Assembly: GCA_022072165.1 (NCBI GenBank)
Contig: JAJVIF010000003.1
Coordinates: 62,001 to 126,000 of the forward strand
DNA: 64,000 bases
Direction: 5' to 3'
Source: a bacterium
Lineage (GTDB): Bacteria > JAJVIF01
The notes below the pieces were generated by a model, which did not search any database, had not been told where the DNA came from, and saw only the letters and a program-made list of their open reading frames with translations. The position numbers were made by a program, and so were the translations under genes. Of the stretch, positions 1 through 64,000 are shown piece after piece (the first letter of the stretch is position 1; every line of letters begins with the position of its first letter).

Positions 1-1
1 G

Positions 2-295
2 AACGCTAATCCGTTTGAGGGACCGCTGGCGAGCCTGGTCCCGCAGGCCACCATTACGGATGGCTTGCTGGATGTCATGATTTTTCGGGCAGGGCGCGCC
101 CCGACTGTGATTAAACAGATCGCGTCGTTCGTGACTGGCCCGCCGGCGGATGACCCGGACATCGTGGTCATTCGCACACCCTGGGTAAAGGTGCGGACCG
201 AAGGATCCGTCCCGGTGCAGGTCGATGGCGATGTCGCGGGGTTCACGCCCCTGGAGATCCGGATGTTGCCGGCGTCGTTTCCATTGCTGCAGTAG
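2..295 (+). CDS. Diacylglycerol/lipid kinase, C-terminal part (5' end outside window)
   Basis: The frame is open from base 2, so only the last 97 residues are seen. They match the C-terminal beta-sandwich half of the diacylglycerol kinase catalytic family (DagK/YegS/sphingosine kinase-like): a DGLLDV segment near visible residues 20-25, the conserved signature just after the nucleotide-binding half, and a tail with PVQVDGD followed by TPLEIRMLP, the usual family ending. Members phosphorylate diacylglycerol or related lipids with ATP at the cytoplasmic face of the membrane for phospholipid recycling; the true substrate cannot be read here. The ATP-binding GGDGT part is not in the window. A 12-bp GC hairpin follows the stop codon directly. 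Family is fairly sure; exact substrate is not. Confidence 0.75.
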   Translation, partial: NANPFEGPLASLVPQATITDGLLDVMIFRAGRAPTVIKQIASFVTGPPADDPDIVVIRTPWVKVRTEGSVPVQVDGDVAGFTPLEIRMLPASFPLLQ

Positions 296-329
296 GCCCC
301 CGGCGGCGGCGTGGAGAGCCGCCGGGGGC
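296..329 (+). terminator. GC-rich hairpin after the lipid kinase gene
   Basis: Perfect 12-bp stem, GCCCCCGGCGGC at 296-307 paired with GCCGCCGGGGGC at 318-329, with a 10-nt loop, starting on the base after the stop codon. There is no T-run, so it may be Rho-assisted or an RNA 3'-end stabiliser. Confidence 0.6.
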
Positions 330-424
330 TGCCGCGACGCCTGCGCTGCTTGAGATTCTTAGGGTGTCTTCTCCAGGCGGCGCCAGCGCCGCAGTCCATC
401 AGAGTTGTAATGCATGACAACAAA

Positions 425-449
425 CGCGCCTCCGGCGACCGGAGGCGCG
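425..449 (-). terminator. Terminator-like hairpin for the minus-strand lipoprotein gene
   Basis: An 11-bp perfect stem (425-435 with 439-449) closed by a CGA triloop. Read on the minus strand it lies about 45 nt after the lipoprotein stop codon and is followed by a short T-rich tract (TTTGTTG). Confidence 0.55.
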
Positions 450-495
450 CTACTGTCCCGACCCAGGAGGGAGCCGGACCCGATGATGCTAAGGT

Positions 496-3345
496 CTAGT
501 AGCTGTAGAGCCGCGAGATGTAATGCAGGCTGCCGGGGAAACCGACAAAGTTCGGCTCATGGCGATAGGCAATACCGACATTCCCCGAGGAGAGCAACGT
601 CATCCGCGGGTAGAAGCCGGTGTCCACTCCCGGCGTCGCCGCAGCTGTCTCCAGGGTGAAGTGGGATGGCAGGGTCGGGTTGTCAGTCGTCGCACGGGCG
701 ATGACCAGCGTATCGTTGGGAGAGATGTTGTTGTTCCAGACGATTGTCAGTCGTCCCTGAATCTCTTTGATGTCGGTCCCCCAGGCGCCGGGACTGATCA
801 TCGGCACGGTGTTGATGTTGTTAATCACCAGCCAGTCCACACTGGTCGTCGGTGTGCTGGTGGTCGAAATGGCGACATCCAGCGTGCTGCCGTTGAAGTC
901 GCAATACGACACCGCGACCCGGGGCTGTCCGGCGATGGTGCACTGTGTCAGACTCGTCCAGCGTCCACTGGCGGATCCCGGATCGACATCCATGTGAATC
1001 CAGTCGCTGCTGGAGGCCGGAGTGAGGACCGTCGCCCGCGAGACTCTGGCCCGATTCGGCGCGACGAACATGCGGCAGGAAGCCCACAGGCGTGGGCCAC
1101 TGACACCATCATCGAAGCTGACCAGTCCGGTCCAGGTCCCGGTGTTGATACCGCCGATACCATCGACCGTGTGAATCGCCCAGTCGCTGGCCGACGCCGG
1201 GACCGCCACCAGCGCTTGCGCGACCTTCAGGTCATCATCCGGCGGAGCAGCCCAGTAGCTGACCGCCAGCAGTCCGTTGTGATCAACCAGTCGACTGTCG
1301 CGCCCGACATCATTCACGGAGTCGATCGTGTGGACCGCCCAGTCGGTGGCACCGGGCAACGTCGGGGTAGTCACAGTGGCAATGGCGATTTTCAGGTCAT
1401 CGACATTGTCATCCTTGTAGCCCACCACCAGACGATTATTGAAGGTCAGCATGCTGATGCCAGTATCGCCAGCGGAGCCGGGATACTGGGTCGCCGGAAT
1501 GGCGTACTTGGTCCAGTCCGTGGACAGCAGCGGCTCTGGAATGTTGGCAGCGTAGATCTTCAGGATCGAGTTCCCACCGGACATGTCGAAGGCCGCGATC
1601 ACGGGCTTGCCATCGTAGGTCGTGATGGCCGGGTACCACCCCAACGACTGCGTTCCGCCACCCGGATCAACCGGAGTCGGCGCCGGGGGCCAGGGAGGCG
1701 AAACTGTGAAGGTGAAGTTGAAGGGGGCGGATGAGCCGCCAGCGTTGGTTGCCGTCACCGAACCGTCATACGAGCCGTTCACTGCCGGGACGGTCACCAT
1801 CGGCTGTTCCGCCGTAGAACTGGTCGGGCTCCCCCAGGTGCCGAAATCCCACGACCAGCTGGTGGCCGGATCGCCGGTGGTCGTTGCGCTGAAGGTGACG
1901 GTGGAAGATGGCGCGCCAAAGAGAGGTGTGACGCCTGTAATCACGGGCGGCTGGATACCCAGTTCCACCGTGATCGGCACGACCTGGTACGTAATCGGGG
2001 GCAGGGCCCGGGCCGGATTCGCCTGGATCGTCACGGGGTCGACCCCAAAGTGATAGGCGTCATCGTTGACGCTGTTCGAGGGGTCAGTCACCCGCAGCAG
2101 GCCATAGTAGTCGCCGGCCGCAGCCGAGCCCAGCGCGTTCACCAGCGCTCCATCGAAGACCAGCTCGTCGCCCGGACGCCCGGAGTTACTGCCCGTCTGT
2201 GTCAGTGTGATGGCTCCGGCAGCGAGCACCGCGGCTTCCAGTTCGACCACCGGCGCACCGGGGGCTCCCGGCTCCACCAGCTCCACATTGCTCTCATCCG
2301 ACAGATTGGCATCTGCCGCAGCGGTCGCACCGCTATCCCAGTCACGTACCTGGGCGGTGACGGCAGCCACTGCGCCGGTGCCGGCATCGATGGTGACCGG
2401 TCCACTGGTGAGCAGCGCCTGTGAACAGTCGAGGGCTGAATAGGGCAGGCGATAGGCAAACTGCGTGACATCGGCGGTCACCGGTGGGAAGCGGAGGGTC
2501 CGCCCCCCCTGCCCCCGGGGATCGGTGTACTTGATCAGCACGGCCACCCGCAGGTCGATACCACTGCCGATGGCAGCGGTCCGGAGGGTGAAGGTGTTCC
2601 GGACCTGCTGCCCACCATGCAGGTAGTCGTAGCCGGTCCAGCCTGTGTTGTTCGCGCCGGCATTGCTTCGCTGCCAGCCTCCAGCAGCGGGGGCATAGCT
2701 CCCGGTGGGCGAACCACCATTGCTGTCACCGATGCGATTGTCCTCGCCATCATCCGCCAGCAGCACGTAGGGGAACGTGTTGTTCGTGAGTCCCTGGGTG
2801 GCCAGCAGATCGCCGGTGTTGAAGTACCCATCCGCATCTTTGATGAGGGTGGGATCGAGCCGGACACTGTTGCTGTAGAACGTCGAGGATGACTCTTCCG
2901 CCAGGATCATCAGGCGGCCGGTGTACCCCAGGTCGGCACGATTTTGGCCGGAAATAGGGTTCGCGAAGTTGGGGGCTGGAAAGGGATGCCGATGGATGAA
3001 GCTGAGTTCCAGATCGCCATCCACGTCCCGGGTGATGCCGACCACCTCGAAGCTGTTGGGACGCAGGAAGTTGGCGATGTCCAGGTCAAAGCTCAGCGCT
3101 TGCGGCGGCTGCGCCTGTCCCTGACGACTGGCAACCGGCGTCGCAGTAGTGGTCAGGCCGACGGCATCGATCTGCAGATCGAACATCGCGACCAGGGATT
3201 CCGCGCCAGACTGGAACGAGTAATCGGCCGAGGAAGGCAAATGGGAGAGAGCCGGTGCTGCCGGCGACTGCGTACTCTGTCCGCAAGCGGGCAGCAGCAG
3301 CGATGCTCCAGCGATCACGAGCCAGACCGAACGTAACGTGCGCAT
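496..3345 (-). CDS. Large exported lipoprotein with PKD-like domain (family copy 1 of 3)
   Basis: A 949-residue protein with an N-terminal lipoprotein signal peptide; the lipobox L-P-A-C puts the lipidated Cys at residue 21. Residues about 85-460 form a module shared with the proteins at 17296-19824 and, more weakly, 33276-36026: HPFP (120-123), NRADLG, a DADGY or NADGY box, GGWQR, TGYDYLH, KYTDPRG and a DWD box. Around residues 465-550 is a PKD-like beta-sandwich (TPLFGAPSSTVTFSA, then WSWDFGTWG). The last ~390 residues are repeated beta-strand segments such as KPVIAAFD and RLVVGYKDD, resembling a beta-propeller. It is probably displayed on the cell surface. No catalytic motif was recognised and the function is unknown. 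The AGGAG ribosome site lies inside a small hairpin. The gene stands alone, with a terminator-like hairpin downstream. Confidence 0.85.
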   Translation of the reverse strand: MRTLRSVWLVIAGASLLLPACGQSTQSPAAPALSHLPSSADYSFQSGAESLVAMFDLQIDAVGLTTTATPVASRQGQAQPPQALSFDLDIANFLRPNSFEVVGITRDVDGDLELSFIHRHPFPAPNFANPISGQNRADLGYTGRLMILAEESSSTFYSNSVRLDPTLIKDADGYFNTGDLLATQGLTNNTFPYVLLADDGEDNRIGDSNGGSPTGSYAPAAGGWQRSNAGANNTGWTGYDYLHGGQQVRNTFTLRTAAIGSGIDLRVAVLIKYTDPRGQGGRTLRFPPVTADVTQFAYRLPYSALDCSQALLTSGPVTIDAGTGAVAAVTAQVRDWDSGATAAADANLSDESNVELVEPGAPGAPVVELEAAVLAAGAITLTQTGSNSGRPGDELVFDGALVNALGSAAAGDYYGLLRVTDPSNSVNDDAYHFGVDPVTIQANPARALPPITYQVVPITVELGIQPPVITGVTPLFGAPSSTVTFSATTTGDPATSWSWDFGTWGSPTSSTAEQPMVTVPAVNGSYDGSVTATNAGGSSAPFNFTFTVSPPWPPAPTPVDPGGGTQSLGWYPAITTYDGKPVIAAFDMSGGNSILKIYAANIPEPLLSTDWTKYAIPATQYPGSAGDTGISMLTFNNRLVVGYKDDNVDDLKIAIATVTTPTLPGATDWAVHTIDSVNDVGRDSRLVDHNGLLAVSYWAAPPDDDLKVAQALVAVPASASDWAIHTVDGIGGINTGTWTGLVSFDDGVSGPRLWASCRMFVAPNRARVSRATVLTPASSSDWIHMDVDPGSASGRWTSLTQCTIAGQPRVAVSYCDFNGSTLDVAISTTSTPTTSVDWLVINNINTVPMISPGAWGTDIKEIQGRLTIVWNNNISPNDTLVIARATTDNPTLPSHFTLETAAATPGVDTGFYPRMTLLSSGNVGIAYRHEPNFVGFPGSLHYISRLYSY

Positions 3346-3349
3346 GCGC

Positions 3350-3364
3350 AGCTCCTGTGGAGCT
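3350..3364 (-). promoter_or_regulatory. Hairpin that contains the ribosome binding site of the 496-3345 lipoprotein
   Basis: On the minus strand AGCTCC-ACA-GGAGCT forms a 6-bp stem with a triloop. The Shine-Dalgarno GGAG is the 3' arm and the ATG follows 4 nt after the stem. The structure could limit ribosome access; this is inference from sequence alone. Confidence 0.45.
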
Positions 3365-3438
3365 CGCCTGGAAAAAACACTACGTCCCCCCGGGTAGGCT
3401 TTTCCGGGCGACCACCTGTCGATGTGAGGGATAGCGGC

Positions 3439-3444
3439 ACTATA
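3439..3444 (-). promoter_or_regulatory. Candidate -10 box for the 496-3345 lipoprotein
   Basis: Minus-strand TATAGT, about 94 nt upstream of the ATG, giving a leader of roughly 85 nt. No convincing -35 is seen. Confidence 0.35.
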
Positions 3445-3530
3445 CGCCTATGTCGGGCTAACGCAATACCGGCGCTCGCGATAGATAGCCTTTTGAGGGA
3501 TACAGCATCGTCGAGGGGTCCCAGGTCCCT

Positions 3531-4014
3531 CCTCCCGGAGGCCGGGTCTTTAGACCCGGACTGTCAGATTGCGGTGCTACGACAGGAAGCCCCCGGCGGC
3601 GGCGGAAAGCCCCCGGTCGCTTCGCGACCACCCCCGCAAGCGGGGGGGGACCCACATCGTCAAATGAGATGCGCTCCCCGGACCCGTGCGGATCGCATCG
3701 CTTTCTCATCAGCGGTAGCGGCGTGGCTTGCTGCGCCGCTTTTACCCGCCAGCATTGTCTCGTCCCAGGTCTAAAGACCTGGTCTCCGATGGCAGCGCAA
3801 GGGCCGCAACCCATCGAAGACGTCCTGCTGACGTGTCCATCGCGATCCGATCGCCAGGCCGGGGGCCTGGCGGACCCACCGACCGGGGGTCGGATCACCG
3901 GGCGACCGGGGGTCGCCCCTCCGAGCTTCCGCGCAATGCCCTCCCCCCCCGCTTGCGGGGGTGGTCGCGCAGCGACCGGGGGCTCGATCGGGGATCGCGC
4001 AGCCGCCGGAGGCT
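3531..4014. repeat. Intergenic hairpin array, cluster A (MITE-like inverted repeat)
   Basis: This gene-free stretch is built from hyphenated palindromes: 3542-3559 (CCGGGTCT-TT-AGACCCGG), 3615-3629, 3631-3646, 3717-3740 (AGCGGCG stem followed by TTTT), 3765-3782 (CCAGGTCT-AA-AGACCTGG) and the three-hairpin element at 3852-3923. It is bounded by a long inverted repeat: 3608-3648 matches the reverse complement of 3944-3984 at 40 of 41 positions, extended imperfectly by 3588-3604 and 4001-4014. The whole 3588-4014 unit could fold back on itself. No transposase is present. The same building blocks recur in clusters C, B and D. Confidence 0.8.
3852..3923 (+). repeat. 72-nt three-hairpin element, copy A
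   Basis: Hairpin 1 is 3852-3860/3864-3872, hairpin 2 is 3879-3884/3888-3893 and hairpin 3 is 3900-3907/3911-3918, each with a GGG loop. Linker ACCCA lies between hairpins 1 and 2, and CTCCG ends the unit. Confidence 0.85.
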
Positions 4015-4114
4015 GATTGAAGAATGAGCAGCGCCAGCGCTGATGTCCATCAGAGCGGCCCATCAGTGCGAGCTTTCAGCATCATCCGCAAAGCGATCCC
4101 GCCCCGACACCGTC

Positions 4115-4120
4115 TACAAT
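4115..4120 (+). promoter_or_regulatory. Candidate -10 box (TACAAT) for the 4167 gene
   Basis: TACAAT about 47 nt before the ATG. The same hexamer precedes several other genes in this window. No clear -35 element is visible. Confidence 0.45.
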
Positions 4121-4166
4121 GTCACGACCCCGCCAAGGGGACGGACTTCCGCAGGAGATTGCATCC

Positions 4167-5105
4167 ATGACCACACCACTGGCAGCCCTGCGGACCCTGC
4201 TCCGCGAGGCCGGCGCGACGCCCGCTCCACATCCGCTGATCCTTCCTGCCCTCCCGGCCTCCACCGGCGAATTGCGACCCGCGGACCAGGGAGCGGTCGA
4301 AACCCAGCCCCGACCCTTCAGCTTCTTCCTGACCGCCGCCGCCGAAGCCTGTCTCCTGGGCGAAGTCCCGCAGCCGAACGGTGCCCCTCTGCCGATTACC
4401 CTGCTTTCCCTCGCAGTCGGCATTGCGGTCCGGACCGACTCCCGGCTCCAGCCCTTCATGAAGCCCCTGCAGGGACTGGTCATCGCGATGCCCGCCCCCC
4501 TCGCAGAAGCGATCCAGGTCGAGCGCTTCCGCATCTATGGCCTCACCCCCATCGCGGCCGGCAATCCTGCGCTCACCCGGGCGGCGATGCTGGAAGACCA
4601 GATGCGGGCACTAGCGCTGCTGATCGAAGACACCAAAGAATCGATGTTCCTCGCCTGGCATGAGTCCGCCGGTGTGGCCGGACACCAGATCCTGGTGGAA
4701 GGCTCCCTGCAGCCGAGCGCCAGTATCCTCACCGCCGGATCCTGGACCGGCGTCCGCCCGGTGTCACAACTGACACCACTGGAAGAGCAGGCGGCCCTCG
4801 GACTCCCGGTACGCGCCGCCAGTGTCCCCTTCGGCTACGATCTCTCCGGCGGCTACTGGTTTACACGCCTTGCGGCTTCCAGTCGTCCGGATGCGCTGGA
4901 AGGACTCCTGCGACTCGACACCGCGTTCGTCAATAACGAGCAGGTGGCCTCGAAGGTCAGCGCTCTCACGCGCATGGTCATTCACGAGCGCTTCCCCGTC
5001 GTCGCACCTGCTGATGGCCAGGTGCCCCTTTATCCGCTGCAGCAAACCCGCTCCTGGCTCGCGACCCAGATCACAGCCGGCGCGTCGGTGATGCAGGCCC
5101 TCTGA
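4167..5105 (+). CDS. Conserved-looking protein of unknown function
   Basis: A 312-residue protein I do not recognise. The start chosen is ATG 4167, preceded by GGAG at suitable spacing; an in-frame ATG 48 nt upstream lacks a ribosome site. There is no signal peptide and no strongly hydrophobic segment. It is rich in Ala, Leu and Pro, with a mixed alpha/beta look, for example LPITLLSLAVGIAVRTDS near residues 75-95 and FMKPLQGLVIAMPAPL near 100-115, so it is probably cytoplasmic. It is followed after 11 bp by a GT4 glycosyltransferase on the same strand, so the two are likely co-transcribed from the TACAAT promoter at 4115. Codon use matches its neighbours. No function is proposed. Confidence 0.7.
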   Translation: MTTPLAALRTLLREAGATPAPHPLILPALPASTGELRPADQGAVETQPRPFSFFLTAAAEACLLGEVPQPNGAPLPITLLSLAVGIAVRTDSRLQPFMKPLQGLVIAMPAPLAEAIQVERFRIYGLTPIAAGNPALTRAAMLEDQMRALALLIEDTKESMFLAWHESAGVAGHQILVEGSLQPSASILTAGSWTGVRPVSQLTPLEEQAALGLPVRAASVPFGYDLSGGYWFTRLAASSRPDALEGLLRLDTAFVNNEQVASKVSALTRMVIHERFPVVAPADGQVPLYPLQQTRSWLATQITAGASVMQAL

Positions 5106-5116
5106 TTCTGCCGTCG

Positions 5117-6247
5117 GTGACTCCCCGTCTCACCATCCTCACGTCCTGGCCCGCGACTCGCGGCGCTGGCAGTGGGACAGTCACGTTCCTCGAAGGCTTC
5201 ACCGCCGCCCTGCGGCAGGCAAGCTGGGATGTCGACCTCGAAGCGCCACCGATGCCCGCGCCAGAAGCAGATTACGCCGCCCTGCTCAACGCCCGTGCAG
5301 CGATTAATGCGGACTGGTCGACCCGACGCTTCCCCGCGGGTCAGGCCCTGCTGGGCCTGGACTGGGATGGCCATCTGCTCACGGCCGCGCAGCGGAAGGG
5401 GCGGCAGGTCATTGCCTCCCCCCGGGGTCTCTTCGCCGACCTCATCGACACCGAGCCCGCACTCCGTGCTGCTCTGAAGCAGCAAGCGACCTGGGAAGCG
5501 GCAGCGCTGCGGGCCGCCGACTGGTGCTTTGTCGCATCGCGCTACGCCAAGCGACGGGTCATGCAGCTCTACAACGTCCCGGGCGAGAAGATCGCGGTGC
5601 TGCCCAATGGCATCCATCCCGACTTCCTGACCGCCCTCGCCCAGGCGACTCCCTGGTACTGGGCACGCCCAGGCATCCTGACCGTCGCGAAGTTCTATCC
5701 GCGCAAGCAGATTCCCCTGCTCATCGAGGCCTACGCCCGGGCGGTGCAGTCGAAAGCCGGGATCGCGGCCGACTTGCATGTCATCGGTGATGGCATGGAG
5801 TGGCAAGAGGTGCAGGATTTGATCCAGCGCTACGGCCTGCAGGAGCGGGTGCATACGCCGGGCATGATCACCGACCTCGCACAGCTGGCCCGGTACTACC
5901 GCTCGGCGCTCTTTGTCTGCCATCCCAGCATCCAGGAAACGTTCGGCAATGTGCTGGTCGAAGCACTGGCGGCAGGCAAGGCGATTGTCGCGGCGGATGC
6001 GGCGTCACTGCCGGAGGTCGCCGGTGCGGTCGGGATGTATGTCCCACCCGGCGATGTCGATGCCCTGAGGGAAGCCCTGCAGGACGCCACCCGGATGCTG
6101 CTCGACTATCCGCCACTGGTGCAGGAGATCGCGGAGCGGGCCCTCACGCAGGCGTCACATTTCCAGTGGTCCCGGACCGCCCAGGGTTTCCTCGCCTGTC
6201 TGCAGTCCTGGAGCGAGGAGCAACGTCTGCCGCCGGACTGGACCTGA
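5117..6247 (+). CDS. Glycosyltransferase family 4 (GT-B fold)
   Basis: A 376-residue protein starting at GTG 5117. The N-terminal half carries a Gly-rich strand-loop (RGAGSGTVTFLEGF, ~15-28) typical of the acceptor-side Rossmann domain. The C-terminal half has the GT4 nucleotide-sugar region: VLPNGIHPDF (~162-171), GILTVAKFYPRKQIPLLIEAY (~186-206), LHVIGDGMEW and the E-x7-E-like segment SIQETFGNVLVEALAAGKAIVA (~272-293). Such retaining enzymes move sugars from nucleotide-sugars in polysaccharide, glycolipid or teichuronic-type assembly at the cytoplasmic membrane face. The donor and acceptor cannot be deduced. It lies 11 bp after the 4167 gene and 70 bp before an independently promoted ferredoxin gene. 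Confidence 0.85.
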   Translation: MTPRLTILTSWPATRGAGSGTVTFLEGFTAALRQASWDVDLEAPPMPAPEADYAALLNARAAINADWSTRRFPAGQALLGLDWDGHLLTAAQRKGRQVIASPRGLFADLIDTEPALRAALKQQATWEAAALRAADWCFVASRYAKRRVMQLYNVPGEKIAVLPNGIHPDFLTALAQATPWYWARPGILTVAKFYPRKQIPLLIEAYARAVQSKAGIAADLHVIGDGMEWQEVQDLIQRYGLQERVHTPGMITDLAQLARYYRSALFVCHPSIQETFGNVLVEALAAGKAIVAADAASLPEVAGAVGMYVPPGDVDALREALQDATRMLLDYPPLVQEIAERALTQASHFQWSRTAQGFLACLQSWSEEQRLPPDWT

Positions 6248-6276
6248 ACCACTCCCCCAAAGTCGCTGATTCTCAG

Positions 6277-6282
6277 TATGAT
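6277..6282 (+). promoter_or_regulatory. Candidate -10 box (TATGAT) for the ferredoxin gene
   Basis: TATGAT 35 nt upstream of the ATG, followed by a strong GCAGGAGG ribosome site directly before the start. Confidence 0.4.
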
Positions 6283-6317
6283 GCCCGTCGCAACATCCCC
6301 TTGCAGGAGGCCCGCCC

Positions 6318-6740
6318 ATGACCGGCACCGATACCAAGACCGCCGTGACTCCCGTGACCGTCACGTTTGTGGACGAAGCGAAGGAGATCAAAGCGATGCC
6401 GGGCTCCAGTCTGCGAACCCTGGCGATGAACGCGGGCGTGGAACTGTATGGGGTCCACATCGGACCGCTGCCCGGCGAACTCTTCAATTGCCGGGGCATG
6501 GGATTTTGTGGCACCTGCCTCGTGGAAGTGGTGGAGGGGATGGAAAATCTCAGCCCGGAAGCCCCCAATGGCAAGGAATCGATGTCCATCGGCAACAGCC
6601 CCATGGGGAACTTCCGCGCCAGTCACTGGAAACTGGACAATCCCCGCAGCAAGTATCGCCTCGCCTGTCAGGTGAAGGTGATGGGGGATGTCAAACTGAA
6701 GACCGTGAAGGACACACTCGATTTTAGTTTCGACGACTAG
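6318..6740 (+). CDS. 2Fe-2S ferredoxin-fold protein, cyanobacterial/plastid NDF4-like
   Basis: A 140-residue soluble protein with a strong ribosome site (AGGAGG). Cys58-x5-Cys64-x2-Cys67 and Cys117 give the four ligands of a 2Fe-2S cluster in a beta-grasp ferredoxin fold. The sequence around them, FNCRGMGFCGTCLVEVVEG, then ENLSP and YRLACQ, resembles the small ferredoxin-like proteins of cyanobacteria and the plastid NDH subunit NDF4/PnsB3 more than classical plant ferredoxins; this is from memory of the family, not a search. The insert between the third and fourth Cys (49 residues) is longer than in short members. It probably carries one electron to a redox partner that is not evident nearby. 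A rho-independent terminator follows, so it is monocistronic. Confidence 0.85.
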   Translation: MTGTDTKTAVTPVTVTFVDEAKEIKAMPGSSLRTLAMNAGVELYGVHIGPLPGELFNCRGMGFCGTCLVEVVEGMENLSPEAPNGKESMSIGNSPMGNFRASHWKLDNPRSKYRLACQVKVMGDVKLKTVKDTLDFSFDD

Positions 6741-6783
6741 CCAGCCGTCTCGCCGCGCTTTTGCCAGCAAAAATGCAGGCTTC

Positions 6784-6829
6784 AGCAGCCGTCATCGCCC
6801 CGGGGCCTCGACGGCTGCTTTGTTTTTTT
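6784..6829 (+). terminator. Rho-independent terminator after the ferredoxin gene
   Basis: A 10-bp stem (6784-6793 with 6810-6819) and a 16-nt loop, followed by a T-rich tail with seven consecutive T residues. This is the clearest intrinsic terminator in the window. Confidence 0.85.
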
Positions 6830-6840
6830 GATGGTACACA

Positions 6841-6900
6841 CTGACATCTGCCTCAGATTTTGGTTATATACAGTCCGACTGTCAGAGACAAATGACAGTC
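6841..6900 (+). promoter_or_regulatory. Promoter with operator-like palindrome for the HTH regulator
   Basis: A -35-like CTGACA (6841-6846) and -10 TATATA (6865-6870) are 18 bp apart. Directly downstream, where transcription should begin, GACTGTCA (6877-6884) and TGACAGTC (6893-6900) form a perfect 8-8-8 inverted repeat. A dyad on the start site in front of a DNA-binding protein gene suggests autoregulation. Confidence 0.6.
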
Positions 6901-6942
6901 ACATCGCATCAGTCCAGCTACAGACTTCCTGAGGGGGAACGT

Positions 6943-7380
6943 ATGAGCGCTATCAGCGACAGTTTGCGCGAACTGGATAAACTCCAGAGCGCCTTAGAAA
7001 GTGAAATCAGGGAACTGCAAATGACCCTCGAACAGCGCCGGGCCGCGCTGGATAAGGTCATGGAGATCAAAGCCCTGGCGGGCGGCGGCGCGGTCCGCGG
7101 ACGTCGCCGGGGGCGCCCCGCCGGCTCCCGGGCAGCGCTGGGTGGCACCACCAAGGCCGGACGCCCCCGGCAGCGATCGGCGCGCGGCACCAATGCCGAT
7201 GTCGTGGTCGAAGTCATGCAGGGGATTAATGGTCCCGAGCGCGCGATCAACATCGCCGAGATGGTGAAGGCCAAGTACCCCGACTTCAGCGGGAAGTCCT
7301 ACAAGACTGCGGTTTTCCAGATCCTCCAGAAGGACTCCCGCATCACCCGCGTGGGACGTGGGCAGTACAAGCTCAAGTAG
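6943..7380 (+). CDS. Coiled-coil / AT-hook-like / winged-HTH DNA-binding protein
   Basis: A 145-residue protein. ATG 6943 follows GAGGGG and is preferred over an upstream ATG that lies in the palindromic operator. Residues ~5-45 form a Leu/Glu-rich coiled coil for oligomerisation. Residues 54-62 (RRRGRPAGS) and 72-79 (AGRPRQRS) are AT-hook-like GRP motifs in a basic, Gly-rich linker. Residues ~83-145 look like a small winged helix related to HARE-HTH domains: VVVEVMQGINGPERAINIAE, then KTAVFQILQKD and VGRGQYKL as the wing. It is probably a nucleoid-associated or repressor-type DNA-binding protein that may control its own gene through the dyad at 6877-6900. Target genes are unknown. It stands alone between a terminator and malic enzyme. 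Confidence 0.75.
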   Translation: MSAISDSLRELDKLQSALESEIRELQMTLEQRRAALDKVMEIKALAGGGAVRGRRRGRPAGSRAALGGTTKAGRPRQRSARGTNADVVVEVMQGINGPERAINIAEMVKAKYPDFSGKSYKTAVFQILQKDSRITRVGRGQYKLK

Positions 7381-7562
7381 GGTATGGCTGCCAGCACTCG
7401 CGGCCAGTACAAACAGCACCGCGCGCTCCGGCTCTGTCGGGGCGCGTTTTGTTAAATCGCCCCCTCCTCCGCCCCACCTGCGTGTGGCAGCATTGCTACA
7501 CTCCATCAGGAGCCGGGAACAGTCTGGCTCACAACCATCGTGGACGAAGGGGCCGCTGTCGC

Positions 7563-9035
7563 ATGAAGATCTCGACCAACATCATCACCGTAGGCCTGGA
7601 GCTCGACACCGCCCCCGGACGACTGGCGGCAGTGACCTCGACCGTGGCCCGTCTCGGCGGCGAAATCTCGCATACCGCGGTGGTTGGACGACAGGGCGAT
7701 CGCATCCGTCGCGAACTGACCCTCTTCTTTCGCGATGAAGCGCATCGGGAAGAGCTGGTCGCAGCACTGAAATCACTGGAAGGCATCACCGTGAAGTCGA
7801 TCACGGACCAGGTGTTTCATCTGCACCAGGGTGGCAAGGTCGAGATCACCAATAAGCTCGACATCACCGGCTACACCGAGCTCTCGCTGGCCTACACACC
7901 GGGTGTCGCGGAGGTCTGCAAGTACATCCACGCCCACGATGCCTCGAAGTACGAGTACACCATCAAGGGGAACGCGGTCGCGATCATCACCGATGGCACG
8001 GCGGTGCTGGGACTCGGGGACATCGGTCCGGCGGCGGCGATGCCGGTCATGGAAGGCAAGGCGAATCTCTTCAAGTCCTTCGCCAACATCAACGCCTACC
8101 CCCTGGCACTGAATACCACCGACACGGAAGAAATCATCCGGATTGTGAAAGCCCTGGAACCAGCCTTTGGGGGCGTCAATCTGGAAGATATCTCCGCCCC
8201 ACGCTGCTTTGAAATCGAGCGTCGCCTGAAGGCCGAGCTCGACATCCCGGTTTTTCATGACGACCAGCACGGCACCGCAGTGGTGGTCCTGGCCGGGCTC
8301 CTCAACGCGCTGAAAATTGTCGGCAAGCCCATCGAATCAATGCGCGTGGTCGTCAACGGCGCTGGGGCGGCCGGGATTTCTGTCAGTAACCTGATGATGC
8401 AGGCCGGCATTCCCGAAGAGAATTTCATCCTCCTCGACTCCCGGGGCATTTTGTCGCTGGATCGCGATGACCTCAACGAGGAAAAGGCGAGCATCGCCCG
8501 ACGCACCAACAAGGAGCAGCGCACCGGCGACCTCGCCGCCGCCTGTGTCGGCATGGACCTCTTCATCGGACTCTCCAAACGCGATGTCCTGACCCCCGCC
8601 ATGCTTGACACTATGGCCGCGGATCCCATCGTGTTTGCGATGGCGAATCCCGACCCGGAAATCCTGCCAGAGCAGGCCGCGGGGCATGTCCGGGTCATGG
8701 GGACCGGACGTTCAGACTATCCGAATCAGATCAACAACGCCCTCTGCTTCCCGGGGCTCTTCCGGGGCGCGCTCGATGCCCGCTGTCGCGACATCACCAC
8801 CGACATGCTCCTGGCGGCCGCCGCCGGCATCGCCAGCATCATCTCGCCGGAAGAACTCCACGAGGAGTACATCATCCCGAGCATCTTCGATGCCCGCGTG
8901 GTGCCGGCCGTGAGTCAGGCGGTGGTGGAAGCCGCGAAGGCGACTGGCCAGATCGACAGCGCTCTGGGAGCTGGCGCTCGCAACGGTGTCGCTGCCCAGG
9001 CCGCGACTGTCGGGCAGCCGTCATATTCCGGCTAA
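7563..9035 (+). CDS. Malic enzyme with N-terminal ACT domain
   Basis: A 490-residue protein. ATG 7563 is the first start that gives a sensible N-terminus. Residues ~1-85 are an ACT-type regulatory domain (LELDTAPGRLAAVTSTVARLGGEI, then LEGITVKSITDQVF). The rest is the prokaryotic malic enzyme catalytic region: YTPGVAEVC, the NAVAIITDGTAVLGLGDIGP block with metal-binding neighbours, EDISAPRCFEIE, FHDDQHGTAVVVLAGLLNAL and the second nucleotide motif VVNGAGAAGISV. It oxidatively decarboxylates malate to pyruvate with reduction of NAD(P)+, linking the citric acid cycle to pyruvate; the ACT domain implies control by a small ligand. There is no phosphotransacetylase tail as in MaeB. Malolactic or oxaloacetate activity cannot be excluded. 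Confidence 0.9.
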   Translation: MKISTNIITVGLELDTAPGRLAAVTSTVARLGGEISHTAVVGRQGDRIRRELTLFFRDEAHREELVAALKSLEGITVKSITDQVFHLHQGGKVEITNKLDITGYTELSLAYTPGVAEVCKYIHAHDASKYEYTIKGNAVAIITDGTAVLGLGDIGPAAAMPVMEGKANLFKSFANINAYPLALNTTDTEEIIRIVKALEPAFGGVNLEDISAPRCFEIERRLKAELDIPVFHDDQHGTAVVVLAGLLNALKIVGKPIESMRVVVNGAGAAGISVSNLMMQAGIPEENFILLDSRGILSLDRDDLNEEKASIARRTNKEQRTGDLAAACVGMDLFIGLSKRDVLTPAMLDTMAADPIVFAMANPDPEILPEQAAGHVRVMGTGRSDYPNQINNALCFPGLFRGALDARCRDITTDMLLAAAAGIASIISPEELHEEYIIPSIFDARVVPAVSQAVVEAAKATGQIDSALGAGARNGVAAQAATVGQPSYSG

Positions 9036-9080
9036 TCTCCCCCCACCACGCGCATACATCGCCTTACCGGGGATAGGCGG

Positions 9081-9086
9081 TACAAT
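9081..9086 (+). promoter_or_regulatory. Candidate -10 box (TACAAT) for the geranylgeranyl reductase gene
   Basis: TACAAT 49 nt upstream of GTG 9136. An AAGGAG ribosome site at 9120-9125 lies in the leader. Confidence 0.45.
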
Positions 9087-9135
9087 CCCCTGCAGTGACC
9101 CAACAGAACGATCCACGGCAAGGAGTCTGACCCTG

Positions 9136-10407
9136 GTGCGGGTGATCGTGGTCGGTGGTGGACCGGGGGGCGCGACAGCGGCCCATGAATGCGCCCTGCG
9201 GGGGGTGCCGGTCACGCTGTTGGAGCGGCGCAAGGACAACGACAAGGCCTGTGCAGGCGGAATGCCGGCCAAAGTAGTCTCCGATTTCGCCATTCCGCCA
9301 GAGATCATCGAAGCCATCACCAATCACGTCGTTTTTATCGCGCCCTCGAAGCGGGAAACCCACATCGACATCCCTCCTGGCGAGGGGATCGCGACGGTCC
9401 GACGCCAGGTCTTCGATGCGTTCCTGCGGGAGCGGGCTGCCAGTGCCGGGGCCGACCTCATCGAAGCGGAGTTTCTCGAATATGAAGACCGGGGAGCTGC
9501 CATGTCCCCCCGGTATCGGGTGCTCTACAAAACCCGCGATGGCCAGACGCATAGTGAGCTGACGGACTTCCTGATCGGTGCTGATGGGGCGATCTCCCGG
9601 GTCGCCCGGCAGGCGATCGGAACACCTCTGCGGCAGGTGGTGGCGCGTCAGAAGTTCATCACGCCTCCCCCGGCGATCATGGAATCGCATTACCGCAACC
9701 GGCTGGAGGTCTACTACACCTCCGAGATTTCCCCGGACTACTACGGCTGGGTCTTTCCCCGGAAACACGACATCTCGCTGGGGATGGGAACCGGGTATGC
9801 GAATGGACGCCTGGTCCGTCCCTGCCTGGAGAATCTCCATCGCTTCAACGAGCCCTGGCTGCAGGGAGGCGAGATTACCTGCGTCAACGCAGCGCCGATC
9901 CCGGTGGAACAGAACTATGTCCGGAGCGCCATCGACAACATCCTGCTGGTCGGCGACTCCGCGGGCTTCGTCCTTCCCGCCCTGGGGGAGGGGATCTACT
10001 ACGCCATGCTCGCTGGTCGCATCGCCGCCGAAGACATCCATCGTTACGCGGAAGCGGCGGGTCCCCATCCGGCGCAGGTGTACCCCCGTCAGGTGGAAGA
10101 GAAGCTGGAGCCCCTCTTCCAGGTCTTTCGACAGGTGGAGCGCTGGGCCTATCTCAGCGACTTCCATCGCGAACTCTTCTGCCGGATCTGCGAGGAGCGG
10201 TACTACACCGAAAAAATCTTCTCGACCTTCGCCATGAAGAAATCGAAGCCGAATCGCAATCCCCTGCGCAAGGCCATCAATGCCACCCGACTGGTGGGGA
10301 CCATGCTCAGGATTCGGGCCTCCCGGAGTGCCCGGAACCTGGAGTATCTCCACCGGGCGGGCATCGACGTGGAAGCGGAGTTCGCCGCCGCGCTGAAAAT
10401 CGGCTAG
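9136..10407 (+). CDS. Geranylgeranyl reductase family FAD-dependent oxidoreductase (ChlP-like)
   Basis: A 423-residue protein starting at GTG 9136, chosen because AAGGAG lies 10 nt upstream and the FAD-binding strand VRVIVVGGGPGGATAA begins at once. The later FAD motif is LLVGDSAGFVLPALGEGIYYAM (~273-294). Between them are ChlP-type signatures: ACAGGMPAKV, TVRRQVFDAFLRERAASAGAD, FLIGADGAISRVAR and the tryptophan motif SPDYYGWVFPRKHDISLGMGTG. Family enzymes saturate geranylgeranyl chains: geranylgeranyl-chlorophyll or -PP to phytyl in phototrophs, archaeal lipids, or menaquinone side chains. No chlorophyll genes are seen here, so a quinone or isoprenoid-lipid role is possible. The C-terminus after ~365 is basic and helical. 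Confidence 0.8.
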   Translation: MRVIVVGGGPGGATAAHECALRGVPVTLLERRKDNDKACAGGMPAKVVSDFAIPPEIIEAITNHVVFIAPSKRETHIDIPPGEGIATVRRQVFDAFLRERAASAGADLIEAEFLEYEDRGAAMSPRYRVLYKTRDGQTHSELTDFLIGADGAISRVARQAIGTPLRQVVARQKFITPPPAIMESHYRNRLEVYYTSEISPDYYGWVFPRKHDISLGMGTGYANGRLVRPCLENLHRFNEPWLQGGEITCVNAAPIPVEQNYVRSAIDNILLVGDSAGFVLPALGEGIYYAMLAGRIAAEDIHRYAEAAGPHPAQVYPRQVEEKLEPLFQVFRQVERWAYLSDFHRELFCRICEERYYTEKIFSTFAMKKSKPNRNPLRKAINATRLVGTMLRIRASRSARNLEYLHRAGIDVEAEFAAALKIG

Positions 10408-11037
10408 CCGCACTTGCTGGCAGCCAGCTATAGCTCGGACAAGTCATCGGTAACCAGCTTCCAGCCTGCCACATACGTCGTCGGATCAATGCCATAAGCC
10501 AGGAGCAATCCCGAACCAGTGTCATCGGACAGTAACATCGAAACTCGATGAGGTACGCTTGGCTGTGCCTGAGAGTGAGGATCGGCAAGCTACATGCGCA
10601 CCTGGCCGTCAGGTAGTTCGACTCTTACGAAGCTGGTTCTCGATACCACATGGAAGTACTGATGCCCCTGGTGGGTGAATGCAAAGCATGCGCGACCATG
10701 TCCGTCCACCCGAACTTCAACCCTGCCGAAGTCCTTTTGCAGCTGCCAGAGGAAACCCGGGGAAACACGCAGACCCAACTCACGGTGGAGCACTTAACGG
10801 TTTGCTGATCCAAAGGAAGGTGCCCGCATGCAGACCCAAGCAACAGCTTCCAAAGCACGAGCACTAGCGGGCAGTGAATCGAAGGAGATGATTCGTTGCT
10901 TCGTGTAAGTTGGGAGCAATCCTTGAGTACTTCCGGCTAGGCGCTGGTGTGGTCCAATCGGAACCTGCAAAGTCTCAGTGTTCCGTTTCCATACGAGCGC
11001 TGTTGGTAAGTGGTCTCGCCAGCTGACGAAAAGCCCT
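10408..11037. other. 630-bp region with no convincing gene
   Basis: Base composition is visibly less GC-rich and codon bias is weak. A 5-bp hairpin (GCTGG-CAG-CCAGC) follows the reductase stop codon. One minus-strand frame at 10590-10793 (67 residues, GTG start, no ribosome site) has a protein-like stretch (GRVEVRVDGHGRACFAF) but is directly preceded by a stop and is best seen as a possible gene remnant. Nothing else was recognised. Confidence 0.4.
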
Positions 11038-11379
11038 TCAGGGACTGAATCTTTGTAAAGTGGTGCCCCCCTGTCCAGGCGAATCGAGGTCTACCAACTC
11101 CATCGGCGACATTACGAGAAGCTGATCCGAAGCACCAAGCTGTCTGGCCAGAAGTTCGCGACTCCGGCCTGCACCGACGAACAAGCCCTCAGCCAGTGCT
11201 GAAAGCTGATCCCGGCGACTGATTGGTATCTTGACGACTGTTTCGTGTCGGTTTCCAGCTTGAGGCTGTACTCGTGACTCTTCCAGCCTCTGGGGAGCAA
11301 CTACGCCGACCCAGAGAACCGCTCCAATGGCAGCTGAGCTGCCCATCGCGAGACATGCCGTGCGCACTCTACGAGACAT
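11038..11379 (-). CDS. Small membrane-anchored or exported hypothetical protein
   Basis: A 113-residue protein. An AAGGAG ribosome site lies 8 nt before the ATG, which supports real translation despite the weak codon bias. Residues ~8-28 form one hydrophobic segment after a basic start (MSRRVRTACLAMG, then AIGAVLWVGVV), so it is either a signal peptide or a single membrane anchor. The remainder is polar, with SALAEGLFVGAGRSRELLARQLGASDQ as a probable helix. No known domain was recognised. It lies 175 bp downstream of the Cys-rich/lipoprotein group on the same strand and may be its last member, or have its own promoter. Confidence 0.6.
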   Translation of the reverse strand: MSRRVRTACLAMGSSAAIGAVLWVGVVAPQRLEESRVQPQAGNRHETVVKIPISRRDQLSALAEGLFVGAGRSRELLARQLGASDQLLVMSPMELVDLDSPGQGGTTLQRFSP

Positions 11380-11554
11380 GCAACGCTCCTTATGGTGATG
11401 AGGGATCGGTCACACAGCCCTCCACGCTACAATCGCAATGCTTGTATGTAATAGGCTCTGCCTGATTGTGCGTGACGATGCAGCCGTTCAGGTAGTCACA
11501 CTGTTCGCAGATAATGTCTGTGACAGTGGAAGCGTAGAGAGTCCAACTTAGAGC

Positions 11555-11878
11555 CTATTGGAGTGGCAATGGGCTATCACAGGGAACACTTTCTTCCACG
11601 CGAGCACAATCTTCAGCTTCGCCACAACGATAACCGATCGTCCACCCACTCCAAGCGATAAGGACGTCCTCTTCGTGGCAAGAGGGAAGGTAGAGCGGCG
11701 GACATTCGCAGCAATACTCCGTATCAGTTAGCTCTATATAAAAGGCATTGAGTGTGCCATCCGGGACGCAGCACTCGCCGTAACTATTGGCCCGAGCGGT
11801 AGGTAGAAGTGTGCAAAACAAGAGTGCCCAGAGCACACACAGGCGCAATGCGAAAACATGAGTTTGGCTAGCTTTCAC
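11555..11878 (-). CDS. Small cysteine-rich exported protein
   Basis: A 107-residue protein with a signal peptide (VFALRLCVLWALLFCTLLPTARA) and a mature region of ~80 residues holding eight Cys, including CC pairs (GECCVPDG, EYCCECPP). This suggests a disulfide-stabilised extracytoplasmic protein. I place the start at GTG 11878 because GGGAGGG lies just upstream; a GTG at 11896 is in frame but lacks a ribosome site. The start overlaps the end of the upstream lipoprotein gene by 11 nt, so translation is probably coupled. No family was recognised. A similar pairing of Cys-rich exported protein and lipoprotein occurs at 43524-45055. Confidence 0.7.
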   Translation of the reverse strand: MKASQTHVFALRLCVLWALLFCTLLPTARANSYGECCVPDGTLNAFYIELTDTEYCCECPPLYLPSCHEEDVLIAWSGWTIGYRCGEAEDCARVEESVPCDSPLPLQ

Positions 11879-12905
11879 TTTGACCCTCCCGAGCACCTTC
11901 GTTCATCCCGCTAGAGATCGCTGACAGTGAAGTCCACGCCTGCAGGGTGCCCAATTGCTGCTGGATAGCCGAAGCATCCCTTTGCCTGAGCCCGAGTGTC
12001 TGAACTCTGCTGACTGGATCTGGCGCGTCGACATCTACAATCTCCAGGAACTGATGCCCCTCTGCTGTTTGCAAGAGTAACGCGAATCGCCGTCGCTGCG
12101 GACTGGGATCCCGAAGTAAAGTGGATTCCGGCATCGCCTGCAGCAAAGTACTCCAGGCCCCCTGATTGGCCGTGAGCTCAAGGCGGTCATACGCTGCTAC
12201 CGGGTCTGGTGGTAGCTCCCCCTCCTGTTCCGCATACCAGGTGATCGGTGCCAGAAGACAGGCCGTCGTGCGCCAGAGCCAGTGTTGCTGCGGATGCTGA
12301 TTTCCGATGCTTTTGCTGACCTCAGGATCCGCAGTCAGCGACACCGGCGCAGGAATCTCAACAGGCGCGGGATCCCAGTGACCGAGCGCCATCAACCAAC
12401 GAGCCCCAGAGGTTGCAGTGACCTCCCAGATCGTGGCGACGTCCTCCGCAGGATGTCCTGCGCCGAGCACCCAGTAATCCTGTCCTGGAGTGGACTGTGG
12501 CCAGAAGAGCAAATGCTCCCGCAGTGTGGCCAGCGATGGTGGTTCACTGGTTGGCTGACTCGCCGGTGGCTCGCCAAGCATGAGCCCCAAGGCGACCTGC
12601 TGCATCGCATTCATCAGCCAGAGCCGCTGGGCAACACGCACCGAATACGGATTGGCAGTTTCCACGGCCAAGTGCGGGGGAGCGCTTGACGGCGGGAGTA
12701 AGGCATCACGTTGTGCTTCACTCAGGCTGGACCATTTCCCGAATGGATCAACTTCCTCGGCGAGCACACGTGCTTCCGGTGCCTTAGCAGGAGAAGAGGT
12801 TCCGATACCCTGCACTGTCTCGCGGGAGCAGCCCGAAACAAGTGCGAAGACCAAATGGGCTCCAAGCACCGTACCTGCGACGACATGAGAATGGACTCGC
12901 GGCAT
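11868..12905 (-). CDS. Lipoprotein of unknown function in the Cys-rich cassette
   Basis: A 345-residue lipoprotein. ATG 12905 is chosen because GGAG precedes it and it gives a proper signal peptide ending V-S-G-C (Cys26). A low-complexity linker rich in Ala, Pro and Ser follows. The C-terminal half contains CLLAPITWYAEQEGELPPDP (~205-224) followed by a helix, closely matching in pattern the segment ALLTHYRQEYGTWPDSWDQA of the lipoprotein at 43524-44513. This pattern recalls the helix and turn of type II pseudopilin-like proteins, but no prepilin cleavage site exists. It lies 17 bp after the Cys-rich gene at 12923-13396 and overlaps the next one. Probably anchored at the cell surface; role unknown. 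Confidence 0.7.
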   Translation of the reverse strand: MPRVHSHVVAGTVLGAHLVFALVSGCSRETVQGIGTSSPAKAPEARVLAEEVDPFGKWSSLSEAQRDALLPPSSAPPHLAVETANPYSVRVAQRLWLMNAMQQVALGLMLGEPPASQPTSEPPSLATLREHLLFWPQSTPGQDYWVLGAGHPAEDVATIWEVTATSGARWLMALGHWDPAPVEIPAPVSLTADPEVSKSIGNQHPQQHWLWRTTACLLAPITWYAEQEGELPPDPVAAYDRLELTANQGAWSTLLQAMPESTLLRDPSPQRRRFALLLQTAEGHQFLEIVDVDAPDPVSRVQTLGLRQRDASAIQQQLGTLQAWTSLSAISSGMNEGAREGQSES

Positions 12906-12922
12906 CTTGCGTCTCCTGTTCC

Positions 12923-13396
12923 CTAGAAGGGGGGGATGAATGGGCAACATGGGACATCGCAGTCGATGTCTGGGGTGTTGGGCAGGTTGTACCAACACGG
13001 CGGCGTGCAGGGGTCCGGAGGCAGATCACAAGGAGGGCCTTGATTGGGCACAGGCACACAACTGCAAGCGACGGTTAGGTGGCTGTACTGATACGCAATG
13101 TTCGTGTCGCCACACTGCATACAGAAGCTGGTTCCTGTCGGACAGAATGAACAACCAGATGCCTGTGCGATCATGTCCGCCTTGCGAATAGTTCCTGCCA
13201 TGACTGTGCAAATTCCAACGCCGGGCGGGTAAAGGCACGCACAGTTCATGTAGATGATCGGATTCGCACCATGGCTTGAAACCACCCATTCCACACAACA
13301 GACATCCGCATGTGAAAACTTTGGCAGCCACAGCGCGCTGAGCAGGACTAAAAGACTTAACAGCCCTTGGCGAGCTGAGTTATCGATTGCTTTCAT
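12923..13396 (-). CDS. Cysteine-rich exported protein, first gene of the cassette
   Basis: A 157-residue protein with a signal peptide (residues ~1-30, cleaved after SHA) and a mature part with about eighteen Cys, many as CC, CxC or CxxC (VCCVEWV, CACLYPP, CSFCPTG, CMQCGD, CSCVPVP, PPCW, PCCPF). A very strong ribosome site, GGAAGGAGG, lies 8 nt upstream. The spacing of Cys could support disulfides or metal binding outside the cytoplasm. The upstream leader contains six copies of a 10-bp tandem repeat. It leads a minus-strand run with the lipoprotein at 11868-12905 and the small Cys-rich protein at 11555-11878. No known family was recognised. Confidence 0.75.
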   Translation of the reverse strand: MKAIDNSARQGLLSLLVLLSALWLPKFSHADVCCVEWVVSSHGANPIIYMNCACLYPPGVGICTVMAGTIRKADMIAQASGCSFCPTGTSFCMQCGDTNIAYQYSHLTVACSCVPVPNQGPPCDLPPDPCTPPCWYNLPNTPDIDCDVPCCPFIPPF

Positions 13397-13420
13397 GCCG
13401 ACCTCCTTCCAAACTCGCCA

Positions 13421-13485
13421 CGAGTAACAGCGAGTAACAGCGAGTAACAGCGAGTAACAGCGAGTAACAGCGAGTAACAGCGAGC
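13421..13485 (-). repeat. Tandem 10-bp repeat in the leader of the Cys-rich gene
   Basis: Six perfect copies of CGAGTAACAG (CTGTTACTCG on the coding strand) plus a partial CGAG. The period equals about one helical turn. It lies 25 nt upstream of the ATG at 13396, so it is in the leader or promoter of the cassette. Confidence 0.95.
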
Positions 13486-13569
13486 TTAGCTTACATTTTC
13501 GATGGCGTCAAGCAGGCTTATCGTCCCCCCTTCTGGCCTGATTGGTGCTCTTATGACACCCTGAGCGAG

Positions 13570-14562
13570 GTGCCCAGCGTGGCCGCCCAACCCCAGGTCC
13601 CGGTCCCCGACCCGGTCGCCGATGCCGCGACCTCGCTTCGGCTGGCCGGTTTCCAGGGCACCCTGTCAGACACCGCGACCTTCGCCCAGCTCACGACCTA
13701 TCGCCTCGGTGGCCCCCTGGCCCTGCTGGCGGAACCGGCGGCAGCCGCTGATTTCGCACTCCTCCATGACTGGTTGCAACAGACTGGTCTGCCCCACATT
13801 TTTCTCGGGGGCGGGACCAACATCCTCGCCTCGTCGCGCCCCTTTGCTGGCCTGGTCATCCGGCTGGGGTCCCCCCTCGGCCAGTTGCAGCAACCTGCTC
13901 CTGATCGGCTGGTCATCGGCGGCGCGGCCAGCACCGCTGCGGTGCTGAAGTATTGCCAGCAGGCAAATCTCGGAGGCCTCGAAGTCCTCTCCGGGGTCCC
14001 GGGGACGCTGGGCGGGGCGGTCGCGATGAACGCCGGCACCATGAAAGACTGGCTGGAACGCGCCATCCTGAGCGTGACTGCTCTCGCCCCGGACTGGTCA
14101 GTCCGGACACTCGCCCCGGCCGACTGTGGCTTCCGCTATCGCGGCTCCCGTCTGCTGGATGAAGGCTGGCGGGTGCTGGAAACCACGTTTGCCGTGACCC
14201 CGGGGGTCGACATCCGGGAGCATGTCACCCGGCACCTGGCCATGCGTCGGCAAACTCAACCCGGCGGGCGCAACGCCGGGTCGAACTTCAAGAATCCACC
14301 AGGGGCCTCCGCCGGTGCCCTCATTGATCAGGCCGGATGCAAGGGCTGGCGCGAGGGAGGCGCGGTGGTGTCATCGCTGCACGCCAACTTTATCCTCGCT
14401 GAAGCGGGCTGTACGCCGGAGGATGTACTGCGGCTGATGCAGCGCGTTGCCCGTCAGGTGGAGGCGCACGCCGGGATCCGCCTCGAGCCGGAAGTGGTGC
14501 TGCTGAACTTCCCGTCCCCCTGGGATGCGACCTGGGATGACGCTGCCGGAGGTGCCAGGTGA
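13570..14562 (+). CDS. murB: UDP-N-acetylmuramate dehydrogenase
   Basis: A 330-residue FAD enzyme that reduces UDP-GlcNAc-enolpyruvate to UDP-MurNAc with NADPH in cytoplasmic peptidoglycan precursor synthesis. FAD-binding motifs: TYRLGGP (~43-49), FLGGGTNIL (~78-86) and VPGTLGGAVAMNAG (~144-157). FRYRGSRL carries the catalytic Tyr/Arg region, GSNFKNPPGASAG holds the proton-donating Ser and LEPEVVLL the late Glu. The compact C-terminus and GSNFKNP agree with a short, type II-like MurB. GTG 13570 is used; a GTG three codons on is possible. It overlaps ftsQ by 4 nt (GTGA), as in murB-ftsQ division operons. Confidence 0.95.
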   Translation: MPSVAAQPQVPVPDPVADAATSLRLAGFQGTLSDTATFAQLTTYRLGGPLALLAEPAAAADFALLHDWLQQTGLPHIFLGGGTNILASSRPFAGLVIRLGSPLGQLQQPAPDRLVIGGAASTAAVLKYCQQANLGGLEVLSGVPGTLGGAVAMNAGTMKDWLERAILSVTALAPDWSVRTLAPADCGFRYRGSRLLDEGWRVLETTFAVTPGVDIREHVTRHLAMRRQTQPGGRNAGSNFKNPPGASAGALIDQAGCKGWREGGAVVSSLHANFILAEAGCTPEDVLRLMQRVARQVEAHAGIRLEPEVVLLNFPSPWDATWDDAAGGAR

Positions 14563-15704
14563 GCCACTCCCCCTTCGGCCCCTCTCCTGGCCCGCCACCT
14601 CGCGGTTCGCGACCTCCCGCAGATAACCCCTTCGGGGGCTCACCCCTTCCGCCCGGCAGACCACAGCCCCGATCCACCGTACCGGCCGCGCCGCCGGCTG
14701 GTCCGCGACGTCCCCCCACCCGCCAGCCCATCAGTGTCGCGCCGCCACCAGCACCGACTTCCGGACCCCGACTCAAGCGGGGCTGGCGGATCTTCTTTCG
14801 ACTGGTACGCCTGGCCGCGCCACTCGTCCTGATCATGGGACTGGCCTTCGGCCTGCTGCATCTGCCAGTCTTCCGGATCACGACTGTCACTGCGCTGGGC
14901 AGTCAGTTCACGGAAGCCGAACTGGAAGAGGCGTTTGAGCTCAGTGCCTGGGAAGGCCGCTACACCTGGGAGGCCCTCCTGCAAAGTCGCCGCTTGCGCC
15001 TGGACCTGCTGGCGCATCCCCGGGTCGCTGATGCCCGGGTCCAGGTCCGGGTTCCCGGTCAGCTGGAGCTCGAGTTGCGCGAAAAGGAGCGCTACGCTGC
15101 CCTGATCGTGGAGGACCAGGCGTACATCATCGCCACGGACTTTTCGTGCATGGGCATTGAACCGGTCGATCTGGTCCCTACGCCACGTCGCATCACGGGC
15201 CTCTCGCCGGAGATCTTCTTTGATGCCGATGGGCGGTACCTGAAAGATCCCTTCCCCCAATGGCCACCCCAGCCCACCCGGGAGACCCTGGACCGGTACT
15301 ACTACGCCAAGGTGCTGCAACTCTGGAAGTGGATCGATGTGGAAACCGATCCGCCCTTAAGTCAGGTCGCAGGGATCGCGGCAGACCAGGACCGGGGTCT
15401 CACCCTCCATTACCGCCTCGGGGGTGGACGGCTCATGCCGCCCATTCTGCTCGGGTCCGGCGCGGACCTGGAACTGAAGTACGCCCAGGCGCTAACCATC
15501 TACCGCACCGGCCATTTTCGGGATCGCAATGATGCCGAGATTGACCTGCGCTTCAACCGGTCGGTGGTCCGCACCATCGGGCCGGAGGCTGTTGCAGAGC
15601 AGCAACATTGGCTTGCGTCGCTTCCGCCAGCGCCGGAGGAGCCGGGTACAATACCGCTGCAGCCAGCGGCGGATCGCCGCTCCCGAACCGAGGATGTCCA
15701 GTGA
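14559..15704 (+). CDS. ftsQ: Cell division protein FtsQ/DivIB-like with POTRA domain
   Basis: A 381-residue bitopic protein. The N-terminal ~75 residues are a Pro/Gly/Arg-rich cytoplasmic tail, then one membrane segment (LVLIMGLAFGLLHLPVF, ~90-106). An FtsQ-type POTRA domain follows: FRITTVTALGSQF, TWEALLQ, LLAHPRVADARVQVRVPGQL, ELREKERYAAL. The remaining extracytoplasmic beta domain is long (IATDFSCMGIEP, then RITGL). FtsQ links early and late division proteins (FtsB, FtsL, FtsW/I) at mid-cell. The start GTG overlaps the murB stop, and the next gene overlaps this one by GTGA, so three genes are translationally coupled. The murB neighbour supports the call over a generic POTRA protein. Confidence 0.85.
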   Translation: MSHSPFGPSPGPPPRGSRPPADNPFGGSPLPPGRPQPRSTVPAAPPAGPRRPPTRQPISVAPPPAPTSGPRLKRGWRIFFRLVRLAAPLVLIMGLAFGLLHLPVFRITTVTALGSQFTEAELEEAFELSAWEGRYTWEALLQSRRLRLDLLAHPRVADARVQVRVPGQLELELREKERYAALIVEDQAYIIATDFSCMGIEPVDLVPTPRRITGLSPEIFFDADGRYLKDPFPQWPPQPTRETLDRYYYAKVLQLWKWIDVETDPPLSQVAGIAADQDRGLTLHYRLGGGRLMPPILLGSGADLELKYAQALTIYRTGHFRDRNDAEIDLRFNRSVVRTIGPEAVAEQQHWLASLPPAPEEPGTIPLQPAADRRSRTEDVQ

Positions 15705-16564
15705 GCAGTATTCGCATCGGCGTACCAGCCCAGGTCTCACGGACCCTGTTCGTGTGGCATTACGACATAAACGCGGTCGTCGCCGCCTGCCTCTGTGCGT
15801 TTCTGGTGGGGGTCCTCCTGGCCGTCCCGTTTAAGGTGAAGGATGAAGCCCCCCGGTTGCAACTCCGCATGACCGCCGATGGGGCCGCTACCCTGTCGCG
15901 GCAGGAGATCGCCGGCCAGTACACGGAACTGGAAAGTCGCTACAAGGAATTGCAGAAAGAACTCGCCCAGGAGCGCACCCTCAAACAGGGACTGGAAGCC
16001 AAGCTGGCGGATCAGGAACGTGGCTCCACTGACATCCTCCAGGACCTCCAGCGGGCGCGTCTTTTTGGCGGGACAGTCCCCGCGGAGGGGCCAGGGATCG
16101 TGCTCAAGCTGACCGAGGATCTGAATGCGGCTGATCCCGATGATGTCGGCCTGCGGATGATCCACCAGGAAGACCTCCTGAACATCGTCAACGAGCTCTG
16201 GTCCGCCGGAGCTGAGGCCCTGGCGATTCGCTCCCCCGCCGGCACCGAGCGGATCGTGTCGAGCACCGCGATTCGCTGCGTTGGGCCGGTGGTTATCGTG
16301 AACAGCCAGCGGATGGCGCCTCCCTTCGAGATTCTCGCCATCGGCAACGGTCCGACGTTGAAGCAGGCGCTGGAAATCCCGAACGGGGTCCTGGCGGTGC
16401 TGGGGCTCTACCGCATCAAGTACGAGATTCGTGAGTCCAAGAAACTGGTGCTGCCGGCCTATTCCGGCAAAACCTTCCTCGAGTACACCAGCATCCATCA
16501 GGAAACCCTGAAGGATGCCGGATCCGCCGCTGCGGGCAGTAACACGAAGCGGAAGGAGGAGTAG
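15701..16564 (+). CDS. DUF881 family membrane protein (YlxW/YlxX-like)
   Basis: A 287-residue protein starting at GTG 15701 (GTGA overlap with ftsQ). It has a cytoplasmic start, one membrane segment (NAVVAACLCAFLVGVLLAVPF, ~21-41), a coiled coil (~65-105, YKELQKELAQERTLKQGLEAKL) and a DUF881 domain: GPGIVLKLTED, MIHQEDLLNIVNELWSAGAEALAI, STAIRCVGPVVIVNSQR, PPFEILAIGN and PNGVLAVLGLYRIKYEI. DUF881 genes lie near ftsQ and ftsZ in Gram-positive and related bacteria and are thought to assist envelope or division functions; biochemistry is not settled. Position between ftsQ and an Sbp-like gene is the classical order. Confidence 0.9.
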   Translation: MSSIRIGVPAQVSRTLFVWHYDINAVVAACLCAFLVGVLLAVPFKVKDEAPRLQLRMTADGAATLSRQEIAGQYTELESRYKELQKELAQERTLKQGLEAKLADQERGSTDILQDLQRARLFGGTVPAEGPGIVLKLTEDLNAADPDDVGLRMIHQEDLLNIVNELWSAGAEALAIRSPAGTERIVSSTAIRCVGPVVIVNSQRMAPPFEILAIGNGPTLKQALEIPNGVLAVLGLYRIKYEIRESKKLVLPAYSGKTFLEYTSIHQETLKDAGSAAAGSNTKRKEE

Positions 16565-16566
16565 CC

Positions 16567-17205
16567 ATGGCGCATCTGCTGGTCGCCCTGAGTCTGGCTG
16601 CCGGACTCGCTATCGGTCTCTGGGCCGTGGTGGCGATCCCGCCTCAGGCCTATCCCTACCTGGTCGTCGCGTTCCTCGTCTGCCTCGATGGGCTCCTCTT
16701 CAGCCTCTATCGCCTGCAGCGGGGGGAACGGGTCTGGATGCTCCTCTTTCAGCGCATGAGCCTCCACTCGGCCTATGCGTTCTTCATCCTGCTGTTCGCG
16801 ACCCGCGCCGAGCGCGACATGCTCATGCTCGCCACGATCCCCCTTGGCTTTAGTGTCTTTCTCAATCTCTGGCATCTCTTTCCGGGCGAAGGCTTCGATT
16901 CGTCCCTCGTGCGCGCCAGCCTCGATGAACTGAGCGGCGAGCCCCGGCAGCAGCACCGCGAAGCCCTCCCGGCTCCCACGTTTCTGGAAGCGAAGCCGCT
17001 CAATGCCGAGCCAGCGACTGGCATGACCCCCGCGGTCACACTGCCAGGGGCGGTCACGACTTTCACCGTGACAGCGTCCACCACGTCGACCCCTGAAGCA
17101 GCGGTAGCCGAAGCTCCCGAAGAACCCGCACCGACTCCACCGCCTGCCACCAAGAGTCGTAAAACCACGAGCCAGACGCTCCCCTCATCGCCGTTCGAAC
17201 CCTAG
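16567..17205 (+). CDS. Sbp-like (DUF1290-type) membrane protein with long C-terminal tail
   Basis: A 212-residue protein with a strong GGAAGGAGGAG ribosome site. Residues ~1-110 contain four hydrophobic segments: LVALSLAAGLAIGLWAVVAI, YLVVAFLVCLDGLLFSLY, YAFFILLFATR and LATIPLGFSVFLNLW. The layout, including a CLDGLL-type turn after helix 2 and FLNLW in the last helix, resembles the small basic protein Sbp (DUF1290) encoded beside DUF881 genes, although the typical RIFQN motif is not exact. Residues ~120-212 are a Pro/Ala/Thr-rich tail with a basic end, not usual in Sbp. The call rests largely on gene order. Two bases separate it from the DUF881 gene, and a perfect palindromic terminator follows. 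Confidence 0.6.
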   Translation: MAHLLVALSLAAGLAIGLWAVVAIPPQAYPYLVVAFLVCLDGLLFSLYRLQRGERVWMLLFQRMSLHSAYAFFILLFATRAERDMLMLATIPLGFSVFLNLWHLFPGEGFDSSLVRASLDELSGEPRQQHREALPAPTFLEAKPLNAEPATGMTPAVTLPGAVTTFTVTASTTSTPEAAVAEAPEEPAPTPPPATKSRKTTSQTLPSSPFEP

Positions 17206-17231
17206 CCTCGTCAGCATGTACGAAACACCGC

Positions 17232-17257
17232 ACAGGCTCCCCGATCGGGGAGCCTGT
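17232..17257. terminator. Bidirectional terminator between convergent genes
   Basis: A perfect 26-bp palindrome (13 bp per arm, ACAGGCTCCCCGA mirrored) between the division operon and the minus-strand lipoprotein gene. It would work for both strands, although T-runs are short. Confidence 0.75.
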
Positions 17258-17295
17258 TCCATGAGTTGCTCAGCGATGCCGCCCATTCATGGGCT

Positions 17296-19824
17296 TTACT
17301 GCCAGCCTGCGGGCAGGGTGTAGCTGTCCAGGGAGTCGGCACCGGCGACTTCCAGGCGTGCCAGACCCCGCGTCCCACAGTACTCCGGCTGGAATTCCAT
17401 CGCCCCGGACTCGGTGAAACGCTGAGCGGTGATCTGCAGGTCCGCAGTCACCACATACAGATCGTAGGGCTCGTGATACCCCCCGACCAGCATCTGGCTG
17501 TCCTGCTGCCCCGTAAGCACCGCCCCGTTCGCCGCATGGTTGTCGATTGTCAGACAGCCACCGTACTCATAGATCCCCACCAGCAGCGGATTGGGCTGAC
17601 CGTTCACCGATGACCGGAGCGACCCATCGCACTCCAGCCGATAAACCCGGCCTTCGTTGTCGCCGCCATCATCTGGCTTGATGAGCAGGTAGCGGGCCCC
17701 GTTGTGAAAGTTGATGGCGATGTCACAGACCCAGAACGGTGTCCCAAGATTCAGCACGGTCGGCAGGTCCAGGGTCGCCGCGGTGTCTTCCTGATACCCG
17801 CTGGGGACCCGCCTGAAGCACCGGAGTCGATTCTGGTGGTCTACCGCCCAGACATGATTGTCGGCATCCACCGTGAGCGCCACGATCCGGGAAGCCCCCG
17901 TGCGGATCCGCTTCGGTGTGGTAGCGATCGGACTCCCCGCATAGTCGAGGTAGCCGATGTCGACCGCCGCATAGGCGTAGGTGAGATTCACATCGGAGAA
18001 GAGGGTGGCCCCATCGAGCTGGCTGAAGATGAGCCGGTTGGTCCGGTCGGTTTCCAGGCTGCTGATCTGGGCATCTTTGAACGCGGTCCCCAGATTCGTG
18101 ATCCGGGTCCGGGCTCCCGTAGCGGGAGCGATCGACCAGAGGTCGTAATTCTCCTGGGTCCCCTCTCCAACTCCATCGTGATAGGGCTGAAAGAGGATGC
18201 CGCTGTACGTCGGGGTCCGCCAGGAAGCGAAGTCGAGGGGGCCCAGCGAGACAAAGAACTCCGATGGCTCACTGTTCAGGGGCAGCGACTGCGCGAATGC
18301 CGGAGCGGTGGTGATCGCGGCACTGGTCCGGGGCGCATCCGGGCAGCCGGCGATGCCGAAGTCCCCCACCGGGATCCGGACCACTTGCCAGGTCACCGGC
18401 ACCACTCCCGCTTTGGTGAGGGGGACCAGATCCGCCCCCAGCGCAAGCTCCCAGCTACTCCGATCCAAGAGCGCTTCCGGGTCGGTGATTTCCAGGACGC
18501 CGGGGTAGTACCGCTGGGTCTGTGTCCCGGCGGAGCCGCGTTGATTCATGATGCTGGCGGTAAAGCAGAGCTCATCACCAGGATAGCCCTTGTCGGCGGC
18601 GGCATCGCCACCCCAGGGGGCATCGTTGTCAGTCAGGGTCAGCGGCACCGCCGCATTCAGGACTCCGGGCGCATCGAGGCGGACAGTCGGCACGCCGGCA
18701 GTCCCCACCGGAACTTTGTCCGGGGCGGTCTCGGCACTCCAGGTCTCGGCTGATGATTCGGTCGCGCGGGCATCCCAGTCGACCACCCGGGCGGCAATCG
18801 TCCCGCTGCTGGCGCTGTCATTCGGCAGCAGGCCTGCCCCATTGGCTGCAATGCTGATCTGTGAAACATCGAGGGCGGCATAGGGGAGTCGATAGAGAAA
18901 CTTGTCCGGCTTGCTGATCGACGGGGGGAGGCGATTGGCGAGGCGATCCTCCGGCGAGACCCCTCCCCGGGGGTCGGTGTACTTCGCCAGCAACTGCACC
19001 TGGACATCCAGCAGTCCCCCCCGCGCTTGCAGGGCATCGGCATCCAGGATGAGGGTCCGTCGCGCCACCTGCCCCTGATGCAGGAAGCCATAACCGGTCC
19101 ACCGGACCTCCCCGGCACTCCCCAGGTTGTAGCGCTGCCAACCGCCGGTGGAGGGCTGGTAGTTGCCGGTCGCCTTCCCCTGATTGGAGAGCCCTACACG
19201 ATTCCCTTCGCCCGCTTCATCGACCACCACCTGGTAGGGAAACGCGGTCGCGCGTTTGGCATCGAAGGGGAGCGAGGCTCCCGGGGCACAGTATCCATCG
19301 GCGTTTGTGACGATCCCCGGCTCAAGGATGACCTCGCCTCCATAGAACGAAGTCTCCCCCAGGGTCGTGGCCGTGGCATCGACTCCGAAGACACAGCGGC
19401 CGGCGAATCCCAGGTCCGCCCGATTCTTCGCCGAATGTGCTTTGGTGATGTCAGGACCCGGGAACGGATGGGTCACCAGATACGTGAGATGGAGTCGATT
19501 CCCCAGACGCGCAACGCGCTCCAGCTGAATCGCCGCAGGGGGCAAGATGCCATTGAGCGGGAGCAGATACGACTGCTCTCCAGCCGCCGCCATATGGAGC
19601 GGCGTCAGAGTCGCCTCCGCCCGCGTGCCATCCACGAGCAGCTGCCAGGACCCCAGGGTCCCTTCGGCGGCGAGCCCCGGCGCTTCGATACCGCTGTATG
19701 ACCGCCCGGGATCGGCAGGCGACAGGGGGTGGCGCTGCTGGCATCCCAGCAGCAGGCAGGCGCTCATGAAGAGCAGGATGCGACGTCCGGACAAGGAGAC
19801 CGGGGTGTGCAGGGACAGGGGCAT
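17296..19824 (-). CDS. Large exported lipoprotein (family copy 2 of 3)
   Basis: An 842-residue lipoprotein. ATG 19824 follows GGAGGAG, and the signal peptide ends L-L-G-C with Cys28. The N-terminal ~470 residues match the module of the 496-3345 protein in order: HPFPGPD, KNRADLGFAGR, VTNADGYC, GEGNRVGLSN, GGWQRYN, TGYGFLHQGQ, KYTDPRGG, FLYRLPYAALDVSQ, VVDWDA, GYPGDELCF and ITDPEA. There is no obvious PKD domain here. The C-terminal ~330 residues look like a beta-propeller (FQPYHDGVGEGTQENYDLWS, TDRTNRLIFSQLDG, VDADNHVWAVDHQNRLRCF). It is likely surface-exposed; function is unknown. It converges on the division operon at the palindromic terminator and is transcribed alone. Confidence 0.85.
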   Translation of the reverse strand: MPLSLHTPVSLSGRRILLFMSACLLLGCQQRHPLSPADPGRSYSGIEAPGLAAEGTLGSWQLLVDGTRAEATLTPLHMAAAGEQSYLLPLNGILPPAAIQLERVARLGNRLHLTYLVTHPFPGPDITKAHSAKNRADLGFAGRCVFGVDATATTLGETSFYGGEVILEPGIVTNADGYCAPGASLPFDAKRATAFPYQVVVDEAGEGNRVGLSNQGKATGNYQPSTGGWQRYNLGSAGEVRWTGYGFLHQGQVARRTLILDADALQARGGLLDVQVQLLAKYTDPRGGVSPEDRLANRLPPSISKPDKFLYRLPYAALDVSQISIAANGAGLLPNDSASSGTIAARVVDWDARATESSAETWSAETAPDKVPVGTAGVPTVRLDAPGVLNAAVPLTLTDNDAPWGGDAAADKGYPGDELCFTASIMNQRGSAGTQTQRYYPGVLEITDPEALLDRSSWELALGADLVPLTKAGVVPVTWQVVRIPVGDFGIAGCPDAPRTSAAITTAPAFAQSLPLNSEPSEFFVSLGPLDFASWRTPTYSGILFQPYHDGVGEGTQENYDLWSIAPATGARTRITNLGTAFKDAQISSLETDRTNRLIFSQLDGATLFSDVNLTYAYAAVDIGYLDYAGSPIATTPKRIRTGASRIVALTVDADNHVWAVDHQNRLRCFRRVPSGYQEDTAATLDLPTVLNLGTPFWVCDIAINFHNGARYLLIKPDDGGDNEGRVYRLECDGSLRSSVNGQPNPLLVGIYEYGGCLTIDNHAANGAVLTGQQDSQMLVGGYHEPYDLYVVTADLQITAQRFTESGAMEFQPEYCGTRGLARLEVAGADSLDSYTLPAGWQ

Positions 19825-20200
19825 GATGACTCCTCCGGCATTACAATCCCGTTGTATTGGCTTGATGTTGCCTTGGGTGCATACAGAGCCGTTAGGAGAC
19901 CGTGTCTGCTTTTCAGTCACCACCGCAGAGTCGTATGAACCGACGGGGTAAAAGCCCAGTCTCAATCAGTGTTAGAGCGCATGGAACCAGAGCCCGTGCG
20001 TGACTCAGAGCGCTGCAAGGCATGAGCGAGAGGGCCGGAGAGGCTGGGGAGACCGATCCGGTAACCTGAGGGGAACGTGACAGGGCACTCAGCGATGGGT
20101 GCCCTGTTGCTTTATGAGTCGGAGCGCGGAATGCCGGGGACATGCGGCACGGGCTGCCGGTATACTCGCCCCCTGTAACACCGCCCAAGGGAGCCCCCTC
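19825..20200. other. Divergent intergenic region with hairpin and promoter
   Basis: It separates the minus-strand lipoprotein from a plus-strand operon. A 9-bp hairpin (ACAGGGCAC 20080-20088 with GTGCCCTGT 20099-20107) lies centrally. TATACT at 20161-20166 is a good -10 for the gene at 20201, whose ribosome site is AAGGGAG. A conserved RNA was considered but no known family fits. Confidence 0.5.
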
Positions 20201-20656
20201 ATGATCTCTCGTCGTGCCTTCACCCTCACTTGCTGCCTGCTGCTCCTTAGCCTCATCAGCACCCTTTCCGGCTGCGTCAAGGACGATCCGGTGGATGTCC
20301 TGGTGCTGCAGAAGGTCCAGGAAGAGCTGGCCGCAAACTACGATCCCGCTATCATGACCAACATCACCAAGTGGGAAGTCTTCAAAAAGAACCTGAAGAT
20401 CTGGCTTGCCGACGACTACGATCAGGAAAAGATCAAAGAGATCACCGACAAAACAGCGCGGGCGTTCGGCACCATCAGCCGGACAAACGGCAAGGTCGAG
20501 GCGACCTACATCGTGATGGTCTATCAAAAGCGTACCAACCCGACTTCCGGCGAAACCAAGGTCTACAACATCGCCGAGGGGACCTTCTACAACGGGAAGG
20601 AAACCGTGGAGGTCCAGCTCTATGGGCTGGGCGACGGTAAGTACGACTACAAGTAG
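20201..20656 (+). CDS. Small lipoprotein of unknown function
   Basis: A 151-residue protein. ATG 20201 is chosen over an in-frame ATG 102 nt upstream because it has AAGGGAG before it and starts a proper signal peptide (LTCCLLLLSLISTLSGC, lipid Cys25). The mature part is a small alpha/beta domain: VQEELAANYDPAIMTNITKWEVFKKN, then ATYIVMVYQKRT and VYNIAEGTFYNGKETVEVQLYG. Helix then antiparallel strands recalls SnoaL/NTF2-like or DUF4878-type extracytoplasmic domains, but I cannot assign a family. It is followed after 30 bp by the RDD gene on the same strand, so it may be the first gene of that operon. Confidence 0.75.
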   Translation: MISRRAFTLTCCLLLLSLISTLSGCVKDDPVDVLVLQKVQEELAANYDPAIMTNITKWEVFKKNLKIWLADDYDQEKIKEITDKTARAFGTISRTNGKVEATYIVMVYQKRTNPTSGETKVYNIAEGTFYNGKETVEVQLYGLGDGKYDYK

Positions 20657-20686
20657 CGGCCCCTTCCTGCTGGGGGGTGTGCTGTA

Positions 20687-21274
20687 ATGCCTGCTATGCC
20701 CGCCGCCCGCCCTGCGGACCATGCGTACTTTTGTCCGCAATGCGGCCTCGCCATGCGGCCGCTCCAGGGGGTCTGTCCCCACTGTCAGGCGAATTGTGTG
20801 CTCCCCCCGGCGCTCGCCCTCGAGTTACGATCCGCTGCCGAAGGACTCGTGCCCATTCAGCTGGATGCCCTGGCGATCACCCGTCCCCCGGCGCGGTGGC
20901 TCCTGTCCGGTGCCCGGGTCATCGATGTCGCCCTCTGCGGAGCCCTCACCTTCGCCGCGCTGCTGCTCTTTGTCCGGCGTCTGGAGCTGGTGCCGCTGCT
21001 GATCCTGGGCAACTGGCTCCTCGTCGATGCCCTCGTTGTCCCCCGGCTCCACGGCACGATCGGGATGCGGGCCCTGGGACTCGAGTTAGTGGACCATCGG
21101 ACCGGGCAGCCGCCAGATCTGGTGCAAGCGCTCCTCCGGTGGCTGGGCTCTGCCTGCCATTTGCTCACCCTGGGACTCAGCAGTCTGATCGCGCTCTTTG
21201 ATCCCCAACAACGCGGCTGGCCGGAGCGGATTGCCGGCCTCCGTATCCGGGAGCGCGGAGTCGCGCTTCTATGA
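20687..21274 (+). CDS. Zinc-ribbon plus RDD-family membrane protein
   Basis: A 195-residue protein. Residues ~16-33 form a zinc ribbon (CPQCG, then CPHC). The RDD domain follows: ARVIDVALCGALTFAALLLFV and LVPLLILGNWLLVDALVV are membrane helices, GTIGMRALGLELVDHRTGQPPDLVQALLRWLG is the typical cytoplasmic loop, and a last hydrophobic segment ends in FDPQQRGWPERIAGLRI, the conserved RDD tail. RDD proteins are short multi-pass proteins of mostly unknown function, some linked to ion or solute transport. The stop overlaps the next gene by ATGA, so it is in an operon with two GT-C glycosyltransferases. Confidence 0.85.
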   Translation: MPAMPAARPADHAYFCPQCGLAMRPLQGVCPHCQANCVLPPALALELRSAAEGLVPIQLDALAITRPPARWLLSGARVIDVALCGALTFAALLLFVRRLELVPLLILGNWLLVDALVVPRLHGTIGMRALGLELVDHRTGQPPDLVQALLRWLGSACHLLTLGLSSLIALFDPQQRGWPERIAGLRIRERGVALL

Positions 21275-23004
21275 CCGATGACTCCACCCTCCGCTGGCAC
21301 CCCCCCGGCTGGCTGACGGCCGCACTGATCGCCTTCGGCGCAATGCTCCGCTGGATCGCGGTCACGCATCAGGAAGCCATCAGTGTCGACTCCGTACGGT
21401 ATCTGCAGTTCGCCGAAGGCTGGACCACGGGGCGCTACTTCACCCTCGGCCCCACCGGACTCAAAGAGTTCCCCGACCTCGGCTACCCCCTGCTGGTGTC
21501 GTTCTTTTTACCCGGCAGCGAAGACCCCATCCGGACCGCCCAACTGGTGAGCTGGGGGATGGGGATCCTGACTCTGGTCCTCATCGCCCGCATCGCGCAT
21601 CGCCTTTACGGTCCCCTGGTCGGCTTTTTTGCGGTCCTCCTGGCAGCAGTTTGTCAGCCCCTGCTGGTCGCGAGCGGTCAGGTCCTGACAGAGAGCACGT
21701 TCCTCGCTTTCTCGCTGCTGGCCCTCGATGCCACCCTAGCCTGCAGCGAACGGCCCAGTGTCGGGCATGGCATTCTGCTCGGCTTCGCCTGCGCGATGGG
21801 GTACCTCACCCGGGGGATCGGACTGCTCCTTTTCCCGCTGGCGCTGGCCCTGCTCTGGTGGCTGGCGCGACAGCCGGACAACGGACCGGCACTCAGCGAA
21901 GAGACCCTGGCGGATCCGGTGCTGCAGACACAGGCCGTCCACTCCCATCAGCTCAGTCTCATGGGTGGCTGGGCTCCCGCGCTGGTGGCCATTTTGCTGA
22001 CCTGGCTGGCGGTGGTCGCGCCGTACTGGGCGATGCTGAGCGCGACCTATGGGCATTTCGTGATCAGCGATCAGGCGATCTGGCATGTCAGTGGACTCTC
22101 CGGGACCCTGCAACCCAAAACCGATGACATCCGGCTGGAGGGGACCCTGAATCTGGACGGGACGGACTATGCGCTGAACGACTGGTTCCACGCCGGACGT
22201 CCAGGTGGCGGCGGTCCGGCCCTGGGACCCCTGGCACGTCGCTATGCTCAAAACCTGGTGGCGCTGGGGTACTACATCCCCGAGGAGTTGCTGGATCCCC
22301 TCACACTGATGCTCTGTACGCTGGGGCTCTTTGGCAACGCCGGGGTACCACGTCGCCAGCGGGCCGCGCTGATTCTCCTCTGGTGGATGGTGCCGTATCT
22401 CGTGTTCCAGCCTCTGTTTCTGACCCTCGGGCGCTATCTGCTCCCGGTCGTGCCGCTGGTGCTGATCTTTGCAGGACGCGGACTGCTGACACTCCAGGAA
22501 TGGGCGGCAGGACGCGCCCTGTTGCGACAGCCAAAGCTGACCGGAGCGGACCTCTCCTTCCTGGAGCGGGTGGTTTTTATCGTTGTCTTCCTGCTCTATA
22601 CCCCCGGCATGATCTGGCCGGTGACCCATGTCGCGCCCCGCTATCAGAATCTTGAAGCCCGCGCCGCCGGACTCTGGCTCAAAGCGCAGCAGCCCTCCGG
22701 CGGAGTCTTTGCATCCTCACCGGTCGCCGGATTCTATGCCGGCGTGTCGCCTAATCTGGTGTTGCCGGATGCTGATCTCGAACAAATCCTGCGTCTCGCA
22801 CAGCGCAAGGAAGTCCGGTATCTCCTGCTGGAGGAGCGACGCCTCCCCACGAGTCGCCCGACGAGTCTGACCGCACTGTTGTATGCCCCGAAAGAGCAGC
22901 TTCCATCGGGAGTCCGCTGGCTCCACGATGTCACGACCTGGCCGGGCTATCGGGTCCGCATCCTGGAGATCCAGCATCATGGACTCGCCCAGGAGGGACG
23001 ATGA
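21271..23004 (+). CDS. GT-C glycosyltransferase, PMT/ArnT-like (GT39/GT83-type)
   Basis: A 577-residue polytopic membrane protein with about a dozen hydrophobic helices. The first extracytoplasmic loop has the acidic motif EAISVDSVRYLQFAEGW (~34-50) and DLGYPLLVSFFL, as in lipid-phosphate-sugar-dependent transferases. Internal helices include RIGLLLFPLALALLWWL-type segments and LGRYLLPVVPLVLIFAGRG near residue 390. A soluble C-terminal domain (~455-577) ends the protein. Such enzymes use polyprenyl-phosphate sugars to glycosylate proteins, lipid A or other envelope acceptors outside the membrane; substrate is unknown. It overlaps its neighbours by ATGA on both sides, so it is a translationally coupled partner of the next, similar gene. 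Confidence 0.8.
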   Translation: MTDDSTLRWHPPGWLTAALIAFGAMLRWIAVTHQEAISVDSVRYLQFAEGWTTGRYFTLGPTGLKEFPDLGYPLLVSFFLPGSEDPIRTAQLVSWGMGILTLVLIARIAHRLYGPLVGFFAVLLAAVCQPLLVASGQVLTESTFLAFSLLALDATLACSERPSVGHGILLGFACAMGYLTRGIGLLLFPLALALLWWLARQPDNGPALSEETLADPVLQTQAVHSHQLSLMGGWAPALVAILLTWLAVVAPYWAMLSATYGHFVISDQAIWHVSGLSGTLQPKTDDIRLEGTLNLDGTDYALNDWFHAGRPGGGGPALGPLARRYAQNLVALGYYIPEELLDPLTLMLCTLGLFGNAGVPRRQRAALILLWWMVPYLVFQPLFLTLGRYLLPVVPLVLIFAGRGLLTLQEWAAGRALLRQPKLTGADLSFLERVVFIVVFLLYTPGMIWPVTHVAPRYQNLEARAAGLWLKAQQPSGGVFASSPVAGFYAGVSPNLVLPDADLEQILRLAQRKEVRYLLLEERRLPTSRPTSLTALLYAPKEQLPSGVRWLHDVTTWPGYRVRILEIQHHGLAQEGR

Positions 23005-24695
23005 CCGACAACAGCCCACCGAGCCCAACCACGCCTGATCTCTGCCGCGAGCCGGTCGGCCGGACCGAGTGGGGGCTGCTGGCCGGTCTGACACTCCTCG
23101 GTCTGCTGCTTCGCCTCTGGATGCGGCCGATGGTGGTCTGGCCCCTGGGCGATGCGGTCCACTACCTGAACCAGGCGCGCTACGGTCCCTGGTCGGGGAC
23201 CTGGAGTCCGGTCGGGGAGCAGTGGTGGCTGCCGCCCCTCTATCCCTGGCTCATTTCCCTCACCCTTGGCGGCAGTACGGACCCTGCATTAACCCTCGAC
23301 CGGGGGGTCCTGGTCAGCATCCTGGCCGGGACCCTGACCGCCCCGGCCCTCTGGTGGGTGGTCCGCCCCCTCCTCGGCCCGACGGTCGCGTTCTGGACTG
23401 CCTTGCTGGCAGCGGGCTCGGCATTTCTGGTCGCGTACAGCGCTACCGCGATCACCGAGCCGCTCTACATGCTGTTGCTGGTGCTCCTCTGGGGCTGCGG
23501 CATCCGCTGGGCACATGGCAACGAACGGATGGCCATCGTGGCCCCGCTCATCGGGGTCGGACTCTTCCTCACCCGGGCCTTTGGTCTGGTCCAGTTCCCG
23601 CTCCTGTTTCTGGGCGTCTGGTGGACAAAGAGGGCGCTGCAAAGCTGCGATCGCTGCTTTGTGAAGCAGTCCATGAGCGCCTGGGCGATTTTCCTGGTGG
23701 CCTCCGGACTCACCATCGGCAAAACGTCGCTGGAACTGGGCGAGTTCGCCATCGATGGGAAGTCTCGGTATCAGTTCATTCGTCTGGGGGCTCCCGACCT
23801 CACCACCGAAACGCCGGACCCCAACTACGAGGGGATCATGACCCCCGATGGGATGGCTTATGCCCCCGCAACGCCGTGGTTCACCCCACTGGAAGGCAAG
23901 TCGTTAGCGTTGGGGCAGGTCCGGAAGTACCTCCTGCGACAACGCCGCATCTGGTGGCAGTGGATCACTGGCCCCGTCCCGCCTTACACCCTGAACTTCT
24001 TTGATCCCTTCACACTGATGCTGGCAGGCGCTGGTCTGGTGCTACTTTGTCGGGGCACACTCCCGGCCTCCTGGCGACTCTGGCCTGCGCTCCTCGCAGC
24101 TCCTGCACTCGTCCAACCAGTCACTTTTGTCGAGCCCCGGTACTTTGTCAGCCTGTTGCCGCTGGCGATGCCCCTTGCCGCAGTCGGACTCACCAGCCTG
24201 GTTCGCTGGATGACGGAGCAATCCCGCGACCTGCTGGAGCCCCGGATGACGCAGGGCCTCGCCGCCAGCGCGGTCCTTGGGGCCGGACTGCTGATCCTGG
24301 CGCCGTATGCCAACTGGACCCGGGGTCCGGACGTGCAATACAACCCGCCGCTGGAGATGTCGAAGGTCCTCCAGACCGAGCTGGGGACGTCGTTGCCCGG
24401 CCGCATTTTTGACACGCCCGGCAATACGGCGTACTACCTGGGAATCGAGGGCTGGGTGATTCCGGATGTCGGGCCGGATCAGCTGATTGCGTTTGCGAGA
24501 AGGCATGGCATCGGCGCGCTGGTGATGGACGAGCGGATGGCCCGGGGCAAACATAACCGTCAACTGCTGCAGTTTTTGTATGACATCCCTGACGATTACC
24601 CCCAGTACGGCCTGCGATTGCTGGGGTGGCGAAACCTGCCGGAGGGTCGCAGCTGGCGGGTTTATGCCATAGAAGACCCCTTACGGGGGTCATAG
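23001..24695 (+). CDS. GT-C glycosyltransferase, second in tandem
   Basis: A 564-residue polytopic membrane protein similar in layout to the preceding gene. The acidic first-loop motif is WPLGDAVHYLNQARYG (~48-63), followed by LPPLYPWLISLTLGG, the typical PPLYP segment of PMT-type transferases. There are about eleven membrane helices, including PALWWVVRPLLGPTVAFWTALLAAGSAFLVAY, and a hydrophilic C-terminal domain from about residue 440 (VQYNPPLEMSKVLQ). It probably transfers sugar from a polyprenyl-phosphate donor to an extracytoplasmic acceptor. The tandem arrangement suggests two steps of one glycan pathway or gene duplication. A short hairpin overlaps its stop codon. Confidence 0.8.
   Translation: MTDNSPPSPTTPDLCREPVGRTEWGLLAGLTLLGLLLRLWMRPMVVWPLGDAVHYLNQARYGPWSGTWSPVGEQWWLPPLYPWLISLTLGGSTDPALTLDRGVLVSILAGTLTAPALWWVVRPLLGPTVAFWTALLAAGSAFLVAYSATAITEPLYMLLLVLLWGCGIRWAHGNERMAIVAPLIGVGLFLTRAFGLVQFPLLFLGVWWTKRALQSCDRCFVKQSMSAWAIFLVASGLTIGKTSLELGEFAIDGKSRYQFIRLGAPDLTTETPDPNYEGIMTPDGMAYAPATPWFTPLEGKSLALGQVRKYLLRQRRIWWQWITGPVPPYTLNFFDPFTLMLAGAGLVLLCRGTLPASWRLWPALLAAPALVQPVTFVEPRYFVSLLPLAMPLAAVGLTSLVRWMTEQSRDLLEPRMTQGLAASAVLGAGLLILAPYANWTRGPDVQYNPPLEMSKVLQTELGTSLPGRIFDTPGNTAYYLGIEGWVIPDVGPDQLIAFARRHGIGALVMDERMARGKHNRQLLQFLYDIPDDYPQYGLRLLGWRNLPEGRSWRVYAIEDPLRGS
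24675..24691 (+). terminator. Short hairpin at the 3' end of the GT-C operon
   Basis: GACCCC (24675-24680) pairs with GGGGTC (24686-24691) around a TTACG loop, overlapping the last codons. It is a weak terminator candidate without a T-run. Confidence 0.4.
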
Positions 24696-24762
24696 CGGTC
24701 CGGCGGGGTGCGATAATAAGGGGACATCCAGGGACAGTCCCTTCGCGCCAAGGAGTCGCCTC

Positions 24763-25419
24763 ATGCGCTCAGTGATCCTCGCGTCCATGCTCGCCAGTTG
24801 CCTTGCCCTCGGTACCCTGCCCGCAATGGCAGATGATGGCGTACCCCATCTCAATCAGGTCACGCTCTCCCAGCTCTCGCAGGTGGCGTCGGGCACGACC
24901 CCCCTGGAGCAGGTCACCATCACTTATGCCTATCAGAATCAGTGGGGCGTGAAGGAAACCTGGCAGATTCATGGGACCACGCTCTATGTCTGGAAGTCGG
25001 TCTACACCGCTGCCTACCACGACCAGGCCCGGGCGTTGCTGGCAGGTGGTCACAGCCTGAGCGACCTGCAAAGCAGCATCTTCGAACTCCCCTATGGCGA
25101 CTATGACCAGTACTTCCGCGCCACCCTCACGCCGGCGCAGGTCCGGGCCGTGGCGCAGAGCTTCGCGACCCACCGGCTCCCCGATGCCCCCGCCCGGGTC
25201 GGCTGCGGCGAAAAGCACTGGGAGATCGCGCTGCAGATCAACGGTCAGCGGACCCACATCTTCGATGTCAATGCGCCGGGGAATCCGATCCTGGCGGCCT
25301 GCATCGATCCGCTACAGGACCTCTTCTCCAGCGTCGATGGCAGTCTCCAGCCCATCAATCAGCAGGAATTCGCCACCGCTTTCGTGGACCTGACCTCCGC
25401 CTCCCTTCAGGGAAGCTAG
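24763..25419 (+). CDS. Exported protein of unknown function
   Basis: A 218-residue protein with a clear Sec signal peptide (SVILASMLASCLALGTLPAMADD, cleavage after AMA near residue 23) and an AAGGAG ribosome site. A possible -10, GATAAT, lies at 24712-24717. The mature part has an alpha/beta pattern: LEQVTITYAYQNQWGVKETWQIHGTTLYVWKS is three strands and the middle is helical. Two Cys (in RVGCGEKHW and AACIDPLQ) could form a disulfide. I do not recognise the family. It stands alone, with a 7-bp tetraloop hairpin after it, and likely acts outside the cytoplasm. Confidence 0.75.
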   Translation: MRSVILASMLASCLALGTLPAMADDGVPHLNQVTLSQLSQVASGTTPLEQVTITYAYQNQWGVKETWQIHGTTLYVWKSVYTAAYHDQARALLAGGHSLSDLQSSIFELPYGDYDQYFRATLTPAQVRAVAQSFATHRLPDAPARVGCGEKHWEIALQINGQRTHIFDVNAPGNPILAACIDPLQDLFSSVDGSLQPINQQEFATAFVDLTSASLQGS

Positions 25420-25446
25420 CGCCAGCCCTCGCACGGTCGCCAGGGA

Positions 25447-25464
25447 CCACCGGATCGCCGGTGG
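25447..25464 (+). terminator. Hairpin downstream of the exported protein gene
   Basis: CCACCGG (25447-25453) pairs with CCGGTGG (25458-25464) around ATCG, 28 nt after the stop. There is no T-run. The next promoter begins right after it. Confidence 0.5.
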
Positions 25465-25470
25465 GCCGGA

Positions 25471-25476
25471 TATACT
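25471..25476 (+). promoter_or_regulatory. Candidate -10 box (TATACT) for the PilC/GspF gene
   Basis: TATACT 29 nt before GTG 25506, followed by GGGAGGGG as ribosome site. Confidence 0.5.
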
Positions 25477-25505
25477 GCCGCTTACCGTCGGGAGGGGCGG
25501 GTCGA

Positions 25506-26762
25506 GTGCCCACATTTTCCTATGCTGGCAGACAGGCGTCGGGGGCTCCCTTGCGGGGGCAGATTGAGGCCGCCTCCCGGGAGCAGGCCCTGCAGCAACT
25601 GCATCAGCAGGGCATCATCATCACCCAGTTGAAAGAACCGATGGTCTTGCGACTCGGCGGCGGGAGCCCGGGCGGTCGTGGCGGCGCGGCCTCTGCCGGC
25701 GGAGGGTTCCTCCCTCGGGACCTTACCCCCCAGGGCATCTTCGATTACTTCGGCTTCACGGGAGTCTCGCAGAAGGATCTCGCGGTCTGGACCCGGAAGT
25801 TTTCGCAACTGCTCAAATCGGGACTGGTCTATGGACACATCTTCAGCATCCTGAGTGCGGAGACCGAGAATCGTCGACTTGCCCGCATTTCCGGTCAGTT
25901 GCAGGAAACTGTCAGCCGGGGCGAGGATCTGACCAGCACCTTCCGGAAGCATCCGACGGTCTTTCCCGCCGTGTTTTTGTCGATGGTCCATGCCGGTGAG
26001 GTGGCGGGACGCCTCGACCACATCATGCTCGAGCTGGCACATGTCTATGACAAAGAGGTCGAGCTTCGGGCGTCCATCATGTCGAAGATGTACTACCCCC
26101 TGGGGCTGCTGATTGTGTCGATGCTCCTGCTGGGGGGATTCATCACCTTCGTCCCGATGTTCATCGGCCCGGAAGGGGCGGCGATCTTCGGGCAGATGTT
26201 CTCGGCGGGCACCTACTTCGCGGTCCTCACTCTCTATGCCCTCCTGGCGCTGCTGTTGCTTTTCATCCGGACCCAACCGGGATACCGGATCTTTCGGGGC
26301 CTGCTGACCTATGTCCCCTATGTCGGGGTCCTGCTCAAGAAGTTGTCGCTCATCCGGTTTTGCCGTCTGCTGGCCGCGATGTGGGCGTCCGGGGTCCCGC
26401 TGCTGGAAGCCCTGGATGTCGCCGAAGAAACCGTGGCAGAGCCCTACCTGAAAGCCGGAGTCCGGGAAGCCGCCGAGCTGGTGCATCAGGGCGAGGATCT
26501 CACGGAGGCCCTGCGCGCCTCCGGTGTCTTTCCCCAGCGCGTCCTCTCAATGGTCCGGACCGGTGAAGTCGCCGGCAATCTGGAAGCCACGCTCATCAAG
26601 GTTGCCGAATACTACGAGCTCGAAGCCGAAGCCCAGGGGCACATTCTGGCGACCGCCGGGTACTTTGTGGTCTACGGGGTCATTGCTGCGACGGTCGCGA
26701 TGTTCGTCATCCGGGCCTGGAGCGGCTACTTCGGCATCATCAGCGGATTCATGGACTCCTAA
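25506..26762 (+). CDS. Type II secretion/type IV pilus inner-membrane protein, PilC/GspF family
   Basis: A 418-residue protein. GTG 25506 follows GGGAGGGG and gives the usual PTFSYAGRQASGAPLRGQIEA opening of the family. Two T2SSF domains of ~120 residues follow: FTGVSQKDLAVWTRKFSQLLKSGLVY to FLSMVHAGEVAGRLDHIM, and LSLIRFCRLLAAMWASGVPLLEAL to RVLSMVRTGEVAGNLEAT. Three or four membrane helices lie at ~205-235, ~250-270 and ~385-408. The protein is the platform that couples the assembly ATPase to pilin or pseudopilin polymerisation. No ATPase, prepilin or peptidase gene is near, so it is an orphan copy here. A Gly-rich linker (RLGGGSPGGRGGAASAGGG) between the N-terminal strand and domain 1 is unusual. 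Confidence 0.92.
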   Translation: MPTFSYAGRQASGAPLRGQIEAASREQALQQLHQQGIIITQLKEPMVLRLGGGSPGGRGGAASAGGGFLPRDLTPQGIFDYFGFTGVSQKDLAVWTRKFSQLLKSGLVYGHIFSILSAETENRRLARISGQLQETVSRGEDLTSTFRKHPTVFPAVFLSMVHAGEVAGRLDHIMLELAHVYDKEVELRASIMSKMYYPLGLLIVSMLLLGGFITFVPMFIGPEGAAIFGQMFSAGTYFAVLTLYALLALLLLFIRTQPGYRIFRGLLTYVPYVGVLLKKLSLIRFCRLLAAMWASGVPLLEALDVAEETVAEPYLKAGVREAAELVHQGEDLTEALRASGVFPQRVLSMVRTGEVAGNLEATLIKVAEYYELEAEAQGHILATAGYFVVYGVIAATVAMFVIRAWSGYFGIISGFMDS

Positions 26763-26777
26763 AAGTGCCGCACCCTC

Positions 26778-26783
26778 TACAAT
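26778..26783 (+). promoter_or_regulatory. Leaderless promoter -10 (TACAAT) of NAD kinase
   Basis: TACAAT ends 7 nt before GTG 26791, so transcription should begin at or next to the start codon. There is no ribosome site between. Confidence 0.6.
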
Positions 26784-26790
26784 CTCAGCC

Positions 26791-27684
26791 GTGACCTCCC
26801 TTCCAGTCGCCATTCGTTATATGCCCGACCACGGGGGCGTGAATGCCATCCTCCCCGGACTGTTGGCGCGCCTGCGCGATGAAGGCTGTGACATCACAAC
26901 AGTTACCGTGCCTCGGAGTGACATCACCACAAAGCCCGACAAGCTGCGCGATGTCAGCGCGCTGCTGGCCGACCAGCGGCTGGTCATTTCGCTGGGGGGC
27001 GATGGCACGCTGCTCTCCACCGCGCGACTGGTGGCGGGTTCGGGTGTCCCGGTCCTCGGACTCAATCTCAAGGGCCTCGGCTTCCTCACCGCCACCACGG
27101 CGGATCGTCACGCCGCAGCGCTCGACGCCTTTTTTAACGGGACGCTGGTCATAGAAGAGCGGCGGATGCTCTCCGTGGCCTACACCCAGGGCAACGACAC
27201 CCTCCATCCCTTTCCCTTTGCTGCGCTCAATGATGTTGCCATCGTCCGGGGGGTCCCGACGCGAATGGTGCAGCTGGAAGTGCTGATTAACGGGGAGTTC
27301 CTCACGAGCCTGGAGGCCGATGGCCTCATCCTCACGACCCCCACGGGCTCCACGGCGTACAACCTGGCGGGCGGAGGATCGATCTTCTGGCCCGAACTCG
27401 ATGTCATCGGCATCACGCCGATCATGCCCCACGCCCTCAGCATTCGTCCGGTGATCGTGCCCGGCGAAGCACTGATCGAGATCCGCGGACTCACCGGCTC
27501 CCGGGGGCAGCCCCATCTCTCCGTCGATGGCCACCCCGTGGTACTGCAGGGACCCTGTCCGAGAGTCCAGGTGACCCGTGCGGCGGAGCGGACCCTCCTG
27601 GCACGACTGCCGGGGACCCGCTTCGGCGATATCCTGCGCGAAAAGCTCGTATGGGGCGGACGCCTCCGCCACAATGGTGACTAG
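26791..27684 (+). CDS. nadK: NAD kinase
   Basis: A 297-residue protein. GTG 26791 is chosen because the family N-terminus (a strand followed by the GGDGT region at 69-73) begins there and a -10 hexamer lies 7 nt upstream; no ATG upstream fits. Signatures: LVISLGGDGTLLSTARLV, LKGLGFLT, LNDVAIVRG, LEADGLILTTPTGSTAYNLAGGGS and MPHALSIRPVIVP. It phosphorylates NAD+ to NADP+ with ATP or polyphosphate in the cytoplasm, setting the NADP(H) pool for biosynthesis and redox defence. Length and motif order are standard. It converges on folD, leaving 35 bp between the stops. Confidence 0.96.
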   Translation: MTSLPVAIRYMPDHGGVNAILPGLLARLRDEGCDITTVTVPRSDITTKPDKLRDVSALLADQRLVISLGGDGTLLSTARLVAGSGVPVLGLNLKGLGFLTATTADRHAAALDAFFNGTLVIEERRMLSVAYTQGNDTLHPFPFAALNDVAIVRGVPTRMVQLEVLINGEFLTSLEADGLILTTPTGSTAYNLAGGGSIFWPELDVIGITPIMPHALSIRPVIVPGEALIEIRGLTGSRGQPHLSVDGHPVVLQGPCPRVQVTRAAERTLLARLPGTRFGDILREKLVWGGRLRHNGD

Positions 27685-27719
27685 CTGCCTGATGAGGTGA
27701 ACAAGCCTGCAAGCGTGAG

Positions 27720-28664
27720 CTACGCCGTCGGGAACAGCGGGTCCCGGGGGAGGTCGGCGCCCAGGGCACCAGCCCAGCGCTCGGCAGCGGTCAGCGGCTC
27801 CATAGCCTCCACCCGACACCCTGTCAGGGCTTCGTAAGCGAGCAACGTGTTCTCCATGAGCATCGCGACTGTCATGGGACCCACCCCGCCCGGCACCGGC
27901 GTGATGGCCGAGGCCCGGGGCTCCACCGACGCAAAATCGACATCCCCGATCAGCTTGTCGTTCACCACGTTGATCCCGACGTCAATGACGATCGCTCCCC
28001 GCTTGACCATGTGTCCCTGCAACAGCCCCGGCTGTCCTGCTGCCATGACGACCATATCAGCGGGGAGGGTCATCTCCGGAAGATGGGCGGTCCGGGAGTG
28101 ACAAATGGTGACCGTCGCATTTTTCATCAGCAGCAGGGCTGCCAGCGGCTTCCCCACCAGACTGGAGCGCCCCACCACCGTCACATTCCGGCCGCTGATG
28201 TCGATGCCATAGGCCGCCAATAGCCGCAGAACTCCTTTGGGCGTACAGGGATGTAACCCCGTCTGGCCCAGCAGTAACAGACCCTGATTCAGTGCATGCA
28301 GCCCATCGACATCTTTGCGCGGATCAATGGCGGCGATGACAGCCCCGGAGGAAATGTGGTCTGGCAGGGGCATCTGGACCAGAATGCCGTGGACCGCAGG
28401 ATTGGCATTGAGGGCCTGCACCAGATCGATCAGGTCGTCCTGGCTGATCGACGCCGGACACCGGATCGTCTCGGCATCGAGCCCCATTTTGCGCCCGATC
28501 CGTTCTTTGCCCGCGACATACCGAATGCTCGCCGGATTTTCGCCCACCAGGACCACCCGGAGTCCTACCGGGGGACAGCCCTGCGCCTGGTACGCCGCCA
28601 CCCGCAGGCCAAGTTCCGCCACCAGCCGGTCCCGTACCGCGTTGCCGTTCAGAAGTGTCGCCAT
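27720..28664 (-). CDS. folD: Bifunctional methylenetetrahydrofolate dehydrogenase/cyclohydrolase
   Basis: A 314-residue protein. ATG 28664 gives the standard family length; in-frame sequence upstream is the tail of the preceding gene. Signatures: GLRVVLVGENPASIRYVAGKE (catalytic Tyr/Lys region), VHGILVQMPLPDH, PRKDVDGLHALN, CTPKGVLRLL, VVGRSSLVGKPLAALL and GDVDFASVEPRASAITPVPGGVGPMT. It interconverts 5,10-methylene-, methenyl- and 10-formyl-THF with NADP, supplying one-carbon units for purines and formyl-Met; purH in this window consumes the product. It lies 13 bp after a GT4 gene on the same strand and may share its transcript. Confidence 0.96.
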   Translation of the reverse strand: MATLLNGNAVRDRLVAELGLRVAAYQAQGCPPVGLRVVLVGENPASIRYVAGKERIGRKMGLDAETIRCPASISQDDLIDLVQALNANPAVHGILVQMPLPDHISSGAVIAAIDPRKDVDGLHALNQGLLLLGQTGLHPCTPKGVLRLLAAYGIDISGRNVTVVGRSSLVGKPLAALLLMKNATVTICHSRTAHLPEMTLPADMVVMAAGQPGLLQGHMVKRGAIVIDVGINVVNDKLIGDVDFASVEPRASAITPVPGGVGPMTVAMLMENTLLAYEALTGCRVEAMEPLTAAERWAGALGADLPRDPLFPTA

Positions 28665-28677
28665 AGCGCCCCGGAGT

Positions 28678-29775
28678 CTAGCAGTCCCCGGCGACTCGCT
28701 GCCAGGCGTGGTGACACGCCTCACGCAGCGCGTCGATGCTGTAGCGCGCCTCAGCGCGGGTCCGATTCGCCGCGCCCAATGCCAGTCGCGTTTCTGGTGA
28801 CAGGGACATCAGACTGGTCATGGCCGCCCGCAGCGCTTCGGGATCTTCCGCAGGAATCGTCTGATCCCAGGGGAGATCCGCCAGCATCTCCGGGATCGCC
28901 CCGACCCGGGTCGCGATCACGGGCAGGCCGCTCAGCATCGCTTCCACCATGGCTACCGGCAGCCCCTCGTAGTGCGATGGAAAGACCAGGGCATCCGCCC
29001 AGGCGTAGCCTTCGCATAAGGCATGGGGGGTCGCTTCCCCCATCAATCGCACAGGGGCACCCCGCAGCCTCGTGGCGGTGCCATCCCCCATCACCCGTCC
29101 ATAGAGCCGGACTTCGGCGTTGAGTCCCTCCAATGCTGTCAACAGCTCCCAGATGCCTTTCGGGCGCTCGATGCGTCCGGCATAGACCCAGCGGAAGGGA
29201 CGCGCTTCCGGCGTGTCGGGTCCGGGATGGGGCTGCACAGGCCAGTGCGAGGCATCGGCGACATTGGGGATCACCACACAATTCGCCGGGTCCACCCAGG
29301 ATGAGAGCTGGGTGATCCAGCCGGGCGACAGGACCGCCAGGGCATCGATCTGCGTCATCACTTCGCGTACCTGCTGCTGTCGCGATGGCATCTGCTCATC
29401 GAACCAGGTGGCGAATTTGCCCGACTGCAGATGGAGGACTACACGCCATCCTGCAGCCCGACCAGCGGCGCAAAAATCAGCAGCGCGCCAGAAGTTGTCT
29501 CCCCAGGCAGTGACCATATGCAGAATTCCCGTTGATCCCTGCATCCGACGCGCCGCGTCCTCCAGCGCACGCTGATGCACCTGCTGCTTCACCAGCTTCG
29601 GACGCATCAGCGACTGGGGCACTCCCTCGCCCGGCGACAACCGGTCCACCGTCCAGGTCTTATCTACTCCCGGCGCAAAAGTCTGCGCGATGGTCAGCAC
29701 CATACGTTCGAGCCCACCGACCGGTGGAGGGACCGGCCCGATAAGCAGCACCCGGTGCGGTGATGTGGCGGTCAT
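28678..29775 (-). CDS. Glycosyltransferase family 4
   Basis: A 365-residue GT-B enzyme. The N-terminal Gly-rich loop is GPVPPPVGGLERMVLTIAQTF (~13-33). In the C-terminal domain, CVVIPNVADASHW, WVYAGRIERPKGIWELLTAL (~195-214), VRLYGRVMGDG and the E-x7-E-like ADALVFPSHYEGLPVAMVEAM (~258-278) are GT4 hallmarks. It transfers sugar from a nucleotide donor in glycan or glycolipid synthesis; donor and acceptor are unknown. Its start overlaps the preceding GT4 gene by 4 nt (ATGA) and it is 13 bp from folD. With the GT-C genes nearby this points to a dispersed envelope-glycan gene set. Confidence 0.88.
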   Translation of the reverse strand: MTATSPHRVLLIGPVPPPVGGLERMVLTIAQTFAPGVDKTWTVDRLSPGEGVPQSLMRPKLVKQQVHQRALEDAARRMQGSTGILHMVTAWGDNFWRAADFCAAGRAAGWRVVLHLQSGKFATWFDEQMPSRQQQVREVMTQIDALAVLSPGWITQLSSWVDPANCVVIPNVADASHWPVQPHPGPDTPEARPFRWVYAGRIERPKGIWELLTALEGLNAEVRLYGRVMGDGTATRLRGAPVRLMGEATPHALCEGYAWADALVFPSHYEGLPVAMVEAMLSGLPVIATRVGAIPEMLADLPWDQTIPAEDPEALRAAMTSLMSLSPETRLALGAANRTRAEARYSIDALREACHHAWQRVAGDC

Positions 29776-31073
29776 GGAACGGCGACTCGCGGCATCTGCA
29801 GCGCCCGGTCGAAGACCTGCACGAATTCCTCAGCGAGGGCATCGCGGCTGTAGCGCTGCAGGAACTCCGGGAAGGTGGCCGGAGCAGGTGGCAGCAGCGG
29901 AGCATCTGACCCGCTTCCCAGCAATTGAGCCAGCACCACGGCAACCTCTTCCGGTGACTGCTCGCTGATGACCCGTCCGCCAGCGGTCTCACGGATCAGC
30001 TTCGCGATCGCACCATCCGGGCTGGCAAAAGCGAGCACCGGCATCCGGGCGGCCAGAAACTCATAGAGCTTGCCGGAGACCGTGTCCTGCGCCCGGGGGT
30101 CCTGCGGCATCCCCACCAGGACCCAATGACAGGCGCTGAGCCGCTCCAGGACCGCCCGGTGCTCCAGATACCCGTGATACTCCACGGCCCCGTACAAATC
30201 CGGACTCCCGATCCGCTGCAGGAACTCCTTGTTGCGCGGACCATAACAGTCGAGGCGGATCGCACCACGCAGGTCAGGACGCGCCGTCAGCAGGTGCGCC
30301 AGCGCTTCGATGCAGAGACTGATGTTGTACGCCCCATACATAGCGCCGGCGTATCCCAGTCGCCAGGGAGTTGCGGGTGATGGGGCGGCAGGAGGGGCTG
30401 GTGACGCCGGGAGTCCGGCGACATCCCGGGGATCGTATCCATTGGGAATCCAGACGAGCCGGTCGCCATTGAGGGAGTGCTCCATGCAACTGGCGAGCAT
30501 CGATGTGTAGACCGTGGTGGTCACCAGTGTCGCGCCATGCAGGGTCCGCCCCTCATCCCGGACATCGGCGTTCGCCTCGGCATCCGTCGCGGGGCGATAA
30601 GTGAATCCGCGCCGCCACGGGTCACGAAAGTCGGCGATCCAGGGCGGACGTCGGTTGGGTGACAGATGCTCCAGTGCGGTCAGTACCGCCCGGTGCGCTG
30701 CCGGTGGCGGGGAGGACGAGAAGAAGAGATCAAAAGGCTGGCGGGCATGTTCATCCATGAGCCGGTCGGTGAGCTGATCCCATTGCACGGCGGAGTTCGC
30801 CGTGAGGCCAAGGGCCTCGAAGGCAAAGCCGAGCCGGCGCAACGGCCCCCGCTGCAGTCGACGCGCCGCGCTGGCCGGGATCCGGATGACGGGAAGATCC
30901 GGGGGGACCTCCACCAGCAGGGTCGGGTCCAACGACATCCCGGGGTTCTCCAGCGTGAAAACCACCGGACTCCAGCCATGCGCCTGCAGCCGGGGCGCTA
31001 GTTTCAGCGCCCGGAAGACCCCACCGCTCGATTCGGGGGGGAAAAAGGGGACCACCAGCGCCACACGGGGCAT
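29772..31073 (-). CDS. Glycosyltransferase family 4
   Basis: A 433-residue GT-B enzyme. The N-terminal loop is VPFFPPESSGGVFRALKLAPRL (~8-29), typical of WbuB/exopolysaccharide-type GT4 proteins, and IADFRDPWRRG (~145-155) matches the same subgroup. In the C-terminal part, VWIPNGYDPRD, WRLGYAGAMYGAYNISLCIEAL, VEYHGYLEHRAVLERLSACHWVLVGMP and VSGKLYEFLAARMPVLAFAS are seen. It probably adds a sugar to a lipid-linked or capsular glycan intermediate at the inner membrane face. Translation is coupled to the next GT4 gene by ATGA. A -10 hexamer ends 6 nt before the ATG, so the mRNA is probably leaderless. Confidence 0.88.
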   Translation of the reverse strand: MPRVALVVPFFPPESSGGVFRALKLAPRLQAHGWSPVVFTLENPGMSLDPTLLVEVPPDLPVIRIPASAARRLQRGPLRRLGFAFEALGLTANSAVQWDQLTDRLMDEHARQPFDLFFSSSPPPAAHRAVLTALEHLSPNRRPPWIADFRDPWRRGFTYRPATDAEANADVRDEGRTLHGATLVTTTVYTSMLASCMEHSLNGDRLVWIPNGYDPRDVAGLPASPAPPAAPSPATPWRLGYAGAMYGAYNISLCIEALAHLLTARPDLRGAIRLDCYGPRNKEFLQRIGSPDLYGAVEYHGYLEHRAVLERLSACHWVLVGMPQDPRAQDTVSGKLYEFLAARMPVLAFASPDGAIAKLIRETAGGRVISEQSPEEVAVVLAQLLGSGSDAPLLPPAPATFPEFLQRYSRDALAEEFVQVFDRALQMPRVAVP

Positions 31074-31079
31074 GGGGGG

Positions 31080-31085
31080 ATGATA
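31080..31085 (-). promoter_or_regulatory. Leaderless promoter -10 (TATCAT) of the GT4-GT4-folD operon
   Basis: Minus-strand TATCAT with 6 nt between it and the ATG at 31073. Confidence 0.5.
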
Positions 31086-31135
31086 CGCCCGGGCGGTACA
31101 CTGACGGTTAACGCCTGCTGCCGGAGCTATCCGCC

Positions 31136-31579
31136 ATGAGCCTCAACCTCGCTTTGCCCGCACAGGACCTGCTGGAAGCTGCCCTGCGTCGGTGCCTGCT
31201 CCAGTTCCCCGAATGGCAGCATCCCGGACTGCCGCTGGATCCGGATGCCACCGAAAGCTGTCGGGACCTGGAGCTCACGGTCACCCGGTCCTTCGCTCCC
31301 GCTGATCTCGACACGATCCTCGCTGATGAAGTGCGCCTCCACGGCCTGACCCTCTGGGCGCTCTATGCACTCCTCTCGAAGCCCTACATCATTCAGTTTC
31401 AGTCGCCGGGGGTCCGGTGGCGGGCTGCGCAATTGCCGCTGGTGACCATGGCGTCCAGACACGAGGATCGTGTGGAACTGGTCTGGCACTGGGTCGTGCA
31501 GTTCTGTGCCCCAACGGACACCGACAACATCTACCTCAATCGCATGGCCCCGGCAGACCTCCAGCTCACCCTCTTCTGA
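31136..31579 (+). CDS. Small protein of unknown function
   Basis: A 147-residue, mostly acidic, cytoplasmic-looking protein without signal peptide or membrane segment. A weak ribosome site (CGGAGC) precedes ATG 31136, and a possible -10, TACACT, lies at 31097-31102. The N-terminus is helical (LPAQDLLEAALRRCLLQFPEW); the rest alternates strands and helices, such as LHGLTLWALYALLSKPYIIQF and VELVWHWVVQFCAP. It is divergent from the GT4 operon and convergent with a GT-C gene, so it forms its own unit. No family was recognised. Codon use matches the neighbours, which supports a real gene. Confidence 0.7.
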   Translation: MSLNLALPAQDLLEAALRRCLLQFPEWQHPGLPLDPDATESCRDLELTVTRSFAPADLDTILADEVRLHGLTLWALYALLSKPYIIQFQSPGVRWRAAQLPLVTMASRHEDRVELVWHWVVQFCAPTDTDNIYLNRMAPADLQLTLF

Positions 31580-31603
31580 GCGAAGGCCGAACAACCCGCA
31601 GCG

Positions 31604-33124
31604 CTAGCGCAGATAGCCCGCCTGGGTCAGTAACAGCGACATCAGGTAATACGAATACCCCTGCAGATTGGCCGCCAGACTGAAGTTGGTCATCGCCCCG
31701 CCGATGAGAGCGATCCCCCAGGGATAGGCCACCCCCACGACTGAGCAGAGCACGCCCCAGCGCAACGCTTCGGCATACCACCCCCGGGCCTTTGCGGTCC
31801 CCAGGGGACCATAGGTCAGTGCGGCAAAGAGGAGCAGCACCGCCATCGGCGCGATGAAATACCGGGAGCCATAGCTGGTCCCGCCGTAGTTTTCAGTCCG
31901 GAGGAGCAGATAGAGAAAGCTGACGCAGGTCATACCGAGGAACCCGGCGGTCCAGGCCCGGAGGGCGGCTTCCTGCGCGGCGGTGACATCCAGAATTTGC
32001 TGCCAGTTTTTCTGCAGCAGCTTCCAGCCGATCCAAAATCCAAAGAGGAGCGTGGGGGTGTAGAAGAAGATGCCCCGGATACCGAAGAGGGAGTTAAAGA
32101 TGTACCGCCAGCGGTACTGATCGAACAGCGTCGCGATGTACCCGCGTCGCTCCAGCACTTCCCCGTAGTACCCCCGGACCGCCGTCAGCACATAATTCTC
32201 GGCTTTGGTGTAAATCGGGCGCCAGTCACCGATCATTACCCAGTTGCAGACAAAGTGAATGCCGACCGGAGCGAGGAAGCCGAGGAGGAGCCAGCCGGTC
32301 TCCTGCAACTGCCGCGACTGCCAGCAACGGACTCCCGTCCAGCTCAGGAGCGCGACCACGAAGGGGGCGGCCCCCACGATGTCGCAGGCCAGGGCGAACC
32401 CCGCCATCAGCCCCGCCAGCATCAGATTCCGCCAGGCGGGTCCAATGTTGCGGGTGGTCCGGAGCACCAGGATGAAGGAGTAGAGCCCCGCGATCCCGGC
32501 GATCGTGTGATTCTGGAAGATCGTGGTGTACGGCAGATAGAGACTGCCGATGGCGAAACTGACGACTCCCAGAATCCGCCATCTCGGGCTCAGTCCAAAC
32601 TCCTGCAGCGTGTTGTAGAGCAACACCGACGCCCCCGCGAGGGGGAGTCCCATGAGCAGGAGCGTAATCAGGTAGTAGATCGTCGGGGCCTGCAGTTCAT
32701 TGAAATACGACCAGCCCAGCAGATGGTGCATCGGCCAGTAGAGTACGGCCCCAAGCGCACTTAACAGCGGAGGCTTGGTGGAGTAAAAATGCTCCCCCAC
32801 AAAGACCTTGTCGCCGGTCCAGTACCCCAACGACGTGTTATCAATGGCCCAGGTCTGCTGCTCCACCAGCGACTGAATCGTGGCGAAGCGCGCCTGGTCG
32901 TTCCAGGACCCCGGACGTTCTGGGGTCCCGTAGCCCTTGGTCAGCACGATCAGGAGCGCGAAGATGCCGAGGAAGACCGCGAGACGTTCTTCCCACCGTG
33001 CGACAGTAATCCCGAGAGCGGTGGGCTGTCCAATGGTCAGCCCCCCCTCCACCCGCTCGTCGACGGGTCCTGGTGGCGGTGCGGCTTCGGCTGGTGCTGA
33101 TGATGGTCGCTTGCGACGTCCCAT
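31604..33124 (-). CDS. Polytopic GT-C-like glycosyltransferase
   Basis: A 506-residue protein with a hydrophilic Pro/Ala-rich start (~40 residues) and about eleven membrane helices. After helix 1 (LAVFLGIFALLIVLTKGYG), the loop has SWNDQARFATIQSL, with the Asp expected in GT-C catalytic loops, and FYSTKPPLLSALGAVLYWPM, the KPPLLS segment common in dolichyl-phosphate-mannose mannosyltransferase-like bacterial proteins. A second loop has YGGTSYGSRYFIAPMAVLLLF near residue 425. It probably transfers a sugar from a polyprenyl-phosphate donor outside the membrane. A TACCCT hexamer ends 10 nt before the ATG. It differs in the C-terminal region from the two tandem GT-C genes at 21271-24695, lacking their soluble tail. 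Confidence 0.75.
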   Translation of the reverse strand: MGRRKRPSSAPAEAAPPPGPVDERVEGGLTIGQPTALGITVARWEERLAVFLGIFALLIVLTKGYGTPERPGSWNDQARFATIQSLVEQQTWAIDNTSLGYWTGDKVFVGEHFYSTKPPLLSALGAVLYWPMHHLLGWSYFNELQAPTIYYLITLLLMGLPLAGASVLLYNTLQEFGLSPRWRILGVVSFAIGSLYLPYTTIFQNHTIAGIAGLYSFILVLRTTRNIGPAWRNLMLAGLMAGFALACDIVGAAPFVVALLSWTGVRCWQSRQLQETGWLLLGFLAPVGIHFVCNWVMIGDWRPIYTKAENYVLTAVRGYYGEVLERRGYIATLFDQYRWRYIFNSLFGIRGIFFYTPTLLFGFWIGWKLLQKNWQQILDVTAAQEAALRAWTAGFLGMTCVSFLYLLLRTENYGGTSYGSRYFIAPMAVLLLFAALTYGPLGTAKARGWYAEALRWGVLCSVVGVAYPWGIALIGGAMTNFSLAANLQGYSYYLMSLLLTQAGYLR

Positions 33125-33275
33125 AAGGCTGCTAAGGGTACCAGCAGCCGCCCCAAGGCCTCCTAAGACAACGTAGTTCGCGGTACAGTGAAAGGTACTC
33201 TCGACCGGGGACTCACGGTCCCTCAGGTGGTCGCATTCCAGACCATCCGTGCACTCAACTCAGGAGGCATCGCCC

Positions 33276-36026
33276 ATGCTGCCCCGCACCCGAACCCCTT
33301 TCTGGATCTGGTTCCTCTGTCTGACATCCGTCCTCGGCTGCCAGCGTCAGACCCCGCCCTCCCTCCCCCCGACACCTGCAGCACTGCCTGGTACGGCAGC
33401 GCTCCCGCCGGATGTCATGGATGGCGGGGCGTGGCTCCTCCAGCTCGACCCGGCATCGCTGGAGGCGACCCTCGCGCCCGAGCGGACAGCCACGGCCATC
33501 GGCGACACCTATCACGAGATCGGCGTGACCAAAGCCCTGCGGGACCGGGGGGCCTTCCGGGTCGGGGGGGTGCGGCGCATCGCACCGGACACCATCGGGG
33601 TCACGCTGAGTGCGACCCATCCCTTCCCGCTGGCCACCCGCCCGGACCTCTCCGTCTTTAATCTCAAGGTGCATGTCATCGCCGAGGGGGACACCCAGTT
33701 TGGTCCGGGCCTGATCCTGCGCCCCGACCTCCTCCTCAACGCCGACGGCTATTCCGCCCTGTGGGACTCTCAGGCCGATGCCGTGTTTCCCACCGTCGCG
33801 ACCCTTCATCCATTCCGGCTCCTGAGTGAGGACGTGTCGCGACCCGCCAGCTTTGATCCCTTCGCCCCCAGTGGGTACAACGTCTGGGCACCGGGCGCGA
33901 CAGCCACCCAGGAGCTGGTCTTGCGCCTGCCGGACACCGGCACACCGGTCGCGTTGCGGCTCTACCTGACAGCCGACTATGGGCAGTCTGCGACCCGGGC
34001 GACTCGTCAGACCCCCGTGTATGAACTCCCCCGCTTCGCTGGGAAGGCTCCCTGGCGCATGGTGATCCGGGAACTGGAAAATAATCTCGCCACCAACGAC
34101 CGGGACTCCTGGATTCTGATCGAAACCGATACCTGGGACTGGGGACACGCCCTTGGCCTGGGCACCGATGTCATCGCCCTCACCTGCTCGATTCCCGCCC
34201 TGGGTCCCCCGGTATCGGAGCTCATCGCGCCCACCGACCTGGCCGATCCCCTCCCCTTGAGCTTTCAGATACTGAATGAACGGGCCGCCCCGGAGGGGCT
34301 GCACTGGGGGTTGCTCACCGCCACTGATGGCGCGGCGGCCGGACCCGCCCTTAAAGATGATCTCGTCACCCCCTTTACGGTCAGCAACTACCACACCTAT
34401 CAGGTCTTTCCGGTGCTGGTGGGCCCTCCGACCGGGGGGCAACCGACCGCCGTGATTTCAGCGCCTTGTGAGAATGTCACCTGGTGGGCCGCAGATGTGG
34501 AAATCGCCTTCTCGGGTGCAGGGAGTTTCGATGATGAAACACCCCCGGATCTCCTGATCTACGAATGGGACATCGACTATCAGGGGCTCCCTTCCGGCTT
34601 CGAGGTCGACCGCTCCACCCGGGACATGACCTGGACCCCCATCCCCGGCGATGCCGGCCTGCGGGTCGTCGCGCTGCGGGTGACCGACGAAGACGGGCTT
34701 ACCAACATCGCGACCTACGATGTCCGGGTCGCGGCAGTGCCCGGTGGTCCCTTCACGAATCGCACCAATCTCACGAACACTCCAGACCGGACCGAGGACA
34801 TCGGGCGGGCGCAGACCGGCTTCGACCGGGATCACATGGTGATTGACGCCGATGGGAACGTGCACATCTTCACGCTGGTGACGTTCTTCGATACCGAAGT
34901 GACCTCGTTTAACTTCGCCACACAGGAAGCCACGGGCCCGACCCTGCTCTATGAAACCGAGTACCTCTACAGCGTCCCGATCGTCCGGACCGCCCCGGAC
35001 GGCACCATTCATCTCCTCTACATGGCTGCCGATCGATTCAACGACAACGGCTACGCTCGGCCCTCCATTGGCTGGCGGACCTACGACCCGGTGAGCAGGA
35101 CCGCCAGCGATGAGACCATCATCGCAGAGTGGTTTACCCCCAACCCGCAGGAACCGACCACCAACATTCCGCACATGCAGGGCATCAGTTTCGACATCGA
35201 TGCCAACAATCAGATGTTCGCGGTCTACGAGGAATGGTGGGCCGACTCAGTTCCCGGCAACGAACTGCGGTCCTATGCCCACAATATGTTCACGATCCGG
35301 GGAACCAGTGCTGGCGGCTGGGAAGACCCGGTGATCGTCCCCTGGACCACTTATACGTCCCGGGGGGATGCCTTCGGTTCCGCCGGCTGGAAGCGGGCAC
35401 GTCCGGATGTCCGGGTCACTGACGACCAGGTGTTTCATCTGGTCTACCTCTACAACCCGGACGAGGACATCGATGGCCCACTGCCGGTCTGGCATCGCAC
35501 CTACGATTTCGCTGGCGATTCCTGGGGAGATGCCCGCATCGCCCTGGATGACACGAGCAATCGCACCTACGCCCAGTTGCAGTTGTTCCCCGCCCCTGGC
35601 GGCAATCTGGTGTTGACCCACCAGACCTTCATCAGCAACATCTGGTTTCAGCGCTGGACCAAATCGACCGATACCTGGCTGCAGCCGGTGGCGATGGCGG
35701 ATCCCACCACGAACGGCGGGCTCATTTATCTCAATCTCCCGACCGCCGCCGTCACGCCGGATGGCACAGTCTTCATCGCGTTCCAGTCACTGAACTCGCC
35801 GGTGGATCTCGAGGAGTTCTACTACAAGTGGTTCCCCTTCGATGCGACCCCCGACGAGATCTTCAACGCGCCGAATGTCCCGCTGGTTCCCTGCATCGGA
35901 CCCGAAGGGCAGCGGGAACCACAGATGGTGGTCGACCCGGCCCGCGACCGCCTCATCCTGGTGTACGAAGACCCGGAGGATGTCCCGGCGAACGACCTCT
36001 GGCTTGCCTGGAAGCCACTGCCGTAA
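33276..36026 (+). CDS. Large exported lipoprotein with PKD domain (family copy 3 of 3)
   Basis: A 916-residue lipoprotein. ATG 33276 follows CAGGAGG; an in-frame ATG 27 nt upstream overlaps the ribosome site. The signal peptide ends V-L-G-C (Cys22). The N-terminal ~380 residues are a more divergent version of the module in the proteins at 496-3345 and 17296-19824, keeping HPFP, LNADGY and DWGH boxes in order. A PKD domain lies at ~405-500 (ADVEIAFSGAGSFDDETP, YEWDIDY, RVVALRVTDEDGL). The C-terminal ~400 residues form a probable beta-propeller: MVIDADGNVHIFTLV, APDGTIHLLYMAADR, DIDANNQMFAVYEEW, VFHLVYLYNP and VTPDGTVFIAFQ. Likely a surface-binding protein; ligand unknown. Confidence 0.85.
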   Translation: MLPRTRTPFWIWFLCLTSVLGCQRQTPPSLPPTPAALPGTAALPPDVMDGGAWLLQLDPASLEATLAPERTATAIGDTYHEIGVTKALRDRGAFRVGGVRRIAPDTIGVTLSATHPFPLATRPDLSVFNLKVHVIAEGDTQFGPGLILRPDLLLNADGYSALWDSQADAVFPTVATLHPFRLLSEDVSRPASFDPFAPSGYNVWAPGATATQELVLRLPDTGTPVALRLYLTADYGQSATRATRQTPVYELPRFAGKAPWRMVIRELENNLATNDRDSWILIETDTWDWGHALGLGTDVIALTCSIPALGPPVSELIAPTDLADPLPLSFQILNERAAPEGLHWGLLTATDGAAAGPALKDDLVTPFTVSNYHTYQVFPVLVGPPTGGQPTAVISAPCENVTWWAADVEIAFSGAGSFDDETPPDLLIYEWDIDYQGLPSGFEVDRSTRDMTWTPIPGDAGLRVVALRVTDEDGLTNIATYDVRVAAVPGGPFTNRTNLTNTPDRTEDIGRAQTGFDRDHMVIDADGNVHIFTLVTFFDTEVTSFNFATQEATGPTLLYETEYLYSVPIVRTAPDGTIHLLYMAADRFNDNGYARPSIGWRTYDPVSRTASDETIIAEWFTPNPQEPTTNIPHMQGISFDIDANNQMFAVYEEWWADSVPGNELRSYAHNMFTIRGTSAGGWEDPVIVPWTTYTSRGDAFGSAGWKRARPDVRVTDDQVFHLVYLYNPDEDIDGPLPVWHRTYDFAGDSWGDARIALDDTSNRTYAQLQLFPAPGGNLVLTHQTFISNIWFQRWTKSTDTWLQPVAMADPTTNGGLIYLNLPTAAVTPDGTVFIAFQSLNSPVDLEEFYYKWFPFDATPDEIFNAPNVPLVPCIGPEGQREPQMVVDPARDRLILVYEDPEDVPANDLWLAWKPLP

Positions 36027-36055
36027 CTGACCGGCCATGGGCCAGCAGCGACCGG

Positions 36056-36061
36056 TACAAT
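36056..36061 (+). promoter_or_regulatory. Leaderless promoter -10 (TACAAT) of the vWA-like gene
   Basis: TACAAT ends 7 nt before ATG 36069. No ribosome site is present. Confidence 0.55.
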
Positions 36062-36068
36062 CCAGTTC

Positions 36069-37703
36069 ATGCGACCCACGACTCTGCTGTGGCTGCTGGT
36101 CTGCAGCCTGTTGTTCGCCACACCGGCCCGGGCTGCCGGCCTCACCATCTGCGTGGTGGACACCAGCCGTCCGATGCAGGAGCGCTGGGGCGGCCAGCGC
36201 AAGTGGGATCTGCTCACCACCTATGTGATCAACGTAGTCCGCAATGTCGATGTCCGCGACCAGGTCGCGGTTATCGGTTTTGGCAGCGACCGTTGCGAGC
36301 CGACTCTGCTCCTCGCCCAGACGGATGCCCTGATGGCGGCCAGCAGCATCGAGGGGCGTCTGGCTGGCGTGGTGCCCGGGGGCGACCGGGCTCTGGTCGG
36401 CGGACTGGAGTCAGCACTCCTCCTGGCCAGCGAAAGCCGCGCCGACACCATCCGCATCCTGGCCTTCACCAGCGGGGTCGATCAGTGTCGCGAAAATCTC
36501 AGGAGCCTGACTGGACGAACGTCGCGTATCAGCGGGCTGAATCTCCAGCTCTTCGGGCTGGACATGATGTCTGATCTCGCGCTGGAACTGACCGAGGGGA
36601 TCGGGCAACTGGGCGGAACCTTCCGCCCGTTCGATGGCCCGGAGGACTTCACCGCCACCATCGGGCAGGTGCAGGGACCGAGCCGCGCCGGACTCCAGGT
36701 GCTGATCAATGCCCCCCCCAGCGACAGTGGTGATCTCAGCCAGATGGCCCGACTTGAAATCTACGCCGAGGGTGGACGCCAGCCGATCTGGACCCAGTCC
36801 GTGAGTGGGAGTACGGTCATTGATCTGCCGATGGGGAAGTACGACGTCATGGCCCGCTTCGGCGCAGAATCCCGATGGCGTCGCGGACTCGTAGTGAGCG
36901 GCTCAAATCCCACGGTGGTCCAGTTCGACTTCGCTCAGGGTGTCGGACGCATCCGGCTGGAGCTCGCCGATCCGATGGGGAATCCTATTCCGGGCGATGT
37001 CGTCATTTATGAGCGGGGGAGCGACGTGGAAATTGCCCGTCAGCGCGGACAGGCTCAACTCGCCCTCGACCTCCCGCCAGGGAGCTATCGGGCAGAAATC
37101 ACCGTCGGCTCGGAGGTCATGGAGCAGGATTTCGAGGTCGGCGAGGGGGATCGGCGCACCATCGGCCTGATGGTCGAGGCCGTTCTGGGACAGGCCCTCA
37201 TCAGTCTCAACAATCAGGACCTGATGCCGGTCAACGGCGACCTCTATCTCTATCACGGCGAGTCGGGGGATCTGCTGGAGACCTGGACCAGCACCTCCTC
37301 GGTCCGCGCCAGTCTCCCGGCAGGCGACTACGAAATCACCGCCCGGGTCGGGACCATGGAGGAAACGCTGACATTCAGCATCGCCGAAGGGGACGAAACC
37401 CTGGTGGAGTTCGAACTCCAGGTGCCGATGGGCTCACTCTATGTCACCCTGCGCGACTCCGCCCGGCAGTCGGTCTATGGCACCCTGCGGGTCTTCGATA
37501 GTCAGGGGAACGAACTTAAGTACTACGAGCTGGAACTCTTCGAGGATTCCGATTTCAGCTTCGATCTGCCGGTCGGCACTTACAGTCTGCGGGCGACGGT
37601 CGATGGTGTGACCCGGACCTCCTCTTCCGTGCAGGTCCGGGAAGACGAAGAGTCCGAGGTCATCATCGAGTTCCCCCGCAGCGATCGCGGCCTCGACGAT
37701 TAA
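36069..37703 (+). CDS. Exported vWA-like protein with repeated beta-sandwich domains
   Basis: A 544-residue protein with a Sec signal peptide (LLWLLVCSLLFATPARA). Residues ~25-195 form a von Willebrand A-like domain: LTICVVDTSRPMQ, VRDQVAVIGFGS, GDRALVGGLESALLLASES and TIRILAFTSGVDQC. The metal site is degenerate: DTSRP (31-35) replaces the usual DxSxS. The rest is four ~75-residue beta-sandwich repeats, each ending in a similar strand: DLPMGKYDVMARFG, DLPPGSYRAEITVG, SLPAGDYEITARVG and DLPVGTYSLRATVDG. These resemble carboxypeptidase regulatory or PEGA-type domains. The C-terminus is acidic. It is probably an extracytoplasmic adhesion or scaffold protein. A leaderless promoter lies upstream; flhB follows after 43 bp. 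Confidence 0.75.
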   Translation: MRPTTLLWLLVCSLLFATPARAAGLTICVVDTSRPMQERWGGQRKWDLLTTYVINVVRNVDVRDQVAVIGFGSDRCEPTLLLAQTDALMAASSIEGRLAGVVPGGDRALVGGLESALLLASESRADTIRILAFTSGVDQCRENLRSLTGRTSRISGLNLQLFGLDMMSDLALELTEGIGQLGGTFRPFDGPEDFTATIGQVQGPSRAGLQVLINAPPSDSGDLSQMARLEIYAEGGRQPIWTQSVSGSTVIDLPMGKYDVMARFGAESRWRRGLVVSGSNPTVVQFDFAQGVGRIRLELADPMGNPIPGDVVIYERGSDVEIARQRGQAQLALDLPPGSYRAEITVGSEVMEQDFEVGEGDRRTIGLMVEAVLGQALISLNNQDLMPVNGDLYLYHGESGDLLETWTSTSSVRASLPAGDYEITARVGTMEETLTFSIAEGDETLVEFELQVPMGSLYVTLRDSARQSVYGTLRVFDSQGNELKYYELELFEDSDFSFDLPVGTYSLRATVDGVTRTSSSVQVREDEESEVIIEFPRSDRGLDD

Positions 37704-37746
37704 CCCTCGTTCCCGCCACGCTCCAGGAGGGAGGTGATGCACATCC

Positions 37747-38805
37747 ATGGATGAAGAACGTACGGAGCAAGCCTCACCACGCAAGCGGGAACAGGCCCGC
37801 CGTCGTGGAGAAGGCCCCCGCAGCAAAGAGCTGACCGATGGGTTCAACCTGCTCGCCGGGTTGCTGGCTCTCTGGCTGTCGATTTCCTATGGCCTGACCC
37901 AGTCCGGGTATCTGCTCACGGACACCCTCCTCAATCTGGGACCCCGGGAGTACGACTCCGGTGCCATCGGCGGCATCTTCACCTACATCGTCTCCCGCTC
38001 CCTGATCCTCTGCGCCCCGGTGATGCTGATGGTCCTGCTCATCACGGGACTGGTGAATGTGCTGCAGGCGGGGTTCATCTTTTCAGGCGAGAAGCTCCAG
38101 CCCAACTTCGGCAAGCTCAATCCGATCAAGGGTTTCCAGCGCATTTTGTCGCTCAAGGGCGCGGTCGAGACCCTGAAGAACATCATTAAGCTCATCATCG
38201 TCGGCGCGGTCCTCTACACCTACCTGCGCGACCACTGGATCGAACTGGTCAGCAGTGTCACGCTCCCCCCCATTGGACTGGTCACGCTCTACAGCCGCAT
38301 GGCCTTCGAGCTCGGCCTGCGACTCGTCCTCTTTCTGCTGGCACTGGCCATCGCGGATTACTTCTATCAGCGGTGGGAGTTTGAGCGGGGCCTGCGGATG
38401 ACCAAGCAGGAAGTGAAAGAGGAACTGAAGCAGTATGAGGGAAATCCCCTGATTCGACAGAAGATCCGCCAGCGGGCCCGGGAGATCGCTATGACCCGGA
38501 TGCTCGCCGAAGTCCCACAGGCCGATGTGGTGGTCACGAACCCAACCCACTACGCGGTGGCGTTGCGCTATGCCGAGGAACTGGGCGCACCGACAGTCGT
38601 GGCGAAGGGGGTCGATGCCGTCGCGCTCCGGATCCGGGTCATCGCCCAGGAGCATGAGGTCGCCATCGAGGAGTCGCCGGAACTCGCCCAGACCCTCTGG
38701 AAGACCGTGGAGGTCGGAGAGCAGATTCCGGTGGAACTCTATGAGGTACTCGCTGAGATTCTCGCCCGGGTCTACGCTGCCAAAGGCCAGGCCGCCGCTG
38801 CATAG
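37747..38805 (+). CDS. flhB: Flagellar/type III export protein FlhB
   Basis: A 352-residue protein of usual FlhB length. The basic N-terminus (EERTEQASPRKREQARRRGEGPRSKEL) and the membrane domain with four helices (~32-55, ~75-108, ~145-163, ~183-205) are followed by FLHB-type linker segments (GFIFSGEKLQPNFGKLNPIKGFQRIL). The autocleavage motif NPTH is intact at 265-268, followed by YAVALRY and GVDAVALRIRVIAQEHEVAIEESPELAQTLW. FlhB sets substrate specificity of the flagellar export gate at the inner membrane. The ribosome site is an almost perfect anti-SD complement (GGAGGTGAT, 37730-37738). No other flagellar or secretion gene is in the window. Length and PNFGKLNPIKG favour flagellar FlhB over YscU. 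Confidence 0.93.
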   Translation: MDEERTEQASPRKREQARRRGEGPRSKELTDGFNLLAGLLALWLSISYGLTQSGYLLTDTLLNLGPREYDSGAIGGIFTYIVSRSLILCAPVMLMVLLITGLVNVLQAGFIFSGEKLQPNFGKLNPIKGFQRILSLKGAVETLKNIIKLIIVGAVLYTYLRDHWIELVSSVTLPPIGLVTLYSRMAFELGLRLVLFLLALAIADYFYQRWEFERGLRMTKQEVKEELKQYEGNPLIRQKIRQRAREIAMTRMLAEVPQADVVVTNPTHYAVALRYAEELGAPTVVAKGVDAVALRIRVIAQEHEVAIEESPELAQTLWKTVEVGEQIPVELYEVLAEILARVYAAKGQAAAA

Positions 38806-38904
38806 CGACTTCCCGTTGTCGCCCTCCATCACACGTTCCCCCTGATACACTCCCCCTTCTGTGCGACTGGCACGCCACGCCGGCGCTGAAAGGAGTCCTG
38901 CCCC

Positions 38905-40236
38905 ATGGCCGATCTCTTCGAGCAGGTCGTCAATCTCTGCAAACGACGCGGCTTCATCTATCAGTCGAGCGAAATCTACGGTGGCCTGGCGGCCACGTTC
39001 GACTACGGCCACCTTGGGGTGGAACTCAAGCGGAATGTTCGCGACTCCTGGTGGCGGGCGATGGTCCGTGAGCACGAGGAAATCGTGGGCATCGAGACCT
39101 CCATTCTCATGCACCCCAATGTCTGGGTCGCCTCCGGCCATGTGAACGAGTTCCACGACCTCATGGTGGACTGCAAGTCCTGCCGGGCGCGCTTCCGGGT
39201 CGATCACCTCCCGACTCTTGCCGATGGCCAGCCCGACCTGAGCAAGTGCCCCACCTGCGGCAACAGGGAGACCTTCACCGAGCCCCGCAATTTCAATCTG
39301 ATGTTCAAAACGACCGCCGGGGCCGTGGAAGGGGGCGGGCAGGACCTCTATCTCCGGCCGGAAACCGCGCAAGGGGCCTATGTCGACTTCAAGCTGACCC
39401 AGGCGGCCGCGCGACTGAAGCTCCCCTGCGGTATCGCCCAGATCGGGAAGTCCTTCAGGAACGAGGTCACCACCAAGAGCTTCATCTTCCGCTCCCGGGA
39501 ATTCGAGCAGATGGAGATGGAGTACTTCGTGAAGCCGGGCACTCAGGGAGAGTGGTTCGACTACTGGGTCAACGCCCGCTATGACTGGTTCCACAAAATC
39601 GGCATCACCCCGGACAAGCTCCGCCTCCGTCCGCACGAGACCGCGGAGCTGGCGCACTACGCCGAAGCCTGTACCGATGTGGAATATCTCTACCCGAACA
39701 TCGGCTGGGGCGAACTGGAAGGGATCGCGTCACGGACCGACTTCGATCTCAAGGCCCATGCCACCCACTCCGGCAAGGACCTGAACTTCTTCGATCAGGA
39801 AGCCAACGAAAAGTACATCCCTTATGTGGTGGAGACCGCGGTCGGGGTGGACCGGACCGTCCTCATTGTGCTGCTGGACGCCTACCACGAGGATGAAGTG
39901 GAAGGCGAAAAGCGGACCGTACTAAAGCTGCACCCCAGCCTCGCCCCCGTCAAGATGGCGGTGCTCCCCCTGCAGAAGGACGAGCGGATTGTCGCGATGG
40001 CCCGGGGGCTATTCGATCAGCTCAAGCGGCACTGGTGCCTGGAGTACGACCTCTCCGGCAACATTGGCCGACGCTATCGCCGGCAGGACGAAATCGGGAC
40101 CCCCTGGTGCGCCACCATCGACTTCGATTCCCTCGAAGATCAGTGCGTCACCATCCGCGACCGCGACACCCTGCAACAGGAGCGACTCCCCATCGCGGAA
40201 GTCGAAGGCTGGCTGCGGAGCCAACTCGACTCCTAG
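38905..40236 (+). CDS. glyQS: Glycyl-tRNA synthetase, single-chain class II
   Basis: A 443-residue enzyme that charges tRNA-Gly as an alpha2 homodimer. AGGAGTCC precedes ATG 38905. Class II motifs: motif 1 region FEQVVNLCKRRGFIYQSSEIYGG, then motif 2 FRNEVTTKSFIFRSREFEQMEMEYF (~192-216), and motif 3 AVGVDRTVLIVLLDAY (~312-327). An inserted zinc-ribbon-like segment, CKSCRARF then CPTCGNRE (~92-118), is typical of this type. The C-terminal anticodon-binding domain starts near KMAVLPLQKDER (~350). The two-subunit glyQ/glyS type of many Gram-negatives is not used. The stop codon overlaps that of the convergent TPR gene within a CTAG. Confidence 0.96.
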   Translation: MADLFEQVVNLCKRRGFIYQSSEIYGGLAATFDYGHLGVELKRNVRDSWWRAMVREHEEIVGIETSILMHPNVWVASGHVNEFHDLMVDCKSCRARFRVDHLPTLADGQPDLSKCPTCGNRETFTEPRNFNLMFKTTAGAVEGGGQDLYLRPETAQGAYVDFKLTQAAARLKLPCGIAQIGKSFRNEVTTKSFIFRSREFEQMEMEYFVKPGTQGEWFDYWVNARYDWFHKIGITPDKLRLRPHETAELAHYAEACTDVEYLYPNIGWGELEGIASRTDFDLKAHATHSGKDLNFFDQEANEKYIPYVVETAVGVDRTVLIVLLDAYHEDEVEGEKRTVLKLHPSLAPVKMAVLPLQKDERIVAMARGLFDQLKRHWCLEYDLSGNIGRRYRRQDEIGTPWCATIDFDSLEDQCVTIRDRDTLQQERLPIAEVEGWLRSQLDS

Positions 40237-42437
40237 CGGCTCGCTCCTCTCGCTTCCAGCTGCTCCAGGGCACTGAGCCACTCCCCTGGCGGGTCCGGGA
40301 CCAGCATCAGCAGGTCGCGGACCCGCTTCGCCGCCATCCCCGCCCGTTGTGCCGCCCCCCGTTGCTGCCAAAGCGCGCCCAGCCAGAGGAGAGTCGGGAT
40401 CAGGTCCGGATGCTGACGCCCCGCCTGCTGCTCCCGCAGCCGCAGCACCCGCTCCAGATAGGTCGCGGCATCGTTGAGCGCACCGCGTCGTTGCTGCACC
40501 CGGGCCAGTTCCTCCAGCGGGGCAATCAGTGCCGGATCATTGGCTTCATACTGCGCCAGCATCTCCTGCAGATGACTTTCCATCAAACGCGCTGCAGTAT
40601 CGAGATCCCCCTGGTCAGTGCTGTACTGCGCCTGCAACGGACGGAGTGCCCTGACCTCCGGATGATCCGCCGGTAACAGACTCGCCTTTTTGGTTGCTGC
40701 ATCAAGGGCTGCGGTCGCGACTTCCGCCTGGCCCAGGCGTCCTGCCAGCACTGCCTGTTGCCGCCAGAGGCGCACCAGGTCCGCCGGACTCGCCTCCCCA
40801 GTCGCTTCCACCAGCTGCAGCAATTCGCCCCGACGCTCCAGCGCCAGGGCCAGCTGGCCGGTCCGTTCCAGATGCGCGATGCGATTTTCCAGTACGGGTA
40901 CACAGGCGGGATGACTGGCCCCGTGGCGTCCGCAGACCAGCAGCCACGCCCCCTCGAGGAGTTCCCCGGCTTCGTCGTGCCGTCCGCGACGCTCCAGCAG
41001 GAGCGCCAGATTGTTGCGCAGGATCACCGACTCATCGGCAGTGTCGTCATAGTCCCCCAGCACCCGCAACGCTTCCCGATAGTGATGCTCCGCTTCCTGC
41101 CAGAGCCCCAGGGACTCCTCGATGCTTCCCAGCCGCTGCAGGGTCTGGGCGAGCATCGACTCCGTCGTGGTCCGCAGACGGGTCCGGATGTCCAGGGCGC
41201 TCTGTACCGCCTGCAGCGCCAGTTCCAGCTCTCCGCTCGCCTGCAGCACCACTGCGAGATTCATCAGCGACGTCGCGGCTTCCGGCGACTCTTCCCCCCG
41301 GACCACCTGCCAGCGGGCGTGCGCCTCAGTGAGTAGCGTACGGGCTGTCACCAGATTGCCCTGCTGATGCAGCATGAGTCCCAGATCGTTCAGGAGTCGT
41401 GGGAGTTCTTCGGGCTGTTCGGGAGCCCGCTTGCGCCAGATCGCGAGGGCTTCCTGAAAGGCGGCAAGCGCCGTGATCTCATCGCCGCGATCCCGGGCGA
41501 GTCGCCCCAGACGAGCCGCGCGCAACCCGGGGTCAAAGCCCTTCCCAGACATCTTGGTGAGCATCTGCTCCTGGGACTCCTGGGTCCGGTGGAGCAGCGC
41601 GCTGAGTCCCAGATGCTTTGCGAGGTGCGCGATCCGCTCCGCCTGCACATACTGCTGTGCCAGGGCACTGCCCCCCCAGGGAGCCTGCTCCAGCCGCTGC
41701 GCGGCCCGCGCTACCATCGTGCCAGCGTCTTGCGATAGCCCCGCTTCCAGCGCGACTTCCGCCATGGTCAGCATGGTGGCCGTGAGCAGGGGATCCGATG
41801 CGCTCAGTAAGGTCTCCCGGATTTCCAGCGCGATTTCGAGGCATTCCAGGGCGCTCAACGGGTCATGGATCGCGACATACTGCCGACTCAGATGGACCAG
41901 TGCTCCCGCCCGGTCCCCCTGCGACAGCCCGGGCAGCCGGATGAGGGCTGGTCGATGCTGCCCGAGTCGGTGCGCCAGTTCAGACTTCTCGATCCCGAAC
42001 ACCAGCTGCAGCAGGGTGATCTCGAAGTTCGATGGCATCTGGTCAGTCCCACTTCCATCGTCATAGCGACTCTGCAGATCAAAGTACGGCAGTCCACCAA
42101 AGAGGCTCGGGACATCGCAGGACTCCACCCGGAGGCCCAGCATCGGACGGACCCCGAGCAGATGATCCTTGAGGACCGTCAGCCAGATCGCCCGGGGCAT
42201 CCCGGTGGTGAGGGCATGACGCGAGAGGAGTCCCAGGACCGCCTGACTCTGTTCGAGCTGCTGTTCGATCCGCGCCGCCAGTTCCCCGACCTCGGTCCCC
42301 GGCAGTTCCGCGCGCCAGAGCGCGACATCGGAGTCCCGGTTCCCCTTCCGAAGGACCCCCTGCAGCCAGCGGGCATGCGGCTCATCGCTCGCTGCCGCCA
42401 CAATCAGCCACTGATACCGGGTGGTCTTTTTGCTCAT
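40233..42437 (-). CDS. TIR-like domain fused to tetratricopeptide repeats
   Basis: A 734-residue protein, ATG 42437 being the best start. Residues ~8-125 look like a TIR domain: QWLIVAAASDEPHARWLQGVL, VALWRAELPG, IEQQLEQSQAVLGLLSRHALTTGMPRAIW and RPMLGLRVESCDVPSLFGGLPYFDL. The pattern of strands and the S-x-A-x-L-G-L-L-S segment fit, but the FISY start and the usual catalytic Glu are not evident. From ~180 to the end are about twelve TPR units of the kinesin-light-chain type, for example ALAAFQEALAIW, SLMNLAVVLQASGELELALQAVQSAL and NLALLLERRGRHDEAGELL. TIR-TPR proteins occur in signalling and anti-phage systems; no effector partner is adjacent. It diverges from the pyrophosphorylase gene by 50 bp. 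Confidence 0.65.
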   Translation of the reverse strand: MSKKTTRYQWLIVAAASDEPHARWLQGVLRKGNRDSDVALWRAELPGTEVGELAARIEQQLEQSQAVLGLLSRHALTTGMPRAIWLTVLKDHLLGVRPMLGLRVESCDVPSLFGGLPYFDLQSRYDDGSGTDQMPSNFEITLLQLVFGIEKSELAHRLGQHRPALIRLPGLSQGDRAGALVHLSRQYVAIHDPLSALECLEIALEIRETLLSASDPLLTATMLTMAEVALEAGLSQDAGTMVARAAQRLEQAPWGGSALAQQYVQAERIAHLAKHLGLSALLHRTQESQEQMLTKMSGKGFDPGLRAARLGRLARDRGDEITALAAFQEALAIWRKRAPEQPEELPRLLNDLGLMLHQQGNLVTARTLLTEAHARWQVVRGEESPEAATSLMNLAVVLQASGELELALQAVQSALDIRTRLRTTTESMLAQTLQRLGSIEESLGLWQEAEHHYREALRVLGDYDDTADESVILRNNLALLLERRGRHDEAGELLEGAWLLVCGRHGASHPACVPVLENRIAHLERTGQLALALERRGELLQLVEATGEASPADLVRLWRQQAVLAGRLGQAEVATAALDAATKKASLLPADHPEVRALRPLQAQYSTDQGDLDTAARLMESHLQEMLAQYEANDPALIAPLEELARVQQRRGALNDAATYLERVLRLREQQAGRQHPDLIPTLLWLGALWQQRGAAQRAGMAAKRVRDLLMLVPDPPGEWLSALEQLEARGASR

Positions 42438-42475
42438 CGGACCGGCTAACAATACCCGCACTTCCAGCGGGTCCG

Positions 42476-42481
42476 TACAAT
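42476..42481 (+). promoter_or_regulatory. Leaderless promoter -10 (TACAAT) of the nucleotidyltransferase gene
   Basis: TACAAT ends 6 nt before ATG 42488, with no ribosome site between. Confidence 0.6.
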
Positions 42482-42487
42482 CTCAGG

Positions 42488-43462
42488 ATGCAGGCGATTC
42501 TCATCGCAGGGGGGGCCGGGACCCGTCTGCGTCCCTACACCCTCCACACGCCGAAGCCGCTTCTGGCACTCTGCGGACGTCCAGTGATGGAGTATCAGCT
42601 GGACCTCCTGAAGCGGGCGGGCATCACGCAGGTGGTCTTCGCGGTCGGCGTCATGGCCGACCAGGTCCGGGAATACTTCGGCAATGGCGATCTCTTCGGG
42701 ATGCAGTTTCGCTATGCCATCGAGCCGGAACCCCTGGGGACGGCAGGCGCGATCCGGAACTGCCTCCCCCTGCTGGATGGCGAGACCACCCTGGTCTTCA
42801 ATGCCGATATCCTCACCGATGCCGACCTCGCGGCGATCCTCGCCGCGCACCGGGCCTCCGGCGCGGAGGCGACCCTGACCCTGACCCCTGTGGACGATCC
42901 GTCGCGCTACGGTGTCATCGTCCTCGATGGCGACCGCCGGGTCACCGCGTTCATTGAAAAGCCCCCCGCTGGCACGGCCCCCTCGAATCAGATCAATGCA
43001 GGCATCTATGTCCTCGAAGAGTCGGTCATCCGCGACATCCCGGATCACCGGGCGGTCAGCATCGAACGCGAAACGTACCCGTCCATGATCGCCACCGGAC
43101 GGCAGGTCCGGGGATTCTCCTGGACCGGCTACTGGCTCGACATTGGCACGGTTGAGAGCTTCCTGCAGGCGCACTGGGACCTGTTGCATCGTCGGTGCCA
43201 CGCAGCCCTCCCCGCCGCCGAACCATCTCCCGGACTCTTCCTGGGGATGCCCCTCCCTGATGGAGTACAGGTGGAAGGCCCAGCGTTCATCGATTCGGGC
43301 GTCCGCTTCGATGGCCCCTGTCAGATTGGCCCCGAGGTCTGCTTCAATGAAGGCGCTCGCATCGCACCGGGGGCGGTGTTGCAGCGGGTGGTTGCCCTGC
43401 CAGGAGCCCGGGTCCCGGCCGGGACCTGGACCAATGAAATCTTCGGGGCGGATCACGACTAG
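42488..43462 (+). CDS. Sugar-1-phosphate nucleotidyltransferase (GDP-mannose pyrophosphorylase-like)
   Basis: A 324-residue protein. The N-terminal Rossmann-like nucleotidyltransferase domain has AILIAGGAGTRLRPYTLHTPKPLLALCGRPVM (pyrophosphorylase signature with catalytic Arg and Lys), EPLGTAGAIRNCLPLL, LVFNADILTD, DPSRYGVIVLD, FIEKPPAG, NAGIYVLE and GYWLDIGTVESFLQAH. The C-terminal ~90 residues have hexapeptide-like left-handed helix repeats (VQVEGPAFIDSGVRFDGPCQIGPEVCFNEGARIAPGAVL). It makes a nucleotide sugar, probably GDP-mannose or a close relative, from sugar-1-phosphate and NTP, feeding the glycosyltransferases encoded nearby. Exact sugar and base cannot be decided by eye. Confidence 0.88.
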   Translation: MQAILIAGGAGTRLRPYTLHTPKPLLALCGRPVMEYQLDLLKRAGITQVVFAVGVMADQVREYFGNGDLFGMQFRYAIEPEPLGTAGAIRNCLPLLDGETTLVFNADILTDADLAAILAAHRASGAEATLTLTPVDDPSRYGVIVLDGDRRVTAFIEKPPAGTAPSNQINAGIYVLEESVIRDIPDHRAVSIERETYPSMIATGRQVRGFSWTGYWLDIGTVESFLQAHWDLLHRRCHAALPAAEPSPGLFLGMPLPDGVQVEGPAFIDSGVRFDGPCQIGPEVCFNEGARIAPGAVLQRVVALPGARVPAGTWTNEIFGADHD

Positions 43463-43484
43463 CGGCTGCCGTGACAGCAGCCGC
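43462..43484 (+). terminator. Hairpin overlapping the nucleotidyltransferase stop codon
   Basis: GCGGCTGC (43462-43469) pairs with GCAGCCGC (43477-43484) around a 7-nt loop. No T-run follows. Confidence 0.5.
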
Positions 43485-43523
43485 CCGGTACTCATCAATG
43501 CGTGTCCCGTTCGCTGCGGCGAC

Positions 43524-44513
43524 TCACTCGATGTTCAGTCGCAGCGTCGCGAGGGGAACTACGGCCGGTGGGTCGGCTGGCGTTGTCTGCAGCATCACGA
43601 GGCTGGCTTCAGCTGTCGCGGCATCACTGAAGCGATACCAGAGCTCCACGCTTTCCGGAATCCAGGGCTTGATCGTGATGCGCACCTGATCGCCAGCACC
43701 ATCGCAGGCGAGAGCGACACCCGTCTCTTCCGGACCCAGAGGAGCTGATGACGGAAGCACCTGGTAGCTGGCGGGGGCCAGGCGCAGAGCCGCCAGCGCC
43801 TGGTCCCACGAGTCGGGCCAGGTGCCGTATTCCTGACGATAATGAGTAAGCAGCGCCTGAGTGCTGACGCGGAGCGCACCCACCGCCCGATCCCGCATTT
43901 CACCGGACACATTGAGGTAACTCATGACCGGATAGGTCTTACCCTGCGCGACCTGGCTGCTCCGGAACTCGAGCAGCTCGACCCGGGGTGTCCGCTCCAG
44001 CCCATGCACACTGATAAAGGTGTCAGTTTCCGCCTGCCATTCTGGTGTGCGCGCGATCTGCAACGTCGCCGGGGTTAACGGAGAATGACGAAGCGCTTCC
44101 GGAAAGCCAAACGTCACCTGGTCCGCCGCAGCAAAGACACCAACGGCATCGGACTCCAGCGGTGACATGCCATCCCAGGCGATGAGCCGCGCTGGCTGCT
44201 GATTGGCGGTAGTCGGGACATGACACAGCAGTCCACTGTCGATCAGGGCCTGCCCCGATGCGGGCCATTCCCCCGTCGCCACGAAGTAGTTCCTGACGCT
44301 GTTTTTGTATTCCTGGCTCAGCACCATGGAATGCCGCATATCCGGGGTCAACAATGATGAGGTCGAGGCGGCCTCCTCGCCGGACCGGTCCGGCACGGCA
44401 GCGCTCGATGGGGCGGGAGCGGTGGACTCCGGTCGCTTCGTGCTCTGGCATCCCAGCAGCAGAGCGGTGGTGACACTGGCAGTCGCCAGCAGGCTCATCA
44501 GAGATCGCAGCAT
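43524..44513 (-). CDS. Lipoprotein of the second Cys-rich/lipoprotein locus
   Basis: A 329-residue lipoprotein with an AAAGGAG ribosome site before the ATG. The signal peptide ends L-L-G-C (Cys22), followed by a Ser/Ala/Pro linker. Two similar helical segments, NSVRNYFVATGEWPASGQALIDSGLL (~70-95) and ALLTHYRQEYGTWPDSWDQALAALRL (~225-250), share the pattern helix-G-x-WP-helix. The second also resembles a segment in the lipoprotein at 11868-12905. The pattern recalls pseudopilin-like or DUF-type exported proteins but no prepilin site exists. Upstream on the same strand lies a frameshifted Cys-rich exported gene, the same pairing as at 11555-13396. Function is unknown; it is probably displayed outside the membrane. 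Confidence 0.75.
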   Translation of the reverse strand: MLRSLMSLLATASVTTALLLGCQSTKRPESTAPAPSSAAVPDRSGEEAASTSSLLTPDMRHSMVLSQEYKNSVRNYFVATGEWPASGQALIDSGLLCHVPTTANQQPARLIAWDGMSPLESDAVGVFAAADQVTFGFPEALRHSPLTPATLQIARTPEWQAETDTFISVHGLERTPRVELLEFRSSQVAQGKTYPVMSYLNVSGEMRDRAVGALRVSTQALLTHYRQEYGTWPDSWDQALAALRLAPASYQVLPSSAPLGPEETGVALACDGAGDQVRITIKPWIPESVELWYRFSDAATAEASLVMLQTTPADPPAVVPLATLRLNIE

Positions 44514-44588
44514 GGTTACAGACTCCTTTGATGGGGAACAGTTAACAGAGGACAGATGGCCTGACTCCCGTATGAGGAGATACCGACC

Positions 44589-45055
44589 CTACTCTTCAGG
44601 TTCACAGCACTCAGGGTTGCTTTCAGGGCAATCTGCAACCAGTGCAAAGGTCCCCCCAGGGCAGGAACCTTGATTGCAGATCCCAGGCGGATTGAGGCAC
44701 CAGTAGTCGCACTTGCGATTGCCGAGTGGGAGGCTGACGGTATCACAGGCTCCGATATGCACGGTCCCGCCGAACCTGGGCTCGGGACATTCGCTATCTT
44801 CGCCAACACACTCGATAAATCGAAGCTCGGTTCTACGCAGAGTGCCACCCCGTGAAAGCAGGTGCCAAACGAGCACTCCGGAATACAGGGCCAGACTGTG
44901 TAGTTCGCTTCAGGCACAAGCTCGTAGCAACAGCCTGACGCGAGCACTGGCCGCACCGCCAGCACCGGAAGGGCGCTCAATGGACAGAGCGCGATGATAA
45001 GGACTTGGCGAAGCCAAGTCTGTGATGGTCGAGTGATGGTTGAGATGTGATCCAT
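44589..45055 (-). pseudogene. Cys-rich exported protein gene with apparent frameshift
   Basis: The minus-strand frame from ATG 45055 (or TTG 45064) encodes a signal peptide (LIIALCPLSALPVLAVRPVLASG) and a Cys-rich start (GCCYELVPEANYTVWPCIPECSFGTCFHGVALC), then loses its Cys pattern. Cys-rich coding resumes in another frame from about 44830 to the stop at 44589: FIECVGEDSECPEP, GACDTVSLP, CDYWCLNPPGICNQGSC and NPECCEPEE. The two parts fit one protein of roughly 155 residues broken by a single indel near 44815-44850. This may be a true mutation, a sequencing or assembly error, or programmed frameshifting. No slippery site is obvious. It pairs with the lipoprotein at 43524-44513. Confidence 0.65.
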
Positions 45056-45181
45056 GTGCGCCAATCTTACCCAGATTTTTTTTGGTCAAGGACTCTTCGG
45101 AGCATCTCCCCTCATGTTGGGGATCTACTTGCGATTGAGCCTTGGGACCATCAACTCACCCGGTCCCCTCACGCCCTCCGC

Positions 45182-45187
45182 TATCAT
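45182..45187 (+). promoter_or_regulatory. Leaderless promoter -10 (TATCAT) of purH
   Basis: TATCAT ends 6 nt before ATG 45194; no ribosome site lies between. Confidence 0.55.
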
Positions 45188-45193
45188 CGACCT

Positions 45194-46759
45194 ATGGCAC
45201 ACCAACTGACCGCCCTCATCTCAGTCTCGGACAAGGCGGGACTGGAAGAGTTTGCCCTGGGGCTGGAACGCCTCGGTGTCCGCCTCCTGGCCACCGGCTC
45301 AACCGCCCGCTTCCTGCGCGATTCCGGGCTGACGGAGGTGACCGATGTCAGCGATTACACCGGCTTCCCCGAACTGCTGGGCGGACGTGTCAAGACCCTC
45401 CATCCCCGCATCCATGCCGGCATCCTGGCTCCAGACACCGATGAGGCATCGGCGGAACTGGCGACCCATGCGCTGGACCGGATCGATCTGGTGGTCGTCA
45501 ATCTCTATCCCTTTGAGCAGACCCTGACCATCGATGGCGTCTCTGAAGCCGAGCTCATTGAGCAGATCGACATCGGCGGCCCCACCCTCCTGCGAGCCGC
45601 CGCCAAGAACTTCCAGCGGGTCGCGGTGATTGTCGACCCCGAGGACTATCCGCTTCTCCTGGAAGAGTACCAGGACCGGGGAGAGCTGGAACTCGCGACT
45701 CGTCGGGAACTCGCCCTCAAAGCCTTCGACCGCGTGACTGCCTACGACATCGCCATCGCCAACTGGCTCCGGGAGACCACCCCCGGTCCCGATGCCGATG
45801 AACTCCCCGACCGCCTCTTCTACTCGTTCCGGCGTGTCCAGGGGCTCCGCTACGGGGAAAATCCGCATCAGCCGGCTGCGCTCTATCGCGAGCGGGGTGC
45901 CCATCCGGTCTTCTATGACGGCATGGAAATCCGCCAGGGGAAGGAGTTGTCGTACAACAACCTCCTGGACCTCTCCGCCGCGCTGGGGCTGCTGGGGGAG
46001 TTCCCGGACCAGCCCGCAGCGGTCGTGATCAAGCATGGCAATCCAGCAGGCGTCGCGCTGGCGGCCGATCCCCTCACAGCGTTCCAGCAAGCCTGGGCTG
46101 GCGACCCCGTGGCGGCGTTCGGGAGTGTCATCGCCATCAATCGCCCCCTGGACCGGGAGCTCGCGCTGGCTCTGACCGCCAATTTCGTGGAAGTCATCGC
46201 CGCGCCGGGCGTTTCAGGGGAGGCAGCGGACATCTTTGCCATGAAGAAGAATCTGCGTCTGTTGTGTCTGGAGCCCGACTGGGACTCCCGCCCCTGGCCG
46301 GCGTATCACGTCCGGGGCACGCCCTTCGGGTATCTGCTGCAGCGCTGGGATCGCGAGCCAGCATCGGCGGCGGTGGACTGGCGCTGTGTCACGTCACATC
46401 AGCCCACCGAGGCGCAGCGGGCGAGTCTGGCCTTCGCCTGGCGCTGTGCCCAGCATACGGCGAGTAATGCCATTGTCCTGGCGCAGGGGACCGAGCTGGT
46501 AGGGGCGGGCTGCGGGCAGCAGTCGCGCATCAAGAGCTGGGAGCTGGCGATTCAGCAGGCGGGAAGTCGGGCCAAAGGCGCTGTGGCGGCGTCGGATGCG
46601 TTCCTGCCGTTCCCGGATAACATCGAGCTGGCAGCCCAGGCGGGCATTGCCGCCATCATCCATCCCGGGGGGTCGGTGCGCGATGCCGAAGTCCAGGCGG
46701 CAGCCGAAGCGGCGGGGATCGCGCTCCTGGTCACCGGGTGGCGTCACTTCCGGCATTAG
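45194..46759 (+). CDS. purH: Bifunctional AICAR transformylase/IMP cyclohydrolase
   Basis: A 521-residue protein. ATG 45194 matches the usual start (TALISVSDKAGLEEFA). The N-terminal IMP cyclohydrolase domain (~1-195) has LLATGSTARFLRDSG, GFPELLGGRVKTLHPRIHAGIL, DLVVVNLYPFEQT and EQIDIGGPTLLRAAAKN. The AICAR transformylase domain follows, with LRYGENPHQPAALYRE, GKELSYNNLLDLSAAL, VVIKHGNPAGVAL, SNAIVLAQGTELVGAGCGQQSRIKS and AIIHPGGSVRDAEV near the C-terminus. It catalyses the last two steps of IMP synthesis using 10-formyl-THF, which FolD in this window helps supply. The leaderless promoter lies directly upstream. Length and motif order are standard. Confidence 0.97.
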   Translation: MAHQLTALISVSDKAGLEEFALGLERLGVRLLATGSTARFLRDSGLTEVTDVSDYTGFPELLGGRVKTLHPRIHAGILAPDTDEASAELATHALDRIDLVVVNLYPFEQTLTIDGVSEAELIEQIDIGGPTLLRAAAKNFQRVAVIVDPEDYPLLLEEYQDRGELELATRRELALKAFDRVTAYDIAIANWLRETTPGPDADELPDRLFYSFRRVQGLRYGENPHQPAALYRERGAHPVFYDGMEIRQGKELSYNNLLDLSAALGLLGEFPDQPAAVVIKHGNPAGVALAADPLTAFQQAWAGDPVAAFGSVIAINRPLDRELALALTANFVEVIAAPGVSGEAADIFAMKKNLRLLCLEPDWDSRPWPAYHVRGTPFGYLLQRWDREPASAAVDWRCVTSHQPTEAQRASLAFAWRCAQHTASNAIVLAQGTELVGAGCGQQSRIKSWELAIQQAGSRAKGAVAASDAFLPFPDNIELAAQAGIAAIIHPGGSVRDAEVQAAAEAAGIALLVTGWRHFRH

Positions 46760-46810
46760 CACCATGAGTCGAGGGCAGCATTGCTGAATTAGAGCGCCCT
46801 GCGGTCCATT

Positions 46811-46928
46811 TAGCGAAAATCGACAATCCATCGGAGGGGCGACCCCCGGTCGCCCGGCACCCCGACGCCCCGTCGGTGGGTCCCCGGGCCGCCACAGCCC
46901 GGCACGCACACATCCCCACTTTTCGCTA
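46811..46928. repeat. Hairpin element cluster C with short terminal inverted repeats
   Basis: TAGCGAAAA (46811-46819) and its exact reverse complement TTTTCGCTA (46920-46928) bound a 118-bp unit holding one three-hairpin element. This is the smallest and cleanest copy of the family and looks like a miniature mobile element, though target-site duplication is not evident. It lies between purH and the tRNA-Pro promoter. Confidence 0.7.
46832..46903 (-). repeat. 72-nt three-hairpin element, copy C
   Basis: On the minus strand: hairpin 1 46902-46897/46889-46884, hairpin 2 46876-46871/46867-46862, hairpin 3 46855-46848/46844-46837, with linker ACCCA between 1 and 2. Confidence 0.85.
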
Positions 46929-46942
46929 TGCGCCAGATACCG

Positions 46943-46948
46943 TACAAT
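46943..46948 (+). promoter_or_regulatory. Candidate -10 box (TACAAT) upstream of tRNA-Pro
   Basis: TACAAT 75 nt before the mature tRNA 5' end, a plausible distance for a pre-tRNA leader. Confidence 0.4.
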
Positions 46949-47023
46949 GCACCTTCGCCCTCACAGGCGGGTACCGCCCGGTACCCTCCCCCAGCCTGCA
47001 GGGTCCGCAGCAACGTCAGGGTT

Positions 47024-47100
47024 CGGGCGGTGGCGCAGCCCGGTAGCGCACTAGTCTGGGGGACTAGGGGTCCCGAGTTCAAATCTCGGCCGCCCGACCA
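47024..47100 (+). tRNA. tRNA-Pro, anticodon GGG
   Basis: A 77-nt cloverleaf. Acceptor CGGGCGG (47024-47030) pairs perfectly with CCGCCCG (47090-47096). The D-arm has GCGC and GTAGCGC. The anticodon stem CTAGT/ACTAG holds loop CTGGGGG, giving GGG. The T-arm is CCGAG-TTCAAAT-CTCGG. The discriminator A and a genome-encoded CCA end the gene. Confidence 0.97.
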
Positions 47101-47129
47101 GCCATCCGGCAGGGTCCTGTTGCAGTCGT

Positions 47130-47792
47130 ATGACATTTCGCTTCCGGTCGTTGCCACGCCGGGAGAGGGGACGCAGACTGCCTGACGTGATGGCCCCGAT
47201 CCCGGATGCCGGCTCCTCACCGTACGCCCCACCTGCCAGGGAAGTGTCCTGGCTGCGGCTGATCGGGCGCTGCGATGTTGCCCTCCTCGCGGCGGTGCAG
47301 GCACGACGCTCCCCCGCCAGCGACCGTTGGGCGGTCTGGGCCAAATGCCTCGGCGATGGCCGGTACACCCTCCCGCCAGTCCTCGTGCTCTACTTCGCCA
47401 GTCTCCCGACCGGCTGGATGTGGGGACAGGAAACCGCACTCCTCGCGTTCGTCAACTTTTTTTTCGCCGGCCTGATCACGCAAACGCTCCACATTCTCAC
47501 CCGCCGCTACCGCCCAGACCGGGGGGTCGGCCCGCTCATCTTTGAGGGGGTGCAACTACGGTCGAAGCATCGGTCCTTCCCCAGCGGACACTCGACTGTC
47601 AGCTGGGCGGTCTTTGCGATCTTCGCCCTCCGGTGCTGGCCCGCCTGGTGGCCCCTGAGCATTCTCTGTCTGTTGTTGCCACTGGCAACGACTTACTCCA
47701 GGCTTAATGACAATGCCCATTGGCCCAGCGATGTCCTCACCGGGAGCCTCATCGGACTCGGAACCGCCATGGCGTTGGTCGCCTGGGTCTAG
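47130..47792 (+). CDS. PAP2 superfamily membrane phosphatase
   Basis: A 220-residue protein. The exact start is uncertain: ATG 47130 lacks a ribosome site and ATG 47190 (200 residues) has GGAGAGGGG rather far upstream. The phosphatase signature is complete: TRRYRPDRG (K/R-x6-RP block, ~143-151), RSFPSGHSTVSW (~166-177) and YSRLNDNAHWPSDVLTG (SR-x5-H-x3-D block, ~198-214). Hydrophobic helices surround these motifs. Members dephosphorylate lipid phosphates such as undecaprenyl pyrophosphate or phosphatidate at the membrane surface. Undecaprenyl-PP recycling would suit the glycan genes here, but this is inference. It begins 30 bp after tRNA-Pro and converges on topA. Confidence 0.85.
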   Translation: MTFRFRSLPRRERGRRLPDVMAPIPDAGSSPYAPPAREVSWLRLIGRCDVALLAAVQARRSPASDRWAVWAKCLGDGRYTLPPVLVLYFASLPTGWMWGQETALLAFVNFFFAGLITQTLHILTRRYRPDRGVGPLIFEGVQLRSKHRSFPSGHSTVSWAVFAIFALRCWPAWWPLSILCLLLPLATTYSRLNDNAHWPSDVLTGSLIGLGTAMALVAWV

Positions 47793-47818
47793 CGAGCAGC
47801 TGCGATGCAGGAGCGCTG

Positions 47819-50236
47819 TCAGGAATTGCCCACGGATTTACGGGTGGTCTTCCGGGTGGCCGCTTTCTTCGCTGCGGGCTTCCGCTCCCGGGCCAGTTCC
47901 TTGGGGTCGACAATCGCGACCCCATTCTCGTCCTTGCCCGGCATCGACCAGGTGACAAAGTCGCAGGTCGGATACCCCGAGCAGCCATAGAACGCCTTCC
48001 CGGCGGCGCGTCCCTTGGAGACCCGTCGCTCGCTCAGGAGCTGGCCGCACTTGGGGCACTTGATGTCGAGGGTGTAGGGGAGCAATCCCTTGCAGGTGGG
48101 ATATGACTCACAGCCCCAGAAGCGACCGGCGCGCGAGTTCCGCAGGACCAGCTTCCCGTTGCAGTCGGGGCAGGGCGTCTCGGAGTAGATCTTCTCCTGG
48201 GGCGCGGTTGCTCCATCCCGCCCCATGTTCCGGGTGTACTTGCACTCGGGGTAGTTGGTACAGGCGATGAACTTGCCGAAGCGCCCCATTTTGATCATCA
48301 GCGTATGCTCGCATTCCGGGCATTTCTCCTCCAGCTCCTCTTCCGCCAGATTTTTGGAGTACTCGCAGCTGGAGCAGGCGATATACATCCCAAAAGGGCC
48401 ACTCTTGAGGAGCATGGGGGCCTGGCACTGCGGACAGCTTTCGCCCAGGGCCTGGGTCAGGTCCACCTGGAAGGGGTCATAGAACTCCTTCACCACATGG
48501 ATCCAGTCTTTGTCCTCGGTCTCGATCCGGTCGAGGTCCTCTTCCATCCGGCGGGTGAAGTCGACATTGATGATGTCCGGAAACTTCGCCTTGAGCAGCG
48601 CATCGACCTGCCGTCCGAGGTCCGTGGGGAAGAAGGTCCCCTTTTCCACGAGGACATACTCCCGGTCCCGGAGCGTGCTCAGGGTGGGGGCGTAGGTTGA
48701 GGGCCGCCCGATCCCCTTTTCTTCCAGCACCTTCACCAGCGAAGCGTTGGTGAACCGGGGGGGCGGCTGGGTGAAATGCTGTTCGCCCAGGGCTTCCAGG
48801 AGCTGGAGACCTTCGCTGGTCGTCACCTCCGGCAGGGGCGTCTCTTCCCGCTTCGGCAGGCCGGTGACCCGCCGGAAACCATCGAACTTGATGTCGGTCT
48901 GCGTGGCGCGGAAGGTGAAATCGTCGCCCTGAAGGGTCACGGTCCGGCGGGTGTCGATGCCGGGCTGCATCTGACTCGCGACAAAGCGTCGCCAGATCAG
49001 GCTATAGACCTTCTGCTGCTTGGCATCCAGGTACTGCGCGATCCGCTCGGGGGAGTACTGGACATCCGTGGGGCGAATCGCCTCGTGGGCATCCTGGATC
49101 TTGCCGCCCCCCTGAAAGACATTGGCCCCCGACGGCAAATACTCCGGGCCGTATTCCTCCGGGATGTAACTGCGGGCCATGCTGACCGCGTCGTTGGAAA
49201 GCCGGGTGGAGTCGGTTCGCATGTAGGTAATGAGCCCCACCTGCCCTTCCGCCCCCAGAGAGACCCCTTCATAGAGCTGCTGCGCGACCCGCATCACTTC
49301 CCGGGGGCTCATCCCCAGCTTCTTCGAGGCATCCTGCTGGAGCGTGGAGGTTTTGTACGGGGCGGGGGCTTTGATCGTGATGTCCTTCACCTGGACATCC
49401 GCCACCTGGTAGCTGGCCGCCCGGAGCCGTGTCAGCAGGACTTCGGTCTCGGCTTCCGATTTGAGGTGGAGCTGTCCCTGCTCCATACCGATCTTTTGGT
49501 CCCCGACCTGCACCAGATCTGCGAGGAACTTCTCGGCTGGACGTTCCGCCGGGGCGAACTGCCCCCGGACTGTCCAGTACTCCACCTTCACGAAGGCTTC
49601 GATTTCGGCTTCCCGGTCGCAGATCAGGCGCAAAGCCACCGACTGGACCCGTCCCGCCGACAGGCCACTCTTGATTTCGCGCCAGAGATAGGGGGAGAGG
49701 GAGTACCCCACCAGCCGGTCCAGGACACGCCGGGCCTGCTGGGCATCGACCCGGTCCTGATTAATCGCCCGGGGGGACTGGAGCGCTTCGCTGATGGCGC
49801 GCTTGGTGATCTCATTGAACTCGATCCGCTGGATGACCTGGGGTCCCTTTTTGACCGCCTTGCTGGCGGTTTTGGTCGCGGTCTTGGCGGGGGCTTTGCT
49901 GCGGGCACTCTTGCTGGAGCCTTTGGTCAGGATATGCTCCAGATGCCACGCGATGGCTTCCCCCTCGCGGTCCGGGTCAGTCGCCAGAAGGACCGTATCA
50001 GCATCGGCGGCCTCCTCCTGGAGGCGCTGGACAATTTCCTTGCGATCGGGGCTGATGCTGTACCGGAGGTGGAAGTCCTTCGCGACATCGATACCGAGGG
50101 TGCTTTTGGGGAGATCCCGGACATGGCCGAGACAGGCCCGGACCGTGAAGCGCCGGTTCTTGTCGCCCTTGAGGTACTTCTCGATCGTGGAGGCCTTCGC
50201 TTTGGACTCCACAATCACGAGGACCTTTTCGGTCAT
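47819..50236 (-). CDS. topA: DNA topoisomerase I with four C-terminal zinc ribbons
   Basis: An 805-residue type IA topoisomerase that relaxes negative supercoils. ATG 50236 follows AAGGAG. The TOPRIM domain (~4-150) has VLVIVESKAKASTIEKYLKG, LGHVRDLPKS and LLATDPDREGEAIAWHLE, then an Ala/Lys-rich insert (~104-135) before QRIEFNEITKRAI. SAGRVQSVALRLICDRE and GLITYMRTDSTRLS (catalytic Tyr in YMRTDS) follow. Four Cys4 zinc ribbons lie at the C-terminus, starting CPQCQAP, CPECEHT, CPDCNGK and CPKCGQL, followed by a basic tail (KPAAKKAATRKTTRKS). Three ribbons are common; four plus the insert are at the large end of the family. The gene converges with the PAP2 gene. Confidence 0.97.
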   Translation of the reverse strand: MTEKVLVIVESKAKASTIEKYLKGDKNRRFTVRACLGHVRDLPKSTLGIDVAKDFHLRYSISPDRKEIVQRLQEEAADADTVLLATDPDREGEAIAWHLEHILTKGSSKSARSKAPAKTATKTASKAVKKGPQVIQRIEFNEITKRAISEALQSPRAINQDRVDAQQARRVLDRLVGYSLSPYLWREIKSGLSAGRVQSVALRLICDREAEIEAFVKVEYWTVRGQFAPAERPAEKFLADLVQVGDQKIGMEQGQLHLKSEAETEVLLTRLRAASYQVADVQVKDITIKAPAPYKTSTLQQDASKKLGMSPREVMRVAQQLYEGVSLGAEGQVGLITYMRTDSTRLSNDAVSMARSYIPEEYGPEYLPSGANVFQGGGKIQDAHEAIRPTDVQYSPERIAQYLDAKQQKVYSLIWRRFVASQMQPGIDTRRTVTLQGDDFTFRATQTDIKFDGFRRVTGLPKREETPLPEVTTSEGLQLLEALGEQHFTQPPPRFTNASLVKVLEEKGIGRPSTYAPTLSTLRDREYVLVEKGTFFPTDLGRQVDALLKAKFPDIINVDFTRRMEEDLDRIETEDKDWIHVVKEFYDPFQVDLTQALGESCPQCQAPMLLKSGPFGMYIACSSCEYSKNLAEEELEEKCPECEHTLMIKMGRFGKFIACTNYPECKYTRNMGRDGATAPQEKIYSETPCPDCNGKLVLRNSRAGRFWGCESYPTCKGLLPYTLDIKCPKCGQLLSERRVSKGRAAGKAFYGCSGYPTCDFVTWSMPGKDENGVAIVDPKELARERKPAAKKAATRKTTRKSVGNS

Positions 50237-50403
50237 GGCCCACTCCTTGCAACCCGGTCTGCGCCACACACTGGTGGCATTGGTGTAGTATCAGCAGGAA
50301 GCGATGGGGTTTGTCAAGTCCCAGCAGCGCAATAGTTAAAGTATAGAGAGTCCTCCGGACCCCAGGCGCAGCGATGCAACACGGCGCGGATGCAATGGCG
50401 TTC

Positions 50404-50475
50404 GCCGGGACGGGGCGTCCCGGCACCCACCGACGCGGGCGTCGGGGCACCGGGCGACCGGGGGTCGCCCCTCCG
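50404..50475 (+). repeat. 72-nt three-hairpin element, copy B
   Basis: Hairpin 1 50404-50412/50416-50424, hairpin 2 50430-50436/50439-50445, hairpin 3 50452-50459/50463-50470; linker ACCCA at 50425-50429; CTCCG end. Confidence 0.85.
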
Positions 50476-50694
50476 CCGTGCATCTGGGGTTTTACGCGGA
50501 CCCCAGGTCTTCAGCCCTGGGCGATGGTTGATGTGGCGCGAGGCGGCGCACGCCAGGCGCTGGTTTCCTGGGGGTCGACCTCCAGGTCGACCGGGCGCTC
50601 GACTTCCAAGTCGATGGGTACGGGGACCTCTGTCCCCTGCAGCATGGCAGTGCTGTACGCATATCGTCGTCGCCTCCCAGGTCTAAAGACCTGG
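50404..50694. repeat. Intergenic hairpin array, cluster B
   Basis: This lies in the 577-bp gap between topA and dnaE2. After the three-hairpin element (50404-50475) come 50502-50521 (CCCAGG stem), 50573-50592 (GGTCGACCT-CC-AGGTCGACC), 50599-50614 (TCGACTT-CC-AAGTCGA), 50622-50637 (GGGGAC-CTCT-GTCCCC) and 50677-50694 (CCAGGTCT-AA-AGACCTGG). Several stems close on CT-NN-AG. Cluster D has the same kinds of stem in related order on the other strand; cluster A carries the same 50677-type hairpin. The flanking sequence 50237-50403 shows no gene. Confidence 0.8.
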
Positions 50695-50791
50695 ACTCCG
50701 TGAACGTGGCTTTGTGGTCCTGATGGGGCCATGGGGAGAGATTGGGGAGAGCGAGTGGAGCAGCTGCCTTGTGTCCCCCGTGGGCGTAATA

Positions 50792-50807
50792 GTAAACGCA
50801 TGTTTAC
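50792..50807 (+). promoter_or_regulatory. Probable LexA (SOS) box upstream of dnaE2
   Basis: GTAAACGCATGTTTAC is a 6-4-6 dyad whose core AAC-GCAT-GTT fits the Gram-positive/Cheo box core AACRNRYGTT. It ends 6 nt before ATG 50814, where transcription would start or elongate. Known biology: error-prone DnaE2 genes are commonly LexA-controlled. Confidence 0.65.
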
Positions 50808-50813
50808 GTCTCT

Positions 50814-53800
50814 ATGGCCCCGACCACCACCACCGCCCGATCCGCCAGGATCCTCACCCTCCCCCCGCCGGTCCAGCCGACCCTCCCCCAGTTGCAGGTC
50901 CATTCGCAGTTCTCCCGACGTTTTGGGGCCTCGACGGTCACCGCCCTGGTCCAGGCCGCCTGCGATGCCCAGGTCCCCGCCCTCGCCCTCACCGACCGTA
51001 ACGCCATGCAGGGGGTCCTCCCCTTCCTCCGCGCCTGCCGTGATGCCGGCCTCCCGCCGATCATCGGAGCCGAAGTCGATGACCCGCAGGATGCCCGCCG
51101 ACGCGCCGTCTGCTGGGCCCGGAGCCGGCAGGGCTTCGCCGCCCTCTCCGCCCTGGTGAGCCGTCGCTGCCTCACCCCGGAGACCTTCGACCTCGCCGAC
51201 GAATGTGCCCGCCTCGACCCCACCGAGGTCTGGGCCGGCACCCCGCATCTGGAACTCCTCCTGACTGTCGCGCAACGCCGGCCTCCCACCGGCTGGGTGG
51301 CCCTGCTGATACCCGGATCGCGGCCCGAGGCGGCCGCGACACCGGCCCTGGTCCTGGGACTGGCCCAGCGACTGGGCCTGCTGGTGGCCCTCACCAGCGA
51401 TGCGGTCGCGGCGCGTCCTGGCGACCTGCCCGCCCACCGTCTGCTGCGACGCATCGCGGCCCGGTACAGCGACTGGCGTCCGGAGGAATACGGCCTCACC
51501 GGGACCCGGGACACGGTGATCTGGGACCGGGCGACCGCCGCCCACTGGGCAGGCCGCTATCCCGAGGCCGCCCGTGGGGCGCGCCAGGTCATGGAGGCCA
51601 CCGCCGGCCGGGTCGACCTCACGCGGCAGGGGTGGGTCATGCCCCCCTGGCCCGCCCCCGCAGGGAGCGATGCCGCCACGGAACTCACCGCCCGCGCCCG
51701 GGCCGGGATGCGTCGCCGCTACGGCCCCTTTCCGCCGCCGGCGATTCCGCGACGGCTGGCGTATGAACTCCAGGTCATCGGCGAGCATGGGTACCCCGCC
51801 TACTTCCATGTCGCCACCGACCTGGTGGAGCAGGCGCATCGCTGGGGGCTGGTGACACTGGGTCGGGGGTCCGTGGCCAACAGTCTGGTGGCCTATTGCC
51901 TCGGTCTCACCGAAGTCGATCCCATGCAGCACGACCTCTACTTCGAGCGCTTTCTGAATCCGGCGCGCAAGAGTCCGCCCGACATCGACATCGACTTCTC
52001 CTGGCGGGCCCGGGACCGGATGCTGGACTACCTCTTCGCCACCTACGGGGCGGATCAGGCGGCGATGGTGGGATGTGTCCATACCCTTCATGCCCGGGGG
52101 GCGTATCGCGAGACCGCCCTGGCCCTGGGGCTCCACCCGGATCAGATCGCCCTCTCCAAACGGCTGCCACACACCCGTCGCCCCGCCCTGCAGACCCTGA
52201 AGGAGCGCTATCCCGAAGTGGCGCATGTCCCGCTGGAGGATGCCCCGGTGGCGGAGGCCCTGCAGCTGGCGGAAGCGCTGGTGGGGGTCCCGCTGTCGGC
52301 GGGGATGCACCCCTGCGGCATCGTGCTGGCCCCCCGTCCCCTCACCGCCTATGGCCCGCTGGACCGCTGCCACAAGGGGTACCAGATGACGCACTTCGAC
52401 ATGTTCGGGGTGGAGGAAATGGGACTGGTGAAGCTGGATGTCCTGGCGACCCGGGGGCTGGGGACGGTGGATACGGTCCGGGAGGTCCTCCGGGAGCGGG
52501 GGGAGCCCGATCCCCTGGAGGCTCCCTTCGCGCAGTATGCCGGCCATCCTGCGGCCCGACGCCTCCTGCGGCAGGGCCAGAGCCTGGGCTGCTTCTACAC
52601 CGAATCCCCGGCGATGCTCAGCCTCAACCGGAAGATCCGCTGCGCGTCGTATGAGCATCTCATCGCCACCAGTTCCGTCATCCGCCCCGGAGTCGCCGAG
52701 AGCGGCATGATGGACGAGTACATCGGCCGGCATCTGGGACAAAAGCCGATCGCCCATCTGCATCCCTTGCTGGGGGAGCTGCTGCGGGAAACCCACGGGG
52801 TCATGGTCTATCAGGAAGATGTCCTCAAGGTGGCCCATCACTTTGGGGGGATGACACTGGCGGAAGCGGACCTCCTGCGACGCGCCATGAGCGGGAAGGA
52901 GCGGAGCCCCATCGCGATGGCCCCGGTGGAGGCCCGGTTCCTCGCTGCCGCCACCAGTCGCGGGATTCCGCAGGCCCATGCCGCGGAGGTCTGGCGACAG
53001 ATCGCGTCGTTCGCCGGCTACGCCTTCTGCAAGGCCCACTCCGCCGCCTTCGCCCGGCTCTCCATGCAGACCTGCCGCCTGAAGGCCGATGCCACCGCTC
53101 CCTTTATGGCGGCGGTCCTCAGCAATGAGGGGGGGTACTACGCCCCGCATGTCTATCTGGAGGAAGCCCGCCGCTGGGGGCTGCGCATCAGTGGTCCCGA
53201 TGTCAACGGCTCGCAGGCGGAGTACTGGGGCTACGGCACCCTGTTGCGGGTCGGCCTCATGGCGATCCGGAATCTCCAGCACGACAGCATCGCGCGGATC
53301 CTCACCGCCCGGGCCGGACGCCCCTTTAGCGACATGGTGGACTTCCTCCACCGGACCCGCACCGGTCCCGGGGGCCTCGACCCCTCGCAGGTGGAACTCC
53401 TCATCGTCGCCGGGGCCTGCGACAGCCTCGCTCCCACCCGCCCGGAGCAACTCCGGCTCCTGCTGACCCATGTGAAGCAGTGCCAGGCGCTCCGGGAGCG
53501 CACCACCCTGCCCCTCTTCCCGGACCGTGCGGAGACCGCTGACAACGCACCGGGCGCGTCGCACCGGCGCGACTGGTCCCAGGATGACAAGTACGCCCGG
53601 CAGCTGGAACTCCTGGGACTGCTGCCGGCCATGCACCCCCTGACCTGGCTCGGCCCCCGGCTGCCGCCCCTGGCGGAGGGGCCGCCCCTGATCGCGGCCC
53701 GGGATCTGGCGCGCTATCGCGGACAGCGGGTACGCCTGCGGGGACTCGGGGTCACCCGCAAGCTGGTGACGACCCGGAATGGCCGGGATCGCATGGCCTT

Positions 53801-54146
53801 TCTGAGCCTCGAGGATCCGACCGCCATCGCCGAGGTAACCATCTTTCCCGCCGCCTACCGGCGCTGTGCCGCCGCCCTCCAGGGCTGGGGGCCCTATGTG
53901 GTGACTGGTCTCGTGGACGCACAGTTTGGGGTCGCGAGTCTGACCGCCCATCAGGTGGAGCGGGTGGAGGTCCCGGCGAGTGTGCAGTTACCGCAGGGCG
54001 TGACCGAACGCTTCGGCGAGTTTGGGGCGAGCGGGATCATTCCGGGGCAGGGGACCGCGGTGATTCCAGGGCGTGCGGGGCGTCAGGCCCCACCGGTCGC
54101 GACCCCGGTCGCACCGTCGGAAGGCATCCGGCGTCAGCAGGCGTAA
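50814..54146 (+). CDS. dnaE2: Error-prone DNA polymerase III alpha subunit (DnaE2/ImuC type)
   Basis: A 1110-residue C-family polymerase, the length of DnaE2 rather than DnaE1. The N-terminal PHP domain (~25-230) is degenerate: LQVHSQFSRRFGAST in place of the usual HxHSxxS opening. The palm has GRGSVANSLVAYCLGLTEVDP and the catalytic acid motif PDIDIDF (389-395), then GMHPCGIVLAP, THFDMFGVEEMGLVKLDVLATRGL and SGKERSPIAMAPVEARFLAAA. The C-terminal OB fold (~960-1060) has RVRLRGLGVTRKLVTTRNGRDRMAFLSLEDPT. DnaE2 performs mutagenic lesion bypass with ImuA/ImuB, which are not in this window. A LexA-like box overlaps the promoter. No ribosome site is evident. The gene is flanked on both sides by hairpin repeat clusters. 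Confidence 0.88.
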   Translation: MAPTTTTARSARILTLPPPVQPTLPQLQVHSQFSRRFGASTVTALVQAACDAQVPALALTDRNAMQGVLPFLRACRDAGLPPIIGAEVDDPQDARRRAVCWARSRQGFAALSALVSRRCLTPETFDLADECARLDPTEVWAGTPHLELLLTVAQRRPPTGWVALLIPGSRPEAAATPALVLGLAQRLGLLVALTSDAVAARPGDLPAHRLLRRIAARYSDWRPEEYGLTGTRDTVIWDRATAAHWAGRYPEAARGARQVMEATAGRVDLTRQGWVMPPWPAPAGSDAATELTARARAGMRRRYGPFPPPAIPRRLAYELQVIGEHGYPAYFHVATDLVEQAHRWGLVTLGRGSVANSLVAYCLGLTEVDPMQHDLYFERFLNPARKSPPDIDIDFSWRARDRMLDYLFATYGADQAAMVGCVHTLHARGAYRETALALGLHPDQIALSKRLPHTRRPALQTLKERYPEVAHVPLEDAPVAEALQLAEALVGVPLSAGMHPCGIVLAPRPLTAYGPLDRCHKGYQMTHFDMFGVEEMGLVKLDVLATRGLGTVDTVREVLRERGEPDPLEAPFAQYAGHPAARRLLRQGQSLGCFYTESPAMLSLNRKIRCASYEHLIATSSVIRPGVAESGMMDEYIGRHLGQKPIAHLHPLLGELLRETHGVMVYQEDVLKVAHHFGGMTLAEADLLRRAMSGKERSPIAMAPVEARFLAAATSRGIPQAHAAEVWRQIASFAGYAFCKAHSAAFARLSMQTCRLKADATAPFMAAVLSNEGGYYAPHVYLEEARRWGLRISGPDVNGSQAEYWGYGTLLRVGLMAIRNLQHDSIARILTARAGRPFSDMVDFLHRTRTGPGGLDPSQVELLIVAGACDSLAPTRPEQLRLLLTHVKQCQALRERTTLPLFPDRAETADNAPGASHRRDWSQDDKYARQLELLGLLPAMHPLTWLGPRLPPLAEGPPLIAARDLARYRGQRVRLRGLGVTRKLVTTRNGRDRMAFLSLEDPTAIAEVTIFPAAYRRCAAALQGWGPYVVTGLVDAQFGVASLTAHQVERVEVPASVQLPQGVTERFGEFGASGIIPGQGTAVIPGRAGRQAPPVATPVAPSEGIRRQQA

Positions 54147-54193
54147 GGAGCGAAGCACGGCCAAGCCCGAAGAGACCCGGTAGGAACAGCGTG

Positions 54194-54517
54194 CCGGGGG
54201 CTGAAGTCCCCGGACCCATCGACCTGGAGGTCGACATCCCGGTCGACCCGGAGGTCGACCCTCCAGCGCGTGTGGTGCTACGGGAAAGAGAGGGGCGACG
54301 AAGAGTGGATGCTGCCAAGAGTCGGAGGGGCGACCCCCGGTCGCCCGGTGATCCGGCGCCTGCGCCGGTGGGTACGCCAGGCCCCCGGCCTGGCACGAAA
54401 GGACTCTCACGGAATGCAAACATGAGTCGCCGATGGATTGCGGCGCAGCAAGCCACGCCGCTACGCCATGAATCCACACGCTGCCGGGACGGGGCGTCCC
54501 GGGTCTGAAGACCTGGG
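54194..54517. repeat. Intergenic hairpin array, cluster D
   Basis: This fills the gap after dnaE2. Stems are 54194-54213 (CCGGGG-GCTGAAGT-CCCCGG), 54219-54234 (TCGACCT-GG-AGGTCGA), 54241-54260 (two self-palindromic GGTCGACC units), the three-hairpin element 54323-54394, 54440-54462 (a 23-nt sequence identical in reverse complement to 3717-3739 of cluster A), 54484-54502 (the same hairpin as hairpin 1 of copy B) and 54498-54517 (CCCGGGTCT-GA-AGACCTGGG). No protein gene is visible. Confidence 0.8.
54323..54394 (-). repeat. 72-nt three-hairpin element, copy D
   Basis: On the minus strand: hairpin 1 54394-54387/54383-54376, hairpin 2 54368-54362/54359-54353, hairpin 3 54346-54339/54335-54328; linker ACCCA between 1 and 2. 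Confidence 0.85.
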
Positions 54518-54554
54518 CTCCGGACGATGGTCGAAACGTAAGGCGAAAAGGAGC

Positions 54555-55043
54555 CTACTGCCCCGCGTAAGAGGGGGACTGCTCCGCCGGCGATGCCACC
54601 GGATTCTCAGCGGGCTGGATCTGCGGCGAGTACGACTCACAATAGACACACAACGGCGCGTGATGAAACGTTCGCTCGAAGTAGTGACAGGTCGCCTGGC
54701 GCGAGTCCCGCAAATGGGTCGGCAGCGGCCCTTCCAGATGCAGGCAGCGATGCGACACCCCCCGCAACTCCAGCAGTCGCTCCCGCTGGACCCTCCACTG
54801 ATTCCGGATGATGACGGTCCGCTCCGAATAAGCGAATCCGGCGGAACCGATCAGAAACGCCGATAACCCCCACCAGAAGACCATCAGCGGATACGCCAGC
54901 AGAAACTGCAGCAGCATCGCCAGTAAACCTAAACAGGCGACAGTCAGGCCGAGCACCGCCCCAAGGCCGATACTCTGTTGCGGCAGCTCATACCACCGTG
55001 CACGCTCTGTCAGGTGCTGCCACTCGGTCTGTTTCGATGTCAT
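54555..55043 (-). CDS. Two-helix membrane protein of unknown function
   Basis: A 162-residue protein. ATG 55043 is chosen because the frame upstream of it has no membrane or family features and GGAG lies some 13 nt before. Two adjacent hydrophobic segments (IGLGAVLGLTVACLGLLAMLLQFLLAY and PLMVFWWGLSAFLIGSAGFAY, ~24-70) form a hairpin in the membrane. The C-terminal cytoplasmic part begins with a basic helix (ERTVIIRNQWRVQRERLLELRG), then has CYFERT-like and CVYCES segments with a CxxC pair. No family was recognised. It diverges from the UDG gene by about 140 bp and ends next to repeat cluster D. Confidence 0.65.
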   Translation of the reverse strand: MTSKQTEWQHLTERARWYELPQQSIGLGAVLGLTVACLGLLAMLLQFLLAYPLMVFWWGLSAFLIGSAGFAYSERTVIIRNQWRVQRERLLELRGVSHRCLHLEGPLPTHLRDSRQATCHYFERTFHHAPLCVYCESYSPQIQPAENPVASPAEQSPSYAGQ

Positions 55044-55172
55044 GGCGATACCGGCTCTCCTGGGACGATGAGTTACTGCGTCGCACCCTGGAAAAAGGAG
55101 GCTGGCAGGGGAGTTCCCTGCAACAGCGGTTTCGCCTGCGCCTGTAGCACAAATCATACCGTGAAGTGCAGG

Positions 55173-55178
55173 TACCAT
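55173..55178 (+). promoter_or_regulatory. Possible leaderless -10 (TACCAT) of the UDG gene
   Basis: TACCAT ends 8 nt before ATG 55187. A second candidate, CATACC, lies further upstream; no ribosome site is seen. Confidence 0.35.
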
Positions 55179-55186
55179 GCACCCTC

Positions 55187-55777
55187 ATGACCTCGCAGCC
55201 TCCCCTCCAGCAATGCGATCCGGTGGCGGAACTGGCCGCCCTGCAGCAGGCCATGCACCAGTGCACGCGCTGTCCCGACCTGGTCCGCTCCCGCAGCCGG
55301 GTGGTCCCCGGCGATGGCCACCCCCAGGCGAAAATTGTCTTTGTTGGCGAGGGCCCTGGCGCAGATGAAGATCGCGAGGGGATTCCGTTTGTCGGACGCG
55401 CCGGGCAGTTGCTCAACGAATGCCTGCAGTTGATTGACCTTGAACGACGTGAGGTCTTTATCACCAATGTCGTGAAGTGCCGTCCGGAAAACAATCGCGA
55501 CCCCGAGCCCGCCGAAATCGCTGCGTGTCGGGAACACCTCTTCGCCCAGTTACTCCTCATCAATCCCCTGGTGGTCTGTACCCTCGGGCGCTTTGCGCTG
55601 CAGGCGCTGGTGAAAGCAGACCTCTCCATTACCCAGATGCACGGCAAGCCAGTGAAGCGGCACGGCATCACGTTTTTTCCGCTGTTTCACCCCTCAGCAG
55701 CCCTGCGGGATCCGGAGAAAAGGGTCGCGCTGCAGGAAGATTTCCTGGTGCTCCAAACGTTGTTGCGCGGCATGTAA
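55187..55777 (+). CDS. Family 4 uracil-DNA glycosylase, 4Fe-4S type
   Basis: A 196-residue protein. ATG 55187 is preferred over an in-frame start 21 nt upstream. Cys26, Cys29, Cys98 and Cys114 match the cluster ligands of family 4 UDG (CTRCPDL, KCRPENNRDP and AACREH). The active-site block is VFVGEGPGADEDREGIPFVGRAGQLLNECL, and FPLFHPSAALRDP carries the late His motif. It removes uracil arising from cytosine deamination at the start of base excision repair. Size and motif order are typical of thermophile-type and broadly bacterial UDGa. It is transcribed alone and converges with trpS. Confidence 0.95.
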   Translation: MTSQPPLQQCDPVAELAALQQAMHQCTRCPDLVRSRSRVVPGDGHPQAKIVFVGEGPGADEDREGIPFVGRAGQLLNECLQLIDLERREVFITNVVKCRPENNRDPEPAEIAACREHLFAQLLLINPLVVCTLGRFALQALVKADLSITQMHGKPVKRHGITFFPLFHPSAALRDPEKRVALQEDFLVLQTLLRGM

Positions 55778-55834
55778 GCCAGTGACAAACCACGAAGCAG
55801 CAGGCTTCGCGGCTCCAGATTCGAGAACCGCACC

Positions 55835-57460
55835 CTATTCCCCGGGTGTGATGGTCCCCCGGACCCGCACCGGCACCGACACGCTCCGGGGTCCGGCGTT
55901 CACCGCATCATTCGGCACCAGTTCCAGTCCCTCCGCCGGAATCTCCATGAGGGTCGCCAGCCGCTGCACCAGATGTCGCTGATCGCTGGGACTGAGGCTC
56001 TTGCCAAAGACCCGAAAGACCACCCCGCCGGCAATAGGACGGACCCCGGTGGCGTAGATTTTCTTCGGATTCGTGTCAATGATCGCCTGGCTGAGCTGAT
56101 CGACATGCAGCCGTTTCACCCGCTCCAGCGGCACCGTGACATGCAGCTCGTAGCCCGCGCCTAGCGGTTGCAGGGGGACTCCGGGGATCGCGAGGCGGGG
56201 GTTCCCACTGACAAGGATAATGACCTCGCCCCCCTGGACTTCTTCAAAGCCGTGAAACTTAAACTGCAGGCTCTCGGCCTGCTCCAGCAGGTAGGCCCGC
56301 ACCTGCGCCCTGTCTCCCTCGGCCACCTGCACGAAGAACTGGTGATAGCCCCCCTGGAACTCGGGGTCCTGCGGATTGAACTGCAACGCCGGGGGGAGCG
56401 CGAGCCCCCCATCAGTGATGTAGAACCCTCGCTCCAGTCCCATGACTTCCCGGACTTCCCGCAGGGTCTCCCGCGCTACTTTGCGCGCCTTTTCCGCGCC
56501 ATAGCCGAGGAGTTCATCGACCTGCTTCGGATGCCCTGCCAGAGTGGCGCGACGTTCCCGCATCGGCGCGAGGTGGGTCACCAGATTGCTTCCCATCAGT
56601 CGCTTGCAGTCGACACATCCCAGCGCTCCGGACGTGCAGCCACCCCGCACCTCACTGACGGTCTCCGTGGGGCTGACGATGCCATGGAACGTGAAGACCG
56701 GACAGTGCTCCGGATGTCCCGGATCCCCCTTACGCTGCTTCTGCGGATCGGTGAACATCCGCATGACCTTCTCCTGCGTGCTCTCTGCCGATTCCCGCAT
56801 ATCAATGGCGTTGCCATAGCTCTTGGACATCTTGCGGTTATCGAGTCCCGGAATGAGCGGGACCTCGGCGAAGAGATAGCCGGGCACGGGGAAGATTGGA
56901 CGCTTGAAGATCCGGAGAAACGTCTTGGCGATGTCCTGCGCCAGATGCAGATGTGTCGCCTGGTCCTTGCCGATCGGCACCAGCTCGCCCTTGTAGAGAC
57001 AGATGTCGGCGGTCTGCAGGACCGGATAGGTGAAGAGTCCGGCGTTCGCTTCGGCGGCCTTGTTCTGCTCCAGGGTCTCGCGATAGGTGGGATTCCGGTC
57101 CAGCCAGGCGACCGGCGTAATCATGTTCAGCAGGCCGGCGAACTCGATCACTTCCGGCACATGACTCTGGACAAACAGCGTGCTGCGCAGCGGATCGATG
57201 CCGCCCGCCATCCAGTCGAGGGCGATTTCCCGGATGTTCCCCTGAATCCGTTCGGGATGTGCCCAGGCGGTCGTGAGCGCGTGATAGTCCACCAGACAGA
57301 AGTAGCAGTCATAGGACTCCTGCAGCTGCACCATATTGCTGAGGACCGCCCACATCTGCCCGATGTGCCAGGGGCCGGTTGGTCGGGTTCCGGTGAAGAC
57401 CCGACTCCCGGCCGGGGGGAGTTCGGTGACAGCGGCGGTCGGTGGCGCAGCAGAAGTCAT
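55835..57460 (-). CDS. trpS: Tryptophanyl-tRNA synthetase with long C-terminal extension
   Basis: A 541-residue protein; ordinary bacterial TrpRS has ~330. ATG 57460 is chosen because a -10 hexamer ends 7 nt upstream. The catalytic core (~15-350) has GTRPTGPWHIGQ (HIGH motif), YPVLQTADICLYKGELVPIGKDQATHLHLAQDIA, PLIPGLDNRKMSKSYGNAI (KMSKS motif) and CVDCKRLMGSNL. Residues ~360-541 form an extra domain absent from standard TrpRS: LQFNPQDPEFQGGYHQFFVQVAEGD, VIILVSGNPRLAIPG, YELHVTVPLERVKRLHVDQLSQAII and VFRVFGKSLSPSDQRHLVQRLATLM. The domain is not recognised; it may bind tRNA or regulate charging. The core matches tRNA-Trp charging function. Confidence 0.93.
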   Translation of the reverse strand: MTSAAPPTAAVTELPPAGSRVFTGTRPTGPWHIGQMWAVLSNMVQLQESYDCYFCLVDYHALTTAWAHPERIQGNIREIALDWMAGGIDPLRSTLFVQSHVPEVIEFAGLLNMITPVAWLDRNPTYRETLEQNKAAEANAGLFTYPVLQTADICLYKGELVPIGKDQATHLHLAQDIAKTFLRIFKRPIFPVPGYLFAEVPLIPGLDNRKMSKSYGNAIDMRESAESTQEKVMRMFTDPQKQRKGDPGHPEHCPVFTFHGIVSPTETVSEVRGGCTSGALGCVDCKRLMGSNLVTHLAPMRERRATLAGHPKQVDELLGYGAEKARKVARETLREVREVMGLERGFYITDGGLALPPALQFNPQDPEFQGGYHQFFVQVAEGDRAQVRAYLLEQAESLQFKFHGFEEVQGGEVIILVSGNPRLAIPGVPLQPLGAGYELHVTVPLERVKRLHVDQLSQAIIDTNPKKIYATGVRPIAGGVVFRVFGKSLSPSDQRHLVQRLATLMEIPAEGLELVPNDAVNAGPRSVSVPVRVRGTITPGE

Positions 57461-57467
57461 GCTGGCA

Positions 57468-57473
57468 AGTGTA
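57468..57473 (-). promoter_or_regulatory. Leaderless promoter -10 (TACACT) of trpS
   Basis: Minus-strand TACACT ends 7 nt before ATG 57460; no ribosome site lies between. Confidence 0.5.
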
Positions 57474-57527
57474 GCGAAGGGGATTCGATCGGAGCTGGAG
57501 GCGGGAGCCGCCCCGTTCACGGGGGAC

Positions 57528-58313
57528 CTAGCGCTCCTGGCCGGTCACCGGGTCGACGATCCGGATGGTCGGGTCCTTTTGTTCGCCGGGGACTCCAAAC
57601 GGAAGGCCTCGCACCTGCGAAGCGCAGTCCGGGCAGTACTCCAGCGGCAGGCGGTCCACTTCCGCCATGGTCCGGACTGCGGTCATCACACAACCACTGG
57701 CATGAGTGCATCGCGCCAGATGACCATACTCATGGCGCAACAGTTTGAGCAGGCGTTCTGCCGCCAGCGTTGGATCTTTGCCCAGTTCCGTAATGTCGAT
57801 AACGATCACCAGCCCCCCCGGATCGCTCCAGGAGATCGCGGTCTGGAAGGGTGTCAGGGGGATCACGCCCCGTCGCAACACCACCAGAGGAGTCGTCACA
57901 CCGGCACGTTTGCGCTGCTGAGCAAGAGGCTCCCAGATCGAGGGGACCGCGGGGGGGCGGTCCGGGGCGAAGGGATCGGGGATCGTCGCAAAGGTCACCC
58001 CCTCGGGTACCAGTTGCTGCAGCCGGACCAGCAGGTCCAGGTCGCCAGGACGCAGGCTCATATCCCCATAGGAGGTCGCCTGTGGTGGCAGGACCGCCGA
58101 GGGTTTGGTGCCCGGGACCGGGTCGGCGAGAAAGACCCAACCGTCCCAGCGCAGTGCCACATGGTCCGCTGGCAGAGGGGCACTGGCACTCCCAAGTTGT
58201 TGCGCCTGCAGGAAGAGGAGCCCGATGGCCAGCAGCGAGCACACGACCGTCACCAGTCCCCATTGGGACCAGAAGCTCAGACGTCGCGGCGGCTGCGCTG
58301 TCAGGGAGTCCAT
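57528..58313 (-). CDS. Membrane-anchored archaemetzincin-like zinc protease
   Basis: A 261-residue protein with one N-terminal membrane anchor (WGLVTVVCSLLAIGLLFLQ, ~18-36). The metzincin-like motif HEYGHLARCTH spans 194-204 (zinc ligands His194, His198, His204; general base Glu195), with Arg201 in place of the usual Gly. Cys208, Met210 (CVM, the Met-turn-like segment) and the pair Cys227/Cys230 (CPDC) match the additional Cys/Met pattern of archaemetzincins, although spacing differs by two residues after the third His. This would be an extracytoplasmic zinc protease; substrate is unknown. ATG 58313 is used because a -10 hexamer lies 9 nt before. It diverges from a MoxR ATPase gene with overlapping promoters. 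Confidence 0.7.
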   Translation of the reverse strand: MDSLTAQPPRRLSFWSQWGLVTVVCSLLAIGLLFLQAQQLGSASAPLPADHVALRWDGWVFLADPVPGTKPSAVLPPQATSYGDMSLRPGDLDLLVRLQQLVPEGVTFATIPDPFAPDRPPAVPSIWEPLAQQRKRAGVTTPLVVLRRGVIPLTPFQTAISWSDPGGLVIVIDITELGKDPTLAAERLLKLLRHEYGHLARCTHASGCVMTAVRTMAEVDRLPLEYCPDCASQVRGLPFGVPGEQKDPTIRIVDPVTGQER

Positions 58314-58321
58314 CTGTCCCG

Positions 58322-58328
58322 TAATATA
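58322..58328. promoter_or_regulatory. Overlapping divergent leaderless promoters
   Basis: On the plus strand TAATAT (58322-58327) ends 8 nt before ATG 58336 of the MoxR gene. On the minus strand TATATT (58328-58323) ends 9 nt before ATG 58313 of the protease gene. The two -10 elements share five bases, so the genes probably compete for polymerase. Confidence 0.5.
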
Positions 58329-58335
58329 GGCTCGC

Positions 58336-59334
58336 ATGGCTGCTACCACCCAGATCGACGCCTCCCTTGACGCCACTCCCCCGGACCCCGGACGCGCTCA
58401 GCCGCTGATTGAGGGCCTGTGCGGTGCCATCAACCGGATCTTTGTCGGGAAGCCCGATGTGGTGGATGCGTTCATCGTCGCGCTCCTCGCCCGGGGTCAT
58501 GTGCTGCTTGAGGATGTGCCGGGAGTCGGGAAGACCACGCTGGCCAAAACCCTCGCCCGCAGTGTCGATGCCTCGTTTCAGCGGATCCAGTGCACCCCGG
58601 ACCTCCTCCCCAGCGACATCTCCGGGACCTACATCTACAACCAGCAGACTGCCGAGTTCGAGCTGCGCCCCGGACCCATCTTCGCGAATTTCGTTCTCGC
58701 CGATGAGATCAACCGCGCGACGCCCCGGACCCAGAGCGCCCTGCTGGAAGCGATGGAAGAGGCGACAGTTACCCTCGACCGCGAGACCCGTCCGCTGCCT
58801 GAAGTCTTCATGCTGATCGCTACGCAGAATCCCATTGAGTACCAGGGGACCTATGCGCTGCCCGAAGCCCAGAAAGACCGCTTTCTGATGCGGCTGTCGC
58901 TCGGCTATCTCGATGCCGCCCATGAAATCGAAATGCTCGATCAGCAGCAGGACCAGTCGCCGCTGGAACAACTCGCCCCGGTGATGTCCCTGGACGAACT
59001 GCTGCTCCTCCAGGGGATGGTGCGTGGGGTGTTCGTCGACCCAAAAATCAAGGACTACATCGTCCGGCTCATCAACACGACACGCCGCGATCCGCAGGTA
59101 CAGCTCGGGGCCAGCCCCCGGGGCAGCCTCGGACTCATGCACGCCGCGCAGGCGCTGGCGCTGATCCGGGGACGCGCCTTTGTCCAGCCTCAGGACGTGA
59201 AGGACATCGCACTGCCGGTCCTGGCGCACCGGATGATTCTGCGCGGGCAGGGGCAACGGGGGGGCGGCGCGGGCATTGCCTATGTGCGGGAGCTCTTGCG
59301 TAATGTCCCGCCGGTAGCCGAAGTCGCCAGATAG
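58336..59334 (+). CDS. MoxR-family AAA+ ATPase
   Basis: A 332-residue ATPase. Walker A is GVGKTT (63-68) in LLEDVPGVGKTTLAKTLA; Walker B is FVLADEINRATPRTQSALLEAMEE (~115-138). MoxR signatures: IQCTPDLLPSDISGTYIYN, VTLDRETRPLPEVFMLIATQNPIEYQGTYALPEAQKDRFLM, and a lid domain with LGASPRGSLGLMHAAQALALIRGR and FVQPQDVKDIALPVLAHRMIL. MoxR proteins act as chaperones in maturing metal- or vWA-containing complexes and often precede DUF58 and vWA genes; none follows here, as recJ is convergent after 6 bp. The divergent protease gene shares its promoter region, so the two may be jointly controlled. Confidence 0.93.
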   Translation: MAATTQIDASLDATPPDPGRAQPLIEGLCGAINRIFVGKPDVVDAFIVALLARGHVLLEDVPGVGKTTLAKTLARSVDASFQRIQCTPDLLPSDISGTYIYNQQTAEFELRPGPIFANFVLADEINRATPRTQSALLEAMEEATVTLDRETRPLPEVFMLIATQNPIEYQGTYALPEAQKDRFLMRLSLGYLDAAHEIEMLDQQQDQSPLEQLAPVMSLDELLLLQGMVRGVFVDPKIKDYIVRLINTTRRDPQVQLGASPRGSLGLMHAAQALALIRGRAFVQPQDVKDIALPVLAHRMILRGQGQRGGGAGIAYVRELLRNVPPVAEVAR

Positions 59335-59340
59335 CAGACT

Positions 59341-61110
59341 TCAGCCGCCGCCTGGGGCGAGGACTCCGGGCCAGGAGACCACCTCGGTCACGTTCAGTTC
59401 GGTGGTCACGCGACCCTTCCAGCGATTTTCCACCGGCATACCAATGACACCGACTGGTCCTTCAGGCCAGGGCGTCTGGGGTGCGACCCCAAACTGCACG
59501 CCCCGCCAGGAGTGTCCGCTGCCGTCCACCAGGTCGAGACTCCGGTGAGCATCCCCTTTCATGCCGGTTGCCTTCACGATTTGCAGGGGTCCAATGAGAA
59601 AGCTGGGAGGCGGATTACCCGCGCCACAAGGTTCCATCTGACGCAACTCCCATAACAGTTGCGGCGTGACTTCCTCAAGGGCAAGGAGCCCATCGACCGC
59701 AATCGTGCCTGCGGCGGCTCCCCCTGATGGCGCACGAAAGGCCGTGCAGATCGCCTCCCGGAATCCCATGATGGCTCCAGCATCCAGACCAATTCCCAAC
59801 GCGGCATCGTGACCACCACAATGATGAATGTGTGCGCGACAGGACTGCACCGCCGCCAGCAGTCCGCTCCCGGTGGGGCCACGTCCGGACCCGGTGTAGA
59901 GATACGGCCCGCCATCGGGACCTTTGCGGCACTGCTCCTGATGCTGCGTGAGGACAATCGCGGGGACCCCATACGCTTCCATGAGCCGGGCCGCCACGAT
60001 CCCCACCACGCCAAAATGCCACTGCGGCGCAGCGACCACCAGGACCGGTTGTGGTCCCTGCTGCGCCAGGAGTTGCTCGGCCTGCTGCGCGGCCTGCCCG
60101 AACACGGAGTCGGTCATATCCCGTCGTTGCCGGTTGAACTCCTGCAAGCGCGCCAGCTGCTCCCGGGCATCCTGCGTGGAAGTCGTCAGCAGCAGTTGTG
60201 CCGCGACCGACGGATCCTGCATACGCCCGGCTGCATTGAGGAGGGGAATGGCACCGAAGGCGAGGTCCCGGGCAGTGAGGGGTTGTCCCGGCTTGCGCGT
60301 CGCTTCCAGCAGGGCGAAGAGTCCGGCATTACGGACATGGGGCATGAGCCGGAGTCCCTGCGTCACCAGCGCCCGATTTTCCCCGGTCAACGGACAGACA
60401 TCGGCGATGGTCGAGAGGGTGGCGTAGGGGATCAGCGGCGCGGGATCGAGGGGAATGCCCATCCCATCGGCGACACTCTGCACCACCTTCAGCGCAATGC
60501 CCCCACCGGAGAGCCCTTTGTACGGATACCGGCAGTCGGGCTGCATCGGGTTGACGAACCAGGGAGTCGATGGCAGGCGAGCGCCGAGTTCATGATGGTC
60601 GGTGATGCAAAGCGCGATCTCGGCGGCGTCGCAGGCCTCCATCGCTTCGTACGCCTGACTCCCCGTGTCCGCCGTCAGCAGGAGCCGGATCCCCGCATCG
60701 GCGGCGAGCTGCACCGCCCGCAGGGAGACTCCATAGCCATCCACAAAGCGGCTCGGCAGGAAGCCCCGCACGCGTCCGCCGAGGGACTCCAGTCCCCGAC
60801 GGTAGATCACAGCGCCACAGATGCCATCGACGTCGTAGTCGCCATGCACCAGGATCGGCTCGCTGCGGCGGATCGCGCTGATGAGTCGCTCCACCAGCGC
60901 TTCCCCGTTGTGAAACGCCCCCGCTCCCGGCTCCGGTGACCACTCAGGCCGGAGGTAACTCTTCAGCGCCGGGGAGGTGTTGTAGTCCCGGGCCAGCAGG
61001 AGCGTGGCGAAGGGACGAGTAATCCTTAGCTTGTCCATCAGCAGTTCAACACGCGACAGTTCGATCTCCGGAAGACTGACTGTCGGACTCGGGGCAGTAA
61101 GCGCAGGCAC
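59341..61110 (-). CDS. recJ: Single-stranded-DNA-specific exonuclease RecJ
   Basis: A 589-residue protein, GTG start at 61110. DHH-family motifs: ILVHGDYDVDGICGAVIYRRGL (motif I, Asp pair), LLLTADTGSQAYEAM, ALCITDHHELG (DHH motif), YPYKGLSGGGIALKVV and LIPYATLSTIADVCPL. The DHHA1 domain has PVLVVAAPQWHFGVVGIVAARLMEAYGVPAIVL, GSGRGPTGSGLLAAVQSC and CGGHDAALGIGLDAG, and a C-terminal OB domain contains EPCGAGNPPPSFLIGPL. It degrades 5' single-stranded ends in RecFOR recombination and mismatch or base-excision repair. Typical length. A consensus TATAAT (61125-61120, minus) ends 9 nt before the start. It converges on the MoxR gene. Confidence 0.96.
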   Translation of the reverse strand: MPALTAPSPTVSLPEIELSRVELLMDKLRITRPFATLLLARDYNTSPALKSYLRPEWSPEPGAGAFHNGEALVERLISAIRRSEPILVHGDYDVDGICGAVIYRRGLESLGGRVRGFLPSRFVDGYGVSLRAVQLAADAGIRLLLTADTGSQAYEAMEACDAAEIALCITDHHELGARLPSTPWFVNPMQPDCRYPYKGLSGGGIALKVVQSVADGMGIPLDPAPLIPYATLSTIADVCPLTGENRALVTQGLRLMPHVRNAGLFALLEATRKPGQPLTARDLAFGAIPLLNAAGRMQDPSVAAQLLLTTSTQDAREQLARLQEFNRQRRDMTDSVFGQAAQQAEQLLAQQGPQPVLVVAAPQWHFGVVGIVAARLMEAYGVPAIVLTQHQEQCRKGPDGGPYLYTGSGRGPTGSGLLAAVQSCRAHIHHCGGHDAALGIGLDAGAIMGFREAICTAFRAPSGGAAAGTIAVDGLLALEEVTPQLLWELRQMEPCGAGNPPPSFLIGPLQIVKATGMKGDAHRSLDLVDGSGHSWRGVQFGVAPQTPWPEGPVGVIGMPVENRWKGRVTTELNVTEVVSWPGVLAPGGG

Positions 61111-61119
61111 GTCGACGCG

Positions 61120-61125
61120 ATTATA
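61120..61125 (-). promoter_or_regulatory. Leaderless promoter -10 (TATAAT) of recJ
   Basis: Perfect consensus TATAAT on the minus strand, 9 nt before the GTG start; no ribosome site between. Confidence 0.6.
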
Positions 61126-61207
61126 GAGACCCGGGCAGACACCGCAGTGTTCCTAAGATTGCGTATGCTACGGCGAGTCTGTACTGTCTGCAGCCCGGGG
61201 AGTTGTC

Positions 61208-62836
61208 ATGAGCCAACGCTGGCCCACGCTGTTGCCAAACGCCCTGGCGTTCCTCTCCAGTTGCTGGATCATGGTGATTGAACTGGTCGCCAGTCGGCTG
61301 GTGGCGCGGTACATCGGGTCGTCGGTCTATACCTGGACCGCCGTCATTGGCGTGATTCTCGCGGGCATCAGCCTGGGGAATCACATCGGCGGACGCCTCG
61401 CGGACAAGTACCCCGCCCGGCAGCTGGTCGGTGCGCTGTTCTGTCTTGCAAGTCTCCTGGTATTGCTGGCGCTGGCGATCCATCCCAGCCTGGGAGGGGC
61501 CATCAGCGGCTTCGACGCGCTTCCCTGGAGTGTGCGGATTGTGCTCGTGGTCGCGGGGATCTTCTTCATGCCCGCAGTGGCGCTGGGGACCATCGGACCG
61601 GTCGCGGCCCGGATGGCCCTCGCGGCGAGTCGGGAAGCCGGGCAGGCGATCGGCAATGTCTACGCCTGGGGGGCCATCGGCAGCATTGTCGGGACCTTCA
61701 TGGCAGGCTTCTGGCTCATCGGGGCCCTGGGGACCGTCAACATCCTCGCCACCAGCGCCGGGATGCTGGGTCTCATCGGCCTGGCGATGCTCGGCACGGC
61801 CCGTCGGGTCGGCGGTGCAGCAGCGATGCTCCTGTTGGCAGCGGCGACCATCGCCCCCTGGCCGCTGCCGGGGCGCAAAGCGGCGCTCCAGCGCGAGGCG
61901 GTCATTCGTGAAAGTATGCGTTCCGGACGTCCAGTCCTCCATTTGCGGGAAAGCGACTACTACCACATTGTGGTGCGGACCGATAAATCCGAGAGCGGTG
62001 CGCCACGCTCCACACTGGTGCTCGACAATCTCATTCATGGATTCTGGGTGCCCCGACATCCCGGAGCTCTTGAATATGAGTACGAACGGCTCTATGCCGC
62101 ACTGACGGAAGCCTTTGTTGATCGCGTGGGGACCCCACCCGCTGCTGCACTTTTCATCGGTGGTGGGGCATACACATTCCCCCGGTGGGTTGAGCAAAGG
62201 TGGCCCTCGACACGCAACGTGGTCTCGGAAATCGATCCGGCAGTCGTGGAAGCCAATCATGTCGCGCTGGGCTTAGCCCGGGACACTGCCATCGAGAGCC
62301 GGGTCGGCGATGCGCGACAGGGGCTGGCGAAAGAGCCGCCCGGTACGTACACCATCATCTACGGCGATGCCTTCCACGACTTCATGGTCCCCTGGCATCT
62401 GACGACGGTCGAATTCACGGAGCATCTGCATCAGATGCTGGCCGACGACGGGCTGTATCTGATGAACATCATCGATCTGTACGACCCCTCCGATTTGCGG
62501 GTCGCCCGGTTCGCAGGTTCGCTCTATCGCACCTGCGCCGAGGTCTTCGGCGACGATGCGGTCAGTCTCTGGGTCTGCCTGGGGGTTGTGGATGCCGGAC
62601 CAGGCTCCCCTCGTCGAACCACCTACGTTCTTGCTGCCGCCAAAGGCGATGCTGCGAAAAGTCTGCTGACCCTGGAGCCGCCGAAGGACTCCGGCGGCGA
62701 AGCCGGCTCACCCTTCTGGGCCAAACGGATCCCCGATGCAGCCGCCAAAGCGCTGGCGGCGCAAAGCCCGCTCCTCACCGATGATTTCGCGCCGGTGGAG
62801 CAGTTCCTGGCGCGTGTCGCCGCGAGTCGCGGATGA
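61208..62836 (+). CDS. Membrane/spermidine-synthase-like fusion protein, first of a tandem pair
   Basis: A 542-residue protein with a GGGGAG ribosome site before ATG 61208. Residues ~8-225 have seven or eight membrane helices of the fused MFS/spermidine synthase type (LPNALAFLSSCWIMVIELVASRLVARYIGSSVYTWTAVIGVILAGISLGNHIGGRLADKYP). Residues ~290-500 are a Rossmann methyltransferase-like aminopropyltransferase domain: ALFIGGGAYTFPRWVEQRWP (SAM-type loop), VSEIDPAVVEANHVALGL and TYTIIYGDAFHDFMVPWHLTTVEF, where DAF is the family motif. True polyamine synthesis is unproven for such fusions; they may act on membrane-associated or exported substrates. The stop overlaps the next, similar gene by ATGA. 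Confidence 0.85.
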   Translation: MSQRWPTLLPNALAFLSSCWIMVIELVASRLVARYIGSSVYTWTAVIGVILAGISLGNHIGGRLADKYPARQLVGALFCLASLLVLLALAIHPSLGGAISGFDALPWSVRIVLVVAGIFFMPAVALGTIGPVAARMALAASREAGQAIGNVYAWGAIGSIVGTFMAGFWLIGALGTVNILATSAGMLGLIGLAMLGTARRVGGAAAMLLLAAATIAPWPLPGRKAALQREAVIRESMRSGRPVLHLRESDYYHIVVRTDKSESGAPRSTLVLDNLIHGFWVPRHPGALEYEYERLYAALTEAFVDRVGTPPAAALFIGGGAYTFPRWVEQRWPSTRNVVSEIDPAVVEANHVALGLARDTAIESRVGDARQGLAKEPPGTYTIIYGDAFHDFMVPWHLTTVEFTEHLHQMLADDGLYLMNIIDLYDPSDLRVARFAGSLYRTCAEVFGDDAVSLWVCLGVVDAGPGSPRRTTYVLAAAKGDAAKSLLTLEPPKDSGGEAGSPFWAKRIPDAAAKALAAQSPLLTDDFAPVEQFLARVAASRG

Positions 62837-64000
62837 CAGCCCCCGCTCCGTCCCGTCCATCGCTGCTGGTGCCCTATCTCCTCGCGTTCATGGCGGGCTT
62901 CCAGATTCTGGTGGTCGAGATGGTGGCGGGGCGCTACATCAATCTCTATCTGGGGTCATCGCTCTATGGCTGGACCACGCTCATCGGGGTGGTCCTGGGT
63001 GGGGTGAGCTTCGGCAACATCATTGGTGGCTGGCTCGCGACCAAACCGGATGTCCGCTACCACCTGGGACTCGCCTGCCTGATGAGCGCGTTGCTGATCC
63101 TGGTGATCCTGCGGATCAATCCGATCCTGAGCTACGCCGTCACGGACATGGAAGGCATCGACTGGGCGGTGCGGGTGGTACTGGTCGTAGGCGCACTGCT
63201 GTTTGTCCCGTCTGTCGCCATGGGGCTGATTAGTCCGATGGCGGCTCGCTGGGCGCTCTCGCTGGCTCCGGAACGTCCTGGAGAATTGCTTGGGACCATG
63301 AGCGCCCTTGGGACCTGGGGCGCGATCATGGGTGCGTTCCTCCCCGGCTTCTTTCTCATCGCCTGGATGGGGACTGCGAGCCTCCTGCTGACTTTGATGT
63401 GCCTGATGGGGCTCCTGGGACTCTGGCTCCTGGGGGCACCGACCCTGCGTCTTGGCCCGCTGCCCACCGGCTGGCTGGCGATGGGGCTGGTGGTTTGCGG
63501 GATGCTCTGGGTCTGGCCGCTACCAGGGCGTGAAGCGACCCTCCGGGCCGCCCAACTCCGCTGGTTCAATCCGGCCGATGCACCGGCAGATGTGATCTAT
63601 GTCGAGGAAAGTGATTACTTCACCATCAAAGTGGTCGCCGACCAGCCGGATGCAGAGCATCGGACATTGCAACTGGTACTCGATCACCTCGTTCATGGCT
63701 ACATTGTCGAAGGGGAGCCGACGCAGCTGGAGTACTCCTATGAGCACATCTACAGTTGGGTGACCCGTCGCTGGGCCCATCGCGAAGCCTCGCGTCATCC
63801 CGACAAGCCGGTCCCGATGCGAGCTCTCTACCTGGGAGGCGGGTCTTATACCTTCCCCCGGTGGGTTGAGATTCGGTTTCCGGGAGCGGAGCAGCTGGTG
63901 TCGGAAATTGATCCCCGAGTGACTGAAACGGTCTACAGCCAGATGGGCCTGCCCCGGGACACCTCGATCCGGAGCCGGACTGAGGATGCCCGGCGCGTGG
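62833..64000 (+). CDS. Second membrane/spermidine-synthase-like fusion protein (3' end outside window)
   Basis: The frame runs from ATG 62833 (ATGA overlap with the previous stop) to the window end, 389 codons without a stop. It parallels the preceding protein closely: YLLAFMAGFQILVVEMVAGRYINLYLGSSLYGWTTLIGVVLGGVSFGNIIGGWLA at the start, VWPLPGREATLR after the helices, ESDYFTIKVV, LVLDHLVHGYI, RALYLGGGSYTFPRWVEIRFPGAEQLVSEIDP and LPRDTSIRSRTEDARR. The two therefore arose by tandem duplication and are probably co-translated, perhaps as a heterodimer. The DAF catalytic segment lies beyond the window. Confidence 0.88.
   Translation, partial: MTAPAPSRPSLLVPYLLAFMAGFQILVVEMVAGRYINLYLGSSLYGWTTLIGVVLGGVSFGNIIGGWLATKPDVRYHLGLACLMSALLILVILRINPILSYAVTDMEGIDWAVRVVLVVGALLFVPSVAMGLISPMAARWALSLAPERPGELLGTMSALGTWGAIMGAFLPGFFLIAWMGTASLLLTLMCLMGLLGLWLLGAPTLRLGPLPTGWLAMGLVVCGMLWVWPLPGREATLRAAQLRWFNPADAPADVIYVEESDYFTIKVVADQPDAEHRTLQLVLDHLVHGYIVEGEPTQLEYSYEHIYSWVTRRWAHREASRHPDKPVPMRALYLGGGSYTFPRWVEIRFPGAEQLVSEIDPRVTETVYSQMGLPRDTSIRSRTEDARRV

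Follow-up and report, generated by a model that had tools for sequence, protein, structure and literature searches.

The repeat units of the window

The window analysed here is a stretch of 64,000 nucleotides, C3:62001-126000, from a bacterial genome of 3.26 Mb in four contigs (C1-C4). Its palindromic repeats, and the gene that two pairs of them flank, are as follows.

3715-3739, + strand, and 54440-54464, - strand: hairpin repeat with a GTAG foot, GTAGCGGCGTGGCTTGCTGCGCCGC
3761-3787, 50673-50699 and 54495-54521, all - strand: single-hairpin GGAG repeat, GGAG-CCCAGGTCTTCAGACCTGGG
3852-3923, + strand: three-hairpin element; hairpin 1 CGCCAGGCC/GGCCTGGCG, hairpin 2 CCGACC/GGTCGG
46832-46903, - strand: three-hairpin element, with purH on one side and a tRNA gene on the other
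50404-50475, + strand: three-hairpin element; hairpin 1 GCCGGGACG/CGTCCCGGC, hairpin 2 CCGACG/CGTCGG, hairpin 3 GGGCGACC/GGTCGCCC
50568-50640, - strand: divergent copy of the TCGACC subfamily (covariance model, E 8.5e-4); three hairpins, ACCCA linker, GGGG at the foot position
50814-54146, + strand: DNA polymerase III alpha-type gene
54194-54265, + strand: divergent copy of the TCGACC subfamily (covariance model, E 1.2e-4); three hairpins, ACCCA linker, GGAG foot
54323-54394, - strand: three-hairpin element; hairpin 1 GCCAGGCC/GGCCTGGC, hairpin 2 CCGGCG/CGCCGG
54495-54521, - strand, already listed above: the single-hairpin GGAG-foot repeat, GGAG-CCCAGGTCTTCAGACCCGGG, is fused here directly to a hairpin of the hairpin 1 type, GCCGGGACGGGGCGTCCCGG

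Four of these elements had been reported by a sequence-only reading of the window, and all four are present at 72 nt each, on the strands and with the stems it gave; hairpin 3 with the following CTCCG and the ACCCA linker are shared among them as it described. The constant length that it stressed holds for these four and is common elsewhere, but genome-wide the units run from 71 to 74 nt and include deleted and hybrid copies. All four are placed in the gaps separating recognised genes or long ORFs, intergenic position having been checked for window copies near recognised genes. The two divergent copies, 50568-50640 (-) and 54194-54265 (+), had been missed, being too diverged to be found by eye.

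The strand that carries the foot gives the unit its natural reading direction. For the copy at 50404-50475 (+), the GGAG foot is on the - strand and reads CTCC on the + strand. Every copy, read on its foot strand, runs GGAG, hairpin 3, linker, hairpin 2, TGGGT, hairpin 1, and the unit can be written CGGAG / GGGCGACC-CCC-GGTCGCCC / GGTGCC / CCGACG-CCCG-CGTCGG / TGGGT / GCCGGGACG-CCC-CGTCCCGGC. It consists of a foot, three hairpins with loops mostly of 3-4 nt, and two linkers, with GGAG immediately 5' of hairpin 3 in nearly all copies. Folded as single-stranded DNA, six of six window units form three separate hairpins, better than shuffled sequence in most cases (z from -1.4 to -3.7). The copy at 46832-46903 (-), whose hairpin 1 has a loop of 7 nt, shows the weakest fold of the four first reported.

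Census, covariation and compound arrangements

The core formed by hairpin 3 and CTCCG, allowing up to three mismatches, occurs four times in the window and in none of the shuffles; genome-wide it is present 38 times, and the reversed pattern is absent. The genome-wide covariance-model search that the sequence-only reading had proposed, with a model built from 27 copies, gave at least 45 matches at E<=0.0031, extending the family beyond the original four; 150 of 5634 first-look candidates were scored, and 45 may be a lower bound. Two further matches are doubtful. With 45 good matches, the family shows the dispersed, many-copy distribution of REP sequences. Scanned by exact pattern, GTDB genome contigs and IMG/VR contained no core of hairpin 3 and foot outside the genome of the window, and 58 other genomes yielded none either. 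This confinement fits species-specific REPs and provides no orthologous empty sites for comparison.

Compensatory change in the stems, also claimed from the first four copies, is real: the stems covary around constant feet and linkers. Over all copies, pairing holds in 93.2% of cells, compared to 88.2 +/- 0.6 in shuffled data. Nine pairs changed on both sides, compared to 3.7 +/- 1.0 (0 of 500 shuffles), where the copies are paralogues and shuffle counts are not to be read as probabilities. Sliding the partners by 1-3 columns lowers pairing to 37-49%, and the best perfect stems of the observed lengths are found in 1-3% of shuffled segments. Most of the signal comes from hairpins 1 and 2, whose pairing despite sequence change is plain by eye. 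Hairpin 1 has many stem types, hairpin 2 four, and hairpin 3, nearly invariant, essentially two, related by the one compensatory change from GACC/GGTC to GAGC/GCTC. The end pairs of hairpin 1 are, in some copies, T-G on the CTCC strand and A-C on the GGAG strand. Structure was assigned by hand; RNAalifold on a MAFFT alignment mis-paired hairpin 1.

The covariance model also detects units in which the layout is shared and the stems are unrelated. Those of the TCGACC type read GGAG-GGTCGACC.. / GTCGACC-TCC-AGGTCGA / TGGGT / GGGGACT-TCA-GCCCC (54194-54265 in the window; C3:17442; C3:112568), and a shorter two-hairpin version of this type, GGTGGGTCGACCTCCAGGTCGATGGGTCGGGGGACTTCAGTCCCC, is common. 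A further type, at C3:204275, 204485 and 197554, has a third hairpin of the GGGCGAGG..CCTCGCCC type, a second of GCGACC..GGTCGC and a first of the GCCGACG..CGTCGGC type. What the subfamilies have in common is the foot region, the linker of ACCCA/TGGGT type and the three-hairpin layout; the stems differ.

Copies pair in a fixed orientation. A TCGACC-type unit lies within 200 nt on the foot side of 16 of 30 dispersed copies, always inverted so that the feet face each other, and on the side away from the foot in 0 of 30. Inversion of two REPs as a doublet, which characterises REPINs and BIMEs, is thus seen in these foot-to-foot heterodoublets as well as in the array at the transposase gene described below. 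Both kinds of unit take part in the two window doublets, 50404-50475 with 50568-50640 and 54194-54265 with 54323-54394, which flank the DNA polymerase III alpha-type gene.

The single-hairpin GGAG repeat has at least 37 copies in the DNA sampled, and hybrids between it and three-hairpin units exist. At C3:181850 it takes the place of the first hairpin, and near window position 54505 a hairpin 1 is joined to it. The GTAG-foot repeat, which is found elsewhere in C3 as well, resembles a classical REP; it is either an orphan REP family or served by the one RAYT of this genome, which has no second. Mosaic intergenic repeats of several hundred bases occur at C3:181570-181960, C3:244080-244680 and C3:246600-247000, in the order GTAG repeat, three-hairpin unit, spacer, TCGACC unit, GGAG repeat. 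Some copies of the three-hairpin unit sit inside such larger mosaics and were probably copied along with them.

The RAYT gene and its relatives

A RAYT-type transposase, the presence of which the earlier reading had suggested checking, is encoded in this genome and is embedded in copies of the element. One Y1_Tnp gene was found in the genome, and no second one came up when its own protein served as the query. The gene, C2:389138-389773 without the stop codon (L032:5138-5776), lies downstream of groEL and encodes 212 aa. Its product scores 90.4 bits with the NCBIfam model REP_Tyr_transpos (NF047646; cut-off 80), matches Pfam Y1_Tnp and the TnpAREP structure 4ER8, and has the motifs NHVH (HUH), WQ and YIEMNP, the last with the catalytic tyrosine. 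It combines the HUH motif and catalytic tyrosine, the profile score above cut-off and the REP flanks expected of the RAYT family. The residues W, Q and R that are reported to contact the foot in the E. coli enzyme appear conserved, as mapped by motif order; the changes of E to D and of H to R are also found in other subclasses.

At least eight readable copies cluster at C2:388120-389860. To the left of the gene is an array, partly N, of tandem doublets of the form [GGAG-h3'-h2'-h1']-spacer-[h1-h2-h3-CTCC] with a period of 230 bp. To the right, a single outward-facing copy starts 10 nt past the stop codon. Both flanking ends have all three hairpins. This arrangement is the one named REPtron (PMC6006769).

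The closest RAYTs that were found in named genomes belong to an Azospirillaceae MAG (46% identity) and to three Verrucomicrobia MAGs (36-40%). GGAG-foot hairpins border all four, for example GCGCCGGCTGGAAGCCGGCGC-TCCG and GGGCGGCAAGATGCCGCCC-CTCC. A tree of 34 RAYTs places these four, the RAYT of the present genome and L106, which has a GGGAG foot, in a clade of seven with moderate support (86/68); all six of the RAYTs in that clade with a readable foot have GGAG or GGGAG. The sister row has GTAA. The clade is not alone in having such a foot, since GGAG-like ones occur at two distant RAYTs as well. The genome of the nearest relative (L126, JANQJV01, Azospirillaceae MAG PL25a_bin.129) contains at least 60 matches to a two-hairpin GGAG unit of about 49 nt, and probably more, as 40 of 377 candidates were scored; many form inverted pairs about 64 bp apart. 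Multi-hairpin units are therefore not confined to the genome of the window. Many of the Azospirillaceae units lie at contig ends and seem to break the assembly.

Interpretation and known systems

REPs as described have one hairpin behind a GT[AG]G foot, measure 21-65 nt, often form inverted doublets and are served by one RAYT per REP type (PMC6006769, PMC3733652, PMC2817692). Recorded variation of the foot affects positions 2-3 (GYAG, GYRG, GTRG, GTMG; PMC3733652), and recorded departures in structure include bulged stems, double feet and the atypical structures of subclass 2.6 and class 3 (PMC6006769). Biochemical tests cover the E. coli, Stenotrophomonas and Marinomonas enzymes with one GTAG-foot hairpin; the E. 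coli enzyme tolerated no change in GTAG, and foot bases are proposed to recognise the cleavage dinucleotide, with A3 and G4 of GTAG reading CT (PMC8266576).

We consider it highly probable that the family is a non-autonomous mobile repeat of REP type, in which a GGAG foot is followed by three hairpins in tandem, and that the RAYT of its own genome moves it. The sequence observations behind this are the structure of the unit and its covariation, the GGAG foot, the unique RAYT within the cluster, the inverted doublets and the recurrence of the foot at related RAYTs; the subfamilies that keep the layout with other stems, and the prominence of CTCC beside strong hairpins in C3, also favour it. From them we infer that the RAYT moves these copies by single-strand cleavage beside the unit, and that it may need hairpins 1 and 2. 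The strand with GGAG (the - strand for 50404-50475), when exposed as single-stranded DNA, would fold into GGAG, hairpin 3, linker, hairpin 2, TGGGT and hairpin 1. The RAYT, a single-strand transposase of the HUH tyrosine type, would read the foot and first hairpin, cut beside the unit and join it elsewhere. Single copies, inverted doublets (REPINs), the tandem doublet array by the RAYT gene and hybrid units would be the products, with selection for recognition preserving foot, linkers and pairing while stem sequences drift with compensation. Cleavage at CT is predicted, because GGAG retains A3 and G4.

Several observations count against this explanation. Comparison of flanks within the genome gave no clean empty site, only junctions inside larger mosaic repeats, and the relatives are too distant to help. 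The flanks of the unit show no consensus target and no CT cleavage position, only a preference for purine after CTCCG. The GGAG foot itself, the moderate support for the clade, copying within mosaics and the T-G/A-C end pairs of hairpin 1 belong on the same side.

The T-G pairs in particular would be tolerable in RNA on the CTCC strand, and the strong, stable and covarying stems, the position of the first four copies between genes or long ORFs, and the capacity of REPs generally to stabilise RNA or serve as attenuators (PMC3733652) could all be accommodated by a structured RNA element, a terminator or an mRNA stability or processing signal, selected for its RNA fold and only incidentally close to a RAYT. 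We regard this as very unlikely. No Rfam 15 family matches the copies above its gathering score, the one match in the window being a tRNA, and the hairpins are not followed by a run of T. Inverted foot-to-foot doublets, a unique RAYT within the densest cluster and the same foot at related RAYTs also speak against it. Among the possibilities raised by the sequence-only reading, the REP/MITE relative is correct; the structured ncRNA and the processing or stability element are unsupported, given the missing Rfam match, the inverted doublets and the link to a DNA transposase. Short length, palindromic form and high copy number would also suit MITE-like derivatives or relics of a DDE-type transposon that are not RAYT substrates, but single copies have no terminal inverted repeat, no target-site duplication was seen and the associated transposase is of the Y1/HUH type; we give this explanation hardly any weight.

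Which part of the unit is mobile is a question within the RAYT interpretation rather than an addition to it. Hairpin 3 has the geometry of a short REP, with a foot, a perfect 8-bp stem and a 3-nt loop. A single-hairpin GGAG repeat exists in the same genome, and the hybrids near 54505 and at C3:181850 show hairpin 1 fused elsewhere or replaced. It is conceivable, though less likely than not, that hairpin 3 and its foot move alone, hairpins 1 and 2 being independent palindromes fixed alongside by chance or founder copying. Against this, hairpins 1 and 2 remain paired as their sequences change, subfamilies whose stems are unrelated retain the three-hairpin order and the TGGGT linker, both ends beside the RAYT gene carry the full set of three, and the nearest relative of the RAYT accompanies a many-copy unit of two hairpins.

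The family is thus well supported as a REP/REPIN with its RAYT, structurally unusual and not a new ncRNA. It resembles REP/REPIN/BIME systems in its tetranucleotide foot 5' of a hairpin, its many dispersed copies, its inverted doublets, its stems that vary with pairing kept, and its single RAYT gene flanked by inverted repeats. It differs in having three hairpins over 72 nt rather than one over 21-65 nt (PMC6006769), in a copy number of about 45, below that of many REP families, and in a GGAG foot in place of GT[AG]G; lacking the canonical GTAG or GTGG, it is a variant and not a canonical member. The earlier statement that no named family has such a layout stands for Rfam and the open-access main texts of REP papers, but the kind of system, foot, hairpin and RAYT together, is well known. 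The letters GGAG do not begin a word in PMC2817692, PMC3733652 or PMC6006769, and no description of REP units with two or three hairpins was found in a search of open-access main texts.

Other known structures share single features. In TnpAREP subclass 2.6 and class 3, a Y1 transposase is bordered by structures other than GT[AG]G that also recur elsewhere in the genome (PMC6006769), but these are weak or have a CnGA foot, whereas the present stems are strong and GC-rich behind GGAG, and the motifs NHVH, WQ and YIEMNP do not match either group. The "double foot" and "hairpin-bulge-hairpin" REPs of subclasses 2.4 and 2.2 (PMC6006769) also go beyond a simple hairpin, but each consists of one stem that is bulged or has two feet, in place of three separate hairpins with one foot. 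The ends (LE/RE) of IS200/IS605 elements with TnpA likewise place a Y1 HUH transposase between subterminal hairpins with guide tetranucleotides; here there is one transposase copy, with hairpin units dispersed without the gene and no set of copies in which gene and ends moved together.

We propose, with slightly less than even confidence, that the GGAG-foot clade of RAYTs gave up single-hairpin REPs and came to depend on substrates with several hairpins (the Azospirillaceae MAG having two, the present genome three), the fixed linkers belonging to the recognition signal. REPs of this sort, read as hairpin arrays by the transposase or by several copies of it, would constitute a new structural class. 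The choice and spread of REPs by RAYTs are only partly understood, and a RAYT lineage with another foot and two or three hairpins offers natural variants with which to probe the parts that are read, the formation of inverted doublets and the origin of REP types. Scans limited to GT[AG]G and one hairpin miss whole families.

All palindromic repeat families described here (three-hairpin, GTAG-foot, single-hairpin GGAG and TCGACC) cluster in C3 and C4, in C2 past about 380 kb and in the terminal 20-80 kb of C1, with almost none in samples from the rest of C1 (19 of 20 kb each). CTCC is not among the common flanks of strong hairpins in C1 and is the commonest in C3 (29 cases). A dnaA-like gene is located at C1:1633809.
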